From Duffyella gerundensis (GTDB lineage Bacteria; Pseudomonadota; Gammaproteobacteria; Enterobacterales; Enterobacteriaceae), in the NCBI RefSeq assembly GCF_001517405.1, contig NZ_LN907827.1, forward strand, positions 1,184,587 through 1,248,586: a stretch of DNA of 64,000 nucleotides, given 5' to 3'. Each line of letters opens with the position of its first letter. Position 1 is the stretch's first letter. Shown one piece after another: positions 1 through 64,000 of this stretch. The notes under the pieces are model-generated. The model made no database searches. It was not told the origin of the DNA and saw nothing but the letters and a program-made list of their open reading frames with translations. Both the position numbers and the translations under genes were made by a program.

Positions 1-53
1 CTGTGACCCCAGCATTATGAGTGCTGTGCTCTAACCAGCTGAGCTACGTAGCC
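1..53 (-). tRNA. metT: tRNA-Met (CAU), partial
   Basis: Read on the minus strand, the gene starts at 53 and runs off the window start. It shows the acceptor 5' strand, D arm, anticodon arm and variable region; the T arm and 3' end lie outside. The loop reads CTCATAA between paired CAGCA and TGCTG, with the CAT anticodon at positions 17-19. The sequence matches the elongator tRNA-Met that opens the metT-leuW-gln tRNA operon beside asnB in E. coli, so more tRNA genes probably follow outside the window. Confidence 0.95.
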
Positions 54-92
54 ATCTTTTTTCGCGCTACCTTCATCGGCGTTGCGGGGCGC

Positions 93-121
93 ATTATGCG
101 GAGTTGACCTAAAAGCGTCAA
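93..121 (-). promoter_or_regulatory. Promoter of the tRNA-Met operon
   Basis: On the minus strand a TTGACG -35 (116-121) and a CATAAT -10 (93-98) are separated by exactly 17 bp. The stretch just after the -10 is GC-rich (GCGCCCCGC), a discriminator typical of stable-RNA promoters under stringent control. The start would lie about 30 bp upstream of the tRNA 5' end. Confidence 0.8.
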
Positions 122-231
122 CAAGTTTTTTCCCGTTTTTTACCCTGATGCGATTGTTTGTCTGGCTTATAACCAGCATGGTCGAATATTAAACAAAATT
201 CATTGTTGCAGCTGTTTTTCTGCCAGATTAA

Positions 232-249
232 CGGGCCATTGCTGGCCCG
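232..249 (-). terminator. Hairpin after asnB, possible terminator
   Basis: A perfect 7-bp stem (CGGGCCA/TGGCCCG) with a 4-nt loop lies 22 bp beyond the asnB stop. The downstream T-tract on the minus strand is poor, so termination may be weak or factor-assisted. Confidence 0.45.
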
Positions 250-270
250 CTGCACATCGTAACAGAGCGA

Positions 271-1935
271 TCAGTAAGCTGACTGATGAACGCCCACCGC
301 ACGGCCTGACGGGTCATCCATGTTTTTGAACGCTTCGTCCCACTCGATCGCTTTGGCTGATGAACAGGCAACGGATGGGCCACCCGGAACGCACTCAGCA
401 GCGCTCGGAACCGGGAACAACTCTTCAAAGATCTCACGATAGAGATAAGCTTCTTTGGAGCCAGGCGTGTTGTAAGGAAAACGGAAGTGCGCCGTTTTCA
501 GCTGTTGATCGCTGACCTCCTGCGCGGCCACCACTTTCAACGAGTCGATCCAGCTGTAGCCAACGCCGTCAGAGAATTGTTCTTTCTGGCGCCAGGCGAC
601 GCTTTCCGGCAAATAAGAGGAGAAACATTCACGCAGGATATGCTTTTCCATTTTACCGTTGCTGCCACACAGCTTGTCGGCCGGGTTGATGCGCATGGCC
701 ACATCAAGGAATTTCTTATCCAGGAACGGCACGCGCGCTTCCACGCCCCAGGCGGACATCGCCTTGTTGGCGCGTGCGCAGTCGTACATATGCAATGCCA
801 TCAGCTTACGTACGTTCTCTTCGTGGAACTCTTTAGCGTTTGGCGCCTTGTGGAAATAAAGATAACCACCGAATACTTCATCCGCGCCTTCGCCCGACAG
901 CACCATTTTGATGCCCATCGCTTTGATTTTACGCGACATCAGATACATTGGCGTTGAAGCGCGAATCGTAGTGACGTCATAGGTTTCAATGTGATAGATC
1001 ACGTCACGGATAGCATCAAGGCCTTCCTGCACGGTGAAATGGATCTCATGGTGCACGGTGCCAAGATGCTCAGCCACCGCTTTGGCGGCTTTGAGATCCG
1101 GCGAACCTTCCAGTCCTACCGCAAACGAGTGCAGCTGAGGCCACCAGGCTTCGCTCTTATCCTGATCTTCCACGCGCTTGGCCGCAAACCGTTTGGTCAC
1201 TGCGGAAATGATCGAGGAGTCAAGGCCGCCAGAAAGCAGCACGCCATAAGGTACGTCAGACATCAGGTGGCTTTTCACCGCATCTTCCAGCGCGTTTTTC
1301 AGCACGCCAGCATCGGTAACGTTGTGCTCAACGTTTTTATATTCCATCCAGTCGCGCTGGTAATAACGGTGAATTTCGCCGTCGGTGCTGCTCATGTAGC
1401 TACCGGCCGGGAACTCTTTGATCGAGCGGCATACCGGCACCAGCGATTTCATCTCTGAGGCGACAAACAGGTTGCCGTGCTCATCGTTGCCCATGTAGAG
1501 CGGAATTATGCCGATGTGGTCGCGGCCGATCAGCCAGGTCTGTTTTTCACTGTCATAGAGAATAAAGGCAAACATGCCTTCCAGCTCATCGAGGAAGTCG
1601 ACACCTTTTTCCTGATAAAGCGCCAGAATCACTTCACAGTCGGAGCCGGTCTGGAATTCATAGCGATCGCTCAGTTCAGCACGCAACGCCTGGTGGTTAT
1701 AAATTTCACCGTTCACCGCCAGCACATGGGTATGCGCTGCGTTATACAGCGGCTGAGCGCCATTGTTTACATCAACAATAGAAAGGCGTTCGTGAGCCAG
1801 AATCGCGTTATCATCAGCATATACGCCGGACCAGTCCGGGCCGCGGTGGCGCATCAGACGTGACAGCTCAAGCGCCTTTTTGCGCAGCTCGGTAGGATCG
1901 CTTTTTAAATCCAGAACACCAAAAATCGAACACAT
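271..1935 (-). CDS. asnB: Asparagine synthetase B (glutamine-hydrolysing)
   Basis: A 554-residue cytoplasmic enzyme that makes asparagine from aspartate, ATP and glutamine. Cys2 is the glutaminase nucleophile once the initiator Met is removed (MCSIFGV start). The N-terminal Ntn glutaminase domain spans about residues 2-190 and the synthetase domain carries the ATP pyrophosphatase loop SGGLDSS at 235-241. Length and sequence match E. coli AsnB closely. A GGAG ribosome-binding site precedes the ATG at 1935. It is transcribed alone, with a nagD terminator upstream and the tRNA-Met operon downstream, the same neighbourhood as in E. coli. Confidence 0.97.
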   Translation of the reverse strand: MCSIFGVLDLKSDPTELRKKALELSRLMRHRGPDWSGVYADDNAILAHERLSIVDVNNGAQPLYNAAHTHVLAVNGEIYNHQALRAELSDRYEFQTGSDCEVILALYQEKGVDFLDELEGMFAFILYDSEKQTWLIGRDHIGIIPLYMGNDEHGNLFVASEMKSLVPVCRSIKEFPAGSYMSSTDGEIHRYYQRDWMEYKNVEHNVTDAGVLKNALEDAVKSHLMSDVPYGVLLSGGLDSSIISAVTKRFAAKRVEDQDKSEAWWPQLHSFAVGLEGSPDLKAAKAVAEHLGTVHHEIHFTVQEGLDAIRDVIYHIETYDVTTIRASTPMYLMSRKIKAMGIKMVLSGEGADEVFGGYLYFHKAPNAKEFHEENVRKLMALHMYDCARANKAMSAWGVEARVPFLDKKFLDVAMRINPADKLCGSNGKMEKHILRECFSSYLPESVAWRQKEQFSDGVGYSWIDSLKVVAAQEVSDQQLKTAHFRFPYNTPGSKEAYLYREIFEELFPVPSAAECVPGGPSVACSSAKAIEWDEAFKNMDDPSGRAVGVHQSAY

Positions 1936-2092
1936 ATCTTACTCCTGGCTCTCACCGCTGAGGTGATGTTGTCATAACGTCTTTGTATGAAGCAGCGCGA
2001 ATGACTGCGTGATGTATAAGAAAATGCGCTATTTCCCCCCGATGATGCAACTGTTTTAGCGATTTGCTGATAAAAAGGCTGTTGCAGAGGTG

Positions 2093-2119
2093 ATAAAATT
2101 AGATTTTATCTAATTTTAT
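2093..2119. promoter_or_regulatory. AT-rich perfect inverted repeat upstream of asnB
   Basis: Two perfect 12-bp arms (ATAAAATTAGAT and its reverse complement) flank a 3-bp centre. The repeat lies between the nagD terminator and asnB, about 160 bp upstream of the asnB start. It is too AT-rich and lacks a T-tract in the right place to be a classic terminator. An operator or a UP-like element is possible; no known regulator motif was recognised. Confidence 0.4.
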
Positions 2120-2186
2120 TGGCATTTCATTGAGGATTCGGCAATAAAAGTGGCGTTGAGTATGAAAAGTAGCCAGCATAAAGACC

Positions 2187-2211
2187 AAAAAAAACCTGGC
2201 GGCGCCAGGTT
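2187..2211 (-). terminator. Rho-independent terminator of the nagBACD operon
   Basis: On the minus strand an 8-bp stem (AACCTGGC/GCCAGGTT) with a 3-nt loop runs into a tract of eight T (forward A-run 2187-2194). It lies immediately after the nagD stop codon. Confidence 0.85.
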
Positions 2212-2215
2212 GGTT

Positions 2216-2980
2216 TCAGAACAGATCGATATCCGCCACGCTGGGATAGATATAGTTTGGCCGGAATGGCATGGCATCAATATCACTTAGCGTAGAAACG
2301 CCCGAAAGCACCAGAATGGTTTCGAGCCCCGCCTGGAAACCCGCAAGGATATCGGTGCGTAAATTATCGCCGACAATGACCGTCTCTTCCGAATGCGCCT
2401 GCATTTTGTTCAGTGCAGCGCGAATGATAAGCGGGCTCGGCTTACCGACATAGAAAGGCCGACGGCCCGAGATTTTTTCGATACCGGCACACAGAGCACC
2501 GCAGGCGGGCACAAAGCCACGCGCATGCGTATCCGGGTTGGTAGCGATAAAGCGTGCACCATTGGCCACGAAAAACGCCGCCTTGTGCATCATGTCCCAG
2601 TTAAAGGAGCGGGTTTCACCCACGATGACAAAGTCAGGATTGATATCCGTAATGGTAAAGCCTGCTTTATAAAGTTCGTGGATCAGCGCGCCTTCACCGA
2701 CCACATACGCCTTTTTACCTTCCTGATGCTTGAGGAAATCTGCGGTTGCCATGGCCGAAGTATAAAAAGCGGAAGCGGGCAGTTCTATGCCAGCAGAAAG
2801 AAAGCGGTTGGCCAGGTCCTGCGCGGTTTGGGAAGGGTAGTTGGTCAGCAGAACCAGCGGCATCTCTTTTTCAACGATGCGCATCAGAAACTCGCCTGCA
2901 CCTGGCACAGCGGTGTTGTCGTGCATCAGCACGCCATCAATATCGCAGATTACATTTTTAATCATCTTGGTTTTATCCAT
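2216..2980 (-). CDS. nagD: HAD-family nucleotide/sugar phosphatase NagD
   Basis: A haloacid-dehalogenase-superfamily phosphatase, 254 residues as called, last gene of nagBACD. The catalytic DID motif is at residues 13-15 and the Mg-binding motif GDNLRTDI near the C-terminus. E. coli NagD dephosphorylates UMP and other nucleoside monophosphates in vitro; its role in amino-sugar use is unclear. The ATG at 2980 lies 14 bp after the nagC stop. An internal ATG at 2965 would give 249 residues and starts at MIKNVICD, nearly the E. coli N-terminus, so that start is equally plausible; neither has a strong ribosome-binding site. Confidence 0.93.
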   Translation of the reverse strand: MDKTKMIKNVICDIDGVLMHDNTAVPGAGEFLMRIVEKEMPLVLLTNYPSQTAQDLANRFLSAGIELPASAFYTSAMATADFLKHQEGKKAYVVGEGALIHELYKAGFTITDINPDFVIVGETRSFNWDMMHKAAFFVANGARFIATNPDTHARGFVPACGALCAGIEKISGRRPFYVGKPSPLIIRAALNKMQAHSEETVIVGDNLRTDILAGFQAGLETILVLSGVSTLSDIDAMPFRPNYIYPSVADIDLF

Positions 2981-2994
2981 CGTAAAAGGCGCAG

Positions 2995-4215
2995 TTACTC
3001 TTCCAACAGGTGTTGTAAAAGAAGGCCATTGAGCATCGCGCGTTTCGCCAGGGCAAAAGCGCCAATAGCTGAGCGATGATCGAGTTCGGAACGTACCACT
3101 GGCAAGTTTTTGCGGAATGCCTTCAGTACCTGAGTATTAATGCAGCTTTCCACTGCGGGCAGCAATATCCTACCAGCATCGGTGATTTCACCTGCGATCA
3201 CCACTTTTTGTGGGTTAAACAGGTTGATGGCAATGGCGATCGCCTTGCCTAAATAGCGTCCAACAAAGCCAATCACCTCGCAGGCCAGCGCATCACCTTT
3301 ATTAGCCGCTTTGCAAATGGCGGCCATTTGGCAATTATCCAGCGTTAATGAGCTGGAATAGCCCTGCTGTAGCAGATGGCGCACGCGGTTTTCTATGGCA
3401 CCGTTGGCCGCGATGGTTTCCAGGCAGCCGAAATTGCCGCAATGGCAGCGCTCACCCAAAGGATCGACCTGAATATGACCAATCTCACCGACATTGCCAT
3501 TACTGCCGAGAAAAATATGGCCGTTGGTGATAATGCCGGCACCGGTTCCACGGTGGACACGCACTAAAATAGAGTCGGCGCAGTCGCGAGATGCACCAAA
3601 ATAATGCTCTGCTAACGCCAGGCTGCGAATATCGTGACCGACAAAGCTGGTGACGCTGAATCTTTTTTTCAGGTTAGCGACCAGCGGCCAGTGGCTAACG
3701 GTGATATGCGGCATATAGCGGATTACGCCTTTATCAGGATCTACCAGTCCGGGCAGAATCACGGCAATGGCAATCAGTTCACGCAGCTTGCGCTGATAAA
3801 GCTCTTTAAATTGCGCAATGATGTCGAACAGCGCATTTTCCAGCGTTTCCTGCGTGCGCTGAGGCAAAGGGTAATGCTCTTCCGCAAGGGATTTACCGCT
3901 CAGGTCGAACAGCGTCAGGGTGGCATCATTGCGGCCGAGGCGCACGCCGATGGTATTAAAGCCGCGGGTTTCGGTGACGATAGAGATGGCGCGTCGTCCG
4001 CCGGTGGAGGCCTGCTGCTCGACCTCTTTGATCAGGCCGCGCTCAATCAGCTGGCGGGTAATTTTTGTGACGCTGGCGGGCGCAAGCTGGCTCAGTTCCG
4101 CAATCTGAATACGTGAAATCGGCCCTTGCCGATCGATCAGCCGATAGACGGCCGCGCTGTTGAGTTGTTTAACGAGATCAACATTTCCGATTTGTGCCTG
4201 GCCGCCAGTGGTCAT
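2995..4215 (-). CDS. nagC: NagC, GlcNAc-6-P-responsive transcriptional regulator
   Basis: A 406-residue ROK-family repressor, identical in length to E. coli NagC. A winged helix-turn-helix lies at about residues 18-60 (ISRIQIAE...SVTKITRQL). The ROK effector domain follows, with the zinc-binding cluster CHCGNFGC. It binds GlcNAc-6-phosphate, which releases it from operators of nagBACD, nagE and other amino-sugar genes. It sits 7 bp after nagA and is autoregulated through the nagB promoter, where a candidate operator is visible at 6367-6387. Confidence 0.97.
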   Translation of the reverse strand: MTTGGQAQIGNVDLVKQLNSAAVYRLIDRQGPISRIQIAELSQLAPASVTKITRQLIERGLIKEVEQQASTGGRRAISIVTETRGFNTIGVRLGRNDATLTLFDLSGKSLAEEHYPLPQRTQETLENALFDIIAQFKELYQRKLRELIAIAVILPGLVDPDKGVIRYMPHITVSHWPLVANLKKRFSVTSFVGHDIRSLALAEHYFGASRDCADSILVRVHRGTGAGIITNGHIFLGSNGNVGEIGHIQVDPLGERCHCGNFGCLETIAANGAIENRVRHLLQQGYSSSLTLDNCQMAAICKAANKGDALACEVIGFVGRYLGKAIAIAINLFNPQKVVIAGEITDAGRILLPAVESCINTQVLKAFRKNLPVVRSELDHRSAIGAFALAKRAMLNGLLLQHLLEE

Positions 4216-4222
4216 TCAATAC

Positions 4223-5371
4223 TTACTCGCTGAGGACTTCGTCGCCGTTAACGATAGTCTTGGTAATTCGATAATCGCGTGTAAAAACAGTAAGGTTAGC
4301 CACTTTTCCCGCTTCTATAGTGCCTAACTGCCGATCAACGCCGATTGCCCGTGCCGGATAAAGCGTCGCCATGCGCACCGTTTCATCCAGTGCAATGCCA
4401 ACCTGTTCAACGCAGTTTTTGACCGCTTCAATCATGGTCAACGCTGAACCGCTGAGCGTGCCGTTTTCATCAACGCAGAGTCCGTCGCGATAGTATATTG
4501 TTTTTCCTGCAAAAATGAACTGGTCAATCTCTGCGCCTGCCGGGGCGGTGGCATCGGTGACCAATACCAGCTTATCGCCTTTGAGACGTTTGGCATTGCG
4601 CACATTGGCGTAATGCACGTGAAGTCCATCAACGATAATGCCGCAGTAAACGTCAGGCGCGTCGAACAGCGCGCCAGCGAGACCAGGCTCGCGGCCAATC
4701 ATCGGCGGCATAGCATTATAAAGATGGGTAGCGAAACGGGCACCGGCGCCAATGCCTGCCTGCGCTTGCTCATAAGTAGCATTTGAGTGGCCAACCGAAA
4801 CCACAATACCTGCAGCCACAAGCTGCTCAATCACCGCCGAGCCCGCCATTTCTGGCGCCAGCGTGACCTTGCTGATGACCTCTGCATGCTGGCAAAGGTA
4901 ATCAACTAATGCCGGATCGGGCGTGCGAATCAAATCAGGATTGTGGGTACCTTTTTTAATCACGTTAAGCCACGGCCCTTCCAGATGCAGGCCCAGCGCC
5001 TGATGGCGATGTTCAGCCAGCCAGCTACCCATTACGTCAATGGCACGCTTCATCAGCGCATCGGTGCTGGTAATCAGCGTCGGCAGGAAGCTGGTGCAGC
5101 CCGATTTTTCATTGGCTTTTTGCATGGTGTTCAGTGTATCGAGGCTGATGGCCTCAATGTCGTCATTGAACTGCACGCCACCACAGCCGTTAAGCTGTAG
5201 ATCGATAAAGCCAGGGGTAATATTCGCCCCCTGGACATCGCGTTGCTCAATTCCTGCGGGCAGCTCAGTGAACGGACAAACGCGGTCGATCAGGCCATCA
5301 GCGATGACGACAGCATGGTTATCAAGAACGTGATGACCGGTAAAAACGCGGCCATTGGTCAGAGCATACAT
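4223..5371 (-). CDS. nagA: N-acetylglucosamine-6-phosphate deacetylase
   Basis: A 382-residue amidohydrolase-fold enzyme that deacetylates GlcNAc-6-P to glucosamine-6-P plus acetate and so clears the NagC inducer. The FIDLQLNG motif lies near residue 56, followed by the metal and substrate motifs HLEGPW, GHSNAT, THLYNAM and VTDATAPAG, whose last Asp is catalytic. It lies 86 bp downstream of nagB in the same operon and 7 bp before nagC. Length equals the E. coli enzyme and no key residue is missing. Confidence 0.97.
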
Positions 5372-5457
5372 ATTTTCTCTCCCGACAATTCCGGGTAACT
5401 AAAACGCACCCCTTAAGGCAGATGCGTTTAGCGAAGCCCGGATAATTATCGATGTGT

Positions 5458-6258
5458 TCAAAGGTTTTTCATATTTTCCGCTTCCATCTCGCGGAAATAT
5501 TTTACTGTTTTGACTTTCAATTCCATGGTGGCCGGCTCATCGCATACCACAATCGATTTGGCATGCAGCTGCAAACAGCTGATGGTCCACATGTGATTCA
5601 CATTGCCTTCGACCGCGGCTTGTAGCGCCTGGGCTTTGACATGACCAGTAACCAGAATCATCACCTCTTCGGCATCAAGCAGCGTGCCAACGCCCACGGT
5701 CAGCGCATATTTCGGCACCTGGCTGACGTCACCGTCAAAGAAGCGTGAATTCGCCACGCGGGTGTCATGCGTTAAGGTCTTGATGCGCGTGCGGGAGGCC
5801 AGCGATGAGGCCGGTTCATTGAAAGCAATATGACCATCGTTGCCGACGCCGCCCATGAACAGATGGATCTTGCCATAAGCGCGAATTTTCTCTTCGTACT
5901 GGCGACATTCTGCGTCAATGTCCGGGGCATTGCCATTAAGAAGATTGATATTTTCTTTTGCAATATCAACGTGGTCAAAGAAATTGCGGTGCATGAATGT
6001 GTGGTAACTTTCCGGATGTGACTCCGGCAGGCCAACATACTCATCCATATTGAACGTCACCACATGCCTGAAGCTAACCTGGCCCGCTTTATGCATCTCA
6101 ATAAGATATTTATAGGCTTCAAGTGGCGTGCCGCCGGTTGGCAGGCCAAGGACAAAAGGGCGATCGGCGGTGGGGTTAAACGCGTTGATACGGTTAACGA
6201 TGTGGCGCGCGGCCCATTTGCCCACGTCGCTGGCGGAAGATAGTGGAATCAGTCTCAT
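5458..6258 (-). CDS. nagB: Glucosamine-6-phosphate deaminase
   Basis: Converts glucosamine-6-P to fructose-6-P and ammonia, feeding amino sugars into glycolysis. The ATG at 6258 gives 266 residues, the E. coli length and N-terminus (MRLIPL), and has a GAGGTG ribosome-binding site six bases upstream; the TTG at 6270 lies within or before that site and is rejected. Motifs [16 protein letters not shown] (catalytic Asp) and [11 protein letters not shown] (catalytic Asp/His) are intact. First gene of nagBACD, divergent from nagE. Confidence 0.97.
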
Positions 6259-6366
6259 GCGGCACCTCAAATAAATGGAGAAGACAAGTTTAGTTGGAAA
6301 GGATTCGTGACGTTAATCTACCAATAGCAGCGGAAGTAGCCGTACAGCAGACATTTTTACGCCTTG

Positions 6367-6387
6367 TTATTTTTAATAATAAAATAA
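6367..6387. promoter_or_regulatory. Candidate NagC operator, nagB side
   Basis: A 21-bp dyad with perfect 7-bp arms TTATTTT and AAAATAA around the centre TAATAAT. The AT-rich arms fit the NagC binding pattern known from E. coli. It lies about 110 bp upstream of the nagB start. Confidence 0.65.
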
Positions 6388-6432
6388 GTTTTGTCTGCAG
6401 GCCATTAGTAAGTGTCCTAATAAACATATTTA

Positions 6433-6448
6433 GGTGATAACTATCACA
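6433..6448. promoter_or_regulatory. Candidate CRP site between nagB and nagE
   Basis: GGTGA and TCACA are separated by 6 bp, nine of ten matches to the TGTGA-N6-TCACA consensus. It lies between the two NagC operators, as in E. coli where cAMP-CRP activates both nag promoters. Confidence 0.7.
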
Positions 6449-6458
6449 CAAAGCGCGC

Positions 6459-6481
6459 TTTAATTTGCGAAGCGAATTAAT
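6459..6481. promoter_or_regulatory. Candidate NagC operator, nagE side
   Basis: A near-perfect dyad with arms TAATTTGC and GCGAATTA (one mismatch) centred at 6470. It closely resembles the high-affinity NagC site of E. coli nagE and lies about 110 bp upstream of the nagE start. Confidence 0.75.
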
Positions 6482-6591
6482 TTCTTTTTACACTGCGCAG
6501 CGTGGTGTGTAGTGTCATGAAAATGCCTGAAGATGGTGACAAAAAAACAAACAACTTCAGGTACCGGTTCGGCTCACAGGGGGAAGGGTAA

Positions 6592-8616
6592 ATGCTAGGT
6601 TACTTACAACGGGTTGGCAGGGCGCTGATGGTGCCGGTGGCAACGTTACCGGCGGCGGCAATATTGATGGGCGTCGGATACTGGATCGATCCTGACAGTT
6701 GGGGTGCCGGCAATGCCTTTGCCGCTTTACTGATTAAGTCGGGCGCGGCAATTATTGAGAATATGTCGGTGCTATTTGCGATTGGTGTCGCTTACGGCAT
6801 GTCAAAAGATAAGGATGGCGCGGCAGCACTGACCGGTTTTGTCGGCTTTCTGGTGGTGACGACACTCTGTTCACCGGCAGCGGTGTCGATGATTCAAAAA
6901 ATACCCGTTGAGCAGGTGCCGGCGGCCTTTGGCAAAATCAACAACCAGTTTGTTGGCATCCTTGTTGGGGTGCTCTCTGCTGAGGTTTACAATCGCTTCA
7001 GCCAGGTTGAACTGCCGAAGGCGCTCTCATTCTTCAGCGGACGTCGACTGGTACCGATTCTGGTCTCATTCCTGATGATCGTGGTCGCCTTTATTCTGAT
7101 GTATATCTGGCCGGTAATCTTTAATGGCCTGGTGGGCTTTGGCGAACATATTCAGAAAATGGGCTCGGCGGGCGCGGGCATCTACGCCTTCTTTAACCGC
7201 ATGCTGATTCCGGTCGGCCTGCATCATGCGCTGAACTCGGTGTTCTGGTTTGATGTTGCGGGTATTAATGACATTCCTAATTTCCTCGGCGGCGCGCAAT
7301 CTATCGAAAGCGGTAAAGGCATCGTCGGCATCACCGGTCGTTATCAGGCGGGCTTCTTCCCGATTATGATGTTTGGCCTGCCGGGCGCTGCGCTGGCGAT
7401 CTATCACTGCGCCAGGCCAGAAAATCGCGCCAAAGTTGCGGGCATTATGTTAGCCGCTGCCTTTGCCGCCTTTTTTACCGGTATTACCGAGCCGCTGGAA
7501 TTCTCTTTCATGTTTGTGGCACCAGTGCTCTATGTTATCCACGCCTTCTTGACTGGCGTGTCGGTGTTCATCGCCGCCAGCATGCACTGGATTGCTGGTT
7601 TTGGCTTCAGCGCCGGGCTAGTGGATTTGGTCCTGTCGACGCGTAACCCGCTGGCCACCCACTGGTACATGCTGATTCCGCAGGGCATCGTCTTCTTCGT
7701 GCTTTATTATGTGGTTTTCCGTTTTACCATCAAAAAGTTCAACCTGATGACGCCTGGTCGCGAACTGGCCGTAGTGGGCGATGAAAGTGACGGCTATGAC
7801 GTTAATATCGACACGAAAACGAATGGCGAAAGCGAGACCGAAACGCTGGCTCGTCGTTATATCAGCGCGGTGGGCGGTTCAGATAACCTGACCAGTATTG
7901 ATGCCTGTATTACCCGTTTACGCCTGAACGTCAAAGATGCGGCCACCGTGAATGAAAGCGTAGCCAGGCGGCTGGGTGCCTCTGGCATTATTCGTCTTAA
8001 CAAGCAGAGCGTGCAGATTATCGTGGGCACGCGCGCCGAAGCCATCGCCTCTGCTATGAAAAACGTGCTGGCTAAAGGACCGGTTGCCGCATCGACCGCG
8101 GTTCCCGCTACCGTGGCAGAACCGGCACCGCAGGCGGTAAGAAACGTCGATAAAACGGTGATTGCCACGCTGGTGGCGCCGGTGAGTGGCGAGGTCGTTG
8201 CGCTGGAGAAGGTTGAAGATGAGGCGTTCGCCAGCAAAGCCGTAGGCGAGGGTGTGGCCATTCGGCCCACCGGCAGTACGGTAGTGGCGCCAATTGCTGG
8301 CACCATCGTTAAAATTTTCAACACCAATCACGCTTTCTGTCTGGCCACCGATGATGATCTTGAGATTGTGGTGCACATGGGGCTCGACACCGTGGCGTTG
8401 CAAGGACAGGGCTTTACCCGGCTGGTGGAAGAGGGCGCCGTTGTGACCGCAGGCCAGCCGATACTGGAGATGGATCTGGCGTTTCTGAACGCCAATGCCC
8501 GCTCCATGGTTAGTCCGGTTGTCATCAGCAATATCGATGATTTTGCCGGTATTACGTTGCTGGCAGGACAGCAGGTTGTGGCGGGGGAAACGCCACTGTT
8601 TGAGGTCAAAGGCTAA
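6592..8616 (+). CDS. nagE: PTS N-acetylglucosamine transporter, EIICBA
   Basis: Imports GlcNAc and phosphorylates it to GlcNAc-6-P using phosphate from HPr. At 674 residues it is a three-domain fusion. The membrane EIIC occupies roughly 1-375 with the GITEPLEF substrate motif. EIIB carries its phosphorylated Cys439 in IDACITRLR. EIIA follows an Ala/Pro linker and carries His595 in VVHMGLDT. It is about 26 residues longer than E. coli NagE, the difference falling mainly in the linkers. Transcribed alone opposite nagBACD from the shared control region; the ATG follows a purine-rich GGGGGAAGGG ribosome-binding site. Confidence 0.97.
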   Translation: MLGYLQRVGRALMVPVATLPAAAILMGVGYWIDPDSWGAGNAFAALLIKSGAAIIENMSVLFAIGVAYGMSKDKDGAAALTGFVGFLVVTTLCSPAAVSMIQKIPVEQVPAAFGKINNQFVGILVGVLSAEVYNRFSQVELPKALSFFSGRRLVPILVSFLMIVVAFILMYIWPVIFNGLVGFGEHIQKMGSAGAGIYAFFNRMLIPVGLHHALNSVFWFDVAGINDIPNFLGGAQSIESGKGIVGITGRYQAGFFPIMMFGLPGAALAIYHCARPENRAKVAGIMLAAAFAAFFTGITEPLEFSFMFVAPVLYVIHAFLTGVSVFIAASMHWIAGFGFSAGLVDLVLSTRNPLATHWYMLIPQGIVFFVLYYVVFRFTIKKFNLMTPGRELAVVGDESDGYDVNIDTKTNGESETETLARRYISAVGGSDNLTSIDACITRLRLNVKDAATVNESVARRLGASGIIRLNKQSVQIIVGTRAEAIASAMKNVLAKGPVAASTAVPATVAEPAPQAVRNVDKTVIATLVAPVSGEVVALEKVEDEAFASKAVGEGVAIRPTGSTVVAPIAGTIVKIFNTNHAFCLATDDDLEIVVHMGLDTVALQGQGFTRLVEEGAVVTAGQPILEMDLAFLNANARSMVSPVVISNIDDFAGITLLAGQQVVAGETPLFEVKG

Positions 8617-8636
8617 TCAGCTAAAACGTCACGCCA

Positions 8637-8664
8637 GGGCAGGAACACTTTCCTGCCCTTTTTT
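8637..8664 (+). terminator. Rho-independent terminator of nagE
   Basis: An 8-bp stem GGGCAGGA/TCCTGCCC with a 6-nt loop is followed by six T, 20 bp after the nagE stop. Confidence 0.9.
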
Positions 8665-8766
8665 ATGGGATTCAACGAACAAACGGTTGTTTCCCATCTC
8701 CGCTTTGTGGATCATACCGGTTATTTCGTGGTGCAAATCACAGACATTCGCGTTGAGGAAATTGAG

Positions 8767-10434
8767 ATGAGTGAGGCTGAAGCCCGCCCAACTAACTTTA
8801 TTCGTCAGATTATTGATGAAGATCTGGCGAGCGGTAAGCACGAACGTGTGCATACCCGTTTTCCACCGGAGCCTAATGGTTATCTGCACATTGGCCATGC
8901 AAAATCGATCTGCCTGAACTTTGGTATCGCGCAGGATTATCAGGGCGAATGTAATCTGCGCTTTGATGACACGAACCCGGCGAAAGAAGATATCGAATTC
9001 GTTGAGTCGATCAAGCAGGACGTCCAGTGGCTGGGCTTTCAGTGGAGTGGTGAGATTTGCTATTCCTCTAACTATTTTGACCAGTTGCATCAGTATGCTA
9101 TTGAGCTGATCAATAAAGGCCTGGCGTATGTTGATGAGCTGACGCCGGAGCAGATCCGTGAGTATCGCGGTACGCTGACTTCTGCGGGTAAAAACAGTCC
9201 CTATCGCGATCGCAGCGTGGAAGAGAACCTCGCGCTGTTTGAAAAAATGCGTAACGGCGAGTTCGCGGAAGGCACTGCCTGCCTGCGGGCGAAAATCGAT
9301 ATGGCCTCTAACTTTATTGTGATGCGCGATCCGGTGATTTACCGTATCAAGTTCGCCACTCACCATCAGACCGGTGACAAATGGTGCATCTACCCGATGT
9401 ACGATTTTACGCACTGCATTTCTGATGCGCTGGAAGGCATTACGCATTCACTGTGTACGCTGGAGTTTCAGGATAACCGCCGCCTTTACGACTGGGTGCT
9501 GGATAACATCACCATTTCTGTGCATCCGCGTCAGTATGAGTTTTCGCGGCTCAACCTTGAATACGCCATCATGTCGAAGCGCAAGCTGAGCCAGCTGGTC
9601 ACCGAAAATGTGGTGGAAGGGTGGGACGATCCGCGCATGCTGACCGTTTCAGGCCTGCGTCGTCGTGGCTACACGTCTGCGTCTATTCGCGAGTTCTGCC
9701 GCCGTATCGGCGTGACCAAACAGGACAACATCGTTGAAATGGCCTCGCTGGAATCCTGTATTCGTGACGATCTGAATGAGAACGCGCCGCGTGCAATGGC
9801 GGTTCTGGATCCGCTGAAAGTGGTGATTGAGAATCTGCCATCAACGCACGAAGAGATCATCACCATGCCGAATCATCCGAATAAGCCGGAGATGGGCACG
9901 CGCGAAGTGCCTTTCAGCCGCGAAGTCTGGATCGATCGCGCCGATTTCCGCGAAGAAGCCAATAAGCAGTATAAGCGTCTGGTTCTGGGCAAAGAGGTGC
10001 GCCTGCGTAATGCGTATGTCATTCGTGCTGAACGCATTGCCAAAGACGAAGAAGGCAATATCACCTGCATCTACTGCACCTGTGATACCGATACGCTGAG
10101 CAAAGATCCTGCTGATGGCCGCAAAGTAAAAGGCGTGATTCACTGGGTGTCCGCGGTGCATGCGCAGGCTGCGGAATTCCGTTTGTACGATCGGCTGTTC
10201 AGCGTGCCGAATCCTGGCGCAGCGGACGAATTCCTGGCGACGATTAATCCAGATTCACTGGTTATCAGGCAGGGATTTGTTGAGCCTGGCTTACGCAACG
10301 TGGCGGTAACAACACCGCATCAGTTCGAGCGGGAAGGCTACTTCTGTGCGGACAGCGTCTATTCAACGCCATCTAACCTGGTGTTTAACCGCACCGTTGG
10401 CCTGCGTGATACCTGGGCTAAAACAGGCGAATAA
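8767..10434 (+). CDS. glnS: Glutaminyl-tRNA synthetase
   Basis: Class I synthetase that charges tRNA-Gln. The ATG at 8767 gives 555 residues and the E. coli N-terminus [14 protein letters not shown], with GAGGAAATTGAG just upstream as ribosome-binding region; the longer frame from 8665 overlaps the nagE terminator and is rejected. The HIGH motif appears as YLHIGHAKS near residue 43 and the KMSKS-type loop as IMSKRK. The C-terminal two-barrel anticodon-binding domain is complete. Confidence 0.98.
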
Positions 10435-10456
10435 TACCTGTAACTGAATGAATGTT

Positions 10457-10486
10457 AAAAAGGAGCGAGGATTCGCTCCTTTTTTT
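10457..10486 (+). terminator. Rho-independent terminator of glnS
   Basis: Stem AGGAGCGA/TCGCTCCT with a 4-nt loop, preceded by A-tract and followed by seven T, about 25 bp after the glnS stop. Confidence 0.92.
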
Positions 10487-10630
10487 ATGCCTGCCTAGCA
10501 AACACAGCCGCTGGTCGCTGTTAAAAATACCCACTCAGTTAACAAAAATTAATCAATCTCCGGGTGTTAAATATTCTTTTTAAGGTAGGCTATGCGCACT
10601 TAATTCTACCGAGAGAAGCAGGAACAGGTA

Positions 10631-11026
10631 ATGACAGATATGGTCCAGGAAGCGAAGCATAGCGTGGTCGTGGTGCACCAGCTGATCGAAAGAATATTTA
10701 ATAACGCTTCCGAATCCGAAGAAACGCTTAATCTTTTCCTCTCTTACTTTCACCCCTCTTTTATGCTGATTACGCCTGCCGGGCAGCGACTCTCTCTGAC
10801 CGCGATGGAAGCGCTGTTTCGTGGCTTGAAAGGCCAGCGGGAAGGGGTGCGTATTGCGACCGGGGAGTATGAAATCCTGTCACAGAATGGCACTGACGTG
10901 GTAATTCAGTACTGCGAGTTACAGATGCGCAATGGTGAAACCCAGAAGCGCATTGCGGTGGCGATTCTTGACTGTTCTACGGCTAACCCGCGCTGGCGTT
11001 ATCTGCAGGAAACGTTGTGTGCCTGA
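10631..11026 (+). CDS. Small NTF2-like protein of unknown function
   Basis: A 131-residue cytoplasmic protein without signal peptide or membrane segment. The pattern (N-terminal helix with a YFHPSFMLITPAGQ turn, TAMEALFRGLKGQ, then alternating strands VVIQYCELQ and KRIAVAILD) resembles small NTF2/SnoaL-like (DUF4440-type) folds; this is inferred by eye. It fills the slot between glnS and fur where E. coli has chiPQ. An ATG nine bases further in (10640) is an alternative start; an AGGT lies 3 nt before the first ATG. It is convergent with fur and has its own upstream gap of about 200 bp, so it is likely monocistronic. No function is claimed. Confidence 0.75.
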   Translation: MTDMVQEAKHSVVVVHQLIERIFNNASESEETLNLFLSYFHPSFMLITPAGQRLSLTAMEALFRGLKGQREGVRIATGEYEILSQNGTDVVIQYCELQMRNGETQKRIAVAILDCSTANPRWRYLQETLCA

Positions 11027-11036
11027 ATTCAGGCGT

Positions 11037-11062
11037 AAAAAAACCGGTGTATTCACCGGTTT
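11037..11062 (-). terminator. Terminator of fur, shared convergent hairpin
   Basis: Arms AAACCGGTG/CACCGGTTT with a 4-nt loop. On the minus strand the stem runs into seven T (forward A-run 11037-11043), which suits fur. On the plus strand only three T follow, so it may also slow the upstream small gene. Confidence 0.8.
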
Positions 11063-11082
11063 ATGACGCTACTGAGTCGAAC

Positions 11083-11526
11083 TTACTTATCGTGCAGCGT
11101 GTCATCTTCACGGCAGTCGCCGGTTGAGCAGTGGCCGTACAGATAGAGACTGTGGTTAGTGAGTTTGATGCCATGACGCGTGGCGATATCGCGCTGACGC
11201 GATTCGATAGATTCATCGCTGAACTCAATGACCTTGCCACAGTCGAGGCAGATCAGGTGATCGTGATGATGCTGCTGCGTCAGCTCAAATACCGATTTGC
11301 CGCCTTCAAAATTATGGCGGGTTACGATACCGGCATCATCAAACTGGTTCAGCACGCGATAAACGGTCGCTAAACCAATCTCTTCGCCCATATCAATCAG
11401 GCGTTTATACAAATCTTCCGCGCTGACGTGATGGCCTTCAGGTTCCTGAAGCACTTCCAGAATCTTCAAACGAGGAAGCGTGACTTTCAGGCCGGCCTTC
11501 TTTAATGCGGAGTTGTTGTCAGTCAT
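11083..11526 (-). CDS. fur: Ferric uptake regulator Fur
   Basis: A 147-residue dimeric Fe(II)-dependent repressor of iron uptake genes. The N-terminal winged helix spans about 1-82 (TLPRLKILEVL, GLATVYRVLNQF) and the dimerization/metal domain carries HHHDHLICLDCGKVIEF. A second Cys pair (CSTGDC) lies near the C-terminus. Nearly identical to E. coli Fur except in the tail. It follows fldA on the same strand after 360 bp. That spacer holds a TATAAT-like -10 (11611-11616), so fur may have its own promoter as well as read-through from fldA. Confidence 0.98.
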   Translation of the reverse strand: MTDNNSALKKAGLKVTLPRLKILEVLQEPEGHHVSAEDLYKRLIDMGEEIGLATVYRVLNQFDDAGIVTRHNFEGGKSVFELTQQHHHDHLICLDCGKVIEFSDESIESRQRDIATRHGIKLTNHSLYLYGHCSTGDCREDDTLHDK

Positions 11527-11886
11527 GCGGATATTGTCCTGTTACTTTGCTAGTCACAATGTGGCTGAAAAGCCCTGAACATCGGTCGACGTTTAGACGA
11601 ATTGTGTCTCATTATAAAATTCAAGCATCGAAATGAAAACTACAGGGGAAGCCTGAAAACTCAGTTGGATGTAAGGAGAAATGTCGCTACGTCCGAAGAA
11701 ATCATGCTGCAAGCATATGTTAACATTTCGCTTACCACCAACACTTTTATGGTTAAGATGATTAAGCGTGTGACCGATGGGGGTATTCTACAGATTTGCC
11801 GATTAAAGTTACAAATATGTATCTATTATTTCCATAGGAAAATCCATCTGCTCAATGTGAGCCAGCGCCCACATTGAGCGTTCAGC
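11527..11886 (-). other. fldA-fur intergenic region
   Basis: This 360-bp gap on the fur leader side holds a stem-loop just after fldA (11850-11879, arms of 10 bp, GCTCAATGTG/CACATTGAGC). A TATAAT hexamer sits on the minus strand at 11611-11616 with only a weak -35. Two very short minus-strand frames (11 and 10 codons) precede fur. In E. coli a leader peptide (uof) upstream of fur is the target of RyhB; no clear homologue could be recognised here. Confidence 0.45.
11850..11879 (-). terminator. Stem-loop after fldA
   Basis: A perfect 10-bp stem with a 10-nt loop 8 bp beyond the fldA stop. No T-tract follows on the minus strand, so it may stabilise the 3' end or partially terminate rather than act as a strong terminator. 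Confidence 0.45.
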
Positions 11887-12417
11887 TTACGCCTCAATAA
11901 TTTCCTGCAGATGAAGCTCATCAGAAATTTGTTTTACCCACGCGTCCACGCGTGCGTTGGTCAGCTCTGGCTGACGATCTTCATCAATAGCTAAACCAAG
12001 GAAGTGCTTATCGTCCGCCAGGCCTTTAGAAGCTTCAAAGTGATAACCTTCGGTTGGCCAGTGACCGACGATAACCGCGCCGTTCGGTTCGATGATATCG
12101 CGCAGAGTGCCCAGCGCATCACAGAAGTATTCTGCGTAATCTTCCTGATCGCCACAGCCAAACAGCGCCACCAGTTTGCCATTGAAATCCACTTCTTCCA
12201 GCGTCGGGAAAAAGTCGTCCCAGTCGCACTGCGCTTCGCCGTAATACCAGGTCGGAATGCCTAAAAGCAGAATATCGAACGCTTCGAGGTCCTCTTTGCT
12301 GCTTTTGGCAATGTCATGAACTTCTGCAACGTCTTTACCGAGTTGCTTCTGAATCATCTTTGCAATGTTTTCGGTATTGCCCGTATCGCTGCCGAAGAAA
12401 ATGCCTACGATTGCCAT
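11887..12417 (-). CDS. fldA: Flavodoxin 1
   Basis: A 176-residue FMN electron carrier that supplies low-potential electrons to essential enzymes such as IspG and to biotin and methionine synthesis. The phosphate-binding loop GSDTGNTE lies at residues 8-15, and the FMN-stacking region PTWYYGEAQCDWDD is present. The ATG at 12417 matches the E. coli start and has AGAGGTT upstream; the longer frame from 12513 is rejected. It precedes fur on the same strand, the conserved enterobacterial pair. Confidence 0.98.
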   Translation of the reverse strand: MAIVGIFFGSDTGNTENIAKMIQKQLGKDVAEVHDIAKSSKEDLEAFDILLLGIPTWYYGEAQCDWDDFFPTLEEVDFNGKLVALFGCGDQEDYAEYFCDALGTLRDIIEPNGAVIVGHWPTEGYHFEASKGLADDKHFLGLAIDEDRQPELTNARVDAWVKQISDELHLQEIIEA

Positions 12418-12564
12418 GCGCTTGATAACCTCTTGAAACGTAATTAATTGGTGGTGAATTTTATTCACAGATAAACGCAATGATAGCAGAGAGGCGGAGA
12501 GGGCGGAACTCACAAAGCCCGTGCATTTGTCGCTTTGTGCGTTCTTCCCCTCGCGCGGCGATGA

Positions 12565-12837
12565 CTATAGCTTTAATTGCGCCATGATCATCTCTTCAAT
12601 CAACTCGCTGCGGCTCATCTGCCGCCGATCGGCCAGCTCATTAAGTGCATCAACCGCATCGGCGTTCATTTTCAGCTCAACACGACGCAAGCCGCGCACT
12701 TTATCGCGTTTTAGCTGGTTTCGCTTGTTGATACGGAGCTGTTCATCACGCGTCAGCGGACTGGTTTTTGGCCGACCCGGTCGACGTTCATCTGCGAACA
12801 GATCGAGTGTGGTGCGGTCCGTGTTTTCTTTTGCCAT
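12565..12837 (-). CDS. ybfE: LexA-regulated protein YbfE homologue
   Basis: A 90-residue basic protein matching E. coli YbfE (97 residues) from its first residue (MAKE-TDRTTLDLFA). The N-terminal RRPGRPKT stretch resembles an AT-hook. The C-terminal part (RRVELKMNADAVDALNEL... MSRSELIEEMI) looks like a ribbon-helix-helix, which suggests DNA binding. The start at 12837 is chosen by homology; 14 more codons are open upstream. E. coli ybfE is named as LexA-regulated, but no good CTGT-N8-ACAG box was found upstream here. The function is unknown. Confidence 0.85.
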   Translation of the reverse strand: MAKENTDRTTLDLFADERRPGRPKTSPLTRDEQLRINKRNQLKRDKVRGLRRVELKMNADAVDALNELADRRQMSRSELIEEMIMAQLKL

Positions 12838-12984
12838 AGCTTCGCGATAGTGAAAGGATGACGAGGGTGAACCTGTCAAAGTGTAACTGAAATGAGCCGA
12901 TTTACCTGATGCCGGTAAATTTTAGCGCGGTATAATAACCCAGCTGTAGCGCAGGGAACAATTATTTCCCGCTTCGACAGACAT

Positions 12985-13755
12985 TTATGCTGGCAGAGCT
13001 AAAAACCGGCGCACGGCGCGCAGCACCGCATCGGGCTTCTCTGCGTGCACCCAGTGTCCTGCATCGGCAATCACATGGGCTCGCGCGTGCGGAAACTGCG
13101 CCAGCAGTGTGTCGCGATAGGCGTTATCCAGATAGGAAGAATCGCCGCCGCGAATAAACAGTGCAGCATGCGGCGAGGCGGGCAGGCTGTTCCAGCCAGA
13201 GATAGCAGCATAGTTGTCCCACAAAACCGGCACATTGAAACGCCATTCACCGGCGTGAAAAGACTTCAGTAAAAACTGAATAATGCCCTCTTCATCGATG
13301 TACTGGCGCATGAGCTCGGCGGCCTGAGCACGCTGTTCCACTCCCGCTGCCGTCACCGCGTTAAGCGCGGCAAAAATGGCGTCATGACGGCGCGTTTGAT
13401 AATCCACCGGCGCAATATCGATCATCACCAGTTGCTCAACGCGCGCCGCGGCCAGCGATGCCATGGTCATAGCAATTTTTCCGCCCATTGAGTGACCAAT
13501 CACCGATACTTTCTCAATGCCCAGCGTATCCAGCGTATCGAACATATCAGCTGCCATGGCGGCATAGCTCATCTGATCTGAACGCGGGGACAGCCCATGA
13601 TTGCGCACGTCAACCTGGATCACCTGACGCCTATCGCGCAGGCCGCGCGCCAACACGCCTAAGTTATCCAGGCTGCCAAACAGGCCGTGGATTAACAGCA
13701 GTGGCGTGCATTGGGGCGCAGATTGTTCAGTTTGCAAGCGAGCATTCAAATTCAT
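12985..13755 (-). CDS. ybfF: Esterase YbfF (alpha/beta hydrolase)
   Basis: A 256-residue cytoplasmic alpha/beta hydrolase. The oxyanion motif LLLIHGLFGS is near residue 22, the nucleophile elbow GHSMGG carries Ser89, and the catalytic His lies in DAGHWVHAEKP near the C-terminus. E. coli YbfF hydrolyses short acyl esters, including acyl-CoA type substrates in vitro; the physiological substrate is unknown. It is divergent from seqA and follows the E. coli order fldA-ybfE-ybfF-seqA-pgm. Confidence 0.94.
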   Translation of the reverse strand: MNLNARLQTEQSAPQCTPLLLIHGLFGSLDNLGVLARGLRDRRQVIQVDVRNHGLSPRSDQMSYAAMAADMFDTLDTLGIEKVSVIGHSMGGKIAMTMASLAAARVEQLVMIDIAPVDYQTRRHDAIFAALNAVTAAGVEQRAQAAELMRQYIDEEGIIQFLLKSFHAGEWRFNVPVLWDNYAAISGWNSLPASPHAALFIRGGDSSYLDNAYRDTLLAQFPHARAHVIADAGHWVHAEKPDAVLRAVRRFLALPA

Positions 13756-14003
13756 GGCAAAGTTCTTACGGCGGGGACGAAGGCTTAGGGTATCATGTTT
13801 TTTACTTGTCCTGGAAAAGGGCGCCGCGCGAATAAGGCATATTCTGACTTTTGTCTTCTGGCGACGTCAGCGCTACCGACCCTCAGGATTTAACTTTATA
13901 ATCCTTATGTTAGAACCAGGTCACATTTTGCAGCGCATTGCGTACTGATGTCACACTCCAGGATGGACTGGTTCTGCCACTCGTTAAAACCGTACGGATA
14001 AAG

Positions 14004-14543
14004 ATGAAAACGATTGAAGTCGACGAAGAGCTGTATCGCTATATTGCCAGCCACACACAGCACATTGGTGAAAGCGCCTCCGACATTTTACGGCGCATGC
14101 TGAAATTTACCGCAGGTCAAAGCGCACCGGTAAAAACCACCCCGGTGGTAGCTGGCTCGCCGGCTGTTGCGGAAAAAGAGGAATCGCGTCCGCAGGATCG
14201 CGTACGGGCTGTGCGTGAAATGCTGCTGTCTGATGAATACGCAGAACAGAATAAGGCGGTGAGCCGTTTTATGCTGATTTTGTCAACTTTATATCGTCTT
14301 GATCCTAAAGCTTTTGCTGATGCGACCGCCTCTTTGCAGGGCCGGACGCGCGTCTATTTTGCTGGCGATCAGCAAACGCTTTTACAGCACGGCACCCATA
14401 CGAAGCCAAAACATGTTCCCGGCACTCCGTACTGGGTCATTACGAATACCAACACAGGCCGCAAAGGCAGCATGATCGAACACATCATGCAGTCCATGCA
14501 GTTCCCACAGGAACTGACTGACAAAGTCTGCGGCACCATTTAA
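14004..14543 (+). CDS. seqA: Replication initiation regulator SeqA
   Basis: Binds hemimethylated GATC sites and sequesters newly replicated origins. The ATG at 14004 gives 179 residues with the conserved MKTIEVDEELY start and a GGATAAAG ribosome-binding site; the frame from 13938 is rejected. The N-terminal oligomerization domain covers about 1-35 and the C-terminal GATC-binding domain contains GTPYWVITNTNTGRK. The central linker is variable. It lies 24 bp before pgm, an operon conserved in enterobacteria. A TATAAT hexamer at 13897-13902 may be its -10, though the -35 is poor. Confidence 0.97.
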   Translation: MKTIEVDEELYRYIASHTQHIGESASDILRRMLKFTAGQSAPVKTTPVVAGSPAVAEKEESRPQDRVRAVREMLLSDEYAEQNKAVSRFMLILSTLYRLDPKAFADATASLQGRTRVYFAGDQQTLLQHGTHTKPKHVPGTPYWVITNTNTGRKGSMIEHIMQSMQFPQELTDKVCGTI

Positions 14544-14567
14544 CCGAAGCGTCAGGGAGAAGCGCCA

Positions 14568-16208
14568 ATGGCCAGTCACCCAAGAGCTGGGCAACCTGCT
14601 CAGCAGAGCGATTTGATTAACGTTGCACAGTTAACATCTCAGTATTATGTCCTTCAGCCCGAGCTGGGCAATCCGGAACATGCGGTGAAATTTGGCACCT
14701 CCGGCCATCGCGGCAGCGCGGGACGCCAGAGCTTCAACGAAATGCATATTCTGGCTATTGCGCAGGCAATTGCTGAAGAGCGTCAGAAGAACGGCATTAC
14801 TGGCCCGTGCTACGTCGGTAAAGACACGCACGCGCTCTCCGAGCCCGCTATCATCTCCGTGCTGGAAGTACTGGCAGCGAACGGCGTGGATATCATTGTG
14901 CAGCAGGATAACGGCTATACGCCAACGCCTGCTATTTCCAATGCGATTCTCGAGCATAACAAAGCGGCTGGCGCACAGGCTGATGGCATCGTTATCACGC
15001 CTTCGCATAACCCACCGGAAGATGGCGGTATCAAGTACAACCCACCTAACGGCGGACCGGCTGATACCAACGTGACCAAAGTGGTGGAAGATCGTGCTAA
15101 CCAGCTGATCGCTAACGGCCTGAAAGAGGTTAAGCGTCTGCCATTGAGCGAAGCCTGGGCCAGCGGACGTATTCAGGAACAAGATCTGATCCAGCCTTAC
15201 ATCGAAGGCCTGGCGCAGGTTATCGATATTCCAGCCATTCAGAAAGCGGGTCTGAAAATCGGTGTTGATCCATTAGGCGGTTCCGGTATCGCTTACTGGC
15301 AGCGCATCGCAGAGTTCTACAATCTTGATCTCACCATTGTGAACGATGCTGTCGATCAGACGTTCCGCTTTATGCACCTTGATAAAGACGGCGTGATTCG
15401 TATGGACTGTTCATCCGAATCTGCCATGGCAGGCCTGCTGGCGCTGCGTGATAAATTCGATCTCGCCTTCGCCAACGATCCTGACTACGACCGTCACGGC
15501 ATCGTTACGCCGGCGGGCCTGATGAACCCGAACCACTACCTGGCGGTAGCGATTAACTATCTGTTCCAGCATCGCCCGCAGTGGGGCAAAGACGTTGCGG
15601 TCGGTAAAACACTGGTATCGAGCGCGATGATCGATCGTGTGGTTAACGATATTGGCCGTAAGCTGGTAGAAGTGCCGGTTGGCTTTAAGTGGTTCGTGGA
15701 TGGCCTGCACGATGGCACCTTTGGTTTTGGCGGCGAAGAGAGCGCTGGCGCTTCATTCCTGCGCTTCGACGGTACGCCGTGGTCAACTGACAAAGATGGC
15801 ATCATTCTTTGCCTGTTAGCCGCTGAAATCACCGCAGTTACCGGCAAAAACCCACAGCAGCACTATGATGAGCTGGCTGAGCGTTTTGGTGCACCAAGCT
15901 ATAATCGCCTGCAGGCCTCTGCGACCTCCGCACAGAAAGCGGCGCTGTCTAAACTGTCACCAGAAATGGTCAGTGCTGACACGCTGGCAGGCGATCCAAT
16001 CATTGCACGTCTGACCGCAGCACCAGGTAACGGCGCGGCAATTGGCGGACTGAAAGTGATGACGGAAAACGGCTGGTTTGCTGCGCGTCCTTCGGGCACC
16101 GAAGATGCATACAAAATCTACTGTGAAAGCTTCCTCGGCGCTGAGCATCGCGAAAAGATCGAAAAAGAAGCGGTAGAGATCGTCAGTGAAGTGTTAAAAA
16201 ACGCCTGA
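14568..16208 (+). CDS. pgm: Phosphoglucomutase (alpha-D-glucose phosphate-specific)
   Basis: Interconverts glucose-1-P and glucose-6-P, supplying glucose-1-P for glycogen, UDP-glucose and exopolysaccharide. It has 546 residues, the E. coli length. The active-site phosphoserine loop [11 protein letters not shown], the metal-binding NDPDYDRHG and the sugar-binding GGEESAGAS are all intact, and the phosphate-binding RPSGTED lies near the C-terminus. Second gene of the seqA-pgm operon, followed by a strong terminator. It links functionally to the galTKM genes later in the window (Leloir pathway product glucose-1-P). Confidence 0.98.
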
Positions 16209-16231
16209 TAATTTCCCGTTACTGTGTGAAA

Positions 16232-16257
16232 GGCGCTGCTGGTCAGCGCCTTTTTTT
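16232..16257 (+). terminator. Rho-independent terminator of seqA-pgm
   Basis: Stem GGCGCTG/CAGCGCC with a 5-nt loop followed by seven T, 23 bp after the pgm stop. Confidence 0.92.
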
Positions 16258-16424
16258 ATGGCCTTTTTGAGCGCGTTTTTCTTTTCCGTGTGCTGTCGTC
16301 TGGCGTGATTAAAAAAAGCACAACAATTCTGGTCTGATGAGTAGTAATTGTACAGCTCCGGGCGTAATATTAGAGCCAGATCACATTTACTTTCGCAGCA
16401 CATACGCAAGAGGGAGGGCCGAAC

Positions 16425-16625
16425 ATGTATGAAAACTACTCTTCACTAAAAATAATTACACGACGCATCGCCGTTATCGTGATCGGCTTATTGGCATTAC
16501 CGATTATGTTACTGCGCGACGATCGCGCGCGGTTTTACAGTTATCTGCACCGTGTCTGGTGTAAAACCAGCCAGAAACCGGTGTGGCTGGCTCAGGCTGA
16601 GGCCGCCGGACGCGATATCTGGTAA
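16425..16625 (+). CDS. ybfA: YbfA family small membrane protein
   Basis: A 66-residue protein with one N-terminal hydrophobic segment at about residues 11-29 (RIAVIVIGLLALPIMLL), followed by a conserved soluble tail RARFYSYLHRVW-KTS-KPVW shared with E. coli YbfA (68 residues). A GAGGGAGGG ribosome-binding site lies upstream. Flanked by terminators, so transcribed alone. In E. coli it lies between the kdp operon and ybgA; here kdp and potE-speF are absent and it directly follows pgm. The function is unknown. Confidence 0.88.
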   Translation: MYENYSSLKIITRRIAVIVIGLLALPIMLLRDDRARFYSYLHRVWCKTSQKPVWLAQAEAAGRDIW

Positions 16626-16655
16626 TTTTCTGACTGGCATGATGAACAGATCGAC

Positions 16656-16683
16656 AAAGCCCCGTATTAACGGGGCTTTTTTT
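16656..16683 (+). terminator. Rho-independent terminator of ybfA
   Basis: Stem AAAGCCCCG/CGGGGCTTT with a 6-nt loop followed by an uninterrupted T-tract. Confidence 0.93.
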
Positions 16684-16778
16684 ATGGCTGCGGTTTGAGA
16701 CATCGGCCAGGGCTGGGCTAAACGGACTGAATACGCTACACTGAAAACCTATACAAAATTTAAAAAGGTTGTACAAGT

Positions 16779-17741
16779 ATGAGCGAGAAAATACCGGTTG
16801 GCATCAGCGCCTGTCTGCTTGGAAACAGCGTCCGCTTCGACGGCGGTCATAAGCGTCTTGCGTTTGCTACCGATGATCTCGCACCTTATGTCCGCTATGA
16901 GCCGATTTGTCCTGAAATGGCAATTGGTTTGCCGACGCCTCGCCCGGCGTTGCGATTGGTTAAAGCGGGCGAAGAAGAAGGTGAGGTAGCACTCTGCTTC
17001 AGCAAAGAGGGCGGTGAAGACATCACCGATCGGATGCGCGGTTGGTCTGCAGATCGCGTCGCTTCTCTGCATCATCTCTGCGGCTATGTGCTTTGCGCGA
17101 AATCGCCAAGCTGCGGCATGGAACGCGTGCGGGTGTATGAACCTGACAATAACAACAATCGCAAAGCGGGCATGGGCATTTTTGCCCGCGAACTACAGCG
17201 CGAAATGCCGTGGTTGCCGATGGAAGAGGATGGCCGTCTGCATGATGACGTGCTGCGCGAAAATTTTGTTGGCCGCGTGTACGCTTTACATGAATTCAAT
17301 CAGTTGATGAATGAAGGCTTGAGTCGCTTTGAACTGATGGAGTTTCATACCCGCTACAAGCTGCTGCTGCTGTCACATCATCAGGATGAGTATCGTGAAC
17401 TGGGACGCTTCGTGGCCAAAATGAGTGAATGGGATTCACTGGAAGATTATGCCGTCGAGTATCGCAGCCGGTTAATGCGTCTGCTGAGCTATCGCGCCAG
17501 CCGTCAAAATCACACCAATGTTCTGATGCACGTGCAGGGCTATTTTCGTGAGCAGCTCAAGCCGGCGCAGCGTCAGGAATTGACCCAGCTCATCGACCGC
17601 TATCGCAAAGGCGTGCAGCCGTTGCTGGCGCCCATCACGCTGCTGAAACATTACATGGCGGAATATCCGCATCCCTGGCTGGCAAAGCAGCGTTATTTCG
17701 ACCCGTATCCGGAAGCACTGCGTCTGCGCTACGGCAACTAA
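16779..17741 (+). CDS. ybgA: TudS-DUF1722 fusion, probable tRNA 4-thiouridine desulfidase (RudS type)
   Basis: A 320-residue two-domain protein. The N-terminal TudS/DUF523 domain (about 1-155) keeps cysteines that fit an Fe-S cluster: Cys12 in SACLLG, Cys44 in PICPEM and Cys112 in KSPSCGM, with further Cys101 and Cys106. The C-terminal DUF1722 domain (about 185-310) matches E. coli YbgA, which is only about 169 residues and lacks the TudS part. Full TudS-DUF1722 fusions have been described as tRNA 4-thiouridine desulfidases (RudS). It lies 12 bp before phrB, so the pair is likely co-transcribed. Since 4-thiouridine is the near-UV chromophore of tRNA, pairing with photolyase fits a light-response role (inference). 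Confidence 0.85.
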   Translation: MSEKIPVGISACLLGNSVRFDGGHKRLAFATDDLAPYVRYEPICPEMAIGLPTPRPALRLVKAGEEEGEVALCFSKEGGEDITDRMRGWSADRVASLHHLCGYVLCAKSPSCGMERVRVYEPDNNNNRKAGMGIFARELQREMPWLPMEEDGRLHDDVLRENFVGRVYALHEFNQLMNEGLSRFELMEFHTRYKLLLLSHHQDEYRELGRFVAKMSEWDSLEDYAVEYRSRLMRLLSYRASRQNHTNVLMHVQGYFREQLKPAQRQELTQLIDRYRKGVQPLLAPITLLKHYMAEYPHPWLAKQRYFDPYPEALRLRYGN

Positions 17742-17753
17742 ACAGGGATCGTT

Positions 17754-19181
17754 ATGGCAACTCATCTGGTTTGGCTGCGTAATGATTTACGCATCAATGA
17801 TAACTATGCGCTGCATGCCGCCTGCCGCGACAACAAGGCTACCGTTATTGCCCTTTATGTTGCCACGCCCGGGCAGTGGCAGGACCACGATATGGCGCCC
17901 AAACAGGCCGCCTTTATTGCAAAAAGCCTGCATCTGCTGCAGCAGTCGCTGGCCGAGCGCGGCATTGCGTTGCACTACCAACAATGCGATCGCTATGACG
18001 ATGCGGTGGAAACGGTAAAAACGTTTTGCCAGCAGCAAAAAGTCGATGCGTTTTTTTATAATTATCAGTATGCAATTAATGAACGCGAGCGCGATGCCGC
18101 CGTGGAACGTGCGCTCAATGCGCTAAACATTACCTGCCAGGGATTTGATGACGGCCTGCTGCTTCCACCGGGCAGCGTGCAGAGCGGCAGCAACGGCATG
18201 TATAAAGTTTTCACGCCCTTCAGTAAGGCATTTGTGCGTCGCCTGCATCAGGAATTGCCCGAGTGCGTTCCGGCACCGGCCGCACGCGACGGGGCGCCAC
18301 TGACTACGCTGCACCGCCTTACGCCGTTTGATTATCCTCAGGAAGCGTTTGATGAAACGCTGTTTCCGCCGGGTGAGCAGGGCGGCCTGGCGCGACTGCG
18401 TGAATTTTGCCAGCAGCCGGTGGTGCAGTATCAGGATCGACGTAATTTTCCGGTACTGGACGGCACCAGCCGTTTATCGGTGCATCTCGCTACCGGTACG
18501 CTTTCGCCGCGCCAGTGTCTTCATCGGTTGTTAAAACACCATCCAGATGCGCTCGACGACGGCAAAAGCTTCATCTGGCTCAACGAGTTGATCTGGCGAG
18601 AGTTTTATACTCACCTGATGGTCGCCTGGCCAATGCTGTGTAAGCACCAGCCCTTCATTGGCTGGACCAGAAAAGTGCAGTGGCAGGAAAACAATGCTTT
18701 GCTCACCGCATGGCAGCAGGGGCAGACGGGCTATCCCATCGTGGATGCCGCCATGCGGCAGATGAATGCGCTGGGCTGGATGCATAACCGGTTGCGTATG
18801 ATCACCGCAAGCTTTTTGGTCAAAGATCTGCTGATTGACTGGCGAACAGGTGAACGGTACTTCATGCGTCAGTTGATTGATGGTGACTATGCCGCAAACA
18901 ACGGCGGCTGGCAGTGGGCAGCGTCTACCGGCACCGATTCCGCGCCCTATTTTCGCATTTTCAATCCCACCACGCAGGGCGAACGTTTTGATAAAGACGG
19001 CGAGTTTATCCGCCGCTGGCTGCCGGAACTAAAGGATGTGCCGGATAGCGACATTCACTCTCCGCAGCAGTGGGCAGAGAAAAACCATAAGAAACTCGAT
19101 TATCCGCAACCGATCGTGGAACATAAGGACGCACGTAAAAAAACGTTGGACGCCTTTGAAGCGGCACGCAATGCCTCATAA
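17754..19181 (+). CDS. phrB: Deoxyribodipyrimidine photolyase
   Basis: Repairs cyclobutane pyrimidine dimers with blue or near-UV light. It has 475 residues, close to E. coli PhrB (472). The N-terminal antenna domain (about 1-130, HLVWLRNDLR start) precedes the helical FAD-binding catalytic domain with LNELIWREFY, WMHNRLRM and the DYAANNGGWQW...GTDSAPYFRIFNP block. It follows the TudS-DUF1722 gene by 12 bp and precedes ybgI by 18 bp; E. coli dtpD, normally between phr and ybgI, is missing. Confidence 0.97.
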   Translation: MATHLVWLRNDLRINDNYALHAACRDNKATVIALYVATPGQWQDHDMAPKQAAFIAKSLHLLQQSLAERGIALHYQQCDRYDDAVETVKTFCQQQKVDAFFYNYQYAINERERDAAVERALNALNITCQGFDDGLLLPPGSVQSGSNGMYKVFTPFSKAFVRRLHQELPECVPAPAARDGAPLTTLHRLTPFDYPQEAFDETLFPPGEQGGLARLREFCQQPVVQYQDRRNFPVLDGTSRLSVHLATGTLSPRQCLHRLLKHHPDALDDGKSFIWLNELIWREFYTHLMVAWPMLCKHQPFIGWTRKVQWQENNALLTAWQQGQTGYPIVDAAMRQMNALGWMHNRLRMITASFLVKDLLIDWRTGERYFMRQLIDGDYAANNGGWQWAASTGTDSAPYFRIFNPTTQGERFDKDGEFIRRWLPELKDVPDSDIHSPQQWAEKNHKKLDYPQPIVEHKDARKKTLDAFEAARNAS

Positions 19182-19199
19182 GGCGCGGGAGAACGAGAT

Positions 19200-19943
19200 A
19201 TGCAAAATTTTCAGTTAGAAGCAGTCGTTAATCAGCAGCTTAATAGCGACAGTTTTAAGGATTACGCACCGAATGGCCTGCAGGTTGAAGGGCGGGCAGA
19301 GGTACGAAAAATCGTCACCGGCGTGACGGCCAGCCAGGCGCTGTTGGACGAAGCGGTGCGGTTACAGGCCGATGCTGTGATGGTACATCACGGCTATTTC
19401 TGGAAAAACGAATCGCCGTTGATCAAGGGCATGAAACGTTCGCGCCTGCGCACGCTATTGGTAAACGATATCAATCTGTACGGCTGGCATCTGCCGCTGG
19501 ATGCGCACCCGCAACTGGGTAATAACGCCCAGCTGGCGCGCATGCTGGATATTCAGGTCAAAGGCGAAGTCATGCCGCTGGTGCCCTGGGGTGAGTTAAC
19601 GGAAGCCTTAAGCGGCGAGCAGCTGGCTGAGCGCATCGGTACGGTGCTGGGGCGGCAGCCATTGCACTGCGGAGATAACGCGCCGGCACGCATTCGCCGT
19701 ATCGCCTGGTGCAGCGGCGGTGGCCAGGGCTTTATCGATAACGCCGCTGAGTTTGGCGTGGATGCGTTTATCACCGGCGAAGTTTCAGAGCAAACGATCC
19801 ACAGCGCCCGTGAAAACGGCCTGCATTTTTTTGCCGCCGGACATCATGCCACCGAGCGCGGCGGCATCAAGGCGCTGGGGGAATGGCTGGCCAGCGCCCA
19901 TCAGCTCGACGTTACCTTTATCGATATCAACAATCCTGCCTGA
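19200..19943 (+). CDS. ybgI: NIF3-family metal-binding protein YbgI
   Basis: A 247-residue member of the NIF3 (GTP cyclohydrolase I type 2-like) family, which forms a toroidal hexamer with a dinuclear metal site. Candidate metal ligands appear in MVHHGYFWK, LDAHPQLGNN and AAGHHATERGG. The physiological reaction is not established. It sits 18 bp behind phrB and 123 bp ahead of pxpB. A stem-loop and a good promoter separate it from pxpB, so it probably ends the ybgA-phrB-ybgI unit. Confidence 0.94.
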   Translation: MQNFQLEAVVNQQLNSDSFKDYAPNGLQVEGRAEVRKIVTGVTASQALLDEAVRLQADAVMVHHGYFWKNESPLIKGMKRSRLRTLLVNDINLYGWHLPLDAHPQLGNNAQLARMLDIQVKGEVMPLVPWGELTEALSGEQLAERIGTVLGRQPLHCGDNAPARIRRIAWCSGGGQGFIDNAAEFGVDAFITGEVSEQTIHSARENGLHFFAAGHHATERGGIKALGEWLASAHQLDVTFIDINNPA

Positions 19944-19956
19944 GCCACTTCTTCCC

Positions 19957-19984
19957 GCATCCTCATGCAACTTCATGAGGATGC
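19957..19984. repeat. Stem-loop between ybgI and pxpB
   Basis: Perfect 11-bp arms GCATCCTCATG and CATGAGGATGC with a 6-nt loop, 13 bp after the ybgI stop. There is no T-tract, so it is either a weak terminator or an mRNA 3'-end stabilizer. Confidence 0.5.
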
Positions 19985-19991
19985 AAAGCAG

Positions 19992-20020
19992 TTGACACAT
20001 TCCTGACACTTCCGCATAAC
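19992..20020 (+). promoter_or_regulatory. Promoter of the pxpBCA-pcp-nei operon
   Basis: A perfect TTGACA -35 (19992-19997) and a CATAAC -10 (20015-20020) are separated by 17 bp. The expected start lies about 40 bp before the pxpB start codon. No other comparable promoter was seen before nei. Confidence 0.7.
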
Positions 20021-20066
20021 TGTTTGCCTGCTTGAGGTTTTTGTTACATCAACCCGGAGGTACGTT

Positions 20067-20723
20067 TTGCAACGAGCACGTTGTTACCTGTTAGGTGAAC
20101 GCGCGGTAGTGCTTGAGCTTGAACCCCCAGTCAGCCTGGTCAGCCAGCAGCGGATTTGGGGATTGTGTGAGCAGCTAAAAGATCATCCGCAGATAATCGA
20201 AGCCATCCCTGGCATGAATAACCTGACCTTACTGCTGCGTAATCCGCAAGAGATGGCGCTGGATGCCATTGAGCATTTGCAACGCTGGTGGGAAGAGAGT
20301 GAAAGCAGCATACCGGATGCCCGACAGGTTGATGTTCCGGTGACCTACGGCGGCAGGGCGGGCCCCGATCTCCCCGAACTTGCGCGCTACTGCCAGATGA
20401 CAGAGAAACAGGTTGTCGAGCTTCACAGCAGTAGCCTTTACGTTGTCTATTTTATCGGCTTTCAGCCTGGCTTTCCCTATCTTGGCGGCCTCGATCAACG
20501 TCTGCATATGCCGCGCCGCGCCGAGCCGCGGGTCAGCGTTCCGGCAGGTTCGGTTGGTATTGGCGGTAGTCAGACCGGCATTTATCCGGCCGCTTCGCCA
20601 GGCGGATGGCAGCTGATTGGCCACACTTCAGCAGCGCTTTTTGATCCCTACCAGCAGCCACCTACGCTGCTGCGCCCCGGCGACAGCGTGCGCTTCGTGC
20701 CACAGCAGGAGGGCGTATGTTAA
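20067..20723 (+). CDS. pxpB: 5-oxoprolinase subunit PxpB
   Basis: A 218-residue subunit (allophanate hydrolase subunit 1-like, formerly YbgJ) of the ATP-dependent 5-oxoprolinase PxpABC, which opens 5-oxoproline to glutamate. Typical motifs are [26 protein letters not shown] and [11 protein letters not shown]. The ATG follows a CCCGGAGG ribosome-binding site. Its 3' end overlaps pxpC by 7 bp, indicating translational coupling. First gene of a seven-gene run that ends with nei. Confidence 0.96.
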
Positions 20724-21649
20724 CCATTATTCGCAGCGGTATGAGCGCCTCAATTCAGGATGCTGGCCGCAACGGTTGGCGGCAATCGGGTATTGGTCAA
20801 AGCGGCGCGCTTGATCTGCCCGCTATGACCACCGCCAATCTGCTGGCCGGTAACGATCCGCTTAGCGCAGTCATTGAAGTGACGCTTGGTCAGTTTTGCT
20901 GTCAGTTTGAACGGGATGGCTGGTTTGCACTGACCGGCGCCGGATGTCACGCTGAGCTGGATGGCAAAGCTGTCTGGACCGGCTGGCGGCTGCCGGTGAA
21001 AAAAGGCCAACGGTTGACCCTGGCGACGCCGGTGCGCGGCATGCGCAGCTATCTGGCGATCAACGGCGGCTTCGCCATTACGCCCGTGCTTGGCTCTGCC
21101 AGTACCGATCTCAAGGCGGGATTTGGTGGTTTTGGCGGCCGGGCTTTGCAGGAGGGCGATCGCATTCCCCTGAACGCAGCGACCCGACACTTCACTCAGC
21201 CCGCAGGTGTGCGGCAGCTGCTGTGGGGAAACCGCATCCGGGCATTGCCGGGACCGGAATACCATGAGTTCAGCCATGAGTCTCAGGAAGCGTTCTGGCG
21301 CGTCTCTTGGACGCTGAACCCGCAAAGCAACCGTATGGGTTATCGCTTGCAGGGGCGTCCGCTTAACCGCGAAATACCACGCGAGCTGCTGTCACACGGG
21401 ACCTTGCCGGGCGTGGTGCAGGTGCCGCCAAATGGCCAGCCGATTGTGCTGATGTCCGATGCGCAAACCACCGGCGGCTACCCACGCATCGCCTGTGTTA
21501 TTGAAGCTGATCTCTATCATCTGGCGCAGATTCGCCTGGGCGAGCCGATCCATTTTGTCCACTGTTCGCTGCAAGAGGCGCTGGAAGCGAAGCGGCAGCA
21601 ACAGCACGTTCTCAATCAGATCTCATGGGGGCTGCAACATGAAAATTGA
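20717..21649 (+). CDS. pxpC: 5-oxoprolinase subunit PxpC
   Basis: A 310-residue subunit (allophanate hydrolase subunit 2-like, formerly YbgK). Family motifs include [22 protein letters not shown] near the N-terminus, [19 protein letters not shown] and [17 protein letters not shown]. PxpB and PxpC together are thought to form the ATP-using part of the oxoprolinase. It overlaps pxpB at its start and pxpA at its end (11 bp, CATGAAAATTGA), so the three subunits are produced in a coupled manner. Confidence 0.96.
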
Positions 21650-22376
21650 TTTTAATGCCGATTTGGGTGAAGGCTGCGCCAGCGATCGCGCACTGCTGCA
21701 ACTGGTTAGCTCCGCCAATATCGCCTGTGGCTTTCATGCAGGCGATGCGGCAACCATGCTGCAGTCGGTGCGCTGGGCGCAGGAGTTTGGCGTAGCTATC
21801 GGCGCGCATCCCAGCTTCCCCGATCGGGAAAATTTTGGCCGTACCGCCATGCAGTTACCGGCTGAAACGGTCTATGCGCAGGTGGTTTATCAGGTTGGTG
21901 CGTTGAAAGCGCTGGCCGAAAGCGAGGGGGCAAAGCTGGTGCATGTGAAGCCTCACGGCATGCTTTATAACCAGTCGGCACGCGATCCACTGCTGGCGGA
22001 TGCGATCGCCCGTGCGGTCAAGGCGGTCGATGCAGGGTTAATTTTAGTCGGGCTGGCCAACAGCGTCTCAATCGAGGTGGCGAAACGAGTGGGGCTGAAG
22101 ACCCGGCAGGAAGTGTTTGCCGATCGCGGTTATCAGGCAGATGGCGCACTGGTGCCGCGCGGCCAGCCTGGCGCGATGATCGACAGCGAAGATCGCGCTA
22201 TTGCACAAACGCTGGCGATGGTGCAGCAGGGCCGGGTGCAAAGTGTCGATGGGCAATGGGTTCCATTGCAGGCAGAAAGCGTTTGCCTGCATGGCGATGG
22301 CGAACATGCGCTGAATTTTGCCCGCCGGCTACATCAGGCGTTTGCCAGTGAAAATATTACCGTCACCGGTCAATAG
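21639..22376 (+). CDS. pxpA: 5-oxoprolinase subunit PxpA
   Basis: A 245-residue LamB/YcsF-family TIM-barrel subunit (formerly YbgL). The start is fixed at 21639 by the hallmark N-terminus [12 protein letters not shown]; the longer frame from 21459 is only the alternate frame of pxpC. Motifs [20 protein letters not shown] and [10 protein letters not shown] are intact. In E. coli this gene is followed by nei; here the transporter genes and pcp are inserted between them. A hairpin (GGGCGG/CCGCCC, 22380-22396) follows the stop without a T-tract. Confidence 0.96.
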
Positions 22377-22435
22377 ACCGGGCGGATTTGCCGCCCTCTG
22401 AACGGCGGTGCTGACCTTTACCTTGATGGGAAAAT

Positions 22436-23167
22436 ATGATGGAAACAGCAGTTAACCTCTGGCCTCTGGTGGGTATCGCCGCCATCGTCGTCGGCTTTTT
22501 ACTTCGTTTCAATCCCGTATTAGTGGTTATCGTCTCGGGATTTATTACCGGATTTGCTGCACTGATGCCGGTGATGGATGTGCTGGAAAAGCTGGGCACC
22601 GGTTTTCTTAATACCCGCAATTTACCGTTGATTCTGTTGCTTCCACTGGCGGTGATCGGCCTGCTTGAGCGGCACGGTTTGAAAGAGCGCGCGCAGGGTT
22701 GGATCGCGCAAATCAAAAGCGCCACGGCGGGGCGATTGCTGATCGTCTACCTGTTCGTCCGTGAAATTACCGCTGCATTGGGCCTGACCAGTTTGGGCGG
22801 CCATCCGCAAATGGTGCGCCCACTGCTGGCACCGATGGCCGAGGGCGCAGCAGAAAATCGTTATGGTGAACTGCCTGCCGACGTGCGTCATCGGCTCCGG
22901 GCGATGTCCGCCGCGACCGACAATATTGGCCTCTTTTTTGGCGAGGATATTTTTGTCGCTTTCGGTGCGATCATTTTCATGCACAACTTTATGCTGGAGT
23001 CCGCCGGTATTCAGACCGAGCCGCTGCACATTGCGGTTTGGGGCATTCCCACTGCGGTAGCCGCCTTTATTATTCATGCCGTTCGCCTGCAGCGAATGGA
23101 TAAAAAATTGGCTGCTGAGCTGGCGAGCCTGAATGCACAGGCATTGCAGTCACGGGGAGATCGCTGA
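22436..23167 (+). CDS. DUF969 membrane protein, probable 5-oxoproline transporter subunit
   Basis: A 243-residue integral membrane protein with about six hydrophobic segments, the first at residues 7-25 (LWPLVGIAAIVVGFLL). It belongs to the DUF969 family, which is found next to DUF979 and pcp or oxoprolinase genes and has been annotated as a subunit of a 5-oxoproline transporter. No transport assay is implied by the sequence. It lies 59 bp after pxpA and overlaps the DUF979 gene by 1 bp (TGATG). An ATG 3 bp downstream is an alternative start. Confidence 0.82.
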   Translation: MMETAVNLWPLVGIAAIVVGFLLRFNPVLVVIVSGFITGFAALMPVMDVLEKLGTGFLNTRNLPLILLLPLAVIGLLERHGLKERAQGWIAQIKSATAGRLLIVYLFVREITAALGLTSLGGHPQMVRPLLAPMAEGAAENRYGELPADVRHRLRAMSAATDNIGLFFGEDIFVAFGAIIFMHNFMLESAGIQTEPLHIAVWGIPTAVAAFIIHAVRLQRMDKKLAAELASLNAQALQSRGDR

Positions 23168-24177
23168 TGTTTCAACAACACTATCTTTTCTGGCTGGCCG
23201 GACTGATTTTACTGGTGGTGGCGGTGATGTCATGGCGTGACAGCGCCAATCCGCGACGCCTGACCACCGGCCTGTTTTGGGCGCTTTATGGGCTGATTTT
23301 CTTTGTCGGTGACTGGACGCAAAACCTGTTTGCGCAGCTGGTGGGCGTGGAAGAGAGTGCGCGTGCGCTGCATATTACCGTGGGCGTGCTGGTGGTGATT
23401 ATGGCGGTCATCGCCGGTTGCGGCGGCGTGCGCCTGGGTCGTTACCATCAGCGCAGCGCTGAAGAGCGCCAGCAGAGCGCCAAACGTCTGCATAACAAAC
23501 TGTTTCTGCCGGCGCTGGTGATCCCGCTGGTAACGGTAATTGGCGTGCTGGCCTTTAACCATATACCCGGCCTGCAAACCGCGATCTTTGGCGCCGGTAA
23601 TCACGCCACGCTGGTAACCCTGTTTTCGATGACGCTGGGTTGTCTGCTGGCTTGGGTAATTACGCTGAAGCTGACGCTGGAGGGACCGGCGCAATCGCTG
23701 CAGGAAGCGCGTCGTCTGCTCGACTCGATCGGCTGGGCGTTTATCCTGCCGCAGATCCTCGCTACGCTGGGTCTGCTCTTTACTTCGGCGGGCGTGGGCA
23801 CAGCAATTTCACATCTGACTGAAACCTGGCTGGCGGTCGATAATCGCTTTATTGCGGTTGCGGTGTACGCCATCGGCATGGCGCTGTTAACCATGGTGAT
23901 GGGTAACGCCTTTGCTGCTTTTCCGATTATCACCGCAGGCGTGGGCATTCCGGTGCTGGTGGTCCAGCACGGCGGCGATCCGGCGGTTATGGCCGCTATC
24001 GGTATGTTCTCTGGCTACTGCGGCACGCTGATGACACCGATGGCGGCTAACTTCAATATCGTGCCTGCAGCGCTGCTTGAGCTACCCGATCGCAACGCGG
24101 TGATCAAGGCGCAGGTTCCAACCGGCGTGCTATTGTTAATGGTCAATGTGGTCCTGCTCTATTTCCTGATGTTTTAA
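23167..24177 (+). CDS. DUF979 membrane protein, probable 5-oxoproline transporter subunit
   Basis: A 336-residue membrane protein with roughly eight to ten hydrophobic segments and a polar loop after residue 90 ([18 protein letters not shown]). It belongs to the DUF979 family, partner of DUF969. A conserved-looking polar stretch [17 protein letters not shown] lies in the second half and may line the substrate path (inference). The start overlaps the DUF969 stop by one base and pcp follows after 13 bp. The pair resembles a two-part secondary carrier rather than an ABC system, because no ATPase is nearby. Confidence 0.82.
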
Positions 24178-24190
24178 AGAAGGCGTCGCC

Positions 24191-24838
24191 ATGAAAACGG
24201 TGTTAATCACGGCTTTTGAGCCTTTTGAAAATGAAACAGTTAATCCTTCGTGGGAAGCGGTCCGGCAGCTCGATCAACATATTATCGCTGGCGCTAAAGT
24301 CGTAGCGAAGCAATTGCCCTGTGTATTTGGGCAGTCGCTGGACACGCTCTGCTCAGCGATTGAAAACCTGCAGCCCGAGCTGGTTATTGCCGTGGGGCAG
24401 GCGGGCGGGCGCGTGGATATCACGCTTGAACGCATCGGTATCAATGTTGATGACGCACGTATTGCGGATAACCACGGTAATCAACCGGTGGATATGCCGG
24501 TGGTAACGGGCGGGCCGGCTGCCTATTTTTCAACGCTGCCGATTAAAGCCATGGTTGAGGCGATACGGCAAGCCGGTATTCCGGCGTCGGTATCACAAAC
24601 CGCAGGCACCTTTGTCTGCAACCACGTGATGTACGGCTTGCTGCACCATTTGCAGCAAAACGGCAACCGAACCCGGGGCGGCTTTATCCACATCCCCTAC
24701 CTGCCTGAACAGGCTGCTCGCCATGCTGGCACGGCGAGTCTGTCGGCAGAAACGGTTATTGCGGCGCTGGAAACGGCTATCGCCGTGGCGCTGCGCACGG
24801 AAGAAGACAGCCGTATTAGCGGCGGTACCACTCATTAA
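24191..24838 (+). CDS. pcp: Pyroglutamyl-peptidase I
   Basis: A 215-residue cysteine peptidase (family C15) that removes N-terminal pyroglutamate from peptides. The catalytic triad is visible as Glu80 (TLERIG), Cys143 ([10 protein letters not shown]) and His167 (GFIHIPYLP). No signal peptide, so it acts in the cytoplasm. Its product, 5-oxoproline, is the substrate of PxpABC encoded upstream in the same operon, which gives the operon a clear logic. It is 13 bp after the transporter pair and 15 bp before nei. E. coli K-12 lacks this gene. Confidence 0.96.
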
Positions 24839-24853
24839 TCAAGGGAAGATGTT

Positions 24854-25642
24854 ATGCCTGAAGGGCCAGAGATCCGCCGCGCCGCCGATCGCCTTGAGAA
24901 GGCCATTCTCGGAAAGCCGCTGACCGATGTCTGGTTCGCTTTTCCTCAGTTGGCTACCTACGCCTCCTCATTGATTGGCGAAACGGTAACAGCGATTGAA
25001 ACGCGCGGCAAAGCGCTGCTGACCTACTTTTCCAACGGTCTGGTGCTCTACAGTCACAATCAGCTTTATGGCGTCTGGCGGGTGATGCCAGCAGGGAAAG
25101 AGCCGGAAACCAACCGTATCCTGCGCGTGCGGCTGAGCAATGCCAAAAAAAGCATCCTGCTCTACAGTGCGTCGGATATTGAGTTATTAAATCAGGATAC
25201 GCTGGCGGCACACCCTTTTTTACAGCGGGTTGGCCCGGATGTACTTGATGCAACGCTAACGGATCAACAGGTGAAAGAGCGGCTGCTGTCCACGCGCTTT
25301 CGCCGTCGGCAGTTTAGCGGTTTACTGCTTGATCAATCTTTCCTGGCGGGGCTAGGTAACTATTTGCGGGCAGAGATTTTGTGGCTGGCAGCGCTGAAGC
25401 CGCAGCATAAGGCGCAGGATTTAACCGAAGACCAGCTGGATATCCTGAGCGCCGCATTGTTATCAGTGCCGCGTCATTCCTATCAGACGCGGGGTACCAT
25501 GAAGGATTATCATCATGGCGCCGCATTTACCTTCAACGTCTTTCACCGCGGAGGTAAGCCGTGTCCACGCTGTGGCGAAACAATAGAAAAGACCACGCTC
25601 TCGTCGCGCCCTTTTTACTGGTGTCCTGCCTGCCAGCAATAA
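24854..25642 (+). CDS. nei: Endonuclease VIII (oxidized pyrimidine glycosylase)
   Basis: A 262-residue Fpg/Nei-family DNA glycosylase/AP lyase for oxidized pyrimidines. The catalytic Pro2 and Glu3 are in the MPEGPEIRR start. The helix-two-turn-helix region contains [12 protein letters not shown], and the C-terminal zinc finger has CPRCGE...YWCPACQ. It is the last gene of the pxp operon, as in E. coli where nei follows pxpA. The stop codon is the first part of a 28-bp palindromic terminator. Confidence 0.97.
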
Positions 25643-25669
25643 AAAAACGGGTCAATTGACCCGTTTTTT
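25642..25669. terminator. Bidirectional terminator between nei and gltA
   Basis: A perfect 28-bp palindrome: six A, then CGGGTCA and its complement, then six T. It works on paper for both converging transcripts (nei on plus, gltA on minus) and overlaps the last base of the nei stop codon. Confidence 0.9.
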
Positions 25670-25691
25670 ACACTTCTGCGTTAGGGAACGA

Positions 25692-26975
25692 TCACTCTTT
25701 CAGCTGTGAGGAAAACTCACGCGCTTCGTAACCGGTATAAAGCTGACGCGGACGCGCGATTTTAATGCCGTCATCGTGCATCTCTTTCCAGTGAGCGATC
25801 CAGCCAACGGTACGCGCCATCGCAAAGATAACGGTAAACATTGAGCTTGGAATGCCCATCGCTTTCAGAATAATACCGGAGTAGAAATCGACATTTGGAT
25901 AGAGTTTGCGCTCAATAAAGTAGGGATCGTTCAGCGCAATATGTTCCAGCTCCATAGCAACTTCCAGCAGGTCATCCTTCATGCCCAGCTCATTCAATAC
26001 TTCATGGCAGGTTTCACGCATAACGGTGGCACGTGGATCGTAGTTTTTGTAGACGCGATGACCAAAGCCCATCAGGCGGAAAGAGTCATTTTTGTCTTTT
26101 GCACGACGTACAAACTCAGGAATGTGCTCAACGGTGCTGATCTCTTCCAGCATACGTAAACACGCTTCATTAGCACCGCCGTGCGCGGGCCCCCACAGGG
26201 AAGCGATACCTGCTGCGATACAGGCAAACGGGTTAGCACCGGAAGAACCTGCGGTTCTGACCGTTGATGTTGAAGCGTTTTGCTCGTGATCGGCATGCAG
26301 AATCAGAATGCGATCCATAGCGCGCTCAAGTACCGGATTAACCACGTACTCTTCACACGGCGTGGAGAACATCATATTCAGGAAGTTACCGGCATAAGAG
26401 AGATCGTTACGCGGATAAACGAAAGGCTGACCGATCGAATATTTGTAACACATCGCCGCTACCGTCGGCATTTTCGATAACAGGCGGAAAGCAGCGATTT
26501 CACGATGGCGCTCAATGTTTACATCCAGCGAATCGTGGTAAAACGCAGCCAGCGCGCCGGTAACACCACACAGCACCGCCATCGGGTGTGAATCACGACG
26601 GAAACCGTGGAACAGACGAGTAATCTGCTCATGGATCATCGTGTGACGAGTAACGGTGGTGCAGAAGTCATCAAACTGGGCCTGGGTTGGCGCTTCGCCA
26701 TTCAGCAGAATGTAACAAACTTCGAGATAGTTAGAGTGGGTAGCCAATTGATCAATCGGGAAACCACGATGGAGCAGAATGCCTTCGTCACCGTCAATGT
26801 AGGTAATTTGGGATTCACAGGACGCAGTAGAAGTAAAACCAGGATCGTAGGTGAATAAGCCTTGCGCTCCCAGCGTACGCACATCGACAACATCCTGACC
26901 CAGGGTGCCGTGCAGTACATCCAGTTCAACGGGGGCTTCGCCTTGTAGGGTAAGCGTCACTTTTTTATCAGACAT
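25692..26975 (-). CDS. gltA: Citrate synthase
   Basis: Condenses acetyl-CoA and oxaloacetate to citrate, the entry step of the TCA cycle. It has 427 residues, the same as E. coli type II, NADH-sensitive, hexameric GltA. Catalytic motifs [27 protein letters not shown] and the Asp of NVDFYSG are intact. An AAGGAG ribosome-binding site precedes the ATG. It faces sdhCDAB-sucABCD across a 640-bp control region, an arrangement conserved across enterobacteria. Confidence 0.98.
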
Positions 26976-27370
26976 TTATGGTCTCCTTAGCGCCTTGTAG
27001 GTAGAGATCTTAGACACCTTTAAAACGGTCATGTTACCGACAGCCTCATATATTTTTGAGGTCAGTTCACTCTGCGGCACGGTGACTGTAGCAAGGTACA
27101 GAGTGAGGAGCGCATCCAGGCAAGAGTCCGGCAGGCATGGCTAACTGCGTTTCGCGGTTGTTAAAGATCTGTTCTGGTCATAACGTATGTTGAACCAATA
27201 ACCTGATGCTTTTAAGCAATATTAACATGCCAATGTTACATAACTTATGCTTAGGGGAAAGTGTATCCCCATAACTTTTGCGCATCATCGGTTTTTTGAT
27301 GCATCGTTTGTAACCGAATTGTTGAACTTTTGTCAAATCAGATAATTAAATTTGTATAAATTGTGAAATT

Positions 27371-27386
27371 CGTGAGTCAGATCACT
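27371..27386. promoter_or_regulatory. Candidate CRP site upstream of sdhC
   Basis: CGTGA-N6-TCACT matches the CRP consensus at eight of ten positions. It lies centred about 80 bp before the predicted sdhC transcription start, a position compatible with activation. cAMP-CRP control of sdh and gltA is established in E. coli. Confidence 0.4.
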
Positions 27387-27423
27387 GTTCCACCTAAATT
27401 TCACCAAAGAGATTGTAGGGGAA

Positions 27424-27452
27424 TTGTAATAAGAATGTGATCCCCTTATACT
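27424..27452 (+). promoter_or_regulatory. Promoter of sdhCDAB-sucABCD
   Basis: TTGTAA (27424-27429) and TATACT (27447-27452) are 17 bp apart. Transcription would start near 27459, giving a leader of about 157 nt before sdhC, long enough to hold sRNA target sites such as those known for Spot 42 and RyhB in E. coli. Confidence 0.65.
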
Positions 27453-27615
27453 TTCGCCAGGTCTCCGGAATATCCTGACACCGAGAGCCACCCAGCGTTT
27501 CTGGCGCCTTAATTAACACTGGATGTTGCTGTATTGGTGACGGTTAAAGTTTGATTGCAGCAGCAATTAAACTGGCACCTTCAGGACCGGAGGGAGCAAA
27601 ATAAAAAAAAGCTGT

Positions 27616-28005
27616 GTGGGCAAAACCGTGAAAAAACAAAGACCTGTCAACTTGGATCTCTCTACGATCCGGTTTCCCGTTACTGCAGTATCATCCATTC
27701 TTCATCGCGTTTCCGGCGTCATCACCTTTGTGGCGGTTGGCATTCTGCTGTGGCTTTTGGGTCTCTCGCTCTCATCGCCTGAAGGTTTCCTGCAAGCATC
27801 CGCTGTTATGGATAGCTTTTTTGTTAAATTCATCATGTGGGGCATCCTTACCGCGCTGGCTTATCATGCCGCGAGCGGTATTCGCCATATGTTGATGGAT
27901 TTTGGTTATCTTGCAGAGACGATGGCAGTAGGAAGGCGCTCTGCGTATTTTGCAATGGGTCTCACCGTCGTGCTTTCAATTCTGGCTGGAGTGTTCGTAT
28001 GGTAA
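27616..28005 (+). CDS. sdhC: Succinate dehydrogenase cytochrome b556 subunit
   Basis: A 129-residue membrane anchor of complex II with three transmembrane helices. The haem ligand His84 is in [12 protein letters not shown], and the quinone-site residues Ser27 and Arg31 fall in [11 protein letters not shown]. The start is taken as GTG at 27616 because it gives exactly the E. coli length and alignment ([12 protein letters not shown] vs [12 protein letters not shown]). A second GTG lies at 27628. The only strong Shine-Dalgarno (GGAGGGAG, 27589-27596) is 19 nt upstream, so the exact start is uncertain. It overlaps sdhD by 7 bp. Confidence 0.93.
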
Positions 28006-28346
28006 GCAATGCTTCTGCATTGGGGCGTAATGGCATCCATGACTGGCTGCTACTGCGTGCTTCTGCAATTCTGATCACCCTCTATATCGTGTACATCCTC
28101 GGCTTCATCTTGATGGCGGACACACTTACCTACGACATATGGCGCGGGTTCTTTGCCTCTTCATTTACCAAAGTGTTCACGTTGCTGACGCTGCTTTCGA
28201 TTCTTGTCCATGGCTGGATTGGCATGTGGCAGGTACTGACCGATTACGTTAAATCGCTCAGCGTGCGTTTGATTGGACAGTTGGTGATTGTGGTTGTGCT
28301 GCTGGCGTATGCACTTTATGGAACCGTTGTGGTATGGGGTGCGTGA
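27999..28346 (+). CDS. sdhD: Succinate dehydrogenase membrane anchor subunit
   Basis: A 115-residue, three-helix membrane subunit that with SdhC holds haem b and the ubiquinone site. The start at 27999 ([12 protein letters not shown]) matches E. coli SdhD in sequence and length. His71 and Tyr83 of the quinone pocket correspond to residues in [17 protein letters not shown]. Its start overlaps the end of sdhC and its stop overlaps the sdhA start (TGATG), indicating coupled translation. Confidence 0.96.
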
Positions 28347-30112
28347 TGAATTTACCCGTTAGAGAGTTTGATGCCGTAGTGATCGGCGCAGGTGGCGCAG
28401 GTATGCGTGCCGCACTGCAAATCTCCCAGGCAGGCCAGAGCTGTGCGCTGCTATCAAAAGTCTTTCCTACCCGTTCTCATACGGTGTCGGCGCAGGGCGG
28501 TATTACCGTTGCGCTGGGCAACAGCCATGAAGATAACTGGGAATGGCACATGTACGACACGGTGAAGGGCTCCGATTATATCGGTGACCAGGATGCCATC
28601 GAATACATGTGTAAAACCGGTCCGGAAGCGATTCTGGAACTGGAACATATGGGGCTGCCTTTTTCCCGTCTGGAAGATGGTCGCGTTTATCAGCGTCCTT
28701 TCGGCGGACAGTCCAAAAATTTTGGCGGTGAGCAGGCGGCGCGAACCGCAGCCGCTGCTGACCGTACCGGCCATGCGCTGCTTCATACCCTTTATCAGCA
28801 GAACCTGAAAAACAAAACCACCATCTTTTCTGAGTGGTATGCACTGGATCTGGTGAAAAATGAAGATGGCGCAGTGGTGGGATGTACCGCACTGAGCATC
28901 GAAACTGGCGAAGTCGTTTACTTCAAGGCTAAAGCAACAGTGCTGGCAACCGGCGGCGCCGGCCGTATCTATCAGTCAACCACTAACGCCCACATTAACA
29001 CGGGTGATGGCGTTGGCATGGCGCTGCGTGCAGGCGTGCCGGTTCAGGATATGGAAATGTGGCAGTTTCACCCGACAGGCATTGCCGGTGCGGGCGTACT
29101 GGTCACAGAAGGCTGTCGTGGTGAGGGCGGATATCTGCTGAATAAACACGGCGAACGCTTTATGGAGCGTTATGCTCCAAACGCTAAAGACCTCGCCGGT
29201 CGTGACGTTGTGGCGCGTTCTATCATGATTGAAATTCGTGAAGGCCGCGGCTGTGAAGGTCCGTGGGGCCCGCATGCCAAGCTGAAGCTCGATCATTTGG
29301 GTAAAGATGTACTGGAATCACGTTTGCCAGGCATTCTTGAGCTTTCCCGCACCTTTGCGCATGTCGATCCGGTAAAAGAGCCGATTCCAGTCATCCCAAC
29401 CTGTCACTACATGATGGGCGGCATTCCGACCAAAGTGACCGGTCAGGCATTAACCGTAAACGCGCAGGGTGAAGATGTTGTGATTCCTGGTCTGTTCGCC
29501 GTCGGTGAAATTGCCTGTGTATCCGTACACGGTGCCAACCGTCTTGGCGGTAACTCGCTGTTGGATCTGGTGGTATTTGGTCGCGCGGCAGGCCTGCATC
29601 TGCTGGAATCAATCCAGGAGCAGGGTGAACTGCGTGACGCCACAGCAGAAAACATTGATGCCTCGCTGGCACGCTATCAGCGCTGGGATAACAATACTAC
29701 CGGTGAAGACCCAACCGAACTGCGTAAAGCATTACAGGCCTGTATGCAGAATAACTTCTCGGTGTTCCGTGAAGGCGATGCAATGGCAAAAGGCCTGGCT
29801 GAATTAAAAGAGCTGCGTGAGCGTTTGAAAAATGCCCGTCTGGATGACCGTTCAAGTGACTTCAACACCCAACGTGTGGAATGCCTTGAGCTGGACAACC
29901 TGATGGAAACGGCTTATGCGACGGCAATGTCGGCCAACTACCGTACAGAGAGTCGTGGCGCACACAGCCGCTTTGACTATCCGGAGCGTGATGATGACAA
30001 CTGGCTCTGCCACAGTCTCTATCTGCCGGAGAATGAGAGCATGACGCGTCGTGAAGTGAATATGCAGCCAAAACTGCGTGCCGCTTTCCCGCCAAAAGCT
30101 CGAACCTACTAA
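28346..30112 (+). CDS. sdhA: Succinate dehydrogenase flavoprotein subunit
   Basis: Oxidizes succinate to fumarate and passes electrons to SdhB. It has 588 residues, identical in length to E. coli. The ADP-binding [11 protein letters not shown] is at the N-terminus, His45 in SHTVSAQGG is the covalent FAD attachment site, and the active-site region has HPTGI, RDVVARS and [13 protein letters not shown]. The ATG at 28346 shares its first base with the sdhD stop; an upstream in-frame ATG at 28334 is rejected because E. coli SdhA starts at M-LPVREFD. Confidence 0.98.
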
Positions 30113-30128
30113 TTGCGGAGTAATGTCG

Positions 30129-30845
30129 ATGAGACTTGAATTTTCAATTTATCGCTATAACCCCGATGTCGATGATGCGCCGCGCATGCAGGACTATACG
30201 CTGGAGTCAGACGAAGGGCGCGACATGATGCTGCTGGATGCGCTGATTCGCCTGAAAGAAAAAGATCCCACGCTGGCGTTTCGTCGCTCATGCCGTGAAG
30301 GTGTCTGCGGCTCTGACGGCCTGAACATGAACGGTAAAAACGGTCTGGCCTGCATTACGCCCATTTCTGCCCTGGGCAACGGCAAGCAGAAAATTGTCAT
30401 CCGTCCACTGCCAGGTCTGCCGGTAGTCCGCGATCTGGTTGTCGATATGGGCCAGTTCTACGCGCAATATGAGAAAATTAAACCTTTCTTAATCAACAAT
30501 GGCGAGAATCCGCCAGCGCGTGAGCACCTGCAGATGCCAGAGCAACGTGAGCATCTGGATGGGCTTTATGAGTGCATTCTGTGCGCCTGCTGCTCAACCT
30601 CATGCCCTTCATTCTGGTGGAATCCTGATAAATTTATTGGACCCGCAGGTTTGCTGGCGGCCTATCGCTTCCTGATCGACAGTCGTGATACGGAAACCGA
30701 AGCGCGTCTGGACAATCTTAGTGACGCCTTCAGCGTGTTCCGTTGTCACAGCATCATGAACTGCGTGAGCGTTTGTCCTAAGGGTCTTAACCCAACGAAG
30801 GCAATTGGTCATATCAAGTCAATGCTGCTGCAACGTGGCGCGTAA
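30129..30845 (+). CDS. sdhB: Succinate dehydrogenase iron-sulfur subunit
   Basis: A 238-residue subunit that carries [2Fe-2S], [4Fe-4S] and [3Fe-4S] clusters from SdhA to the quinone site. The cysteine blocks CREGVCGSDG...C, CILCACCSTSCP and CHSIMNCVSVCPKG are intact. The ATG at 30129 gives the E. coli length and N-terminus MRLEFSIYRY; in-frame upstream ATGs overlap sdhA and are rejected. It ends the sdh part of the operon; sucA follows after 276 bp of structured spacer. Confidence 0.98.
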   Translation: MRLEFSIYRYNPDVDDAPRMQDYTLESDEGRDMMLLDALIRLKEKDPTLAFRRSCREGVCGSDGLNMNGKNGLACITPISALGNGKQKIVIRPLPGLPVVRDLVVDMGQFYAQYEKIKPFLINNGENPPAREHLQMPEQREHLDGLYECILCACCSTSCPSFWWNPDKFIGPAGLLAAYRFLIDSRDTETEARLDNLSDAFSVFRCHSIMNCVSVCPKGLNPTKAIGHIKSMLLQRGA

Positions 30846-30865
30846 AGGCTAAATTTATCCTCCGC

Positions 30866-30937
30866 TGCCGGAAGCCCTGGGCTTCCGGCACGTTCGGAAA
30901 TCCTGATAAAGCGTGTTCACCAAAACGCTTTATCAGG
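30866..30937 (+). repeat. Two successive hairpins between sdhB and sucA
   Basis: The first (30866-30890) pairs TGCCGGAAGC with GCTTCCGGCA over a short loop. The second (30902-30937) has perfect 13-bp arms, CCTGATAAAGCGT and its complement, with a 10-nt loop. Neither has a T-tract, so transcription should continue into sucA; they may protect the sdh message or mark an RNase processing site. Confidence 0.6.
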
Positions 30938-31121
30938 GTTCCCTTACGGGTACGCGCCCCGGTAGCGCAATGGACTCGTATCGCTGAACCTGTTTAGGCC
31001 GTGTCCCGCCCTTGTTTGTGAAGAAGTTACACGCGCAAGCGCAGGATGCAGTCTTAGGCAAGCCGTTAACCCGGTAACAATGAAACCTCGAAAAAAAGCA
31101 TTTCATGCTTAAGGGATCACA

Positions 31122-33929
31122 ATGCAGAACAGCGCGATGAAACCCTGGCTGGACTCTTCCTGGCTGGCCGGCGCGAACCAATCTTACATAGAGCAGCTCT
31201 ATGAGGATTTTCTAACCGATCCTGACTCTGTCGATGCTGTATGGCGCGAAAGGTTCCAGCAGCTTCCCGGAACCGGAGTTAAACCAGAACAGATTCACTC
31301 CACGACCCGCGAATATTTCCGCCGTCTGGCGAAAGACGCTTCTCGCTACACCGCATCCGTTACCGATCCGGTAACGAACTCCAGGCAGGTTAAAGTCCTG
31401 CAACTGATCAACGCCTTCCGTTTCCGTGGCCATCAACAGGCCAATCTCGATCCGCTCGGCTTGTGGAAGCAGGAGTCAGTACCGGATCTGGCACCTGAAT
31501 TCCACGATTTAACCGAAGCTGATTTCCAGGAAACGTTCAACGTCGGCTCGTTTGCCATTGGCAAAGAGACGATGAAACTGGGCGAATTATATCAGGCACT
31601 GCAGCAGACCTATTGTGGTTCGATTGGTGCCGAGTATATGCATATCACCAATACGGAAGAGAAACGCTGGATTCAACAGCGTATCGAATCGGTAATGGGC
31701 CAACCCTCTTTCACCGCCGAAGAGAAGAAAGGCTTTCTGAAAGAGCTGACCGCTGCCGAAGGTCTGGAAAAATATCTCGGCGCAAAATTCCCGGGAGCAA
31801 AACGCTTCTCGCTGGAAGGCGGCGATGCGTTAGTGCCAATGCTGCGCGAAATGATCCGCCATGCAGGCAAAAGCGGCACGCGCGAAGTGGTTCTGGGCAT
31901 GGCCCACCGCGGTCGCCTTAATGTGCTGATCAACGTGCTCGGCAAAAAGCCGCAGGATCTGTTTGACGAATTTGCCGGCAAACATAAAGAGCATCTGGGC
32001 ACCGGCGATGTGAAATATCACATGGGCTTCTCTTCTGATGTGGAGACGGAAGGTGGCATGGTGCACTTAGCACTGGCCTTTAACCCTTCGCATCTGGAAA
32101 TTGTTAGCCCGGTTGTCATGGGTTCAGTGCGCGCGCGCCTCGATCGCCTTGATGAACCCGCAAGCAATAAAGTGTTGCCTATCACAATTCATGGTGATGC
32201 CGCGGTAACCGGTCAGGGCGTAGTGCAGGAGACATTAAACATGTCTCAGGCTCGCGGTTATGAAGTTGGCGGTACCGTACGTATCGTCATTAATAACCAG
32301 GTGGGCTTTACCACTTCCAACCCGAAAGATGCGCGTTCCACTCAATACTGTACCGACATCGGTAAAATGGTGCTGGCGCCAATCTTCCACGTCAATGCTG
32401 ACGATCCGGAAGCGGTGGCGTTCGTGACGCGTCTGGCGCTCGATTTCCGCAACACCTTTAAACGTGACGTCTTCATCGACCTGGTGTGCTATCGCCGCCA
32501 TGGACACAACGAAGCGGATGAGCCAAGCGCCACGCAGCCATTGATGTACCAAAAAATCAAAAAGCATCCAACGCCGCGTAAGCTTTATGCCGACAAGCTG
32601 GAAAGCAATCAGGTTGCTTCACAGGCCGATGCTACTGAAATGGTCAATTTGTACCGTGATGCGCTTGATGCCGGTGAATGCGTAGTACCGGAGTGGCGGC
32701 CAATGAGCCTGCACTCTTTTACCTGGTCACCTTACCTGAATCACGACTGGGAAGAGAGCTATCCGGAGAAGGTTGAAATGAAACGGCTGCAGGAGTTAGC
32801 GCGCCGTATCAGCACCGTTCCTGATTCAATTGAAGTGCAGTCTCGTGTGGCGAAGATCTACAACGATCGAGCTGACATGGCGGAAGGCAATAAACCTTTC
32901 GACTGGGGCGGCGCCGAGAATCTGGCCTATGCCACGCTGGTAGACGAAGGTATTCCTTGTCGCCTGTCTGGTGAGGATATGGGTCGTGGCACCTTCTTCC
33001 ATCGCCATGCGGTGGTGCATAACCAAAGCAACGGATCGACTTACACGCCGCTGCAGCATATTCACAATGGTCAGGGCATCTTTAAAGTCTGGGATTCCGT
33101 GCTGTCTGAAGAAGCGGTGCTGGCATTTGAATATGGCTATGCCACGGCTGAGCCGCGTACGCTGACCATTTGGGAAGCGCAGTTTGGTGACTTTGCCAAC
33201 GGCGCTCAGGTAGTTATCGACCAGTTCATCAGTTCAGGCGAGCAGAAGTGGGGCCGTATGTGTGGCCTGGTGATGCTGTTGCCACACGGCTATGAAGGTC
33301 AGGGTCCGGAGCACTCCTCCGCACGCCTTGAGCGTTATCTGCAACTTTGTGCTGAGCAAAACATGCAGGTATGCGTGCCTTCAACCCCGGCACAGGTTTA
33401 TCACATGCTGCGTCGTCAGGCCTTGCGCGGTATGCGCCGTCCGCTGATCGTGATGTCACCAAAATCGCTGCTGCGTCATCCGCTGGCAATTTCATCTCTG
33501 GATGAACTGGCTAATGGCCGCTTCCAGCCAGCCATTGGCGAAATCGACGATCTGGATCCGAAAGCGGTTAAGCGCGTCGTGCTTTGTTCCGGCAAGGTAT
33601 ATTACGACCTGCTTGAGCAGCGCCGCAAAAATGAACAAACCGATGTTGCCATTGTGCGCATCGAACAGCTTTATCCTTTCCCGCACAAAGCGGTGCAGGA
33701 AGCGCTGCAAGCTTATGCACACGTGCATGATTTTGTCTGGTGCCAGGAAGAGCCACTGAATCAGGGTGCCTGGTATTGCAGCCAGCATCATTTCCGTGAA
33801 GTGGTTCCATTTGGTGCTTCGTTACGTTACGCCGGTCGTCCCGCTTCGGCTTCACCGGCAGTTGGCTATATGTCCGTTCACCAGAAACAGCAGCAAGAAC
33901 TGGTCAATGACGCGCTGAACGTTAATTAA
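31122..33929 (+). CDS. sucA: 2-oxoglutarate dehydrogenase E1 component
   Basis: The thiamine-diphosphate-dependent decarboxylase of the 2-oxoglutarate dehydrogenase complex, 935 residues (E. coli 933). The N-terminal E2-binding segment LDSSWLAGANQSYIEQLY is typical. ThDP and metal motifs include GMAHRGRLNVL, HGDAAVTGQGVVQETLN and NNQVGFTT. The C-terminal transketolase-like half is complete. An AGGGATCACA stretch precedes the ATG. It is separated from sdhB by 276 bp and from sucB by 14 bp. Confidence 0.98.
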   Translation: MQNSAMKPWLDSSWLAGANQSYIEQLYEDFLTDPDSVDAVWRERFQQLPGTGVKPEQIHSTTREYFRRLAKDASRYTASVTDPVTNSRQVKVLQLINAFRFRGHQQANLDPLGLWKQESVPDLAPEFHDLTEADFQETFNVGSFAIGKETMKLGELYQALQQTYCGSIGAEYMHITNTEEKRWIQQRIESVMGQPSFTAEEKKGFLKELTAAEGLEKYLGAKFPGAKRFSLEGGDALVPMLREMIRHAGKSGTREVVLGMAHRGRLNVLINVLGKKPQDLFDEFAGKHKEHLGTGDVKYHMGFSSDVETEGGMVHLALAFNPSHLEIVSPVVMGSVRARLDRLDEPASNKVLPITIHGDAAVTGQGVVQETLNMSQARGYEVGGTVRIVINNQVGFTTSNPKDARSTQYCTDIGKMVLAPIFHVNADDPEAVAFVTRLALDFRNTFKRDVFIDLVCYRRHGHNEADEPSATQPLMYQKIKKHPTPRKLYADKLESNQVASQADATEMVNLYRDALDAGECVVPEWRPMSLHSFTWSPYLNHDWEESYPEKVEMKRLQELARRISTVPDSIEVQSRVAKIYNDRADMAEGNKPFDWGGAENLAYATLVDEGIPCRLSGEDMGRGTFFHRHAVVHNQSNGSTYTPLQHIHNGQGIFKVWDSVLSEEAVLAFEYGYATAEPRTLTIWEAQFGDFANGAQVVIDQFISSGEQKWGRMCGLVMLLPHGYEGQGPEHSSARLERYLQLCAEQNMQVCVPSTPAQVYHMLRRQALRGMRRPLIVMSPKSLLRHPLAISSLDELANGRFQPAIGEIDDLDPKAVKRVVLCSGKVYYDLLEQRRKNEQTDVAIVRIEQLYPFPHKAVQEALQAYAHVHDFVWCQEEPLNQGAWYCSQHHFREVVPFGASLRYAGRPASASPAVGYMSVHQKQQQELVNDALNVN

Positions 33930-33943
33930 TTAAAGGATAGATA

Positions 33944-35167
33944 ATGAGTAGCGTAGATATTCTCGTTCCCGACCTGCCAGAATCCGTTGCTGATGCAACT
34001 GTAGCGACCTGGCATAAAAAACCTGGCGATGCGGTTAGCCGCGACGAAGTGCTGGTAGAAATTGAAACTGACAAAGTGGTATTGGAAGTGCCTGCTTCAG
34101 CCGACGGCATTTTGGAAGCCGTGCTGGAAGAAGAGGGCGCTACGGTGACCTCGCGTCAGATTCTGGGACGTCTGAAAGAGGGCAACAGTGCGGGCAAAGA
34201 GTCTTCTGCTAAATCAGAAGATAAAGATGCCACACCAGCCCAACGTCAAACCGCCTCTCTGGAAGATGAAAGCAACGATGCGCTGAGCCCAGCTATTCGT
34301 CGCCTGATCGCTGAACATTCGCTCGACCCGGCAGCCATTAAAGGCAGCGGCGTAGGCGGACGTCTGACCCGTGAAGATGTTGAGAAACATCTGGCGCAGA
34401 ACACCGGCGCTAAAGCCGCAGCCCCAGCCGCAGCCGCAGCGGCAACTCCGCAGCCACCGGTTGCTGGCCGCACAGAAAAACGTGTACCGATGACCCGTCT
34501 GCGTAAGCGTGTTGCAGAGCGTCTGCTGGAAGCGAAAAACAGCACCGCAATGCTAACCACGTTCAACGAAATCAACATGAAGCCAATCATGGACTTGCGT
34601 AAGCAATATGGCGAAGTGTTTGAGAAGCGTCACGGTGTGCGTTTGGGCTTTATGTCCTTCTACATCAAAGCGGTGGTTGAGGCGTTAAAACGTTTCCCGG
34701 AAGTTAACGCATCGATTGATGGCGAAGATGTGGTTTACCACAACTACTTCGATGTCAGCATTGCGGTTTCCACTCCGCGCGGACTGGTCACGCCTGTGCT
34801 GAAAGACGTTGATGCGCTGAGCATGGCAGATATCGAGAAGAAAATTAAAGAACTGGCGGTCAAAGGCCGTGATGGCAAGCTGACGGTTGAAGAGCTGACC
34901 GGGGGTAACTTTACTATTACCAACGGCGGCGTATTTGGCTCACTGATGTCTACGCCAATCATCAACCCACCGCAAAGCGCGATTCTCGGCATGCACGCGA
35001 TCAAAGATCGCCCAATGGCGGTGAATGGTCAGGTGGTTATCCTGCCAATGATGTACCTCGCACTTTCTTACGATCACCGCCTGATCGATGGACGTGAGTC
35101 CGTGGGTTACTTAGTGGCAGTGAAAGAGATGCTGGAAGATCCAGCCCGTCTGTTGCTGGACGTTTAA
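33944..35167 (+). CDS. sucB: Dihydrolipoyl succinyltransferase (E2o)
   Basis: The 407-residue core of the 2-oxoglutarate dehydrogenase complex. The lipoyl domain (about 1-78) carries Lys44 in [11 protein letters not shown]. The peripheral subunit-binding domain is near 112-150 ([12 protein letters not shown]...[13 protein letters not shown]). An Ala/Pro linker precedes the catalytic domain, whose active-site His lies in [11 protein letters not shown]. It follows sucA by 14 bp. A small GC-rich hairpin (GGGCGC/GCGCCC) lies in the 70-bp gap before sucC. Confidence 0.98.
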
Positions 35168-35237
35168 TTCTCGCCGGGCGCGGCTCAGGCTGCGCCCAAC
35201 CTTATTAATCTTTTCAGATATGAATGGATAGAACATC

Positions 35238-36404
35238 ATGAACTTACACGAATACCAGGCGAAACAGCTGTTTGCACGGTATGGCATGCCGGCACCAACC
35301 GGTTACGCCTGTACTACGCCACGCGAAGCAGAAGAAGCGGCGTCTAAAATTGGCGCAGGCCCGTGGGTAGTAAAATGTCAGGTTCATGCCGGTGGCCGCG
35401 GTAAAGCGGGCGGTGTGAAAGTGGTTAACAGCAAAGAAGATATTCGTGCTTTTGCTGAAAACTGGCTGGGCAAACGTCTGGTTACCTATCAAACAGATGC
35501 GCACGGTCAGCCGGTAAATCAGATTCTGGTTGAAGCGGCCACTGATATCGATCAGGAACTCTATCTGGGTGCGGTTGTTGACCGTGCCAGCCGCCGCGTG
35601 GTCTTTATGGCCTCAACCGAAGGCGGTGTAGAAATTGAAAAAGTGGCGGAAGAGACCCCGCACCTGATTCACAAAATGGCGCTTGATCCTTTAGCAGGCC
35701 CACAGCCTTATCAGGGCCGTGAACTGGCATTCAAACTGGGTCTGACCGGCAAGCAAGTTAACCAGTTCACCAAGATCTTTATGGGTCTGGCAACCATGTT
35801 CCTGGAGCGCGATCTTGCGATGGTTGAGATCAACCCGCTGGTCATCACCAAACAGGGCGATCTGATCTGCCTCGATGGCAAACTGGGCGCCGATGGCAAT
35901 GCGTTGTTCCGTCAGCCGGAACTGCGTGAAATGCGCGATCCAAGCCAGGAAGACCCACGTGAAGCGCATGCTACCCAGTGGGAACTGAACTATGTCGCGC
36001 TGGATGGCAATATCGGTTGTATGGTGAACGGTGCCGGTCTGGCAATGGGCACCATGGACATCGTGAAGCACCACGGCGGCGAGCCTGCTAACTTCCTCGA
36101 TGTTGGCGGCGGCGCGACCAAAGAGCGTGTTACCGAAGCCTTTAAAATCATCCTGTCTGATGATGCGGTTAAAGCCGTATTCGTCAATATTTTCGGCGGT
36201 ATCGTCCGTTGCGATCTGATCGCAGATGGCATCATCGGCGCAGTCGCTGAAGTGGGTGTCAACGTGCCGGTAGTGGTGCGTCTGGAAGGTAACAACGCCG
36301 AGCTGGGCGCCCAGAAACTGGCGGACAGCGGCTTGAACATCATTGCAGCAACCAGCCTGACAGACGCTGCACAGCGTGTTGTCGCTGCAGCGGAGGGAAA
36401 ATAA
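35238..36404 (+). CDS. sucC: Succinyl-CoA synthetase beta subunit
   Basis: A 388-residue ATP-grasp subunit, same length as E. coli. It binds nucleotide and, with SucD, makes ATP from succinyl-CoA. Motifs include [17 protein letters not shown] near the N-terminus, EINPL, and the C-terminal [12 protein letters not shown]. The last A of its stop codon is the A of the sucD ATG (TAATG), so the two subunits are coupled. Confidence 0.98.
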
Positions 36405-37276
36405 TGTCCATTCTGATCGACAAAAACACCAAAGTGATCTGCCAGGGCTTCACCGGCGGACAGGGCACGTTCCATTCAGAGCAGGCTCTGGCTTATGGTA
36501 CGCAGCTGGTTGGCGGCGTAACGCCAGGCAAAGGCGGCACCGAGCACCTTGGTCTGCCAGTATTCAACACCGTGCGCGAAGCGGTAGAAGCCACCGGCGC
36601 AACGGCATCAGTGATCTACGTTCCTGCGCCGTTCTGTAAAGATGGCATCCTGGAAGCGATCGATGCGGGCATCAAGCTGATCATCACCATCACTGAAGGC
36701 ATCCCTACACTGGACATGCTGACCGTGAAAATGAAGCTGGATGAAGCTGGCGTGCGCATGATCGGTCCAAACTGCCCAGGTGTGATCACGCCGGGCGAAT
36801 GCAAAATCGGCATCATGCCGGGCCATATTCATCAGCCGGGCCGCGTGGGTATCGTTTCCCGCTCCGGTACGTTGACCTATGAAGCGGTTAAGCAGACCAC
36901 CGACATTGGCTACGGCCAGTCAACCTGCGTCGGTATCGGCGGCGACCCAATTCCTGGCTCCAACTTCATTGATATCCTGAAGCTGTTCCAGGACGATCCG
37001 CAGACCGAAGTGATTGTCATGATCGGTGAAATCGGCGGCAGCGCGGAAGAAGAGGCAGCTGCCTTTATCAAAGAGCATGTGACCAAGCCGGTTGTGGGTT
37101 ACATTGCTGGCGTGACCGCGCCAAAAGGCAAGCGTATGGGCCATGCTGGCGCCATCATTGCCGGTGGTAAAGGCACAGCAGATGAAAAATTTGCTGCGCT
37201 GGAAGCGGCAGGTGTGAAAACCGTACGCAGCCTGGCCGATATCGGCGATGCAGTGAAAGCGGTACTGCCACAGTAA
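36404..37276 (+). CDS. sucD: Succinyl-CoA synthetase alpha subunit
   Basis: A 290-residue subunit that binds CoA through its N-terminal Rossmann domain ([13 protein letters not shown]) and carries the phosphohistidine near residue 246 in [12 protein letters not shown]. The GPNCPG motif is intact. Last gene of the eight-gene sdh-suc operon, followed by a strong terminator whose leader may yield a 3'-UTR sRNA (see findings). Confidence 0.98.
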
Positions 37277-37291
37277 TTGCTGGCAGGTAGC

Positions 37292-37322
37292 AAAAAAAGG
37301 TCACCTTCGGGTGGCCTTTTTT
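37292..37322 (+). terminator. Rho-independent terminator of the sdh-suc operon
   Basis: Stem AAAAGGTCACC/GGTGGCCTTTT with one wobble pair and a tight TTCG loop, followed by six T. Very stable, typical of transcripts whose 3' end is kept as a small RNA. Confidence 0.92.
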
Positions 37323-37945
37323 ATGTCCATCTTACAAACGTATTACGGTTAATTCATTAGAGATGTGCATTAATGCTTTGGAAAATAGCCTGGCGGAATG
37401 GCTGTTAAAAACTATTATTAAAAAGCGTCTAAAAATACCAAAAATAAACCACGGCTTTTTCTGAATACATTTAAAAGTTTCCATTAAACTAAACGATCGT
37501 ATTCTTTAATTATTTTGCCACCAATTAAACACAATCAATTAACAGCGCCTTGCTACAGCCTTTTTCCCATTTTAATTCCTTAATCCAGATCAATTTGCTG
37601 CCGCTTATATCCAGCTATATCGCTGGATATGCTGCGCTTGTTTCGAGTAAATTGCTTTGCATCAAAATCGCAGGCTGAGCGCTGTCGATATCAACCTGCC
37701 AGATTGATCTACCACATTAATGCGTACGCCGCCTGTTTACTGGAATAAACAGGCGCTATTCGCTGTGGCAGTAACCGTAATCCGGAATTATTCAGCATTT
37801 ATTAACTTACTGTCGCTCTGGCAGGGAACGCCTTGTCACCACGACTTACCCGGGATCACTTTCTATCGTTTCACATGAATGACGCAGGACTACGACCGGT
37901 TATTTCTGGTTATGCCTTGCTGAGTATGCGGAACAAGGAGTCAAG
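37323..37945. promoter_or_regulatory. sucD-cydA intergenic region, cydA control region
   Basis: About 620 bp without a supported gene; the E. coli mngR-mngAB genes normally found here are absent. The first 250 bp are strongly AT-rich. A FNR-like dyad lies at 37580-37593 and an ArcA-like stretch at 37523-37544. Close to 37611-37630 a short inverted repeat (ATATCCAGC/GCTGGATAT) flanks TATATC. An AAGGAG ribosome-binding site ends the region, eight bases before cydA. Confidence 0.6.
37580..37593. promoter_or_regulatory. Candidate FNR site upstream of cydA
   Basis: TTAAT-N4-ATCAA matches the FNR consensus TTGAT-N4-ATCAA with one mismatch. FNR and ArcA control of cydAB is established in E. coli; the site is about 350 bp before the cydA start codon, so its role depends on where the promoter lies. 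Confidence 0.4.
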
Positions 37946-39517
37946 ATGTTAGATATCGTCGAACTGTCGCGTTTGCAGTTTGCCTTGACTGCAATGTATC
38001 ACTTTCTGTTTGTGCCACTGACGCTGGGTATGGCGTTCCTGCTGGCCATTATGGAAACGGTGTATGTGCTGTCTGGTAAACAGATCTACAAGGATATGAC
38101 CAAATTTTGGGGCAAGCTCTTTGGCATTAACTTTGCGCTGGGCGTGGCTACCGGTCTGACCATGGAATTCCAGTTTGGCACCAATTGGTCTTATTATTCC
38201 CATTACGTGGGAGATATTTTTGGTGCGCCACTGGCTATTGAAGGGCTGATGGCTTTTTTCCTTGAGTCGACGTTCGTCGGTCTGTTCTTTTTTGGCTGGG
38301 ATCGTCTTGGCAAAGTACAGCATCTGGCGGTAACCTGGCTGGTGGCGCTGGGATCGAACATGTCTGCATTGTGGATTCTGGTGGCTAACGGCTGGATGCA
38401 AAATCCGGTCGCCTCAGAATTTAACTTTGAAACCATGCGCATGGAAATGCTCAGCTTCTCTGAGCTGGTGCTCAACCCGGTGGCGCAGGTCAAATTTGTG
38501 CATACGGTAGCGGCGGGCTATACCGCAGGCTCAATGTTTGTGCTGGGTATCAGTGCCTGGTACCTGCTGAAGGGTCGCGATACCGCGTTTGCTAAACGCT
38601 CTTTCGCTATCGCCGCCAGTTTCGGCATGGCAGCAATTCTGTCGGTAATTGTGCTGGGTGACGAATCAGGCTACGAAATCGGTGACGTGCAGAAAACCAA
38701 GCTGGCAGCGATAGAAGCCGAATGGGAAACACAACCGGCACCGGCGGCCTTTACGCTGTTTGGCCTGCCGGATCAGGAGGCGCAGGAAAACCGTTACGCA
38801 ATTCAAATTCCTTATCTTCTGGGTCTGATCGCCACGCGATCGGTGGATCAACCGGTTACCGGCCTGAAAGAGTTGTTGCAGCAGCATGAAGTGCGCATTC
38901 GCAACGGCATGAAAGCCTATGCGCTGCTGAATACGCTGCGTTCAGGCAGCCAGGATCCGGCGGTGCGGGCAGAGTTTGAGCGCCACAAGCAAGATCTCGG
39001 CTATGGTCTGCTGTTAAAACGCTATACCGATAACGTCGCCGATGCGTCAGAAACGCAAATCGCGCAGGCCACGCAGGATTCCATTCCACGCGTTGCGCCA
39101 CTCTATTTCTCATTCCGCATCATGGTGCTCAGCGGCGTATTAATGCTGGGAATCTTCATCTTTGCCTTCTGGAGCGTGATCCGTAATCGCATTGGTCACC
39201 GTCCATGGCTGCTGAAGGCTGCACTGTACGGTATTCCGCTGCCGTGGATCGCCATCGAATCGGGCTGGTTTGTGGCGGAATATGGTCGTCAGCCGTGGGC
39301 GATTGGTGAAATCCTGCCGACGGCGGTGGCTAACTCTTCATTAACCACCGGCGACCTGCTGTTTTCCATGGGGCTGATTTGCGGGCTTTATACGCTGTTT
39401 CTGATTGTGGAAATGTACCTGATGTTCAAATTTGCGCGGCTGGGCCCAAGCAGCCTGCGAACGGGCCGCTATCACCATGAACAGCCGCTGACCCTCACCA
39501 CCGCAACGGGAGCCTGA
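37946..39517 (+). CDS. cydA: Cytochrome bd-I ubiquinol oxidase subunit I
   Basis: The main haem-bearing subunit of the high-affinity terminal oxidase, 523 residues. His19 ([12 protein letters not shown]) and His186 ([10 protein letters not shown]) are the haem ligands, and the Met ligand of haem b558 falls in SFRIMVLSG. The periplasmic Q-loop between helices 6 and 7 (about residues 250-340) contains the quinol-site stretch [12 protein letters not shown]. It forms an operon with cydB (1 bp apart) and cydX. Confidence 0.98.
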
Positions 39518-39518
39518 T

Positions 39519-40658
39519 ATGTTCGATTATGAAGTATTACGTTTTGTCTGGTGGCTGCTGATCGGCGTGTTGTTCATCGGCTTTGCGGTTACCGACGGTT
39601 TCGATATGGGCGTTGGCATGCTGTCGCGCCTGATAGGCCGCAATGATACGGAACGCCGCATCATGATCAACAGCATTGCGCCGCACTGGGATGGCAATCA
39701 GGTATGGTTGATCACCGCGGGCGGCGCGCTGTTTGCCGCCTGGCCGATGGTCTATGCCGCTGCATTCTCCGGGTTCTATGTGGCGATGATTCTGGTGCTG
39801 GCCTCGCTGTTCTTCCGGCCGGTGGGTTTTGATTATCGCTCAAAAATCGAAGATCGCCGCTGGCGTGAAACCTGGGACTGGGGCATTTTTGTCGGCAGCT
39901 TTGTGCCGCCGCTGGTGATTGGCGTCGCTTTCGGTAACCTGCTACAGGGCGTACCGTTCCACGCTGACAGCTGGTTACGGCTGTTTTATACCGGCAACTT
40001 TTTTCAGCTGCTCAATCCTTTTGGCTTACTGGCTGGCGTGGTCAGTCTGACCATGATCCTGGCGCAGGGAGCCACCTATCTGCAGATGCGTACGCTGGGC
40101 GAGGTAGAACTGCGCGCCCGTACCGCCGCACAGATTTCCGCACTGGTAATGATGATCGCATTTGCGGCGGGCGGCGTCTGGGTCATGTATGGCATTGACG
40201 GTTATGTCATTACCAGCGCGATGAACCACAGCGCCGTATCCAATCCGCTGAGCAAAGAGGTGGTACGTCAGGCAGGCGCGTGGATGACCAACTTCCACAA
40301 CATGCCCGTCCTCTGGCTGATTCCGGCCGCAGGCGTGCTATTGCCGCTGTTCACCATTATCTGTTCACGCCGCGGCAACGGCGCCTGGGCATTTCTGTTC
40401 TCGTCGCTGACGCTGGCCTGCGTCATTCTTACCGCGGGCGTGGCCATGTTTCCGTTCATCATGCCATCCAGCACGGTGCCAAACATCAGCCTGACCGTCT
40501 GGGATGCTACGTCGAGCCTGTTGACGCTGCGCATTATGACCGTTGCCGCCATTATCTTTGTGCCCATCATCCTGCTCTATACCACCTGGTGCTACTGGAA
40601 AATGTTTGGCCGCATCAGTAAAGAGCAGATTGAAACGCACTCCCATTCACTTTACTAA
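39519..40658 (+). CDS. cydB: Cytochrome bd-I ubiquinol oxidase subunit II
   Basis: A 379-residue integral membrane subunit, the E. coli length, with about eight to nine hydrophobic helices. Family signatures FAVTDGFDMGVGML near the N-terminus, the HWDGNQVWLI turn and the final YTTWCYWKMFG are present. It pairs with CydA to form the oxidase. It starts one base after the cydA stop and cydX follows after 13 bp. Confidence 0.98.
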   Translation: MFDYEVLRFVWWLLIGVLFIGFAVTDGFDMGVGMLSRLIGRNDTERRIMINSIAPHWDGNQVWLITAGGALFAAWPMVYAAAFSGFYVAMILVLASLFFRPVGFDYRSKIEDRRWRETWDWGIFVGSFVPPLVIGVAFGNLLQGVPFHADSWLRLFYTGNFFQLLNPFGLLAGVVSLTMILAQGATYLQMRTLGEVELRARTAAQISALVMMIAFAAGGVWVMYGIDGYVITSAMNHSAVSNPLSKEVVRQAGAWMTNFHNMPVLWLIPAAGVLLPLFTIICSRRGNGAWAFLFSSLTLACVILTAGVAMFPFIMPSSTVPNISLTVWDATSSLLTLRIMTVAAIIFVPIILLYTTWCYWKMFGRISKEQIETHSHSLY

Positions 40659-40671
40659 CAGGGGCTACATC

Positions 40672-40785
40672 ATGTGGTATTTTGCCTGGATCCTCGGCAC
40701 CTTGCTCGCCTGCGCATTTGGCGTGATCACCGCCCTGGCGATTGAACATGTCGACGCGACGAAATCTGGCTCCGATGCCAGATAA
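40672..40785 (+). CDS. cydX: Cytochrome bd-I accessory subunit CydX
   Basis: A 37-residue single-pass membrane protein that stabilises the haems of cytochrome bd-I. The sequence starts MWYFAWILGTLLAC and has one helix at about 3-24, then a polar tail; it aligns with E. coli CydX over its full length. It lies 13 bp after cydB with an AGGGG ribosome-binding site. In E. coli ybgE follows; here a terminator follows at once. Confidence 0.96.
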   Translation: MWYFAWILGTLLACAFGVITALAIEHVDATKSGSDAR

Positions 40786-41093
40786 TCGCTGACCTCTCAC
40801 AGCGCTCCGTACGGGGCGCTTTTTTGTTGCCCCGCCTTTTATTACCTCATCTTTATCCGGATCGTTTTTAGCCCCCTTAACCCGCAGGATTCGTCTTATC
40901 GGCGAGGGGAAATAACGCCGCGCTTTCGTCAAGTTAGTGGCGATTTCAGTCAGTGAGCCTTGACGATGTTGGCGCAAATTTTCAGCACCGTTTTGCCGGC
41001 GATAATTATTTTCTTTGCGCTATGGCAATCCATTCCCAAGGCGTTGGCTCTTGCGTATAGTAGCAACGTTTAAAAGCCTGACCGGGATGTAGA
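40786..41093. other. cydX-ybgC intergenic region without ybgE
   Basis: About 308 bp in the place of E. coli ybgE. It holds the cydABX terminator, then 240 bp leading to the tol-pal operon. A possible 35-codon frame (40966-41073, MLAQIFSTVLP start) contains a hydrophobic run IIIFFALW. It has no clear ribosome-binding site and could be chance or a ybgE remnant. A TATAGT hexamer at 41057-41062 is a candidate -10 for ybgC. Confidence 0.5.
40801..40825 (+). terminator. Rho-independent terminator of cydABX
   Basis: Stem AGCGCTCC/GGGGCGCT (one wobble) around GTAC, followed by six T, 15 bp after the cydX stop. Confidence 0.88.
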
Positions 41094-42181
<1,088 letters not shown>

Positions 42182-42193
42182 GCGAGGTGACGC

Positions 42194-42622
42194 ATGGCCA
42201 GAAAACGTGGTCGCGGTCGCCGCGAACTTAAATCTGAGATCAATATCGTTCCACTGCTCGACGTGCTGCTGGTGCTGCTGCTGATATTCATGGCAACGGC
42301 GCCCATCATCACCCAGAGCGTTGAGGTTGATTTGCCAGACGCTACCGATTCTAAAACCGTTTCCAGCGATGATAATCCGCCGGTAATTGTGGAAGTGTCC
42401 GGCGTCGGCCAGTACAGCTTGGTAGTGGATCACGATCGTATGGAGCAGTTGCCGTCTGAACAGGTGGTGGCTGAAGCGCAACGCCGTCTGGAAGCGAATC
42501 CGAAAACGGTGTTTTTGATCGGCGGCGCGAAAGATGTGCCTTACGACGAAATTATCAAGGCGCTGAACTTGCTGCATCAGGCAGGCGTGAAGTCTGTGGG
42601 TTTGATGACGCAGCCGATCTAA
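42194..42622 (+). CDS. tolR: Tol-Pal system protein TolR
   Basis: A 142-residue ExbD-like protein with one N-terminal helix at about 19-38 and a periplasmic domain. The proton-pathway Asp lies in INIVPLLDVLLVLL at residue 23. It works with TolQ. It lies 12 bp after tolQ with a GAGG ribosome-binding site and 30 bp before tolA. Confidence 0.98.
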   Translation: MARKRGRGRRELKSEINIVPLLDVLLVLLLIFMATAPIITQSVEVDLPDATDSKTVSSDDNPPVIVEVSGVGQYSLVVDHDRMEQLPSEQVVAEAQRRLEANPKTVFLIGGAKDVPYDEIIKALNLLHQAGVKSVGLMTQPI

Positions 42623-42652
42623 TTTATTCGAACCGTTTTTTGGGAACCGAGA

Positions 42653-43966
42653 GTGTCGAAGGCAACCGAGCAGAACGCTAAGTTAAAACGCGCGATAATC
42701 GTATCCGTAATCCTGCACATCGTTTTGATTGGGTTACTGATATGGAGCTCGTTTAACGAAAATATTGAAGCGAGTGGCGGCGGTGGCGGCAGCGATATCG
42801 ACGCGGTCATGGTCGATCCCGGTGCGGTCGTTGAGCAGTTTAACCGCCAGCAGAATCAGCAGAGCGACAGCCAGCGTGCCGCTCAACAGCGTAAAAAGCA
42901 GGCGCAGCAGCAGGCAGAAGAGCTGCAGCAAAAGCAGGCCGCTGAACAACAGCGGCTGAAAGCGCTGGAAAAAGAGCGTTTGCAGGCGCAGGAAGCGGCG
43001 AAGGCAGAAGCAAAAGCCCAGGCAGCAGAGCAGAAGCAGGCGGAAGCGGCGGCACAGCAGGCGCAAGAGCAGCAGAAAACCGCAGAAGCGGCGGCGGCCA
43101 AGGCGAAAGCCGATGCCAAAGCGGAAGCTGATGCACAGATGAAAGCCGCTGCCGACGCGAAAAAACAGGCTGATGAGCAGGCGAAAAAAGCTGCCGCGGC
43201 CGATGCGAAAAAACAGGCAGAAGAGCAGGCAAAAAAAGCGGCGGCCAACGCCAAAAAAGAGGCGGAAGAGCAGGCCAAAGCGGCTGCTGCAGAAGCGGTA
43301 AAAGAGAAGGAAAAAGCGGCGAAAGCGGAAGCCGCAGCCAAGGCCAAAGCGGATGCGCAGGCGAAAGCAAAAGCCGCTCAGGAAGCGAAAGAACAGGCCG
43401 CTGCCGAAGCTAAAGCGAAGGCGACACAGGAAGCAAAAGAGCAGGCCGCTGCCGACGCGAAAGCAGAAGCCAAAGCCAAAGCTGAGGCGAAAGCGGAAGC
43501 TGCGGCGAAAGCTAAAGCAGATGCCGCAGCCAAAGCGAAAGCGGCCGCCGACGCGAAGAAAAAAGCTGCCGCGGAAGCCGCCAGCGACAGCGATGCGGTA
43601 GACGATCTGCTGGGCGGTCTGGCTTCCGGCAAAAATGCGCCGAAAGCGGGTGGCGGGGCAGCAGGGCAGGGGAATCAGAAAAAATCGGGCGCATCGGGAG
43701 CCGATATCAGCAACTATGCTGGTCAGATCCAGGCGGCGATTCAAAGCAAGTTTTACGATTCAGATAACTACAAGGGCAAAACCTGTACGCTGCGGGTTAA
43801 TCTGGCGCCGGACGGTTTGCTGATTAGCGTGAAGGCGGAAGGCGGCGATCCCGCACTGTGTCAGGCTGCGATGGCAGCGGCCCGACAGGCGCGCATTCCT
43901 AAGCCTCCGAGCCAGGATGTGTACCAGGTTTTCAAAAACGCACCACTCTATTTTAAACCGCAATAA
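42653..43966 (+). CDS. tolA: Tol-Pal system protein TolA
   Basis: A 437-residue protein (E. coli 421) that spans the periplasm and links the TolQR motor to TolB and Pal. One N-terminal helix (about 14-34) is followed by a long Ala/Lys/Glu/Gln-rich helical domain II (about 65-310) with many KA-A-EA repeats. The globular domain III holds the GKTCTLRVNLAPDG and CQAAMAAARQARIPKPPS motifs. GTG start, as in E. coli; the N-terminus SKATEQN is conserved. The extra length lies in the repetitive domain. Confidence 0.97.
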   Translation: MSKATEQNAKLKRAIIVSVILHIVLIGLLIWSSFNENIEASGGGGGSDIDAVMVDPGAVVEQFNRQQNQQSDSQRAAQQRKKQAQQQAEELQQKQAAEQQRLKALEKERLQAQEAAKAEAKAQAAEQKQAEAAAQQAQEQQKTAEAAAAKAKADAKAEADAQMKAAADAKKQADEQAKKAAAADAKKQAEEQAKKAAANAKKEAEEQAKAAAAEAVKEKEKAAKAEAAAKAKADAQAKAKAAQEAKEQAAAEAKAKATQEAKEQAAADAKAEAKAKAEAKAEAAAKAKADAAAKAKAAADAKKKAAAEAASDSDAVDDLLGGLASGKNAPKAGGGAAGQGNQKKSGASGADISNYAGQIQAAIQSKFYDSDNYKGKTCTLRVNLAPDGLLISVKAEGGDPALCQAAMAAARQARIPKPPSQDVYQVFKNAPLYFKPQ

Positions 43967-44140
43967 GAGAGTAACAAATGGCAGCTTGAACTATGTTTAG
44001 CTTGCCGTAATCTAAAGCCTGTCGGCACCTGCATCAGGCTTCTGATGGTGCGGGAACAGTGCAGGCTATGTGCTGTGCATTTGATAGTTATTGAACACTG
44101 CTAATTATCGTGGACGTTGCGTTCAGGTAAGGGAGAGAAA

Positions 44141-45433
44141 ATGAAGCAGGCATTTCGTGTTGCGTTAAGTTTTTTAATACTGTGGGCGGCCGCGCTGCAC
44201 GCAGAAGTTCGTATCGAAATCACGCAGGGTGTAAATACCGCCCGTCCAATTGGCGTCGTGCCATTCAAGTGGACCGGACCAGGAGCGGCGCCGGAAGATG
44301 TTGGCGGTATCGTTGCTGCGGATCTGCGCAACAGCGGCAAATTCAATCCGCTGGATCGCTCGCGTTTGCCACAGCAGCCTACCACGGCCGCTGAAGTTCA
44401 GCCTGCCGCCTGGAGCGCGCTGGGTATTGATGCCGTTGTTGTTGGCCAGGTACAGCCAGGCGCCGATGGCAGCTATGTTGTCTCTTACCAACTGGTGGAT
44501 ACCGCAGGTTCGCCGGGCACCGTGCTTGCCCAGAACCAGTTCAAGGTGACCAAACAGTGGCTGCGCTACGCTGCGCATACCGCCAGTGATGAATCCTTTG
44601 AGAAACTCACCGGCATCAAAGGCGCATTCCGTACGCGCATTGCCTATGTGGTACAGACCAATGGCGGTCAGTTCCCCTATGAGTTGCGCGTAGCCGACTA
44701 CGATGGCTACAACCAGTTTGTGGTTCACCGTTCACCACAGCCGCTGATGTCACCGGCCTGGTCACCTGATGGCAGCAAAGTAGCGTACGTGACTTTTGAA
44801 AGCGGCAAGTCCGCGCTGGTGGTACAAACGCTGGCAAACAGCGCTATCCGTCAGATCGCCTCTTTCCCACGTCACAACGGCGCACCGGCTTTCTCTCCGG
44901 ATGGCAGCAAGCTCGCGTTTGCGCTGTCTAAAACCGGCAGCCTGAACCTGTACGTGATGGACCTTGGCTCAGGCCAGATTCGTCAGGTCACCGACGGCCG
45001 TTTTAACAGCACTGAACCGACCTGGTTCCCGGACAGCCAGACGCTGGCTTACACCTCCGATCAGGCAGGTCGTCCACAAATTTATAAAATTGGCGTCAAC
45101 GGTGGCACTCCGCAGCGCGTGACCTGGGAAGGTTCTCAGAATCAGGACGCGGATGTCAGCACTGACGGTAAATCAATGGTGATGGTCAGCACCAATGGCG
45201 GTGCGCAGCACGTCGCCAGACAGGATCTGGAAACGGGAGCCGTTCAACCTTTAACGGACACGTTCCTGGATGAAACGCCAAGTCTTGCACCTAATGGCAC
45301 CATGGTAATCTACAGCTCTACTCAGGGTATGGGTTCCGTACTGCAATTGGTATCAACAGATGGTCGTTTCAAAGCGCGTCTTCCGGCAACTGATGGACAG
45401 GTAAAATTCCCTGCCTGGTCGCCGTATCTGTGA
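44141..45433 (+). CDS. tolB: Tol-Pal system protein TolB
   Basis: A 430-residue periplasmic protein with a signal peptide cut after about residue 21 (LHA-EVRI). An N-terminal domain is followed by a six-bladed beta-propeller with repeated SPDGSK-type motifs ([26 protein letters not shown]) that binds Pal. The ATG at 44141 matches the E. coli start and follows GGGAGAG. The 174-bp gap after tolA contains no gene but may hold a second promoter. Confidence 0.98.
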
Positions 45434-45479
45434 TGCATATGAAAATGTGTATGGCAAACAAAATAATAGGATTCAAAAA

Positions 45480-46013
45480 ATGCAATTGAACAAAGTGCTG
45501 AAGGGTTTACTGCTGGCTCTGCCAGTGATCGCAGTGGCTGCATGTAGCTCACACAAAAACAATAACAACGACCAGACCAACGGTATGGGCGCTGATGGTG
45601 CTTATGCTAACGGCGGCATGAACGGTAGCGGCAACGGCGGCAACATGTCTTCAGACGAGCAAGCTCGCCTGCAGATGGAACAGCTGCAACGTAACAACAT
45701 CGTTTACTTCGGTCTGGATCAGTATGACATCCAGTCTGACTTCGCTCAGATGCTGGATCAGCACGCGGCTTTCCTGCGTAGCAACCCATCTTACAAAGTG
45801 ACCGTTGAAGGTCATGCGGACGAACGCGGTACGCCGGAATACAACATTGCTCTGGGCGAGCGTCGCGCCAGCGCAGTGAAAATGTATCTGCAGGGTAAAG
45901 GCGTTTCTGCCGATCAGATCTCTATCGTTTCTTACGGTAAAGAGAAACCAGCTGTACTGGGTCATGACGAATCGGCTTACTCGAAAAACCGTCGTGCCGT
46001 ACTGGTATACTAA
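45480..46013 (+). CDS. pal: Peptidoglycan-associated lipoprotein Pal
   Basis: A 177-residue outer-membrane lipoprotein (E. coli 173). The lipobox AVAAC places the lipidated Cys at residue 22. A Gly/Asn-rich linker precedes the OmpA-like peptidoglycan-binding domain with [24 protein letters not shown]. The start at 45480 matches E. coli; the longer frame from 45447 has no support. It lies 46 bp after tolB and 9 bp before cpoB. Confidence 0.98.
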
Positions 46014-46022
46014 GAGAACCAC

Positions 46023-46820
46023 ATGATTAGTAGCTTCAGAACTCACCTGTTGAGTCTGTCGTTACTGGTTGGCGTAGCGGCCCCCTGGGCCGCTAATGCC
46101 CAGGCAACAATCAGTAACGTTGGCTCTGGCTCGGTTGAAGACCGTGTCACCACTCTTGAACGTATTTCTAATGCCCAGGCGCAACTTTTGCAGCAACTCC
46201 AGCAGCAGATGAACGCCAACCAAAGCGATATCGATTCGCTGCGCGGGCAGATCCAGGAAAACTCATATCAGCTAAATCAGGTGGTCGAGCGGCAAAAGCA
46301 GCTCTATCAGCAGATTGATGCGCTCAGTAGCAGCAATGCCAGCAACAGCAGCAATGCGGCTGCAGCAGATACCGGCTCGGCTACGGCAGCAGCAGCGGGC
46401 TCTGACAACAGCAGCAGCGATGCCGCCGCGGCACCGGTACAAAGCGGTGATGCCAATACCGATTACAACAACGCTGTTGATCTGGTATTGCAAAAGAAAC
46501 AGTACGATCAGGCGATCGCTGCTTTTCAGGCTTTCGTAAAAAAATACCCTGATTCTACCTTTCAGCCGAATGCCAATTACTGGCTTGGGCAGCTCTTTTA
46601 TAACAAGGGCAAAAAGGATGATGCCGCGTACTTTTTTGCCACAGTGGTAAAAAAATACCCGAAATCACCAAAAAGTGCGGAAGCGCTGTTTAAGGTCGGC
46701 GTCATCATGCAGGACAAAGGTGATAACGCGAAGGCTAAAGCAGTGTTTCAACAGGTGGTTAAGCAGTATCCCAACAGTGAATCTGCTAAGCAGGCGCAAA
46801 AACGCATAGCAGCGCTGTAA
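46023..46820 (+). CDS. cpoB: Cell division coordinator CpoB
   Basis: A 265-residue periplasmic protein (formerly YbgF) that coordinates PBP1B activity with Tol-driven constriction. A signal peptide ends near residue 26 (ANA-QATIS). A coiled coil at about 35-95 (ISNAQAQLLQQLQQQM) trimerises. A Ser/Ala-rich linker leads to a C-terminal TPR domain from about 143 (DYNNAVDLVLQKKQYDQAIAAF). Last gene of the tol-pal operon; a weak hairpin (46832-46860) follows. Confidence 0.97.
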   Translation: MISSFRTHLLSLSLLVGVAAPWAANAQATISNVGSGSVEDRVTTLERISNAQAQLLQQLQQQMNANQSDIDSLRGQIQENSYQLNQVVERQKQLYQQIDALSSSNASNSSNAAAADTGSATAAAAGSDNSSSDAAAAPVQSGDANTDYNNAVDLVLQKKQYDQAIAAFQAFVKKYPDSTFQPNANYWLGQLFYNKGKKDDAAYFFATVVKKYPKSPKSAEALFKVGVIMQDKGDNAKAKAVFQQVVKQYPNSESAKQAQKRIAAL

Positions 46821-46905
46821 AAGGCGATGAAAAGCCAGATATCGTATGATTTCTGGCCTTAGTGCGTTAAAGGTAAGCAGTTAGCGGTATTCGCGGAAAA
46901 AGGGG

Positions 46906-46933
46906 TTGCGCTCCCCCGCTAAATCAGTAATAT
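46906..46933 (+). promoter_or_regulatory. Candidate promoter of the tRNA-Lys cluster
   Basis: TTGCGC (46906-46911) and TAATAT (46928-46933) are 16 bp apart, followed by a GC-rich GCCGCCG. It lies about 45 bp ahead of the first mature tRNA end, typical for stable-RNA promoters. Confidence 0.55.
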
Positions 46934-46983
46934 ATGCCGCCGTTGCCGGGACATATCTTAAAGCGGTTCAGGTGGCATAAAGT

Positions 46984-47059
46984 GGGTCGTTAGCTCAGTT
47001 GGTAGAGCAGTTGACTTTTAATCAATTGGTCGCAGGTTCGAATCCTGCACGACCCACCA
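46984..47059 (+). tRNA. tRNA-Lys (UUU), copy 1
   Basis: A complete 76-nt tRNA including encoded CCA. Anticodon TTT at 47017-47019 in the loop CTTTTAA. Identical to copies 2 and 3. Position between cpoB and nadA equals the lysT-valT tRNA operon of E. coli, but no tRNA-Val is present here. A 31-bp spacer separates it from copy 2. Confidence 0.98.
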
Positions 47060-47090
47060 CTTTAAAGTAAATCGCAGTACACCGCGTAGC

Positions 47091-47166
47091 GGGTCGTTAG
47101 CTCAGTTGGTAGAGCAGTTGACTTTTAATCAATTGGTCGCAGGTTCGAATCCTGCACGACCCACCA
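47091..47166 (+). tRNA. tRNA-Lys (UUU), copy 2
   Basis: 76 nt with encoded CCA, identical to copy 1, anticodon TTT at 47124-47126. It is directly followed by the first 138-bp unit that ends in a second copy of the tRNA-Lys 3' end. Confidence 0.98.
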
Positions 47167-47304
47167 CTTTAACGTGAAGCACAGTGTAAAATCGTGAAGG
47201 ATGCGAACCTGCAGCAGGTTCGAGTCGAGCGAAAGCGAGACAACGTTGCGACAGCAACGGTCCGCAGGACAAGGCGAAGCCGGGTAATCCTGCACGACCC
47301 ACCA
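47167..47304 (+). repeat. tRNA-Lys-tail repeat unit A with split T arm
   Basis: A 138-bp unit that starts right after tRNA-Lys copy 2 and ends with the exact tRNA-Lys 3' end (CCTGCACGACCCACCA). Near its middle it repeats the T-arm 5' half (GCAGG-TTCGA, 47214-47223). The matching T-arm 3' half AT-CCTGC appears only after a 63-bp insert (47224-47286). The insert folds by eye into four mini-hairpins: GTCGAGC-GAAA-GCGAGAC, CGTTGC-GACA-GCAACG, GTCC-GCA-GGAC and GGC-GAA-GCC. A further hairpin CGAACCTG/CAGGTTCG lies at 47204-47222. Only one base differs from unit B. It resembles in principle the E. coli tyrT repeats, which also carry a tRNA tail, but the sequence is unrelated as far as can be judged by eye. 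Confidence 0.85.
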
Positions 47305-47335
47305 CTTTAAAGCAGATTGCAGTAAACCGCACAGC

Positions 47336-47411
47336 GGGTCGTTAGCTCAGTTGGTAGAGCAGTTGACTTTTAATCAATTGGTCGCAGGTTCGAATCCTGC
47401 ACGACCCACCA
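47336..47411 (+). tRNA. tRNA-Lys (UUU), copy 3
   Basis: 76 nt with encoded CCA, identical to copies 1 and 2, anticodon TTT at 47369-47371. Preceded by a 31-bp spacer similar to that between copies 1 and 2, and followed by repeat unit B. Confidence 0.98.
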
Positions 47412-47549
47412 CTTTAATGTGAAGCACAGTGTAAAATCGTGAAGGATGCGAACCTGCAGCAGGTTCGAGTCGAGCGAAAGCGAGACAACGTTGCGACAGC
47501 AACGGTCCGCAGGACAAGGCGAAGCCGGGTAATCCTGCACGACCCACCA
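47412..47549 (+). repeat. tRNA-Lys-tail repeat unit B with split T arm
   Basis: A second 138-bp unit, 137 of 138 positions identical to unit A (C/T change at the seventh base). Together with tRNA-Lys copy 3 it forms a 214-bp direct repeat of 47091-47304. It ends in the tRNA tail with CCA and runs directly into the cluster terminator, so both units should be transcribed with the tRNAs. Confidence 0.85.
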
Positions 47550-47553
47550 ATGT

Positions 47554-47580
47554 AAAAAGGCGCCCTAAAGGCGCCTTTTT
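47554..47580 (+). terminator. Rho-independent terminator of the tRNA-Lys cluster
   Basis: AAAAA-GGCGCC, 5-nt loop, GGCGCC-TTTTT, starting 4 bp after the last repeat unit. Confidence 0.92.
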
Positions 47581-47604
47581 GCTTTTCTGTTTTCTGGACT
47601 TACA

Positions 47605-47690
47605 GGATCTAAACCTGCTGCAGGTTTGGCTACCTGGCCGCGAGCTACATTAGCTGGTGCATCAACATCACCCGCAAGACGAGGCGCATA
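47605..47690 (+). repeat. Possible decayed copy of the tRNA-tail unit
   Basis: Downstream of the terminator a hairpin AAACCTG/CAGGTTT (47611-47627) resembles the CGAACCTG/CAGGTTCG hairpin of units A and B. It is preceded by GGAT in both cases. About 50 bp later CCGCAAGACGAGGCG (47672-47686) resembles CCGCAGGACAAGGCG of the units. Alignment in between is poor, so this is tentative. Confidence 0.35.
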
Positions 47691-47787
47691 ACGCACACAA
47701 GCCTGCGTTCTTCTGCACATCCACCAGGCGCACAAAGGCTCCCTGAAGCGTTGTTTCTGCGTTTCACACTGCGACCGCTTATCATCG

Positions 47788-49254
47788 CTACTTCCTGATG
47801 CCGTTTTTCCCCAGGCTGCGCCAGATGTGCATTACGGCGTAGCTGCGCCAGGGGCGCCAAACTGCCGAACGCTGCTCTGCCTGCTTCGCGGTCATGCCAC
47901 CGAGATTATTACGAATCACGATATCCCCCGCCGGAAAAGCGTCCGGCCAGCGCAGCGCGCGCATGGCAACATACTGCGCCGTCCAGTCACCGATGCCCGG
48001 CAGCGCTTTAAGCTGGGCGATAATTTTTTGCGGCCATGGGCAGGCATCGAGGATCAGCGCGCCGCTACTGCACGCCTCGGCCAGCGCGAGAATACATTTT
48101 GCCCGGGCGCTGATAATGCCCAACGACGCGATCTCATCCAGCGTGGCATGATGAATGCGCGTGGCGCTGGGGGGCAGTCGGCTAAGCGTCGGAAACGGCG
48201 TCTCGATCTTATCGCCAAAGGCATTGGCAAAACGGCCGCCCAGCGTGGTCGCCGCTTTCACGGTAATTTGCTGACCAAGGATGGCGCGCACCGTCAGTTC
48301 AAAACCATCAAACGCGCCGGGAATGCGCAGGCCCGGAAAATCAGCCACGCTTTTAGCCAGCAGCGGATCCTGACGCAGCGCTTCATCGATACAGGCGGGC
48401 TGCGCATTCAGATCGAAAAGATTACGCAGGCGGCGCAGCAGGGCAGGCAGCACCGGCAGCAGCGAATGGGTAAACTCAACCAGCAGCACCGGCTTTTTCT
48501 GATGATGGGTAACCCGAATCCAGCCCTGATGATGACCCAGCGCCACCGTGCGGCTATAGCTGATATCATCAACATGTTCGATATGCAGCACCGCATGGCC
48601 CCGCAGAAAGTCGAGCATAATCTGCCAGTCAAACGGCGGGCGATAGCTTAGCTCCAGCGTCGAGGTACTGTTTAGCGGCGGTGCGTGCTCATCCACCACT
48701 GTTTTGCGCAGCTGGCTGGGGGACATGCGATAACAGCGCTGAAAAACGTCGTTAAAACGACGCAGGCTGGCGAAACCGCTGGCATAGGCAATATCCGTCA
48801 CCGGCAATGCGGTCTCGGTCAGCAGCTGTTTAGCCAGCAGCAGACGACGCGTCTGACGCAGTTCAAGCGGCGAAACGCCCAGCTCTTTATGAACAATACG
48901 GCGTAGCTGGCGCAGGCTGAGATCAAACTGCGCGGCAATCTCTTCCAGGCTTTCGGTCTCATCAATGGCGCCTTGTTCGAGTCGCTGCACCAGCAGATCG
49001 GCCACCCGATGGCTGTTATCGACCGGCGCATTTCCCGGCGCCAGTTCAGGACGACAGCGCAGGCAGGGGCGAAATTTCGCCTTCTCGGCCGCTTCAGCGT
49101 TGGCAAAAAACAGGCAGTTTTTTTGTAGCGGCGCTTTTACCGGGCAGATGGGACGGCAGTAAATCCCGGTCGAGGTGACGCCGACAAAAAACACACCGTC
49201 AAAGCGCGTGTCGCGAGAAGTAAGCGCCTGCCAGGCGATATCAGAATCGATCAT
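47788..49254 (-). CDS. Ada-AlkA fusion: methyl-phosphotriester-sensing regulator with 3-methyladenine DNA glycosylase
   Basis: A 488-residue fusion. The N-terminal Ada zinc domain (about 1-75) keeps all four cysteines: Cys33 and Cys37 in GIYCRPICP, Cys64 and Cys67 in PCLRCRPE. An AraC-type HTH domain follows (about 85-190, YASGFASLRRFNDVFQ). From about 205 onwards comes an AlkA-type glycosylase with the HhH motif ALPGIGDWTAQYVA and catalytic Asp444 in FPAGD. The Ada C-terminal methyltransferase domain is absent; a separate methyltransferase gene lies divergently 157 bp away. The start at 49254 has an AAGGAG ribosome-binding site; 26 more upstream codons are open but unsupported. Not present in this location in E. 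coli. Confidence 0.93.
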   Translation of the reverse strand: MIDSDIAWQALTSRDTRFDGVFFVGVTSTGIYCRPICPVKAPLQKNCLFFANAEAAEKAKFRPCLRCRPELAPGNAPVDNSHRVADLLVQRLEQGAIDETESLEEIAAQFDLSLRQLRRIVHKELGVSPLELRQTRRLLLAKQLLTETALPVTDIAYASGFASLRRFNDVFQRCYRMSPSQLRKTVVDEHAPPLNSTSTLELSYRPPFDWQIMLDFLRGHAVLHIEHVDDISYSRTVALGHHQGWIRVTHHQKKPVLLVEFTHSLLPVLPALLRRLRNLFDLNAQPACIDEALRQDPLLAKSVADFPGLRIPGAFDGFELTVRAILGQQITVKAATTLGGRFANAFGDKIETPFPTLSRLPPSATRIHHATLDEIASLGIISARAKCILALAEACSSGALILDACPWPQKIIAQLKALPGIGDWTAQYVAMRALRWPDAFPAGDIVIRNNLGGMTAKQAEQRSAVWRPWRSYAVMHIWRSLGKNGIRK

Positions 49255-49317
49255 GCCGTTCTCCTTGCGGCGGTAGTGCCGGACACTAAACATAGCTGGG
49301 GTTTCATCCTCGCACTC

Positions 49318-49356
49318 GCTGTTTTCGGACATTTAATCCTGATGACCGAAAACAGC
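49318..49356. promoter_or_regulatory. Long inverted repeat between the Ada-AlkA fusion and the methyltransferase gene
   Basis: Perfect 11-bp arms GCTGTTTTCGG (49318-49328) and CCGAAAACAGC (49346-49356) separated by 17 bp in the 157-bp divergent spacer. The arm centres are 28 bp apart. This is a good candidate operator for the HTH part of the fusion protein; no classical Ada box (AAAGCGCA) was seen. Confidence 0.6.
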
Positions 49357-49411
49357 CAGCCGGGCGAAAGAAAAAGGTAATAATAGAGGAAAAGCCCAGC
49401 AGGAGAGCACC

Positions 49412-49906
49412 ATGTCCTATTACTACAAAATCACCACTACCCCAGTTGGCGTGCTAACGCTGATCGCCAGCGATCGTGGCCTGGCAGCGATTCTCTGGCA
49501 GGATGATTCACCGCGGCGCGTCAGGCTCGATCCTCGCGTTGAAAACGCCGACCATCCGCTGCTGCTACAGGCGGAGCAGCAGTTACAGGAATATTTTGCC
49601 GGTACGCGCCAGCGTTTTGATCTGCCGCTGGATTTTGCCGGCACCGAATTTCAGCGCAAGGTGTGGGCCGCACTGGTCAGCATTCCGTTCGGTGAAACGC
49701 GCAGCTATAAGCAGATCGCCGAGCAGATTGGCCACCCCAGCGCCATGCGGGCGGTGGGCGCCGCTAACGGCAGAAATCCAGTGTCGATCATTGCGCCCTG
49801 TCATCGTGTTATCGGCGCCAACGGTAAGCTGACAGGCTTCGCTGGCGGGCTGGATATCAAAGCATTCCTGCTCAGTCTGGAAAGCGGCGCATCGCAGGTG
49901 AAATAG
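49412..49906 (+). CDS. ogt: Methylated-DNA--[protein]-cysteine S-methyltransferase
   Basis: A 164-residue suicide repair protein that transfers methyl groups from O6-methylguanine to Cys130 in the [10 protein letters not shown] motif. The [11 protein letters not shown] helix-turn-helix and the [16 protein letters not shown] region are typical. It corresponds to the C-terminal domain missing from the divergent Ada-AlkA protein. An AGGAGAG ribosome-binding site is present. The symbol ogt is by family; it could equally be considered a stand-alone Ada C-domain. Confidence 0.93.
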
Positions 49907-50025
49907 CAGGACAGCAGGCCATTATTTGGTTATCTTGTTTAGCATATAAAACAGTGGCGGCAAAAAACCGCATTTCAGCCACCATAAATGCCAACTTCGT
50001 TAAGTCGAAGAAACGAGAGCGCCTG

Positions 50026-51087
50026 ATGAGCCTGATGTTTGATCCTGAATCTGCTGTCTATCCTTTTCCGCCTAAACCCGCGCGTTTGAACGCTGAGCAG
50101 AAGGCGGACTACCGCACGCGCATTAAAGCGCTGCTGAAGGCGCGAGATGCGGTAATGGTTGCCCACTATTACACCGATCCTGAAATTCAGTCGCTGGCGG
50201 AAGAGACCGGCGGCTGCGTGGCGGATTCGCTGGAAATGGCGCGCTTTGGCAGCCAGCATCCAGCCAAAACGCTGCTGGTGGCGGGCGTGCGTTTTATGGG
50301 CGAAACGGCAAAAATTCTTAGCCCGGAAAAAACCGTATTGATGCCGACGCTGGCGGCAGAATGCTCGCTGGATCTGGGCTGTCCCATTGAGGCGTTCAAC
50401 GCCTTCTGCGACGCGCATCCCGATCGCACCGTGGTGGTTTACGCCAACACCTCAGCGGCGGTAAAAGCACGCGCTGACTGGGTTGTCACCTCCAGCATCG
50501 CCGTTGAGCTGATTGAGCATCTCGACAGCCTAGGGCAAAAAATCATTTGGGCACCCGATCGTCATCTTGGCCGTTACGTTACGCAGCAGACGCAGGCCGA
50601 CGTGCTCTGCTGGCAGGGCGCGTGTATCGTGCACGATGAGTTTAAGGTGCAGGCGCTACAGCAAATGAAAGCGCTCTATCCGCAGGCTGCGGTGCTGGTG
50701 CACCCGGAGTCGCCGCAGGCGATTGTCGAACTGGCCGATGCGGTGGGTTCCACAAGCCAGCTGATTCAGGCAGCAAAGACGCTGCCGCATCCGCAAATGA
50801 TTGTGGCTACCGATCGCGGCATCTTCTACAAAATGCAGCAGGCGGTGCCGGAAAAGAAGCTGCTGGAAGCGCCAACTGCCGGAGAGGGCGCGACCTGCCG
50901 CAGCTGTGCGCACTGTCCGTGGATGGCGATGAATGGCCTACAGGCGATTGCCGACGGGCTGGAGCACGGCGGCGCGCAGCATGAAATCCATATTGATGCA
51001 GCGCTGCGCGAAAGGGCGCTGGTGCCGCTGAACCGCATGCTATCCTTTGCGGCGGAACTTAAACTCAAGGTCAAAGGCAACGCCTGA
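50026..51087 (+). CDS. nadA: Quinolinate synthase A
   Basis: Makes quinolinate from iminoaspartate and dihydroxyacetone phosphate in de novo NAD synthesis. 353 residues from the ATG at 50026, which aligns with the E. coli start (MS-MFDP); the frame from 49954 has no homologous extension. The [4Fe-4S] cysteines fall in [18 protein letters not shown] and [22 protein letters not shown] near the N-terminus is typical. It is followed by pnuC after 20 bp. Confidence 0.97.
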
Positions 51088-51107
51088 GACCCTTCTGAAG
51101 GTGCGCT

Positions 51108-51830
51108 ATGGATTTCTTCAGCACGCAAAATATTCTTGTTCATATCCCTCTGGGCACCGGCGGCTACGATCTCTCGTGGATTGAGGCGGTCGGCACGCTG
51201 GCCGGACTGCTCTGTATCTGGCTGGCCAGTAAAGAGAAAATCATCAACTATCCGTTTGGCCTGCTGAACGTGGTGTTGTTCGCCATTATCTTTTTCCAGA
51301 TTCAGCTTTACGCCAGCCTGCTGCTACAGCTCTTTTTCTTCGCCGCCAACCTTTATGGCTGGTACGCCTGGAGCCGGCAAACCAGCGATAACCAGACGGC
51401 GCTGCGCATTCGCTGGCTGTCGTTGCCCAGCGCCATTGGCTGGGGTCTTGCCTGCGTGGTCGGCATCGGCCTGATGACGCTCTATATCAATCCGGTATTT
51501 GGCTTTTTGACCCGCATCGCCGTGAACCTGATGCAGGGCATGGGTATGCAGGTGGCGATGCCGACGCTGCAACCCGACGCGTTTCCATTCTGGGATGCCT
51601 GCCTGATGGTGCTGTCGATTGTGGCAATGATTTTAATGACGCGGAAGTATGTGGAGAACTGGCTGCTGTGGGTGGTGGTCAACGTGATCAGCGTAATGAT
51701 TTTTGCCCGTCAGGGCGTTTGGGCGATGTCGCTGGAATATATGATTCTAACCGTGATCGCCCTTAACGGCACACGGTTGTGGATGCAGAGCGCCCGCAAA
51801 CAGGGTTCACGGGCGCTATCGACTCAGTGA
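51108..51830 (+). CDS. pnuC: Nicotinamide riboside transporter PnuC
   Basis: A 240-residue membrane protein with about seven hydrophobic helices that imports nicotinamide riboside for NAD salvage. The family stretch [15 protein letters not shown] and the [14 protein letters not shown] helix are present. It forms the nadA-pnuC operon, normally repressed by NadR in E. coli. Its last codons overlap the 3' end of the convergent zitB by 7 bp, leaving no room for a terminator between them. Confidence 0.96.
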
Positions 51831-52771
51831 TGGGCGTGGGCATGCGCATGATCGTGATGCGCATGTTCCTGCGCTGCGCCAAGATCACAATCGTGACCGG
51901 CACAGGCCTGATACTCCATCTGCACCGTGGCATGCGCAATCTGGCAAGTTTCATGCAGGTAGTGATGAATGCGGTGCAGCAGCGCGTCATGGTCGTGCGG
52001 CGGAATCACCTGCACATGCAGCGTTAATACCGGCTTCTCGCCAACTTGCCACAAATGCAGATGGTGCACGTTACGCACTTCAGGAATATTACGCGTGATA
52101 TCGCGCGCCAGTTTATCAACGTTAATCGACGCTGGCGCGCCTTCCAGCAGCTCATGCAGGCTTTCGCGCAGCAGCGCCCAGCCGCTACGTAACACCAGCA
52201 GCGACACCAGAATCGACAGAATCGGATCGGCAGGCGTCCAGCCGGTGTACATGATCACCAGCGCCGCAACAATGGCACCCACCGACCCCAGCAGATCGCC
52301 CATCACATGCAGCGCCGCCGCGCGCACATTCAGGTTTTTCTCTTCACTACCGCGATGCAGCAGCCAGAAAGAGAGCAGATTAGCCAGCAGCCCGGCAATG
52401 GCGATACCGAGCATCATGCCGCCTGCTACCGGCTGAGGTTGATAAAAACGTCGTACCGCTTCCCAGACGATCAGCGCGGTAATCACCAGCAGCGCCAGCG
52501 CGTTAACAAAGGCCGCCAGCGTGGTCAGGCGCAGCATGCCAAAGGTATGACGCGCGTTGGGTTTGCGCCGGGCGAACTGTACGGCCAGCAGCGCCATCAG
52601 CAGCGCGGCGGCATCGGTAAGCATATGGCCGGCATCAGCCAGCAGCGCCAGCGAACCGGAAAGCCAGCCGCCAACCACTTCGGCAACCATAAACAAGGCG
52701 GTAACGGAAAATGCCGCCAACAGGCGTCCACGGTTAGCGTCGCCTTCACCGTGGGAATGAGTGTGCGCCAT
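51824..52771 (-). CDS. zitB: Zinc efflux transporter ZitB (CDF family)
   Basis: A 315-residue cation diffusion facilitator that exports Zn(II) in exchange for protons. Six transmembrane helices; helix II carries [11 protein letters not shown] and helix V DLLGSVG, the metal-site motifs. Histidine-rich ends ([10 protein letters not shown] and [13 protein letters not shown]) fit metal capture. The cytoplasmic C-terminal domain includes [13 protein letters not shown]. Its ATG lies inside the 3' end of the kinase gene (26-bp overlap) behind a GGAG, so it is translationally coupled to the two-component genes, which E. coli zitB is not. Confidence 0.96.
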
Positions 52772-55700
52772 AAGACTCCAGAGTAAGTAACAAACGATCG
52801 GTTAATGATATCAGTAATTTCGCCTCTGCCTGGCTGAGGTTGTGCTGTTTAGCACAATCGATCAGCTGCTGACAGAGCCGCTCTCCCTGCGACTGGCCCA
52901 GCAGTAACCAGCTGCCTTTCATGCGGTGTGCAGCCTGTTCAATCGTCGCATAGTCGTTCTGAGCGATGGCAGCTTGCAGCGCCTCGCGGTCGGCAAGAAA
53001 GGTCTGATGCAGCGTCTGGCAAATGCGCGGAATAAATGCCTCGTTATCACTGGCCAGACGACGGATATCCGTGCTGAGATGCTGCAAAGGATCGCCAGGC
53101 AGCGTGTGCAGAATTGCCGCCAGCGCTTTCTGGCTTACGGGTTTCAGCAGCAGATGATCAACGTGCCTCATCGCCGCCGTATCATCAGGCATCTGCGCAT
53201 CTGCGGTACACAGCACCAGCAGCGCGCGCTGCGTGCGCTGGCGTTCACGCCGCCGCAGCAGGGCGGCGAGCAGCAGGCCGTCGGGGCGCGGCATCATGCG
53301 ATCGATAAACAGCAGATCAAACGGCTGACGAGCATCGGCGGCCAGCAGCGCACGGCCATCCGCGTAACATTCGGCATTCACCCCCAGCGCCGCCAGCTGC
53401 TGCGCCATCACCAACAGGTTTGTAGGGTTGTCATCGACAATAGCGATGCGGCAGTGACTGCGGTCAGCGAATGACAACGGCGCTTCCTCTGCGGTTGGCG
53501 CCATGGCGGGAGCCAGCATCAGTGGCAGAGTCACGCTGACCTCGGTGCCGCTGCCCGGCGCGGAGGTGAGGGTGATGGTGCCGCCCATGCGCGTAACCAA
53601 TTCCCGACAGATCGACAGGCCAAGCCCGCTACCCTGCACGCGCCGGGTTTTGCCCGAGGGTGCCTGATACCAGGGTTCAAACAGCCGTGCCTGCTCTTCC
53701 TGCGCAATACCAATGCCGCTGTCAACCACCCGCAGGCTGATCTGTTCATCAACACTCAGCGTTACAGTAATCGAGCCGCTACGAGTAAATTTAATCGCGT
53801 TGCCGATCAGATTGACCGCGATCTGCTGCAGTCGGGCACTGTCGATCCACACCGCAGGCGGCAGCGCTGAGCCTGGCGCAACGATCAACCGCGGGCCGTC
53901 GGCTGGCATCAGCGGCTGATAAAGATCGTTGAGCTGCTCCAGCCAGCGGCGAAGATCCACCACTTCTGGCGTCAGGCTAAAGGTGTTGCTCTCAATTTTT
54001 GCATGATCCTGCAGATCGTTCAGCAGCGTCATCAGCGAGCGGGCGCTGCTGTGCACGATCGCCAGCCGCTTGTTGGCAGTTGATTGCTGGATCTCCAGCT
54101 CCAGCAGGCCGAGAATCGCCTGCATCGGCGTGCGCAGCTCATGGCTGACCGTAGCCAGAAACTGACTTTTCATCTGGCTGGCGCGCTCCGCTTCCGCCCG
54201 CTGGCGCTCAAGGGCGAGACGCTGCTGCTGTTCCCGGCGCTGTTGCAGATAACGGCGCGCCAGCAAAATCAGCAGGATGACAATCGCCAGCAACGCAGCC
54301 AGCAGCAGCAGCTGTGATACCGAGCGCATCATGGTGTCCCCGGTATTGATGCGGCTGTTGTTGCTCCAGTAGTCGCGCAGGCGCTGCTGCGTATCGGCCG
54401 GCACCAGCAGCAAGCCTTTATCCATAATCTGCCGCAGCAACGGTGCCTGTGCGCTGACGCCAAAGGCGATCGGCCAGGCGGTATCGCTGGCGGCGAAAGC
54501 GAGTTGTAGCGTGGCGTTATAGCGCGCGGCAATCAGCCAGCGCGCCGATAAGACATTATCCACTACCGCATCGATCTGCCCGCTGTTCAGGGCATCATAA
54601 AGCGCGGTGGGCGTATCGAACTCACGCACCTGAATGCCCGCTGGCACCAGCTCACGTCCCAGATCGCCACGCCGCACGCCGACGCGCTGACCCTGCAAAT
54701 CCTGCCAGCGCGCCGCGCGCGAGGACGGCATGCGGGTATAAACGCCCCATAACGCTCGCCACACCGGCAGGGTGGCGTTATTGCCTTCGGTGCCAGTGAG
54801 TGGGTGCATCAGCTGGAGATCGACGCGTGACTGGCTCAGCAGCTCAGCGGCCTGCTGCGGGTTATCCACCCAGTGCGGCTGAAAAGTCAGGCCGGTGGTT
54901 TGTGCGACCGCATTCAACAGCTCCACGCTGTATCCGCGCGCCATGCCGTTGCTGTCACGGTAGCTCCACGGATAATCATCGCGCAGCGCGGCATAGGTGG
55001 CCTGCGGATGCTGCTGTAACCAGTTCTGCTCCAGTGCGGTCAGCGGGCTGGTGCGGGTATCCTGATAACGCGGCTGCGGCGTGTTCCAGCGGTTTTCAAT
55101 CGCGTTGACCATATCCAGCGGCAGCTGGCGTAACGTGGTATTCAGCCGCGCAATTAACGCCCGATCGCTGGCGGCCGCCACCAGATCGCGCTGACCTGGC
55201 TCGAGCGACGAGGCCAGCTGATAAATTTGCCCCTGCTGCAGCTGGCTAAGCAGAAAGCCTGCGGTGGTTTCATCGGCCACCACATAATCGCTGCGCTGAT
55301 TCAGCAGCGCATAGAGCGCCTGAAGATCGTTATCAAACAGTCGCCAGTGATGGCTGGCGGCAAAGTCCGGGTTGAGCAGCGCGTAAGATTCCCGGCTGAT
55401 CGCCAGCTGCGCCTCGCGCGAGTTAAACATCACCGGACGCTGATTGCTGCGGCTGCGATAGATACGCAACGGGCTGGAAAACCACGGCTGGCTGATGGCA
55501 AGCTGCGTGGGCAACAGCGGTTTGGGTACGCCGAAGATCAGATCAATTTTGCCCTGTTGCAGTGCAGCCAGCAGAGCAGGCAGGTCGGCGTAGCCGTTGA
55601 TGGTGAGCTGCAGGCCGTGATGATGAGCGATGGCGTTCAGATAGTCGGCGTTGACGCCGTAAAGATCGCTGCCCACCACGATGTTCCACGGTGAGCCGTT

Positions 55701-55859
55701 GTCCTGCAAAATGCCGACGCGCAGATTTTTGTCAGGCCAGCTGATCTTCTCCTGCGCGGGCAGCAGCATCTGTGGCGGCAGCGTGATGCTGCTCACCGCA
55801 TGCAGTGCGGCCTGAGCACAGAAACACCACAGCAGGAGCAGCCAGGCAATGTGTCTCAC
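52746..55859 (-). CDS. EvgS-like hybrid sensor histidine kinase
   Basis: A 1037-residue inner-membrane phosphorelay sensor. After a signal peptide (about 1-18) come two periplasmic solute-binding (SBP_bac_3) domains at roughly 45-265 and 285-500, one transmembrane helix at 514-535, HisKA with His573 ([12 protein letters not shown]), HATPase ([23 protein letters not shown]), a receiver with Asp853 (LLFIDRMMP) and an Hpt with His978 (AAHRMKGSW). The whole relay is intact. EvgS/BvgS have a similar layout, but no PAS domain is visible here between the membrane and HisKA. The signal is unknown; the SBP domains suggest a small periplasmic ligand. It overlaps the regulator by 4 bp and zitB by 26 bp. 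Confidence 0.93.
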
Positions 55860-56446
55860 TGCTGTGCTTTCCAGATTTCAGCCAGCTCAACCACCGAACG
55901 GGCGCCGGTTTTATCCAGAATGTTTTTCTTGTGGGTGCTAACGGTTTTATTGCTGATGTGCAGCTGTCCGGCAATTTGCAAATTAGAGAAGCCGCGGGCC
56001 AGCAGGCTAAGAATCTGCTGCTCTTTCGCGGTTAACAGCGAAGACGCCTCTTCCGGCTCAGCCAGAGGTGGAAAGGCAAGATGGCCGCCGAGCACGGCGA
56101 GAATGGCGGACAGCAGCTGCGCCATGGTCTGACTTTTTACGATATACCCGGCTGCGCCCGCCGCCATAGCGGTACGAATGGCGTGCTGATCCTGTTGGGC
56201 TGAATAGATCAGCACCTTCTGCTGCTCGTCATGCGCTTTGATGCGGCGCAGCACTTCCAGGCCATTACTGTCCGCCAGGCTGACATCCAGAATGATCAGA
56301 TCAACGGCGCGCGTGCTCAATACTTCACGTGCTTCAGCGGCGGTAGCCACGGAAATCAGGGTCAGCGGAACAGGAGAATGAGGCAGGGCGGCTTCTAATG
56401 CGACATGTACCAGCGGGTGATCGTCAATTAACAACAGAACGGCCAT
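55856..56446 (-). CDS. EvgA-like LuxR-type response regulator
   Basis: A 196-residue NarL/FixJ-family regulator. The receiver domain (1-120) has acidic Asp8/Asp9, phosphoacceptor Asp54 (LIILDVSLAD) and Lys104. The LuxR-type HTH at about 135-190 reads LTAKEQQILSLLARGFSNLQIAGQL. Partner of the downstream hybrid kinase (ATGA overlap). Regulator first, kinase second is the evgAS/bvgAS order. Targets are unknown; the coupled zitB is the obvious first candidate. Confidence 0.93.
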   Translation of the reverse strand: MAVLLLIDDHPLVHVALEAALPHSPVPLTLISVATAAEAREVLSTRAVDLIILDVSLADSNGLEVLRRIKAHDEQQKVLIYSAQQDQHAIRTAMAAGAAGYIVKSQTMAQLLSAILAVLGGHLAFPPLAEPEEASSLLTAKEQQILSLLARGFSNLQIAGQLHISNKTVSTHKKNILDKTGARSVVELAEIWKAQQ

Positions 56447-56508
56447 AGCGATGTTCCAGCAATCTTTGGGGCATCAGCATAGCGAAAAGCGGAGGGGCAA
56501 TAAAGCAA

Positions 56509-56530
56509 ACGGAGAGCTTGCGCTCTCCGT
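56509..56530 (-). terminator. Probable terminator of ybgS
   Basis: Perfect 9-bp arms ACGGAGAGC/GCTCTCCGT with a 4-nt loop 8 bp after the ybgS stop. The following minus-strand sequence is T-rich (TTGCTTTATT) but not a pure T-tract. Confidence 0.6.
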
Positions 56531-56537
56531 CGGGGAA

Positions 56538-56888
56538 TTACTGTGTGGTGCCGTCAGTTTTGGTGTTCACTTCACCGCCGCCAACCTTGGTCTCAACCTT
56601 GCGGTTGATGTTCGGGCATTTGCCATCTTTACACTGCGCGTTCTGATCGATTTCATCAGCGGTCATGTGCTTGCTGCTGTGCGTGGAACTGCTGTGAGAG
56701 GTCCCGCTACCGTTGTTGATTTTGTTGTTATCAACGTTGTTCGGTGGCAGATTCTCTTTTGCGCCTGGCGCCACGGCACCGGCATCTGCAGCCTGATTAG
56801 ACGTCCCGTTGTTGCCGCCTGCGGCCATCGCTGCACCACTACCCAGAGTCATTGCTGCTGCCAGACATACCATTGCAATCTTATTCAT
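56538..56888 (-). CDS. ybgS: YbgS-like periplasmic protein
   Basis: A 116-residue secreted protein. Signal peptide residues 1-22 (cleavage after AMA), then a low-complexity Asn/Ser/His-rich region and a conserved tail CKDGKCPNINRKV...TKTDGTTQ with one Cys pair. The tail and the APNNVDNN-like segment match E. coli YbgS (126 residues). The function is unknown. In E. coli it lies directly upstream of zitB; here the two-component genes separate them. The Shine-Dalgarno GGGAG precedes the ATG. Confidence 0.9.
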   Translation of the reverse strand: MNKIAMVCLAAAMTLGSGAAMAAGGNNGTSNQAADAGAVAPGAKENLPPNNVDNNKINNGSGTSHSSSTHSSKHMTADEIDQNAQCKDGKCPNINRKVETKVGGGEVNTKTDGTTQ

Positions 56889-57093
56889 AATTATACTCCC
56901 GTTAATTATTCATTGTTGCTCTGCCAAACCCGTGCGTGCAGTTTGCCGAGAAATCAGGCGCCCAACGAGCGTATGGCCCGCTATGGCTGACAAAGAAGAT
57001 AAAAGATGATTAAAACACCGTGTTCCAGAGTGCTTACGCTTAAAAGTGTAGTAAACGGCGGCAAAAGTGCAAATCAGCCTGCGAATCAACGCC

Positions 57094-57110
57094 GGTAAAG
57101 TGCATTTACA
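57094..57110 (+). promoter_or_regulatory. Weak TyrR-box-like dyad upstream of aroG
   Basis: GGTAAA and TTTACA lie 5 bp apart, against the TyrR consensus TGTAAA-N6-TTTACA. The spacing is one short and one position differs. E. coli aroG is repressed by TyrR with phenylalanine, so the location is sensible but the match is weak. Confidence 0.3.
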
Positions 57111-57182
57111 GCGCGGGATCGAAGAGATAAATTGAACGGGTTGTGCCCGGACGCATCGGGTAAGAAAATCAATGGAAACCCT

Positions 57183-58238
57183 ATGAACTATCAAAACGAT
57201 GACTTGCGTATCAAGGAGATAAAAGAACTTCTTCCTCCTGTTGCGTTGCTTGAAAAATTTCCCGCGTCTGATAAAGCGGCCGAAACCGTGGCGCAATCGC
57301 GACAGGCAATTCACAATATTCTGCAAAAACAGGACGATCGCCTGCTGGTGGTAATCGGTCCCTGTTCTATTCACGATACCGAGGCGGCGAAGGAGTATGG
57401 CGCGCGCCTGCTCGCACTGCGCGAGGCGCTGCGGGGCGAACTGGAAATCGTCATGCGGGTCTATTTTGAAAAACCCCGTACCACCGTTGGCTGGAAAGGG
57501 CTGATCAACGATCCTTACATGGACGGCAGTTTTCAGATTAATGATGGCCTGCGCATCGCGCGTAAGCTGCTGCTTGATATCAACGACAGCGGCCTGCCGG
57601 CAGCGGGCGAATTTCTGGATATGATCACGCCGCAGTATCTGGCCGATCTGATGAGTTGGGGTGCAATTGGCGCACGCACCACCGAATCACAGGTGCACCG
57701 TGAGCTCTCTTCTGGCCTCTCCTGTCCGGTAGGCTTTAAAAACGGCACCGACGGCACCATCAAGGTCGCTATCGACGCCATTGGCGCCGCCAGCGCGCCG
57801 CACTGCTTTCTTTCAGTGACCAAATATGGTCATTCGGCGATTGTGGAAACCCGCGGTAATGGCGATTGCCACATCATTCTGCGCGGCGGCAAAGAGCCAA
57901 ACTACAGCGCCTCTCACGTTGAAGCGGTGAAAGCGGGCCTGGAAAAAGCGGGCCTGCCGGCGCAGATCATGATCGACTTCAGCCATGCCAACAGCAGCAA
58001 GCAGTATCAGAAGCAGCTAACCGTTGCTGAAGATGTGGCGCAGCAAATTGCGGGCGGTGAGCAGGCGATTATGGGCGTAATGATCGAGAGCCATCTGGTT
58101 GAAGGTAATCAGAGCCTGGAGAGCGGTGAACCGCTGGTCTACGGTAAAAGCGTGACCGATGCCTGTATTGGCTGGCAGGATACGGAAAACGTACTGCGTC
58201 AGCTGGCGCAGGCGGTGAAGCAGCGTCGGGAAGGATAA
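57183..58238 (+). CDS. aroG: 3-deoxy-7-phosphoheptulonate synthase, Phe-sensitive
   Basis: First enzyme of the shikimate pathway, joining phosphoenolpyruvate and erythrose-4-P. 351 residues from the ATG at 57183, which matches the E. coli start MNYQNDDLRI; the frame from 57132 is rejected. Active-site motifs VVIGPCSIHD, KPRTTVGWKG, GARTTESQVHRE and IDFSHANSSKQ are intact. It closely resembles AroG rather than AroF or AroH; the Phe regulation is inferred from that. Convergent with gpmA. Confidence 0.97.
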   Translation: MNYQNDDLRIKEIKELLPPVALLEKFPASDKAAETVAQSRQAIHNILQKQDDRLLVVIGPCSIHDTEAAKEYGARLLALREALRGELEIVMRVYFEKPRTTVGWKGLINDPYMDGSFQINDGLRIARKLLLDINDSGLPAAGEFLDMITPQYLADLMSWGAIGARTTESQVHRELSSGLSCPVGFKNGTDGTIKVAIDAIGAASAPHCFLSVTKYGHSAIVETRGNGDCHIILRGGKEPNYSASHVEAVKAGLEKAGLPAQIMIDFSHANSSKQYQKQLTVAEDVAQQIAGGEQAIMGVMIESHLVEGNQSLESGEPLVYGKSVTDACIGWQDTENVLRQLAQAVKQRREG

Positions 58239-58251
58239 ACAGACGGGCGTT

Positions 58252-58278
58252 AAAAAGCGGTTGCCGGATGGCAACCGC
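58252..58278 (-). terminator. Terminator of gpmA
   Basis: Stem GCGGTTGCC/GGCAACCGC with a 4-nt loop, followed on the minus strand by five T. It lies between the convergent gpmA and aroG ends; on the plus strand no T-tract follows. Confidence 0.85.
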
Positions 58279-58286
58279 CAGATCAA

Positions 58287-59039
58287 TTACTTCGCTTTAC
58301 CCTGATTCGCAACCGCTGCAGCGCGCGCAGCAATTTCGTCGGCATCGCCAAGATAGTAGTGCTTGATCGGTTTGAAGTTTTCGTCGAACTCATACACCAA
58401 CGGCACGCCGGTTGGGATGTTCAGCTCAAGAATCTCTTCTTCGCTCATATCATCAAGATATTTCACCAGCGCACGCAGTGAGTTGCCGTGTGCCGCGATG
58501 ATCACTTTCTCACCGCTTTTCAGACGTGGCAGAATCGTTTCGTTCCAGTATGGCAGAACGCGATCGATAGTCAGCGCCAGGCTTTCGGTGGTTGGCAGCT
58601 GCTCAGCGCTGAGGTTAGCGTAGCGCGGGTCGTGGCCAGGGAAACGTTCGTCTCCGCGATCCAGTTCCGGTGGCGTGACCGCGAAACCACGGCGCCACTG
58701 TTTAACCTGCTCATCGCCATATTTATCAGCGGTTTCAGCTTTGTTCAGACCCTGCAGCGCACCGTAATGACGCTCGTTCAGACGCCAGGATTTTTCAACC
58801 GGCAGCCATGCCTGATCCAGTTCGTCGAGGATGTTCCACAGCGTATGGATAGCGCGCTTCAGTACCGAGGTGTAGGCGAAATCAAAGGTAAAACCTTCTT
58901 TTTTCAGCAGTTGACCCGCGGCTTTGGCTTCAGTGCGGCCTTTGTCAGAGAGATCAACATCATACCAACCGGTAAAGCGGTTTTCGTTATTCCATTGGCT
59001 TTCGCCGTGACGAACCAGAACCAGCTTAGTTACAGCCAT
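58287..59039 (-). CDS. gpmA: 2,3-bisphosphoglycerate-dependent phosphoglycerate mutase
   Basis: A 250-residue glycolytic enzyme, same length as E. coli. The phosphohistidine is in [18 protein letters not shown] near residue 11, and the second catalytic His in [15 protein letters not shown]. It interconverts 3- and 2-phosphoglycerate. It has its own 143-bp upstream gap and precedes no other gene on its strand. In E. coli gpmA is Fur-linked; no Fur box was placed here. Confidence 0.98.
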
Positions 59040-59182
59040 AGCTTCACTCCTTAATACTTGACGTTTCTATGATAACAGCACCGCCGGCAGAGCCTGCCCG
59101 ACAATGTTCCTGCCCGTTACCATAGCTGAAATATGCGCAAGGCGTAAGACTGTCGCCAACGCAGTGCGCGTTTTTCAACCCG

Positions 59183-60211
59183 TTAACCGATCGCGATCAA
59201 TTGATAGACGGTTTCTGCCTGGTACTGTTGACCTGGCTTCAGCCAGCAATCAGGTTGCGGCCACTCGGCATGATTCGGCGAATCTGGCAGAAATTCACTC
59301 TCCAGCGCGATGCCCTGATGCGCGGCATACTGCCCCTGTTCACGTGCTGGCGTACCGGCCAGATAATTGCCGCTGTAAAACTGCAGCGCGGGTGCCGAGG
59401 TGTGCACGCGTAGCTGCAACTTGCCATCCGCAGAAGTGAGCTGCGCGGCGGTCTGGCTGACATCGCCGGCGCTGTCGAGCAGAAAGGCGTGATCGTAGCC
59501 TTTAACCCGGCGCTGATGCTCATCCTGCAGGAAATCGGTAGCGATAATTTTGCCATCGCGGAAATCGAAGCTGCTGTCAGCCACCGGCTGCAGGCCGCCA
59601 TCAGGAATGCCGCTCTCATCAACCGGCAGATAGTGCGCGGCGTGCAGCTGCAGCTGATGCTGACGCGCGTCACCGTGCTCAGCATCAAGATTGAAGTAGG
59701 CGTGATTGGTCAGGTTAACCGGGCAGGGCCGATCGACGGTAGCCTGATAGTGAATGCTGAGCCGATTTTCATCATCCAGCCGGTACCAGAGATCGACCAA
59801 CAAATTACCCGGATAGCCCTGATCGCCATCTGGCGAATCCAGACGATAGTGCACTTCGCTGTCGCTCTGGCTGACAATCTGCCAGCGACGGCGATCGAAC
59901 CCTTCCGGGCCGCCGTGCAGCTGATGCGGGCCCTGATTGGCGATCAGCTGAATATTTTCCTGCTCCAGACGCGCATTGGCGATGCGATTGGCATAGCGGC
60001 CTACCGTCGCGCCAAGATAGGCGGTCTGTTCCAGGTAATCAGAAGGGGTGGCGCAGCCGAGCAGCGCTTCGCGCACCTTGCCATCCTGCATCGGCACGCG
60101 GGCCGACAGCCAGGTGGCGCCCCAGTCCATAAACGTTGCAACCATGCCGTTACGGTTGCGCAGCACCGTGATGTGCCATGGCTGGCCATCGGGTGCATGA
60201 GAATTTAGCAT
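59183..60211 (-). CDS. galM: Aldose 1-epimerase (galactose mutarotase)
   Basis: Interconverts beta- and alpha-D-galactose so GalK can use it. 342 residues (E. coli 346). The catalytic His lies in [11 protein letters not shown], another active-site His in [14 protein letters not shown], and the Glu in [13 protein letters not shown]. Last gene of galTKM; its ATG overlaps the end of galK by 7 bp. Confidence 0.97.
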
Positions 60212-61353
60212 TGGCCCGCTCCTGCTGACGCTTTACAGACGTAGAAGGTCTCTTTGATGCCGGTTTTCGCTTCATACTGTGCGGCCACTGCAGCTTTCAC
60301 GCCTTCCACCAGCTCTTCCGGCATCAGCGCCACTACACAACCGCCGAAACCCCCGCCGGTCATGCGCACGCCGCCGCGATCGCCGATTTCCGCTTTCACA
60401 ATCTCAACCAGCGTATCCACCGGCGGCACGGTGATTTCGAAATCGTCGCGCATTGAGGCGTGCGATTCCGCCATCAGTTCGCCCATACGTTTCAGATCGC
60501 CTTTGCTCAGCGCGTCGGCCGCTTCCAGCGTGCGCGCGTTCTCGGTCAGCACGTGACGCACGCGTTTGGCAACGTCGGCGTCCAGCTCATTTTCCACCGC
60601 TTTAAACTGATTGATATCGACGTCGCGCAGCGCAGGCTGCGAGAAGAAGCGGGCACCGGTTTCGCACTGCTGGCGACGCGTATTGTATTCACTGCCCACC
60701 AGGCTGCGACGGAAGTTGGTGTTGATGATCACCACGGCAACGTTGTCCGGCATTGGCACCGGGCGCGTACCCAGCGTGCGGCAGTCGAGCAGCATCGCGT
60801 GATCCTGTTTGCCCAGCGCGGAGATCAGCTGATCCATGATGCCGCAGTTACAACCGACAAACTGGTTTTCCGCTTCCTGGCCATTCACCGCCACCGCCGC
60901 GCCGTCAATCGGCAGGTGCCACAGCTGTTGCAGAACGGTACCCACCGCCACTTCCAGCGAGGCGGAGGAGCTCAGACCGGCACCCTGCGGCACGTCGCCA
61001 CTGATCACCATGTCCACACCGCCAACTTCCGGGCAGCGCTGCTGCATATGTTTCACCACGCCGCGCACGTAGTTGGCCCACATTGGCTCCGGCAGGCTGA
61101 GAATCGGTTCATCCAGCGAGAAGTGATCCTGCTGATTGTCGTAATCCACGGCGATAACGCGCACCTGGCGATCGTCGCGTTTCGCGCAGCTGATCACCGT
61201 CTGATAATCGATAGCGCAAGGCAACACAAAACCGTCGTTGTAATCGGTGTGCTCGCCAATCAGGTTCACGCGGCCCGGCGCCTGAATAGTGTGGGTTGGC
61301 TGATAGCCAAACTGCTCGTTAAAAATATCGTTGGTCAGGGTCTTTAAGCTCAT
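60205..61353 (-). CDS. galK: Galactokinase
   Basis: Phosphorylates galactose at C1. 382 residues from the ATG at 61353, the E. coli length; a GTG two codons upstream (61359) is less likely. GHMP-kinase motifs: galactose signature [19 protein letters not shown], the ATP loop [14 protein letters not shown], and the C-terminal MTGGGFGGC. It starts 6 bp after the galT stop and overlaps galM at its end. Confidence 0.97.
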
Positions 61354-61359
61354 GGTCAC

Positions 61360-62400
61360 TCAGGCCTCGCGGAAGTGCAGATCGCTGACGGAACGCAGGC
61401 GCTCAGCTGCCTGCTCCGCCGTTAAATCACGTTGGGTTTCGGCCAGCATTTCATAGCCAACCATAAATTTACGCACCGTTGCTGAACGCAGCAGCGGCGG
61501 ATAGAAATGGGCATGCAGCTGCCAGTGCTCGTTCTCTTCGCCGTTGAAGGGCGCGCCGTGCCAGCCCATGGAGTAGGGGAATGAACACTGGAACAGGTTG
61601 TCGTAGCGGCTGGTCAGCTTTTTCAGCGCCAGCGCCAGATCGGTGCGCTGCTCAGCGGTGAGATCGGTCAGGCGCAGAATGTGGCTTTTCGGCAGCAGAA
61701 TGGTTTCAAACGGCCACGCCGCCCACCACGGCACCACGGCCAGCCAGTGATCGGTTTCCACCACGGTGCGGCTGCCGTCGGCCAGCTCGCGCGCGGCATA
61801 ATCCACCAGCATTGGGCTGTTGTGTTGGGCAAAATAGGCCCGCTGCAGATCGTCTTCACGCTGCGCTTCGTTAGGCAGGAAGCTGTTCGCCCACACCTGG
61901 CCGTGTGGATGGGGATTGGAACAGCCCATCGCGGCGCCTTTGTTTTCAAATACCTGCACCCAGGGATAGTGCTGACCCAGTTCGGCGGTCTGCTCCTGCC
62001 AGGTGCGCACCACTTCAGCCAGCGCGCTCAGCGTCAGTTCCGGCAGGGTTTTGCTGTGATCCGGCGAAAAGCAGATTACGCGGCTGGTACCACGTGCGCT
62101 TTCACAACGCATCAGCGGATCGCTGCTCTGTGGCGCATCCGGCGTATCGGTCATCAGCGCGGCAAAATCATTGGTAAACACGTAGGTGCCGCTGTACTGC
62201 GGATTGGTGTCACCGGTGACGCGGGTATTGCCCGGACAGAGGAAGCAGTCAGGATCGTGCGTTGGCAGCTGATTCTGCGACGGCGTTTCCTGAGCACCCT
62301 GCCACGGACGTTTGGCGCGGTGCGGAGAGACCAGCACCCACTGGTCAGATAACGGGTTATAACGGCGATGCGGATGATCGACCGGATTAAATTTTTCCAT
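61360..62400 (-). CDS. galT: Galactose-1-phosphate uridylyltransferase
   Basis: Exchanges UMP between UDP-glucose and galactose-1-P. 346 residues (E. coli 348). The catalytic HPHPH-type motif is NPHPHGQVW, with zinc ligands in DCFLCPGN and a His further on. Here it is the first gene of the gal operon, because galE, which leads the operon in E. coli, is absent from the window. The ATG at 62400 follows CCAGGATTTCTC. Confidence 0.97.
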
Positions 62401-62488
62401 GAGAAATCCTGGTAACGAGCCAACTTGAGAATTATTAGGGTAAACGTAGCACAGCTATTGCCACGAAAGCGTGATCAAGCCTGGATAA

Positions 62489-62504
62489 ATGGAATCGTTT
62501 ACAC
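62489..62504. promoter_or_regulatory. GalR/GalS operator, proximal
   Basis: Matches the GTGKAANCGNTTMCAC consensus at 15 of 16 positions. Centred about 96 bp upstream of the galT start. Confidence 0.8.
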
Positions 62505-62576
62505 AAGCTTTAATTTCTCAGAAAGAGCGATTTCAGGCTTATTCCTGGTATCTTGCGATGAGAAGCACGGAGAAAA

Positions 62577-62592
62577 GTGGTAGCGTTTACAT
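62577..62592. promoter_or_regulatory. GalR/GalS operator, distal
   Basis: Matches the GalR/GalS consensus at 14 of 16 positions. Its centre is 88 bp from the proximal site, close to eight helical turns, which would permit a repression loop like that of E. coli gal. Confidence 0.7.
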
Positions 62593-62621
62593 GGCGACTG
62601 GCCATGTTAAATCGCACCGCC

Positions 62622-62646
62622 GGAAAAGCAGCGGGCCGTAGCCCGC
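62622..62646 (-). terminator. Probable terminator of modF
   Basis: A 6-bp GC stem GCGGGC/GCCCGC with a 4-nt loop, 4 bp beyond the modF stop on the minus strand, followed by TGCTTTTCC. Confidence 0.55.
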
Positions 62647-62650
62647 CGGA

Positions 62651-64000
62651 TCAGCGAATTTTCTCCTGCTGATAACGGTAGCGCTCACCCTCTGCGATAA
62701 AGCTCAGACGATGGGTGATGCAACCAGGCGCATCTTCCGCATGGTGAGAGACAAACAGCAGTTGCGTGGCGCCTTCGCCAATCAGCACGTCGATAAACCG
62801 GCGCACCAGCTGGCGATTAATCGGATCCAGTCCCTGTAGCGGTTCATCCAGAATCAGCAGCGTTGGATGCTTTACCAGCGCGCGTGCAATCAGCACCAGC
62901 CGCTGTTGGCCCCACGACAGGCTGTGAAAGGGTGCATCGCCAAGTGTCTGCATGCCCAGCAGCGCCAGCCATTGATTACTCAGCGCCACCTGGCGATCGG
63001 AAACCGCATTGTAGAGGCCAATCGAATCAAAATAGCCGGAGAGCACTACATGGCGAACGCTGACGCTGACCCGATAATCGAGATGCAGGCTGCTGCTGAC
63101 GTAGCCGATGTGCTGCTTGATATCCCAGATGGTCTCGCCACTGCCGCGACGCACGCCAAACAGCGTAAGGTCGTTGCTGTAACCCTGCGGATGATCGCCG
63201 GTGACCAGGCTCAGCAGGGTGGATTTACCGGCGCCATTGGGGCCGGTAATCTGCCAGTGCTCACCGGCATTCACCTGCCAGCTGAGCTGATGCAGCACCG
63301 GACGATCGTTATAAGCCACCACGCCGTCGCGCAACACGATGCGCGGCGTCTCTGTGGCGAGGGCATTAAGTGGCGTCAAATCCGCTTCCGGCAGGGTCAT
63401 GCCCATCAACTGCTCACTGTGAGCCAGCTGCGCCACCAGCGCTTCGGCCAGAATAGCCTCGCGCGCACCAACGTGGGTCAGGGTGCATTCGGCCAGCACG
63501 CCAACCTGCTGCACAAACGGCGGAATATCATCGAACCGGTTAAGCACCAGCACCAGCGTATAACCCTGCTCGCTGAGCCTGGCCAGTAGCTCAGCCAGAT
63601 TTTCACGCGAACGCTGATCGAGGCCATCAAATGGCTCATCGAGAATCAGCAGGTCGGGCTGCGCCATCAGCGCCTGACAGAGCAGCGTTTTGCGGGTCTC
63701 GCCGGTTGAAAGATATTTAAAGCGTCTGGTCAGCAGAGACGTAATGCCGAACAGGCTGGCCAGTTGCTCACAGCGCGCTGCATCTTTTACTTCCGCCTGA
63801 ATAACTTCAGATGCCAGCAGGCCGGTATCCTCTTCGCCTTCGCTGACCATATCGGTGTTATTACGCTGCCACTCTTCACTGACCAGCTGTTGCAGCTGCT
63901 CCAGCGATAAACGCACCGGACGCTGAAAATCGCTGCGCACCTCGCCATGCATCGCGGTCAGCTCACCAGAAAGCGCTCGCGCCAGCGAGGATTTACCACT
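62651..64000 (-). CDS. modF: ModF, tandem-ATPase ABC protein, 5' end missing
   Basis: At least 449 residues are encoded before the window end; the reading frame continues past 64000 without a start (E. coli ModF 490). Two ABC ATPase domains are visible. The first has its Walker A partly at the edge (SGKSSLARAL), signature LSTGETRKTLLCQALM and Walker B LLILDEPFDGLD. The second has GPNGAGKSTLLSLV, LSWGQQRLVLIARAL and LLILDEPLQGLD. E. coli modF follows the molybdate regulator modE, but a direct role in transport is unproved. No membrane partner is encoded in the window. Confidence 0.95.
   Translation of the reverse strand, partial: SGKSSLARALSGELTAMHGEVRSDFQRPVRLSLEQLQQLVSEEWQRNNTDMVSEGEEDTGLLASEVIQAEVKDAARCEQLASLFGITSLLTRRFKYLSTGETRKTLLCQALMAQPDLLILDEPFDGLDQRSRENLAELLARLSEQGYTLVLVLNRFDDIPPFVQQVGVLAECTLTHVGAREAILAEALVAQLAHSEQLMGMTLPEADLTPLNALATETPRIVLRDGVVAYNDRPVLHQLSWQVNAGEHWQITGPNGAGKSTLLSLVTGDHPQGYSNDLTLFGVRRGSGETIWDIKQHIGYVSSSLHLDYRVSVSVRHVVLSGYFDSIGLYNAVSDRQVALSNQWLALLGMQTLGDAPFHSLSWGQQRLVLIARALVKHPTLLILDEPLQGLDPINRQLVRRFIDVLIGEGATQLLFVSHHAEDAPGCITHRLSFIAEGERYRYQQEKIR

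Follow-up and report, generated by a model that had tools for sequence, protein, structure and literature searches.

RtT units in a tRNA-Lys operon of Duffyella gerundensis are probably relics of a small palindromic DNA element

The tRNA-Lys operon of Duffyella gerundensis carries two repeat units that, judged by covariance and sequence comparison, are members of the known RtT or tRNA-linked repeat family and not new in kind. Comparison across genomes makes it probable that such units are what is left of a small palindromic mobile element, of old date, passed on vertically and multiplied by recombination. There is evidence that the core of the unit is the branch of a dispersed palindromic element that became lodged in stable RNA genes. 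A "mobile or recombinogenic element" had been among the guesses of a first-pass annotation of this DNA, and that guess is probably right. The window, by which we mean the whole stretch of 64,000 nucleotides analysed, is ordinary by itself; the interest lies in the cross-genome comparison.

The repeat units behind the second and third tRNA-Lys copies (47167-47304 and 47412-47549) are 138 nt long and differ at a single base, confirming the 137/138 identity noted in the first-pass annotation (Table 1). Both end in the last 19 nt of tRNA-Lys including CCA, preceded by CAGGTTCG and a 64-nt core. The earlier description of tRNA-tail repeats with a T arm split by a structured insert was thereby borne out (19/19 nt in both units); the insert folds into four hairpins with the loops GAAA, GACA, GCA and GAA, the first of which contains tandem G-A. 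The 5' arm of unit 1 comprises 21 nt and is 90% complementary to the 3' end of tRNA-Lys. Because the two blocks of tRNA and unit (tRNA copy 2 with unit 1, tRNA copy 3 with unit 2) differ at 1 of 214 bases, the latest step in the window is a local tandem duplication of tRNA plus unit. The terminator-like site behind unit 2 is the sole one detected on the plus strand within 46800-47800, in agreement with the earlier proposal that the units lie before the terminator and are probably transcribed. Downstream of this site, the decayed third unit showed 78.8% identity over 99 nt to an RtT unit of the same genome (L003; E = 1.8e-21) and scored just 5.7 bits with model R1. Both this unit and the 5' arm had been overlooked.

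Table 1. Features of the tRNA-Lys operon in the window (positions count from the first base of the window)
Feature	Position	Strand	Evidence
tRNA-Lys(UUU) copy 1, no unit behind	46984..47059	+	ARAGORN
tRNA-Lys(UUU) copy 2, host of unit 1	47091..47166	+	ARAGORN
tRNA-Lys(UUU) copy 3, host of unit 2	47336..47411	+	ARAGORN
RtT unit 1, full-length Rfam RF00391	47180..47304	+	82.7 bits; model R1 105.8 bits (unit 1 is in the alignment of R1)
RtT unit 2	47425..47549	+	82.7 bits, RF00391
5' arm of unit 1, almost the reverse complement of the T arm plus acceptor 3' strand in tRNA-Lys	47192..47212	+	Inverted repeat I3
T-arm 5' half copy, unit 1	47213..47222	+	Sequence
Four-hairpin core, unit 1	47223..47286	+	Folding; model R2 26.1 bits, E 9e-5
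Tail of unit 1, final 19 nt of tRNA-Lys including CCA; one base common to the core	47286..47304	+	Sequence
Four-hairpin core, unit 2	47468..47531	+	Model R2
Intrinsic terminator-like site of the operon	47552..47582	+	Terminator search
Decayed third RtT unit, without tail, behind the terminator	47590..47688	+	Similarity to L003 unit

Both units matched the Rfam model RF00391 over model positions 1-130 of 130 at a score far above the curated gathering cut-off of 45 bits, and the earlier statement that sequence and fold differ from rtT was therefore wrong. The outer helix and the hairpins of the RF00391 secondary structure are present in the units; in the alignment of unit 1 several positions are marked as lacking a standard pair. 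Unit 1 gave blastn matches in 4250 of 5426 E. coli genomes (over at least 80% of its length in two), and the 20 places listed among these matches were all annotated as RtT sRNA. In E. coli K-12, 22 tRNA-linked repeats at ten loci were described, all of which share 18-19 bp with the 3' end of the RNA that precedes them, and three of which are located behind 5S rRNA genes (Stenum et al., 2021; PMC8144298). These repeats have been reported since 1978 and have no known function according to the same source (PMC8144298). The identity of 18-19 bp is found in both window units, which resemble the K-12 repeats with rrA, rrB and rrF in that their 3' end equals that of the upstream stable RNA (here over 19 nt) and in their tandem arrangement in stable RNA operons. 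The units share with the RtT of E. coli tyrT the full-length covariance match, the tandem G-A hairpin, the CCA tail and the site behind a tRNA, but their host is tRNA-Lys and their last hairpin is shorter. The tandem G-A motif of RtT has already been published (PMC7657543, PMC8250186). The tRNA-linked repeats were described for E. coli, and mobile or dispersed relatives are unmentioned in the available text of that report (PMC8144298); a description of the core as mobile or dispersed was not found in the open-licence literature searched.

Using the RF00391 model at E 1e-3, matches were obtained in 85 of 394 genomes of the order (65 above the curated cut-off) and in 66 of 369 genomes of the class (24 above it). 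Among the 152 core matches listed, from 119 named loci, at least 132 lie within 700 bases behind a tRNA. With model R1, 335 of 378 matches were tabulated; removed by hand were most matches scoring below about 39 bits and places that were cut off, had an odd length or were already included (L091 repeats L031). A tRNA host was assigned to 307 of the 335, namely Tyr, Lys, Pro, Ser, Arg, Val or Gln. Six were assigned to Val(tac), and the three of these loci that were inspected contain a short variant overlapping the next tRNA-Lys. A short variant without the T-arm half and the first hairpin, in which the 5' arm is joined directly to the second hairpin, was seen in lys and arg tRNA operons (L061, L064, L082, L311-L314 and L319).

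The tails follow their hosts. Over 14 positions in 263 distinct units, the mean match of the tail to its own host was 13.30, compared with 8.17 to other hosts; 207 units agreed with their own host at 14/14 nt and 21 at 10 or fewer positions. A Serratia unit (L095) behind tRNA-Ser(gct) has a tail that reads like tRNA-Arg(acg) and thus does not match its host. In Neptuniibacter, Amphritea and Marinobacterium, RtT units without a tRNA gene close upstream were observed (L099, L124, L125, L176, L182 and L188); several units of these genera adjoin short displaced tRNA 3' ends of the kind left by integrated islands, and at L125 and L188 the displaced end continues straight into the RtT core. An enterobacterial-type RtT behind tRNA-Pro in a record titled Chryseobacterium (L195) is probably contamination.

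The nearest relative of each core was determined for the 88 of 123 Enterobacteriaceae units that allowed both comparisons. In 87/88 the core was closest to a unit behind the same host in another genome. Because the cores cluster by host locus, there is no sign of recent jumping in Enterobacteriaceae, and this possibility is unsupported; within the genomes compared, the units appear to be old residents. At E. coli proK, alleles with 0, 1 or 2 units were found, and alleles with 0 and 1 unit differ by 168 bases, which is one repeat period. A copy-number difference of 175 bp in rtT was described for Salmonella (PMC2658671). Cargo of plasmids was rejected, as only 27 of 72,556 plasmid records matched, all typed non-mobilizable and several chromosome-sized; cargo of phages was likewise rejected (4 of 50,697 phage records). 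At five E. coli proK loci (L183, L286, L287, L289 and L290) the last RtT unit of the array is truncated and runs into a sequence that we take to be REP-like, and in L289 an IS3-family IS1397 lies directly behind the array. This junction could be the source of the printed link between rtT-like elements and BIMEs (PMC2965389).

The core was also detected outside of units with normal tRNA tails. In D. gerundensis and in G140 (three loci) it lies in the T loop of a copy of the tRNA-Phe 3' end, in the orientation opposite to the tRNA. At L173, L207 and L116 an altered tRNA-Tyr copy, short of its final bases, has the interruption in its T loop; three loci have a core behind tmRNA, and cores were found in tandem as well. 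At L411 a 74-nt core interrupts a partial 5S rRNA copy adjoining an intact 5S gene. The joined flanks match the intact gene at 74/76 positions and show no target duplication; the copy spans only a 3' portion of the gene (76 of 115 compared bases), and the core runs in the opposite direction to it. This copy looks like an rrn-linked repeat split elsewhere, more than like a freshly hit gene. At L317 an hsdS-like ORF of 448 residues contains an in-frame insert of 25 residues (75 nt) at the T-arm-like point GGTTTG|AATCC, again without target duplication, the boundaries being ambiguous by one base. The hsdS stretch lacking the insert was matched by 721 of 72,556 plasmid records, 689 of which covered at least 80% in one place. 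Since the hsdS insertion has no 5' arm upstream, the arm is not needed for insertion.

Dispersed copies were searched for with R2, a core-only model whose calibration was short, so that its E-values are rough. The counts per genome are lower bounds for the high values, as at most 120-123 candidates were scored per genome. In the own family the core was found in 22 of 40 genomes, with up to at least 107 matches in one, and in a family of another class in 28 of 39 genomes, with up to at least 80 matches. For D. gerundensis the own-family scan gave 8 matches, six of them near-identical and dispersed, and the window units were not among them. These six 74-nt cores (L420-L425) lie inside a longer, mosaic intergenic repeat. 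In G1025, cores are adjacent to or within an intergenic repeat whose ends resemble TATACCC and GGGTATA (L426-L429), and several core matches are paired, 111-114 bases apart. The E. coli rrn inter-terminator element next to murB, which is rrB by place and description, scored 74.5 bits with R2 and has a split 5S 3'-end copy on its flanks. The scores of the tRNA-Phe, hsdS and tmRNA/tandem loci are not independent, as loci from these groups, among others, belong to the R2 training set, to which the 5S case, the rrn element and L420-L439 do not belong. Because the window cores reach just 26.1 bits with R2, the link between the RtT branch and the dispersed branch rests on intermediates such as L003, with 62.5 bits in R2 and 71.8 in R1 (L003 is in the alignment of R1).

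None of 200 shuffles folded as well as the whole unit, whether as RNA (z = -4.85) or as DNA (z = -4.27), so the two cannot be separated by folding alone. The helices show strong covariation: in 33 units both sides change in 24 of 37 pairs, and 85.8% of cells are paired, compared with 39-44% when the alignment was slid; for 25 cores the value is 97.1%. The 324 distinct core hairpins contain 1726 Watson-Crick, 12 G-U and 15 A-C pairs, compared with 731, 25 and 3 in 87 terminators from the same loci (Fisher p = 5e-4, only indicative since relatedness makes the sequences non-independent). In two additional core sets, which overlap, the G-U:A-C ratios were 10:6 and 11:3, as against 12:15 in the main set. 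The ratio of G-U to Watson-Crick in covarying pairs was 0.165 in 6S RNA and 0.138 in RNase P RNA from the same order, and four RtT sets gave 0.011-0.071; when every predicted pair was counted, the values were 0.214, 0.126 and 0.024-0.078, respectively. In the arms, alignment counts of G-U:A-C were 190:144 in the outer helix and 52:3 in the second, where changes in the 5' arm can hardly produce A-C. The rarity of G-U in the core is a supporting, not a decisive, signal for a DNA reading.

The covarying helices would fit an sRNA gene that is co-transcribed with the tRNA, excised via the tRNA-like tail and active in trans as a sponge, as a CsrA or Hfq ligand or in the stringent response. The rrn members RrA/B/F are processed to defined transcripts that bind Hfq and CsrA (PMC8144298), and RtT RNAs of Actinobacillus gave northern signals (PMC4986893). 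The window units, which have no terminator between tRNA and unit, are of the type seen at tRNA-Tyr loci, unlike those at tRNA-Pro loci, and are probably transcribed with the tRNAs. However, among 191 distinct units at a distance below 100 nt from the upstream host tRNA, 95 follow an intrinsic terminator-like hairpin, which was obtained in only 23 of 1910 shuffled spacers, and this weakens RNA processing as a general account. By host, such a site precedes the unit in Pro 62/62, Ser 11/17, Lys 16/38, Arg 3/6, Gln 2/2, Val 1/1 and Tyr 0/65. Behind a terminator, a unit can be transcribed from the tRNA promoter only via read-through, as described for rrB. G-U pairs are rare even in the terminator-free Tyr-hosted units (2 G-U, 9 A-C), and cores were found inverted, in a 5S copy and in hsdS. 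GGA, expected in hairpin loops of a CsrA sponge, is absent from the loops of the window core, while it is frequent in those of cores parsed from loci L300 and up. For the 19 members in tRNA operons a CsrA score under 0.01 was given, and the tyrT phenotype claimed in 1991 was later retracted (PMC8144298). Taken together, we regard an sRNA gene as an unlikely explanation of the family.

Selection for DNA folding, with the unit acting as a structural site behind heavily transcribed genes for gyrase or polymerase in the manner of BIMEs, would fit the position behind stable RNA operons, the few G-U pairs and a DNA fold that outdoes those of shuffles. Loops of the GNA type are particularly stable in DNA. 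Of 304 third hairpins 283 have a GNA triloop; this number is partly circular, since the pattern used in the search asked for that loop and tolerated no more than one mismatch. An enrichment of gyrase cuts was described downstream of rRNA operons and in BIME-2, but the main text of that study mentions no tRNA, tyrT or rtT (PMC6379681). Against such a site, RNA folds beat shuffles equally and the hsdS insert looks like an insertion and not like a placed site; we consider the proposal improbable. A local chance duplication without wider meaning, to which the single difference in 214 bases might point, has a negligible probability and was rejected, as the units belong to RF00391 and the family is conserved in order and class with covarying helices, the opposite of the missing conservation and covariation that the first-pass annotation had named as its signature.

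The terminator before many units, the inverted and dispersed cores and the clean 5S and hsdS insertions favour a DNA element. The unit is a duplicated tRNA 3' end whose T loop holds a four-hairpin core of about 64-75 nt, and the core would descend from a small non-autonomous palindromic DNA element. In several lineages this element may have inserted, with no duplication of the target, into the 3' portions of genes for tRNA, tmRNA and 5S rRNA (or of copies of these), into intergenic DNA and into one or more protein genes. The clean insertions themselves are observed; that an enzyme moved the core is an inference. Entry may have occurred through the T loop of a tandem tRNA copy that then lost its 5' part, and, as the interrupted tRNA-Tyr copies suggest, a copy hit in a tandem array would persist as T half, core and tail. 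Later, each unit would have been passed on together with its locus, and recombination between the repeats would have added or removed whole periods, a gain and loss that is seen directly in the E. coli proK alleles. In the window, the tRNA transcript would include the units as spacer RNA, to be cleaved at their tRNA-like tails. The 5' arm might serve as guide or splint, might shield the extra tRNA end by pairing or might stem from template switching at the palindrome. The tRNA 3' end as a primer binding site was rejected, since the 5' arm, inspected by eye, contains no complement of CCA. Several points weigh against the relic reading: the 5S and hsdS insertions are one case each, in the own genome the dispersed copies are embedded in longer repeats, recombination between a tRNA and a unit could also have produced the interrupted tRNA-Tyr copies, and insertion alone does not account for the 5' arm or the duplicated 3' end. 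The clustering of cores by host locus, the low R2 score of the window core, the G-U:A-C ratios of 10:6 and 11:3, the absence of Y1 transposase from three of four RtT-bearing Enterobacteriaceae tested and the defined transcripts of the rrn members count against it as well.

Among known elements, REP, BIME and REPIN sequences are likewise short, palindromic, dispersed, intergenic and non-autonomous, and REP-like sequence borders the cut RtT at E. coli proK. By eye their sequence is different, and the core has four hairpins. The Y1 (RAYT) transposase, the partner of REP/BIME, was not found in G000, G140 and G097, three of the four RtT-bearing Enterobacteriaceae tested, and was present in G080; it was therefore rejected as an obligate partner. 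Y1 genes were present in 8 of 12 genomes tested, and no core was found at the four Y1 loci examined (L322-L325). Members of the IS200/IS605 family have hairpins and insert without target duplication, as seen for the 5S copy and hsdS, but the core element has no transposase gene. Palindromic elements of Rickettsia insert in frame into protein genes, as the core does in hsdS.

A wider proposal, which we hold only tentatively and consider less likely than not, is that RtT/tRNA-linked repeat units, the rrn inter-terminator element and the dispersed repeats form one family of non-autonomous insertion elements of about 75 nt with four hairpins, which make no target duplication, were moved as a folded single strand by an enzyme and prefer stable RNA genes at their 3' ends. 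On this view the Rfam 'RNA' would be the best-preserved residue, with the host-matched 5' arm perhaps once a guide or splint for the target. If the core is a mobile element, the search for RNA functions needs another null hypothesis, and the rrnB dual terminator sequence, carried on many cloning vectors (PMC8144298), would be partly explained as an insertion. It would further provide testable filled and empty sites for a small mobile element across Gammaproteobacteria and a second class.

Two other RNA features were seen in the window. Upstream of the tRNA operon, positions 45914-46052 gave a full-length match to the CpoB/ybgF RNA thermometer (RF02782, 116.5 bits), and positions 1-53 contain a partial tRNA on the minus strand that is cut by the window end.
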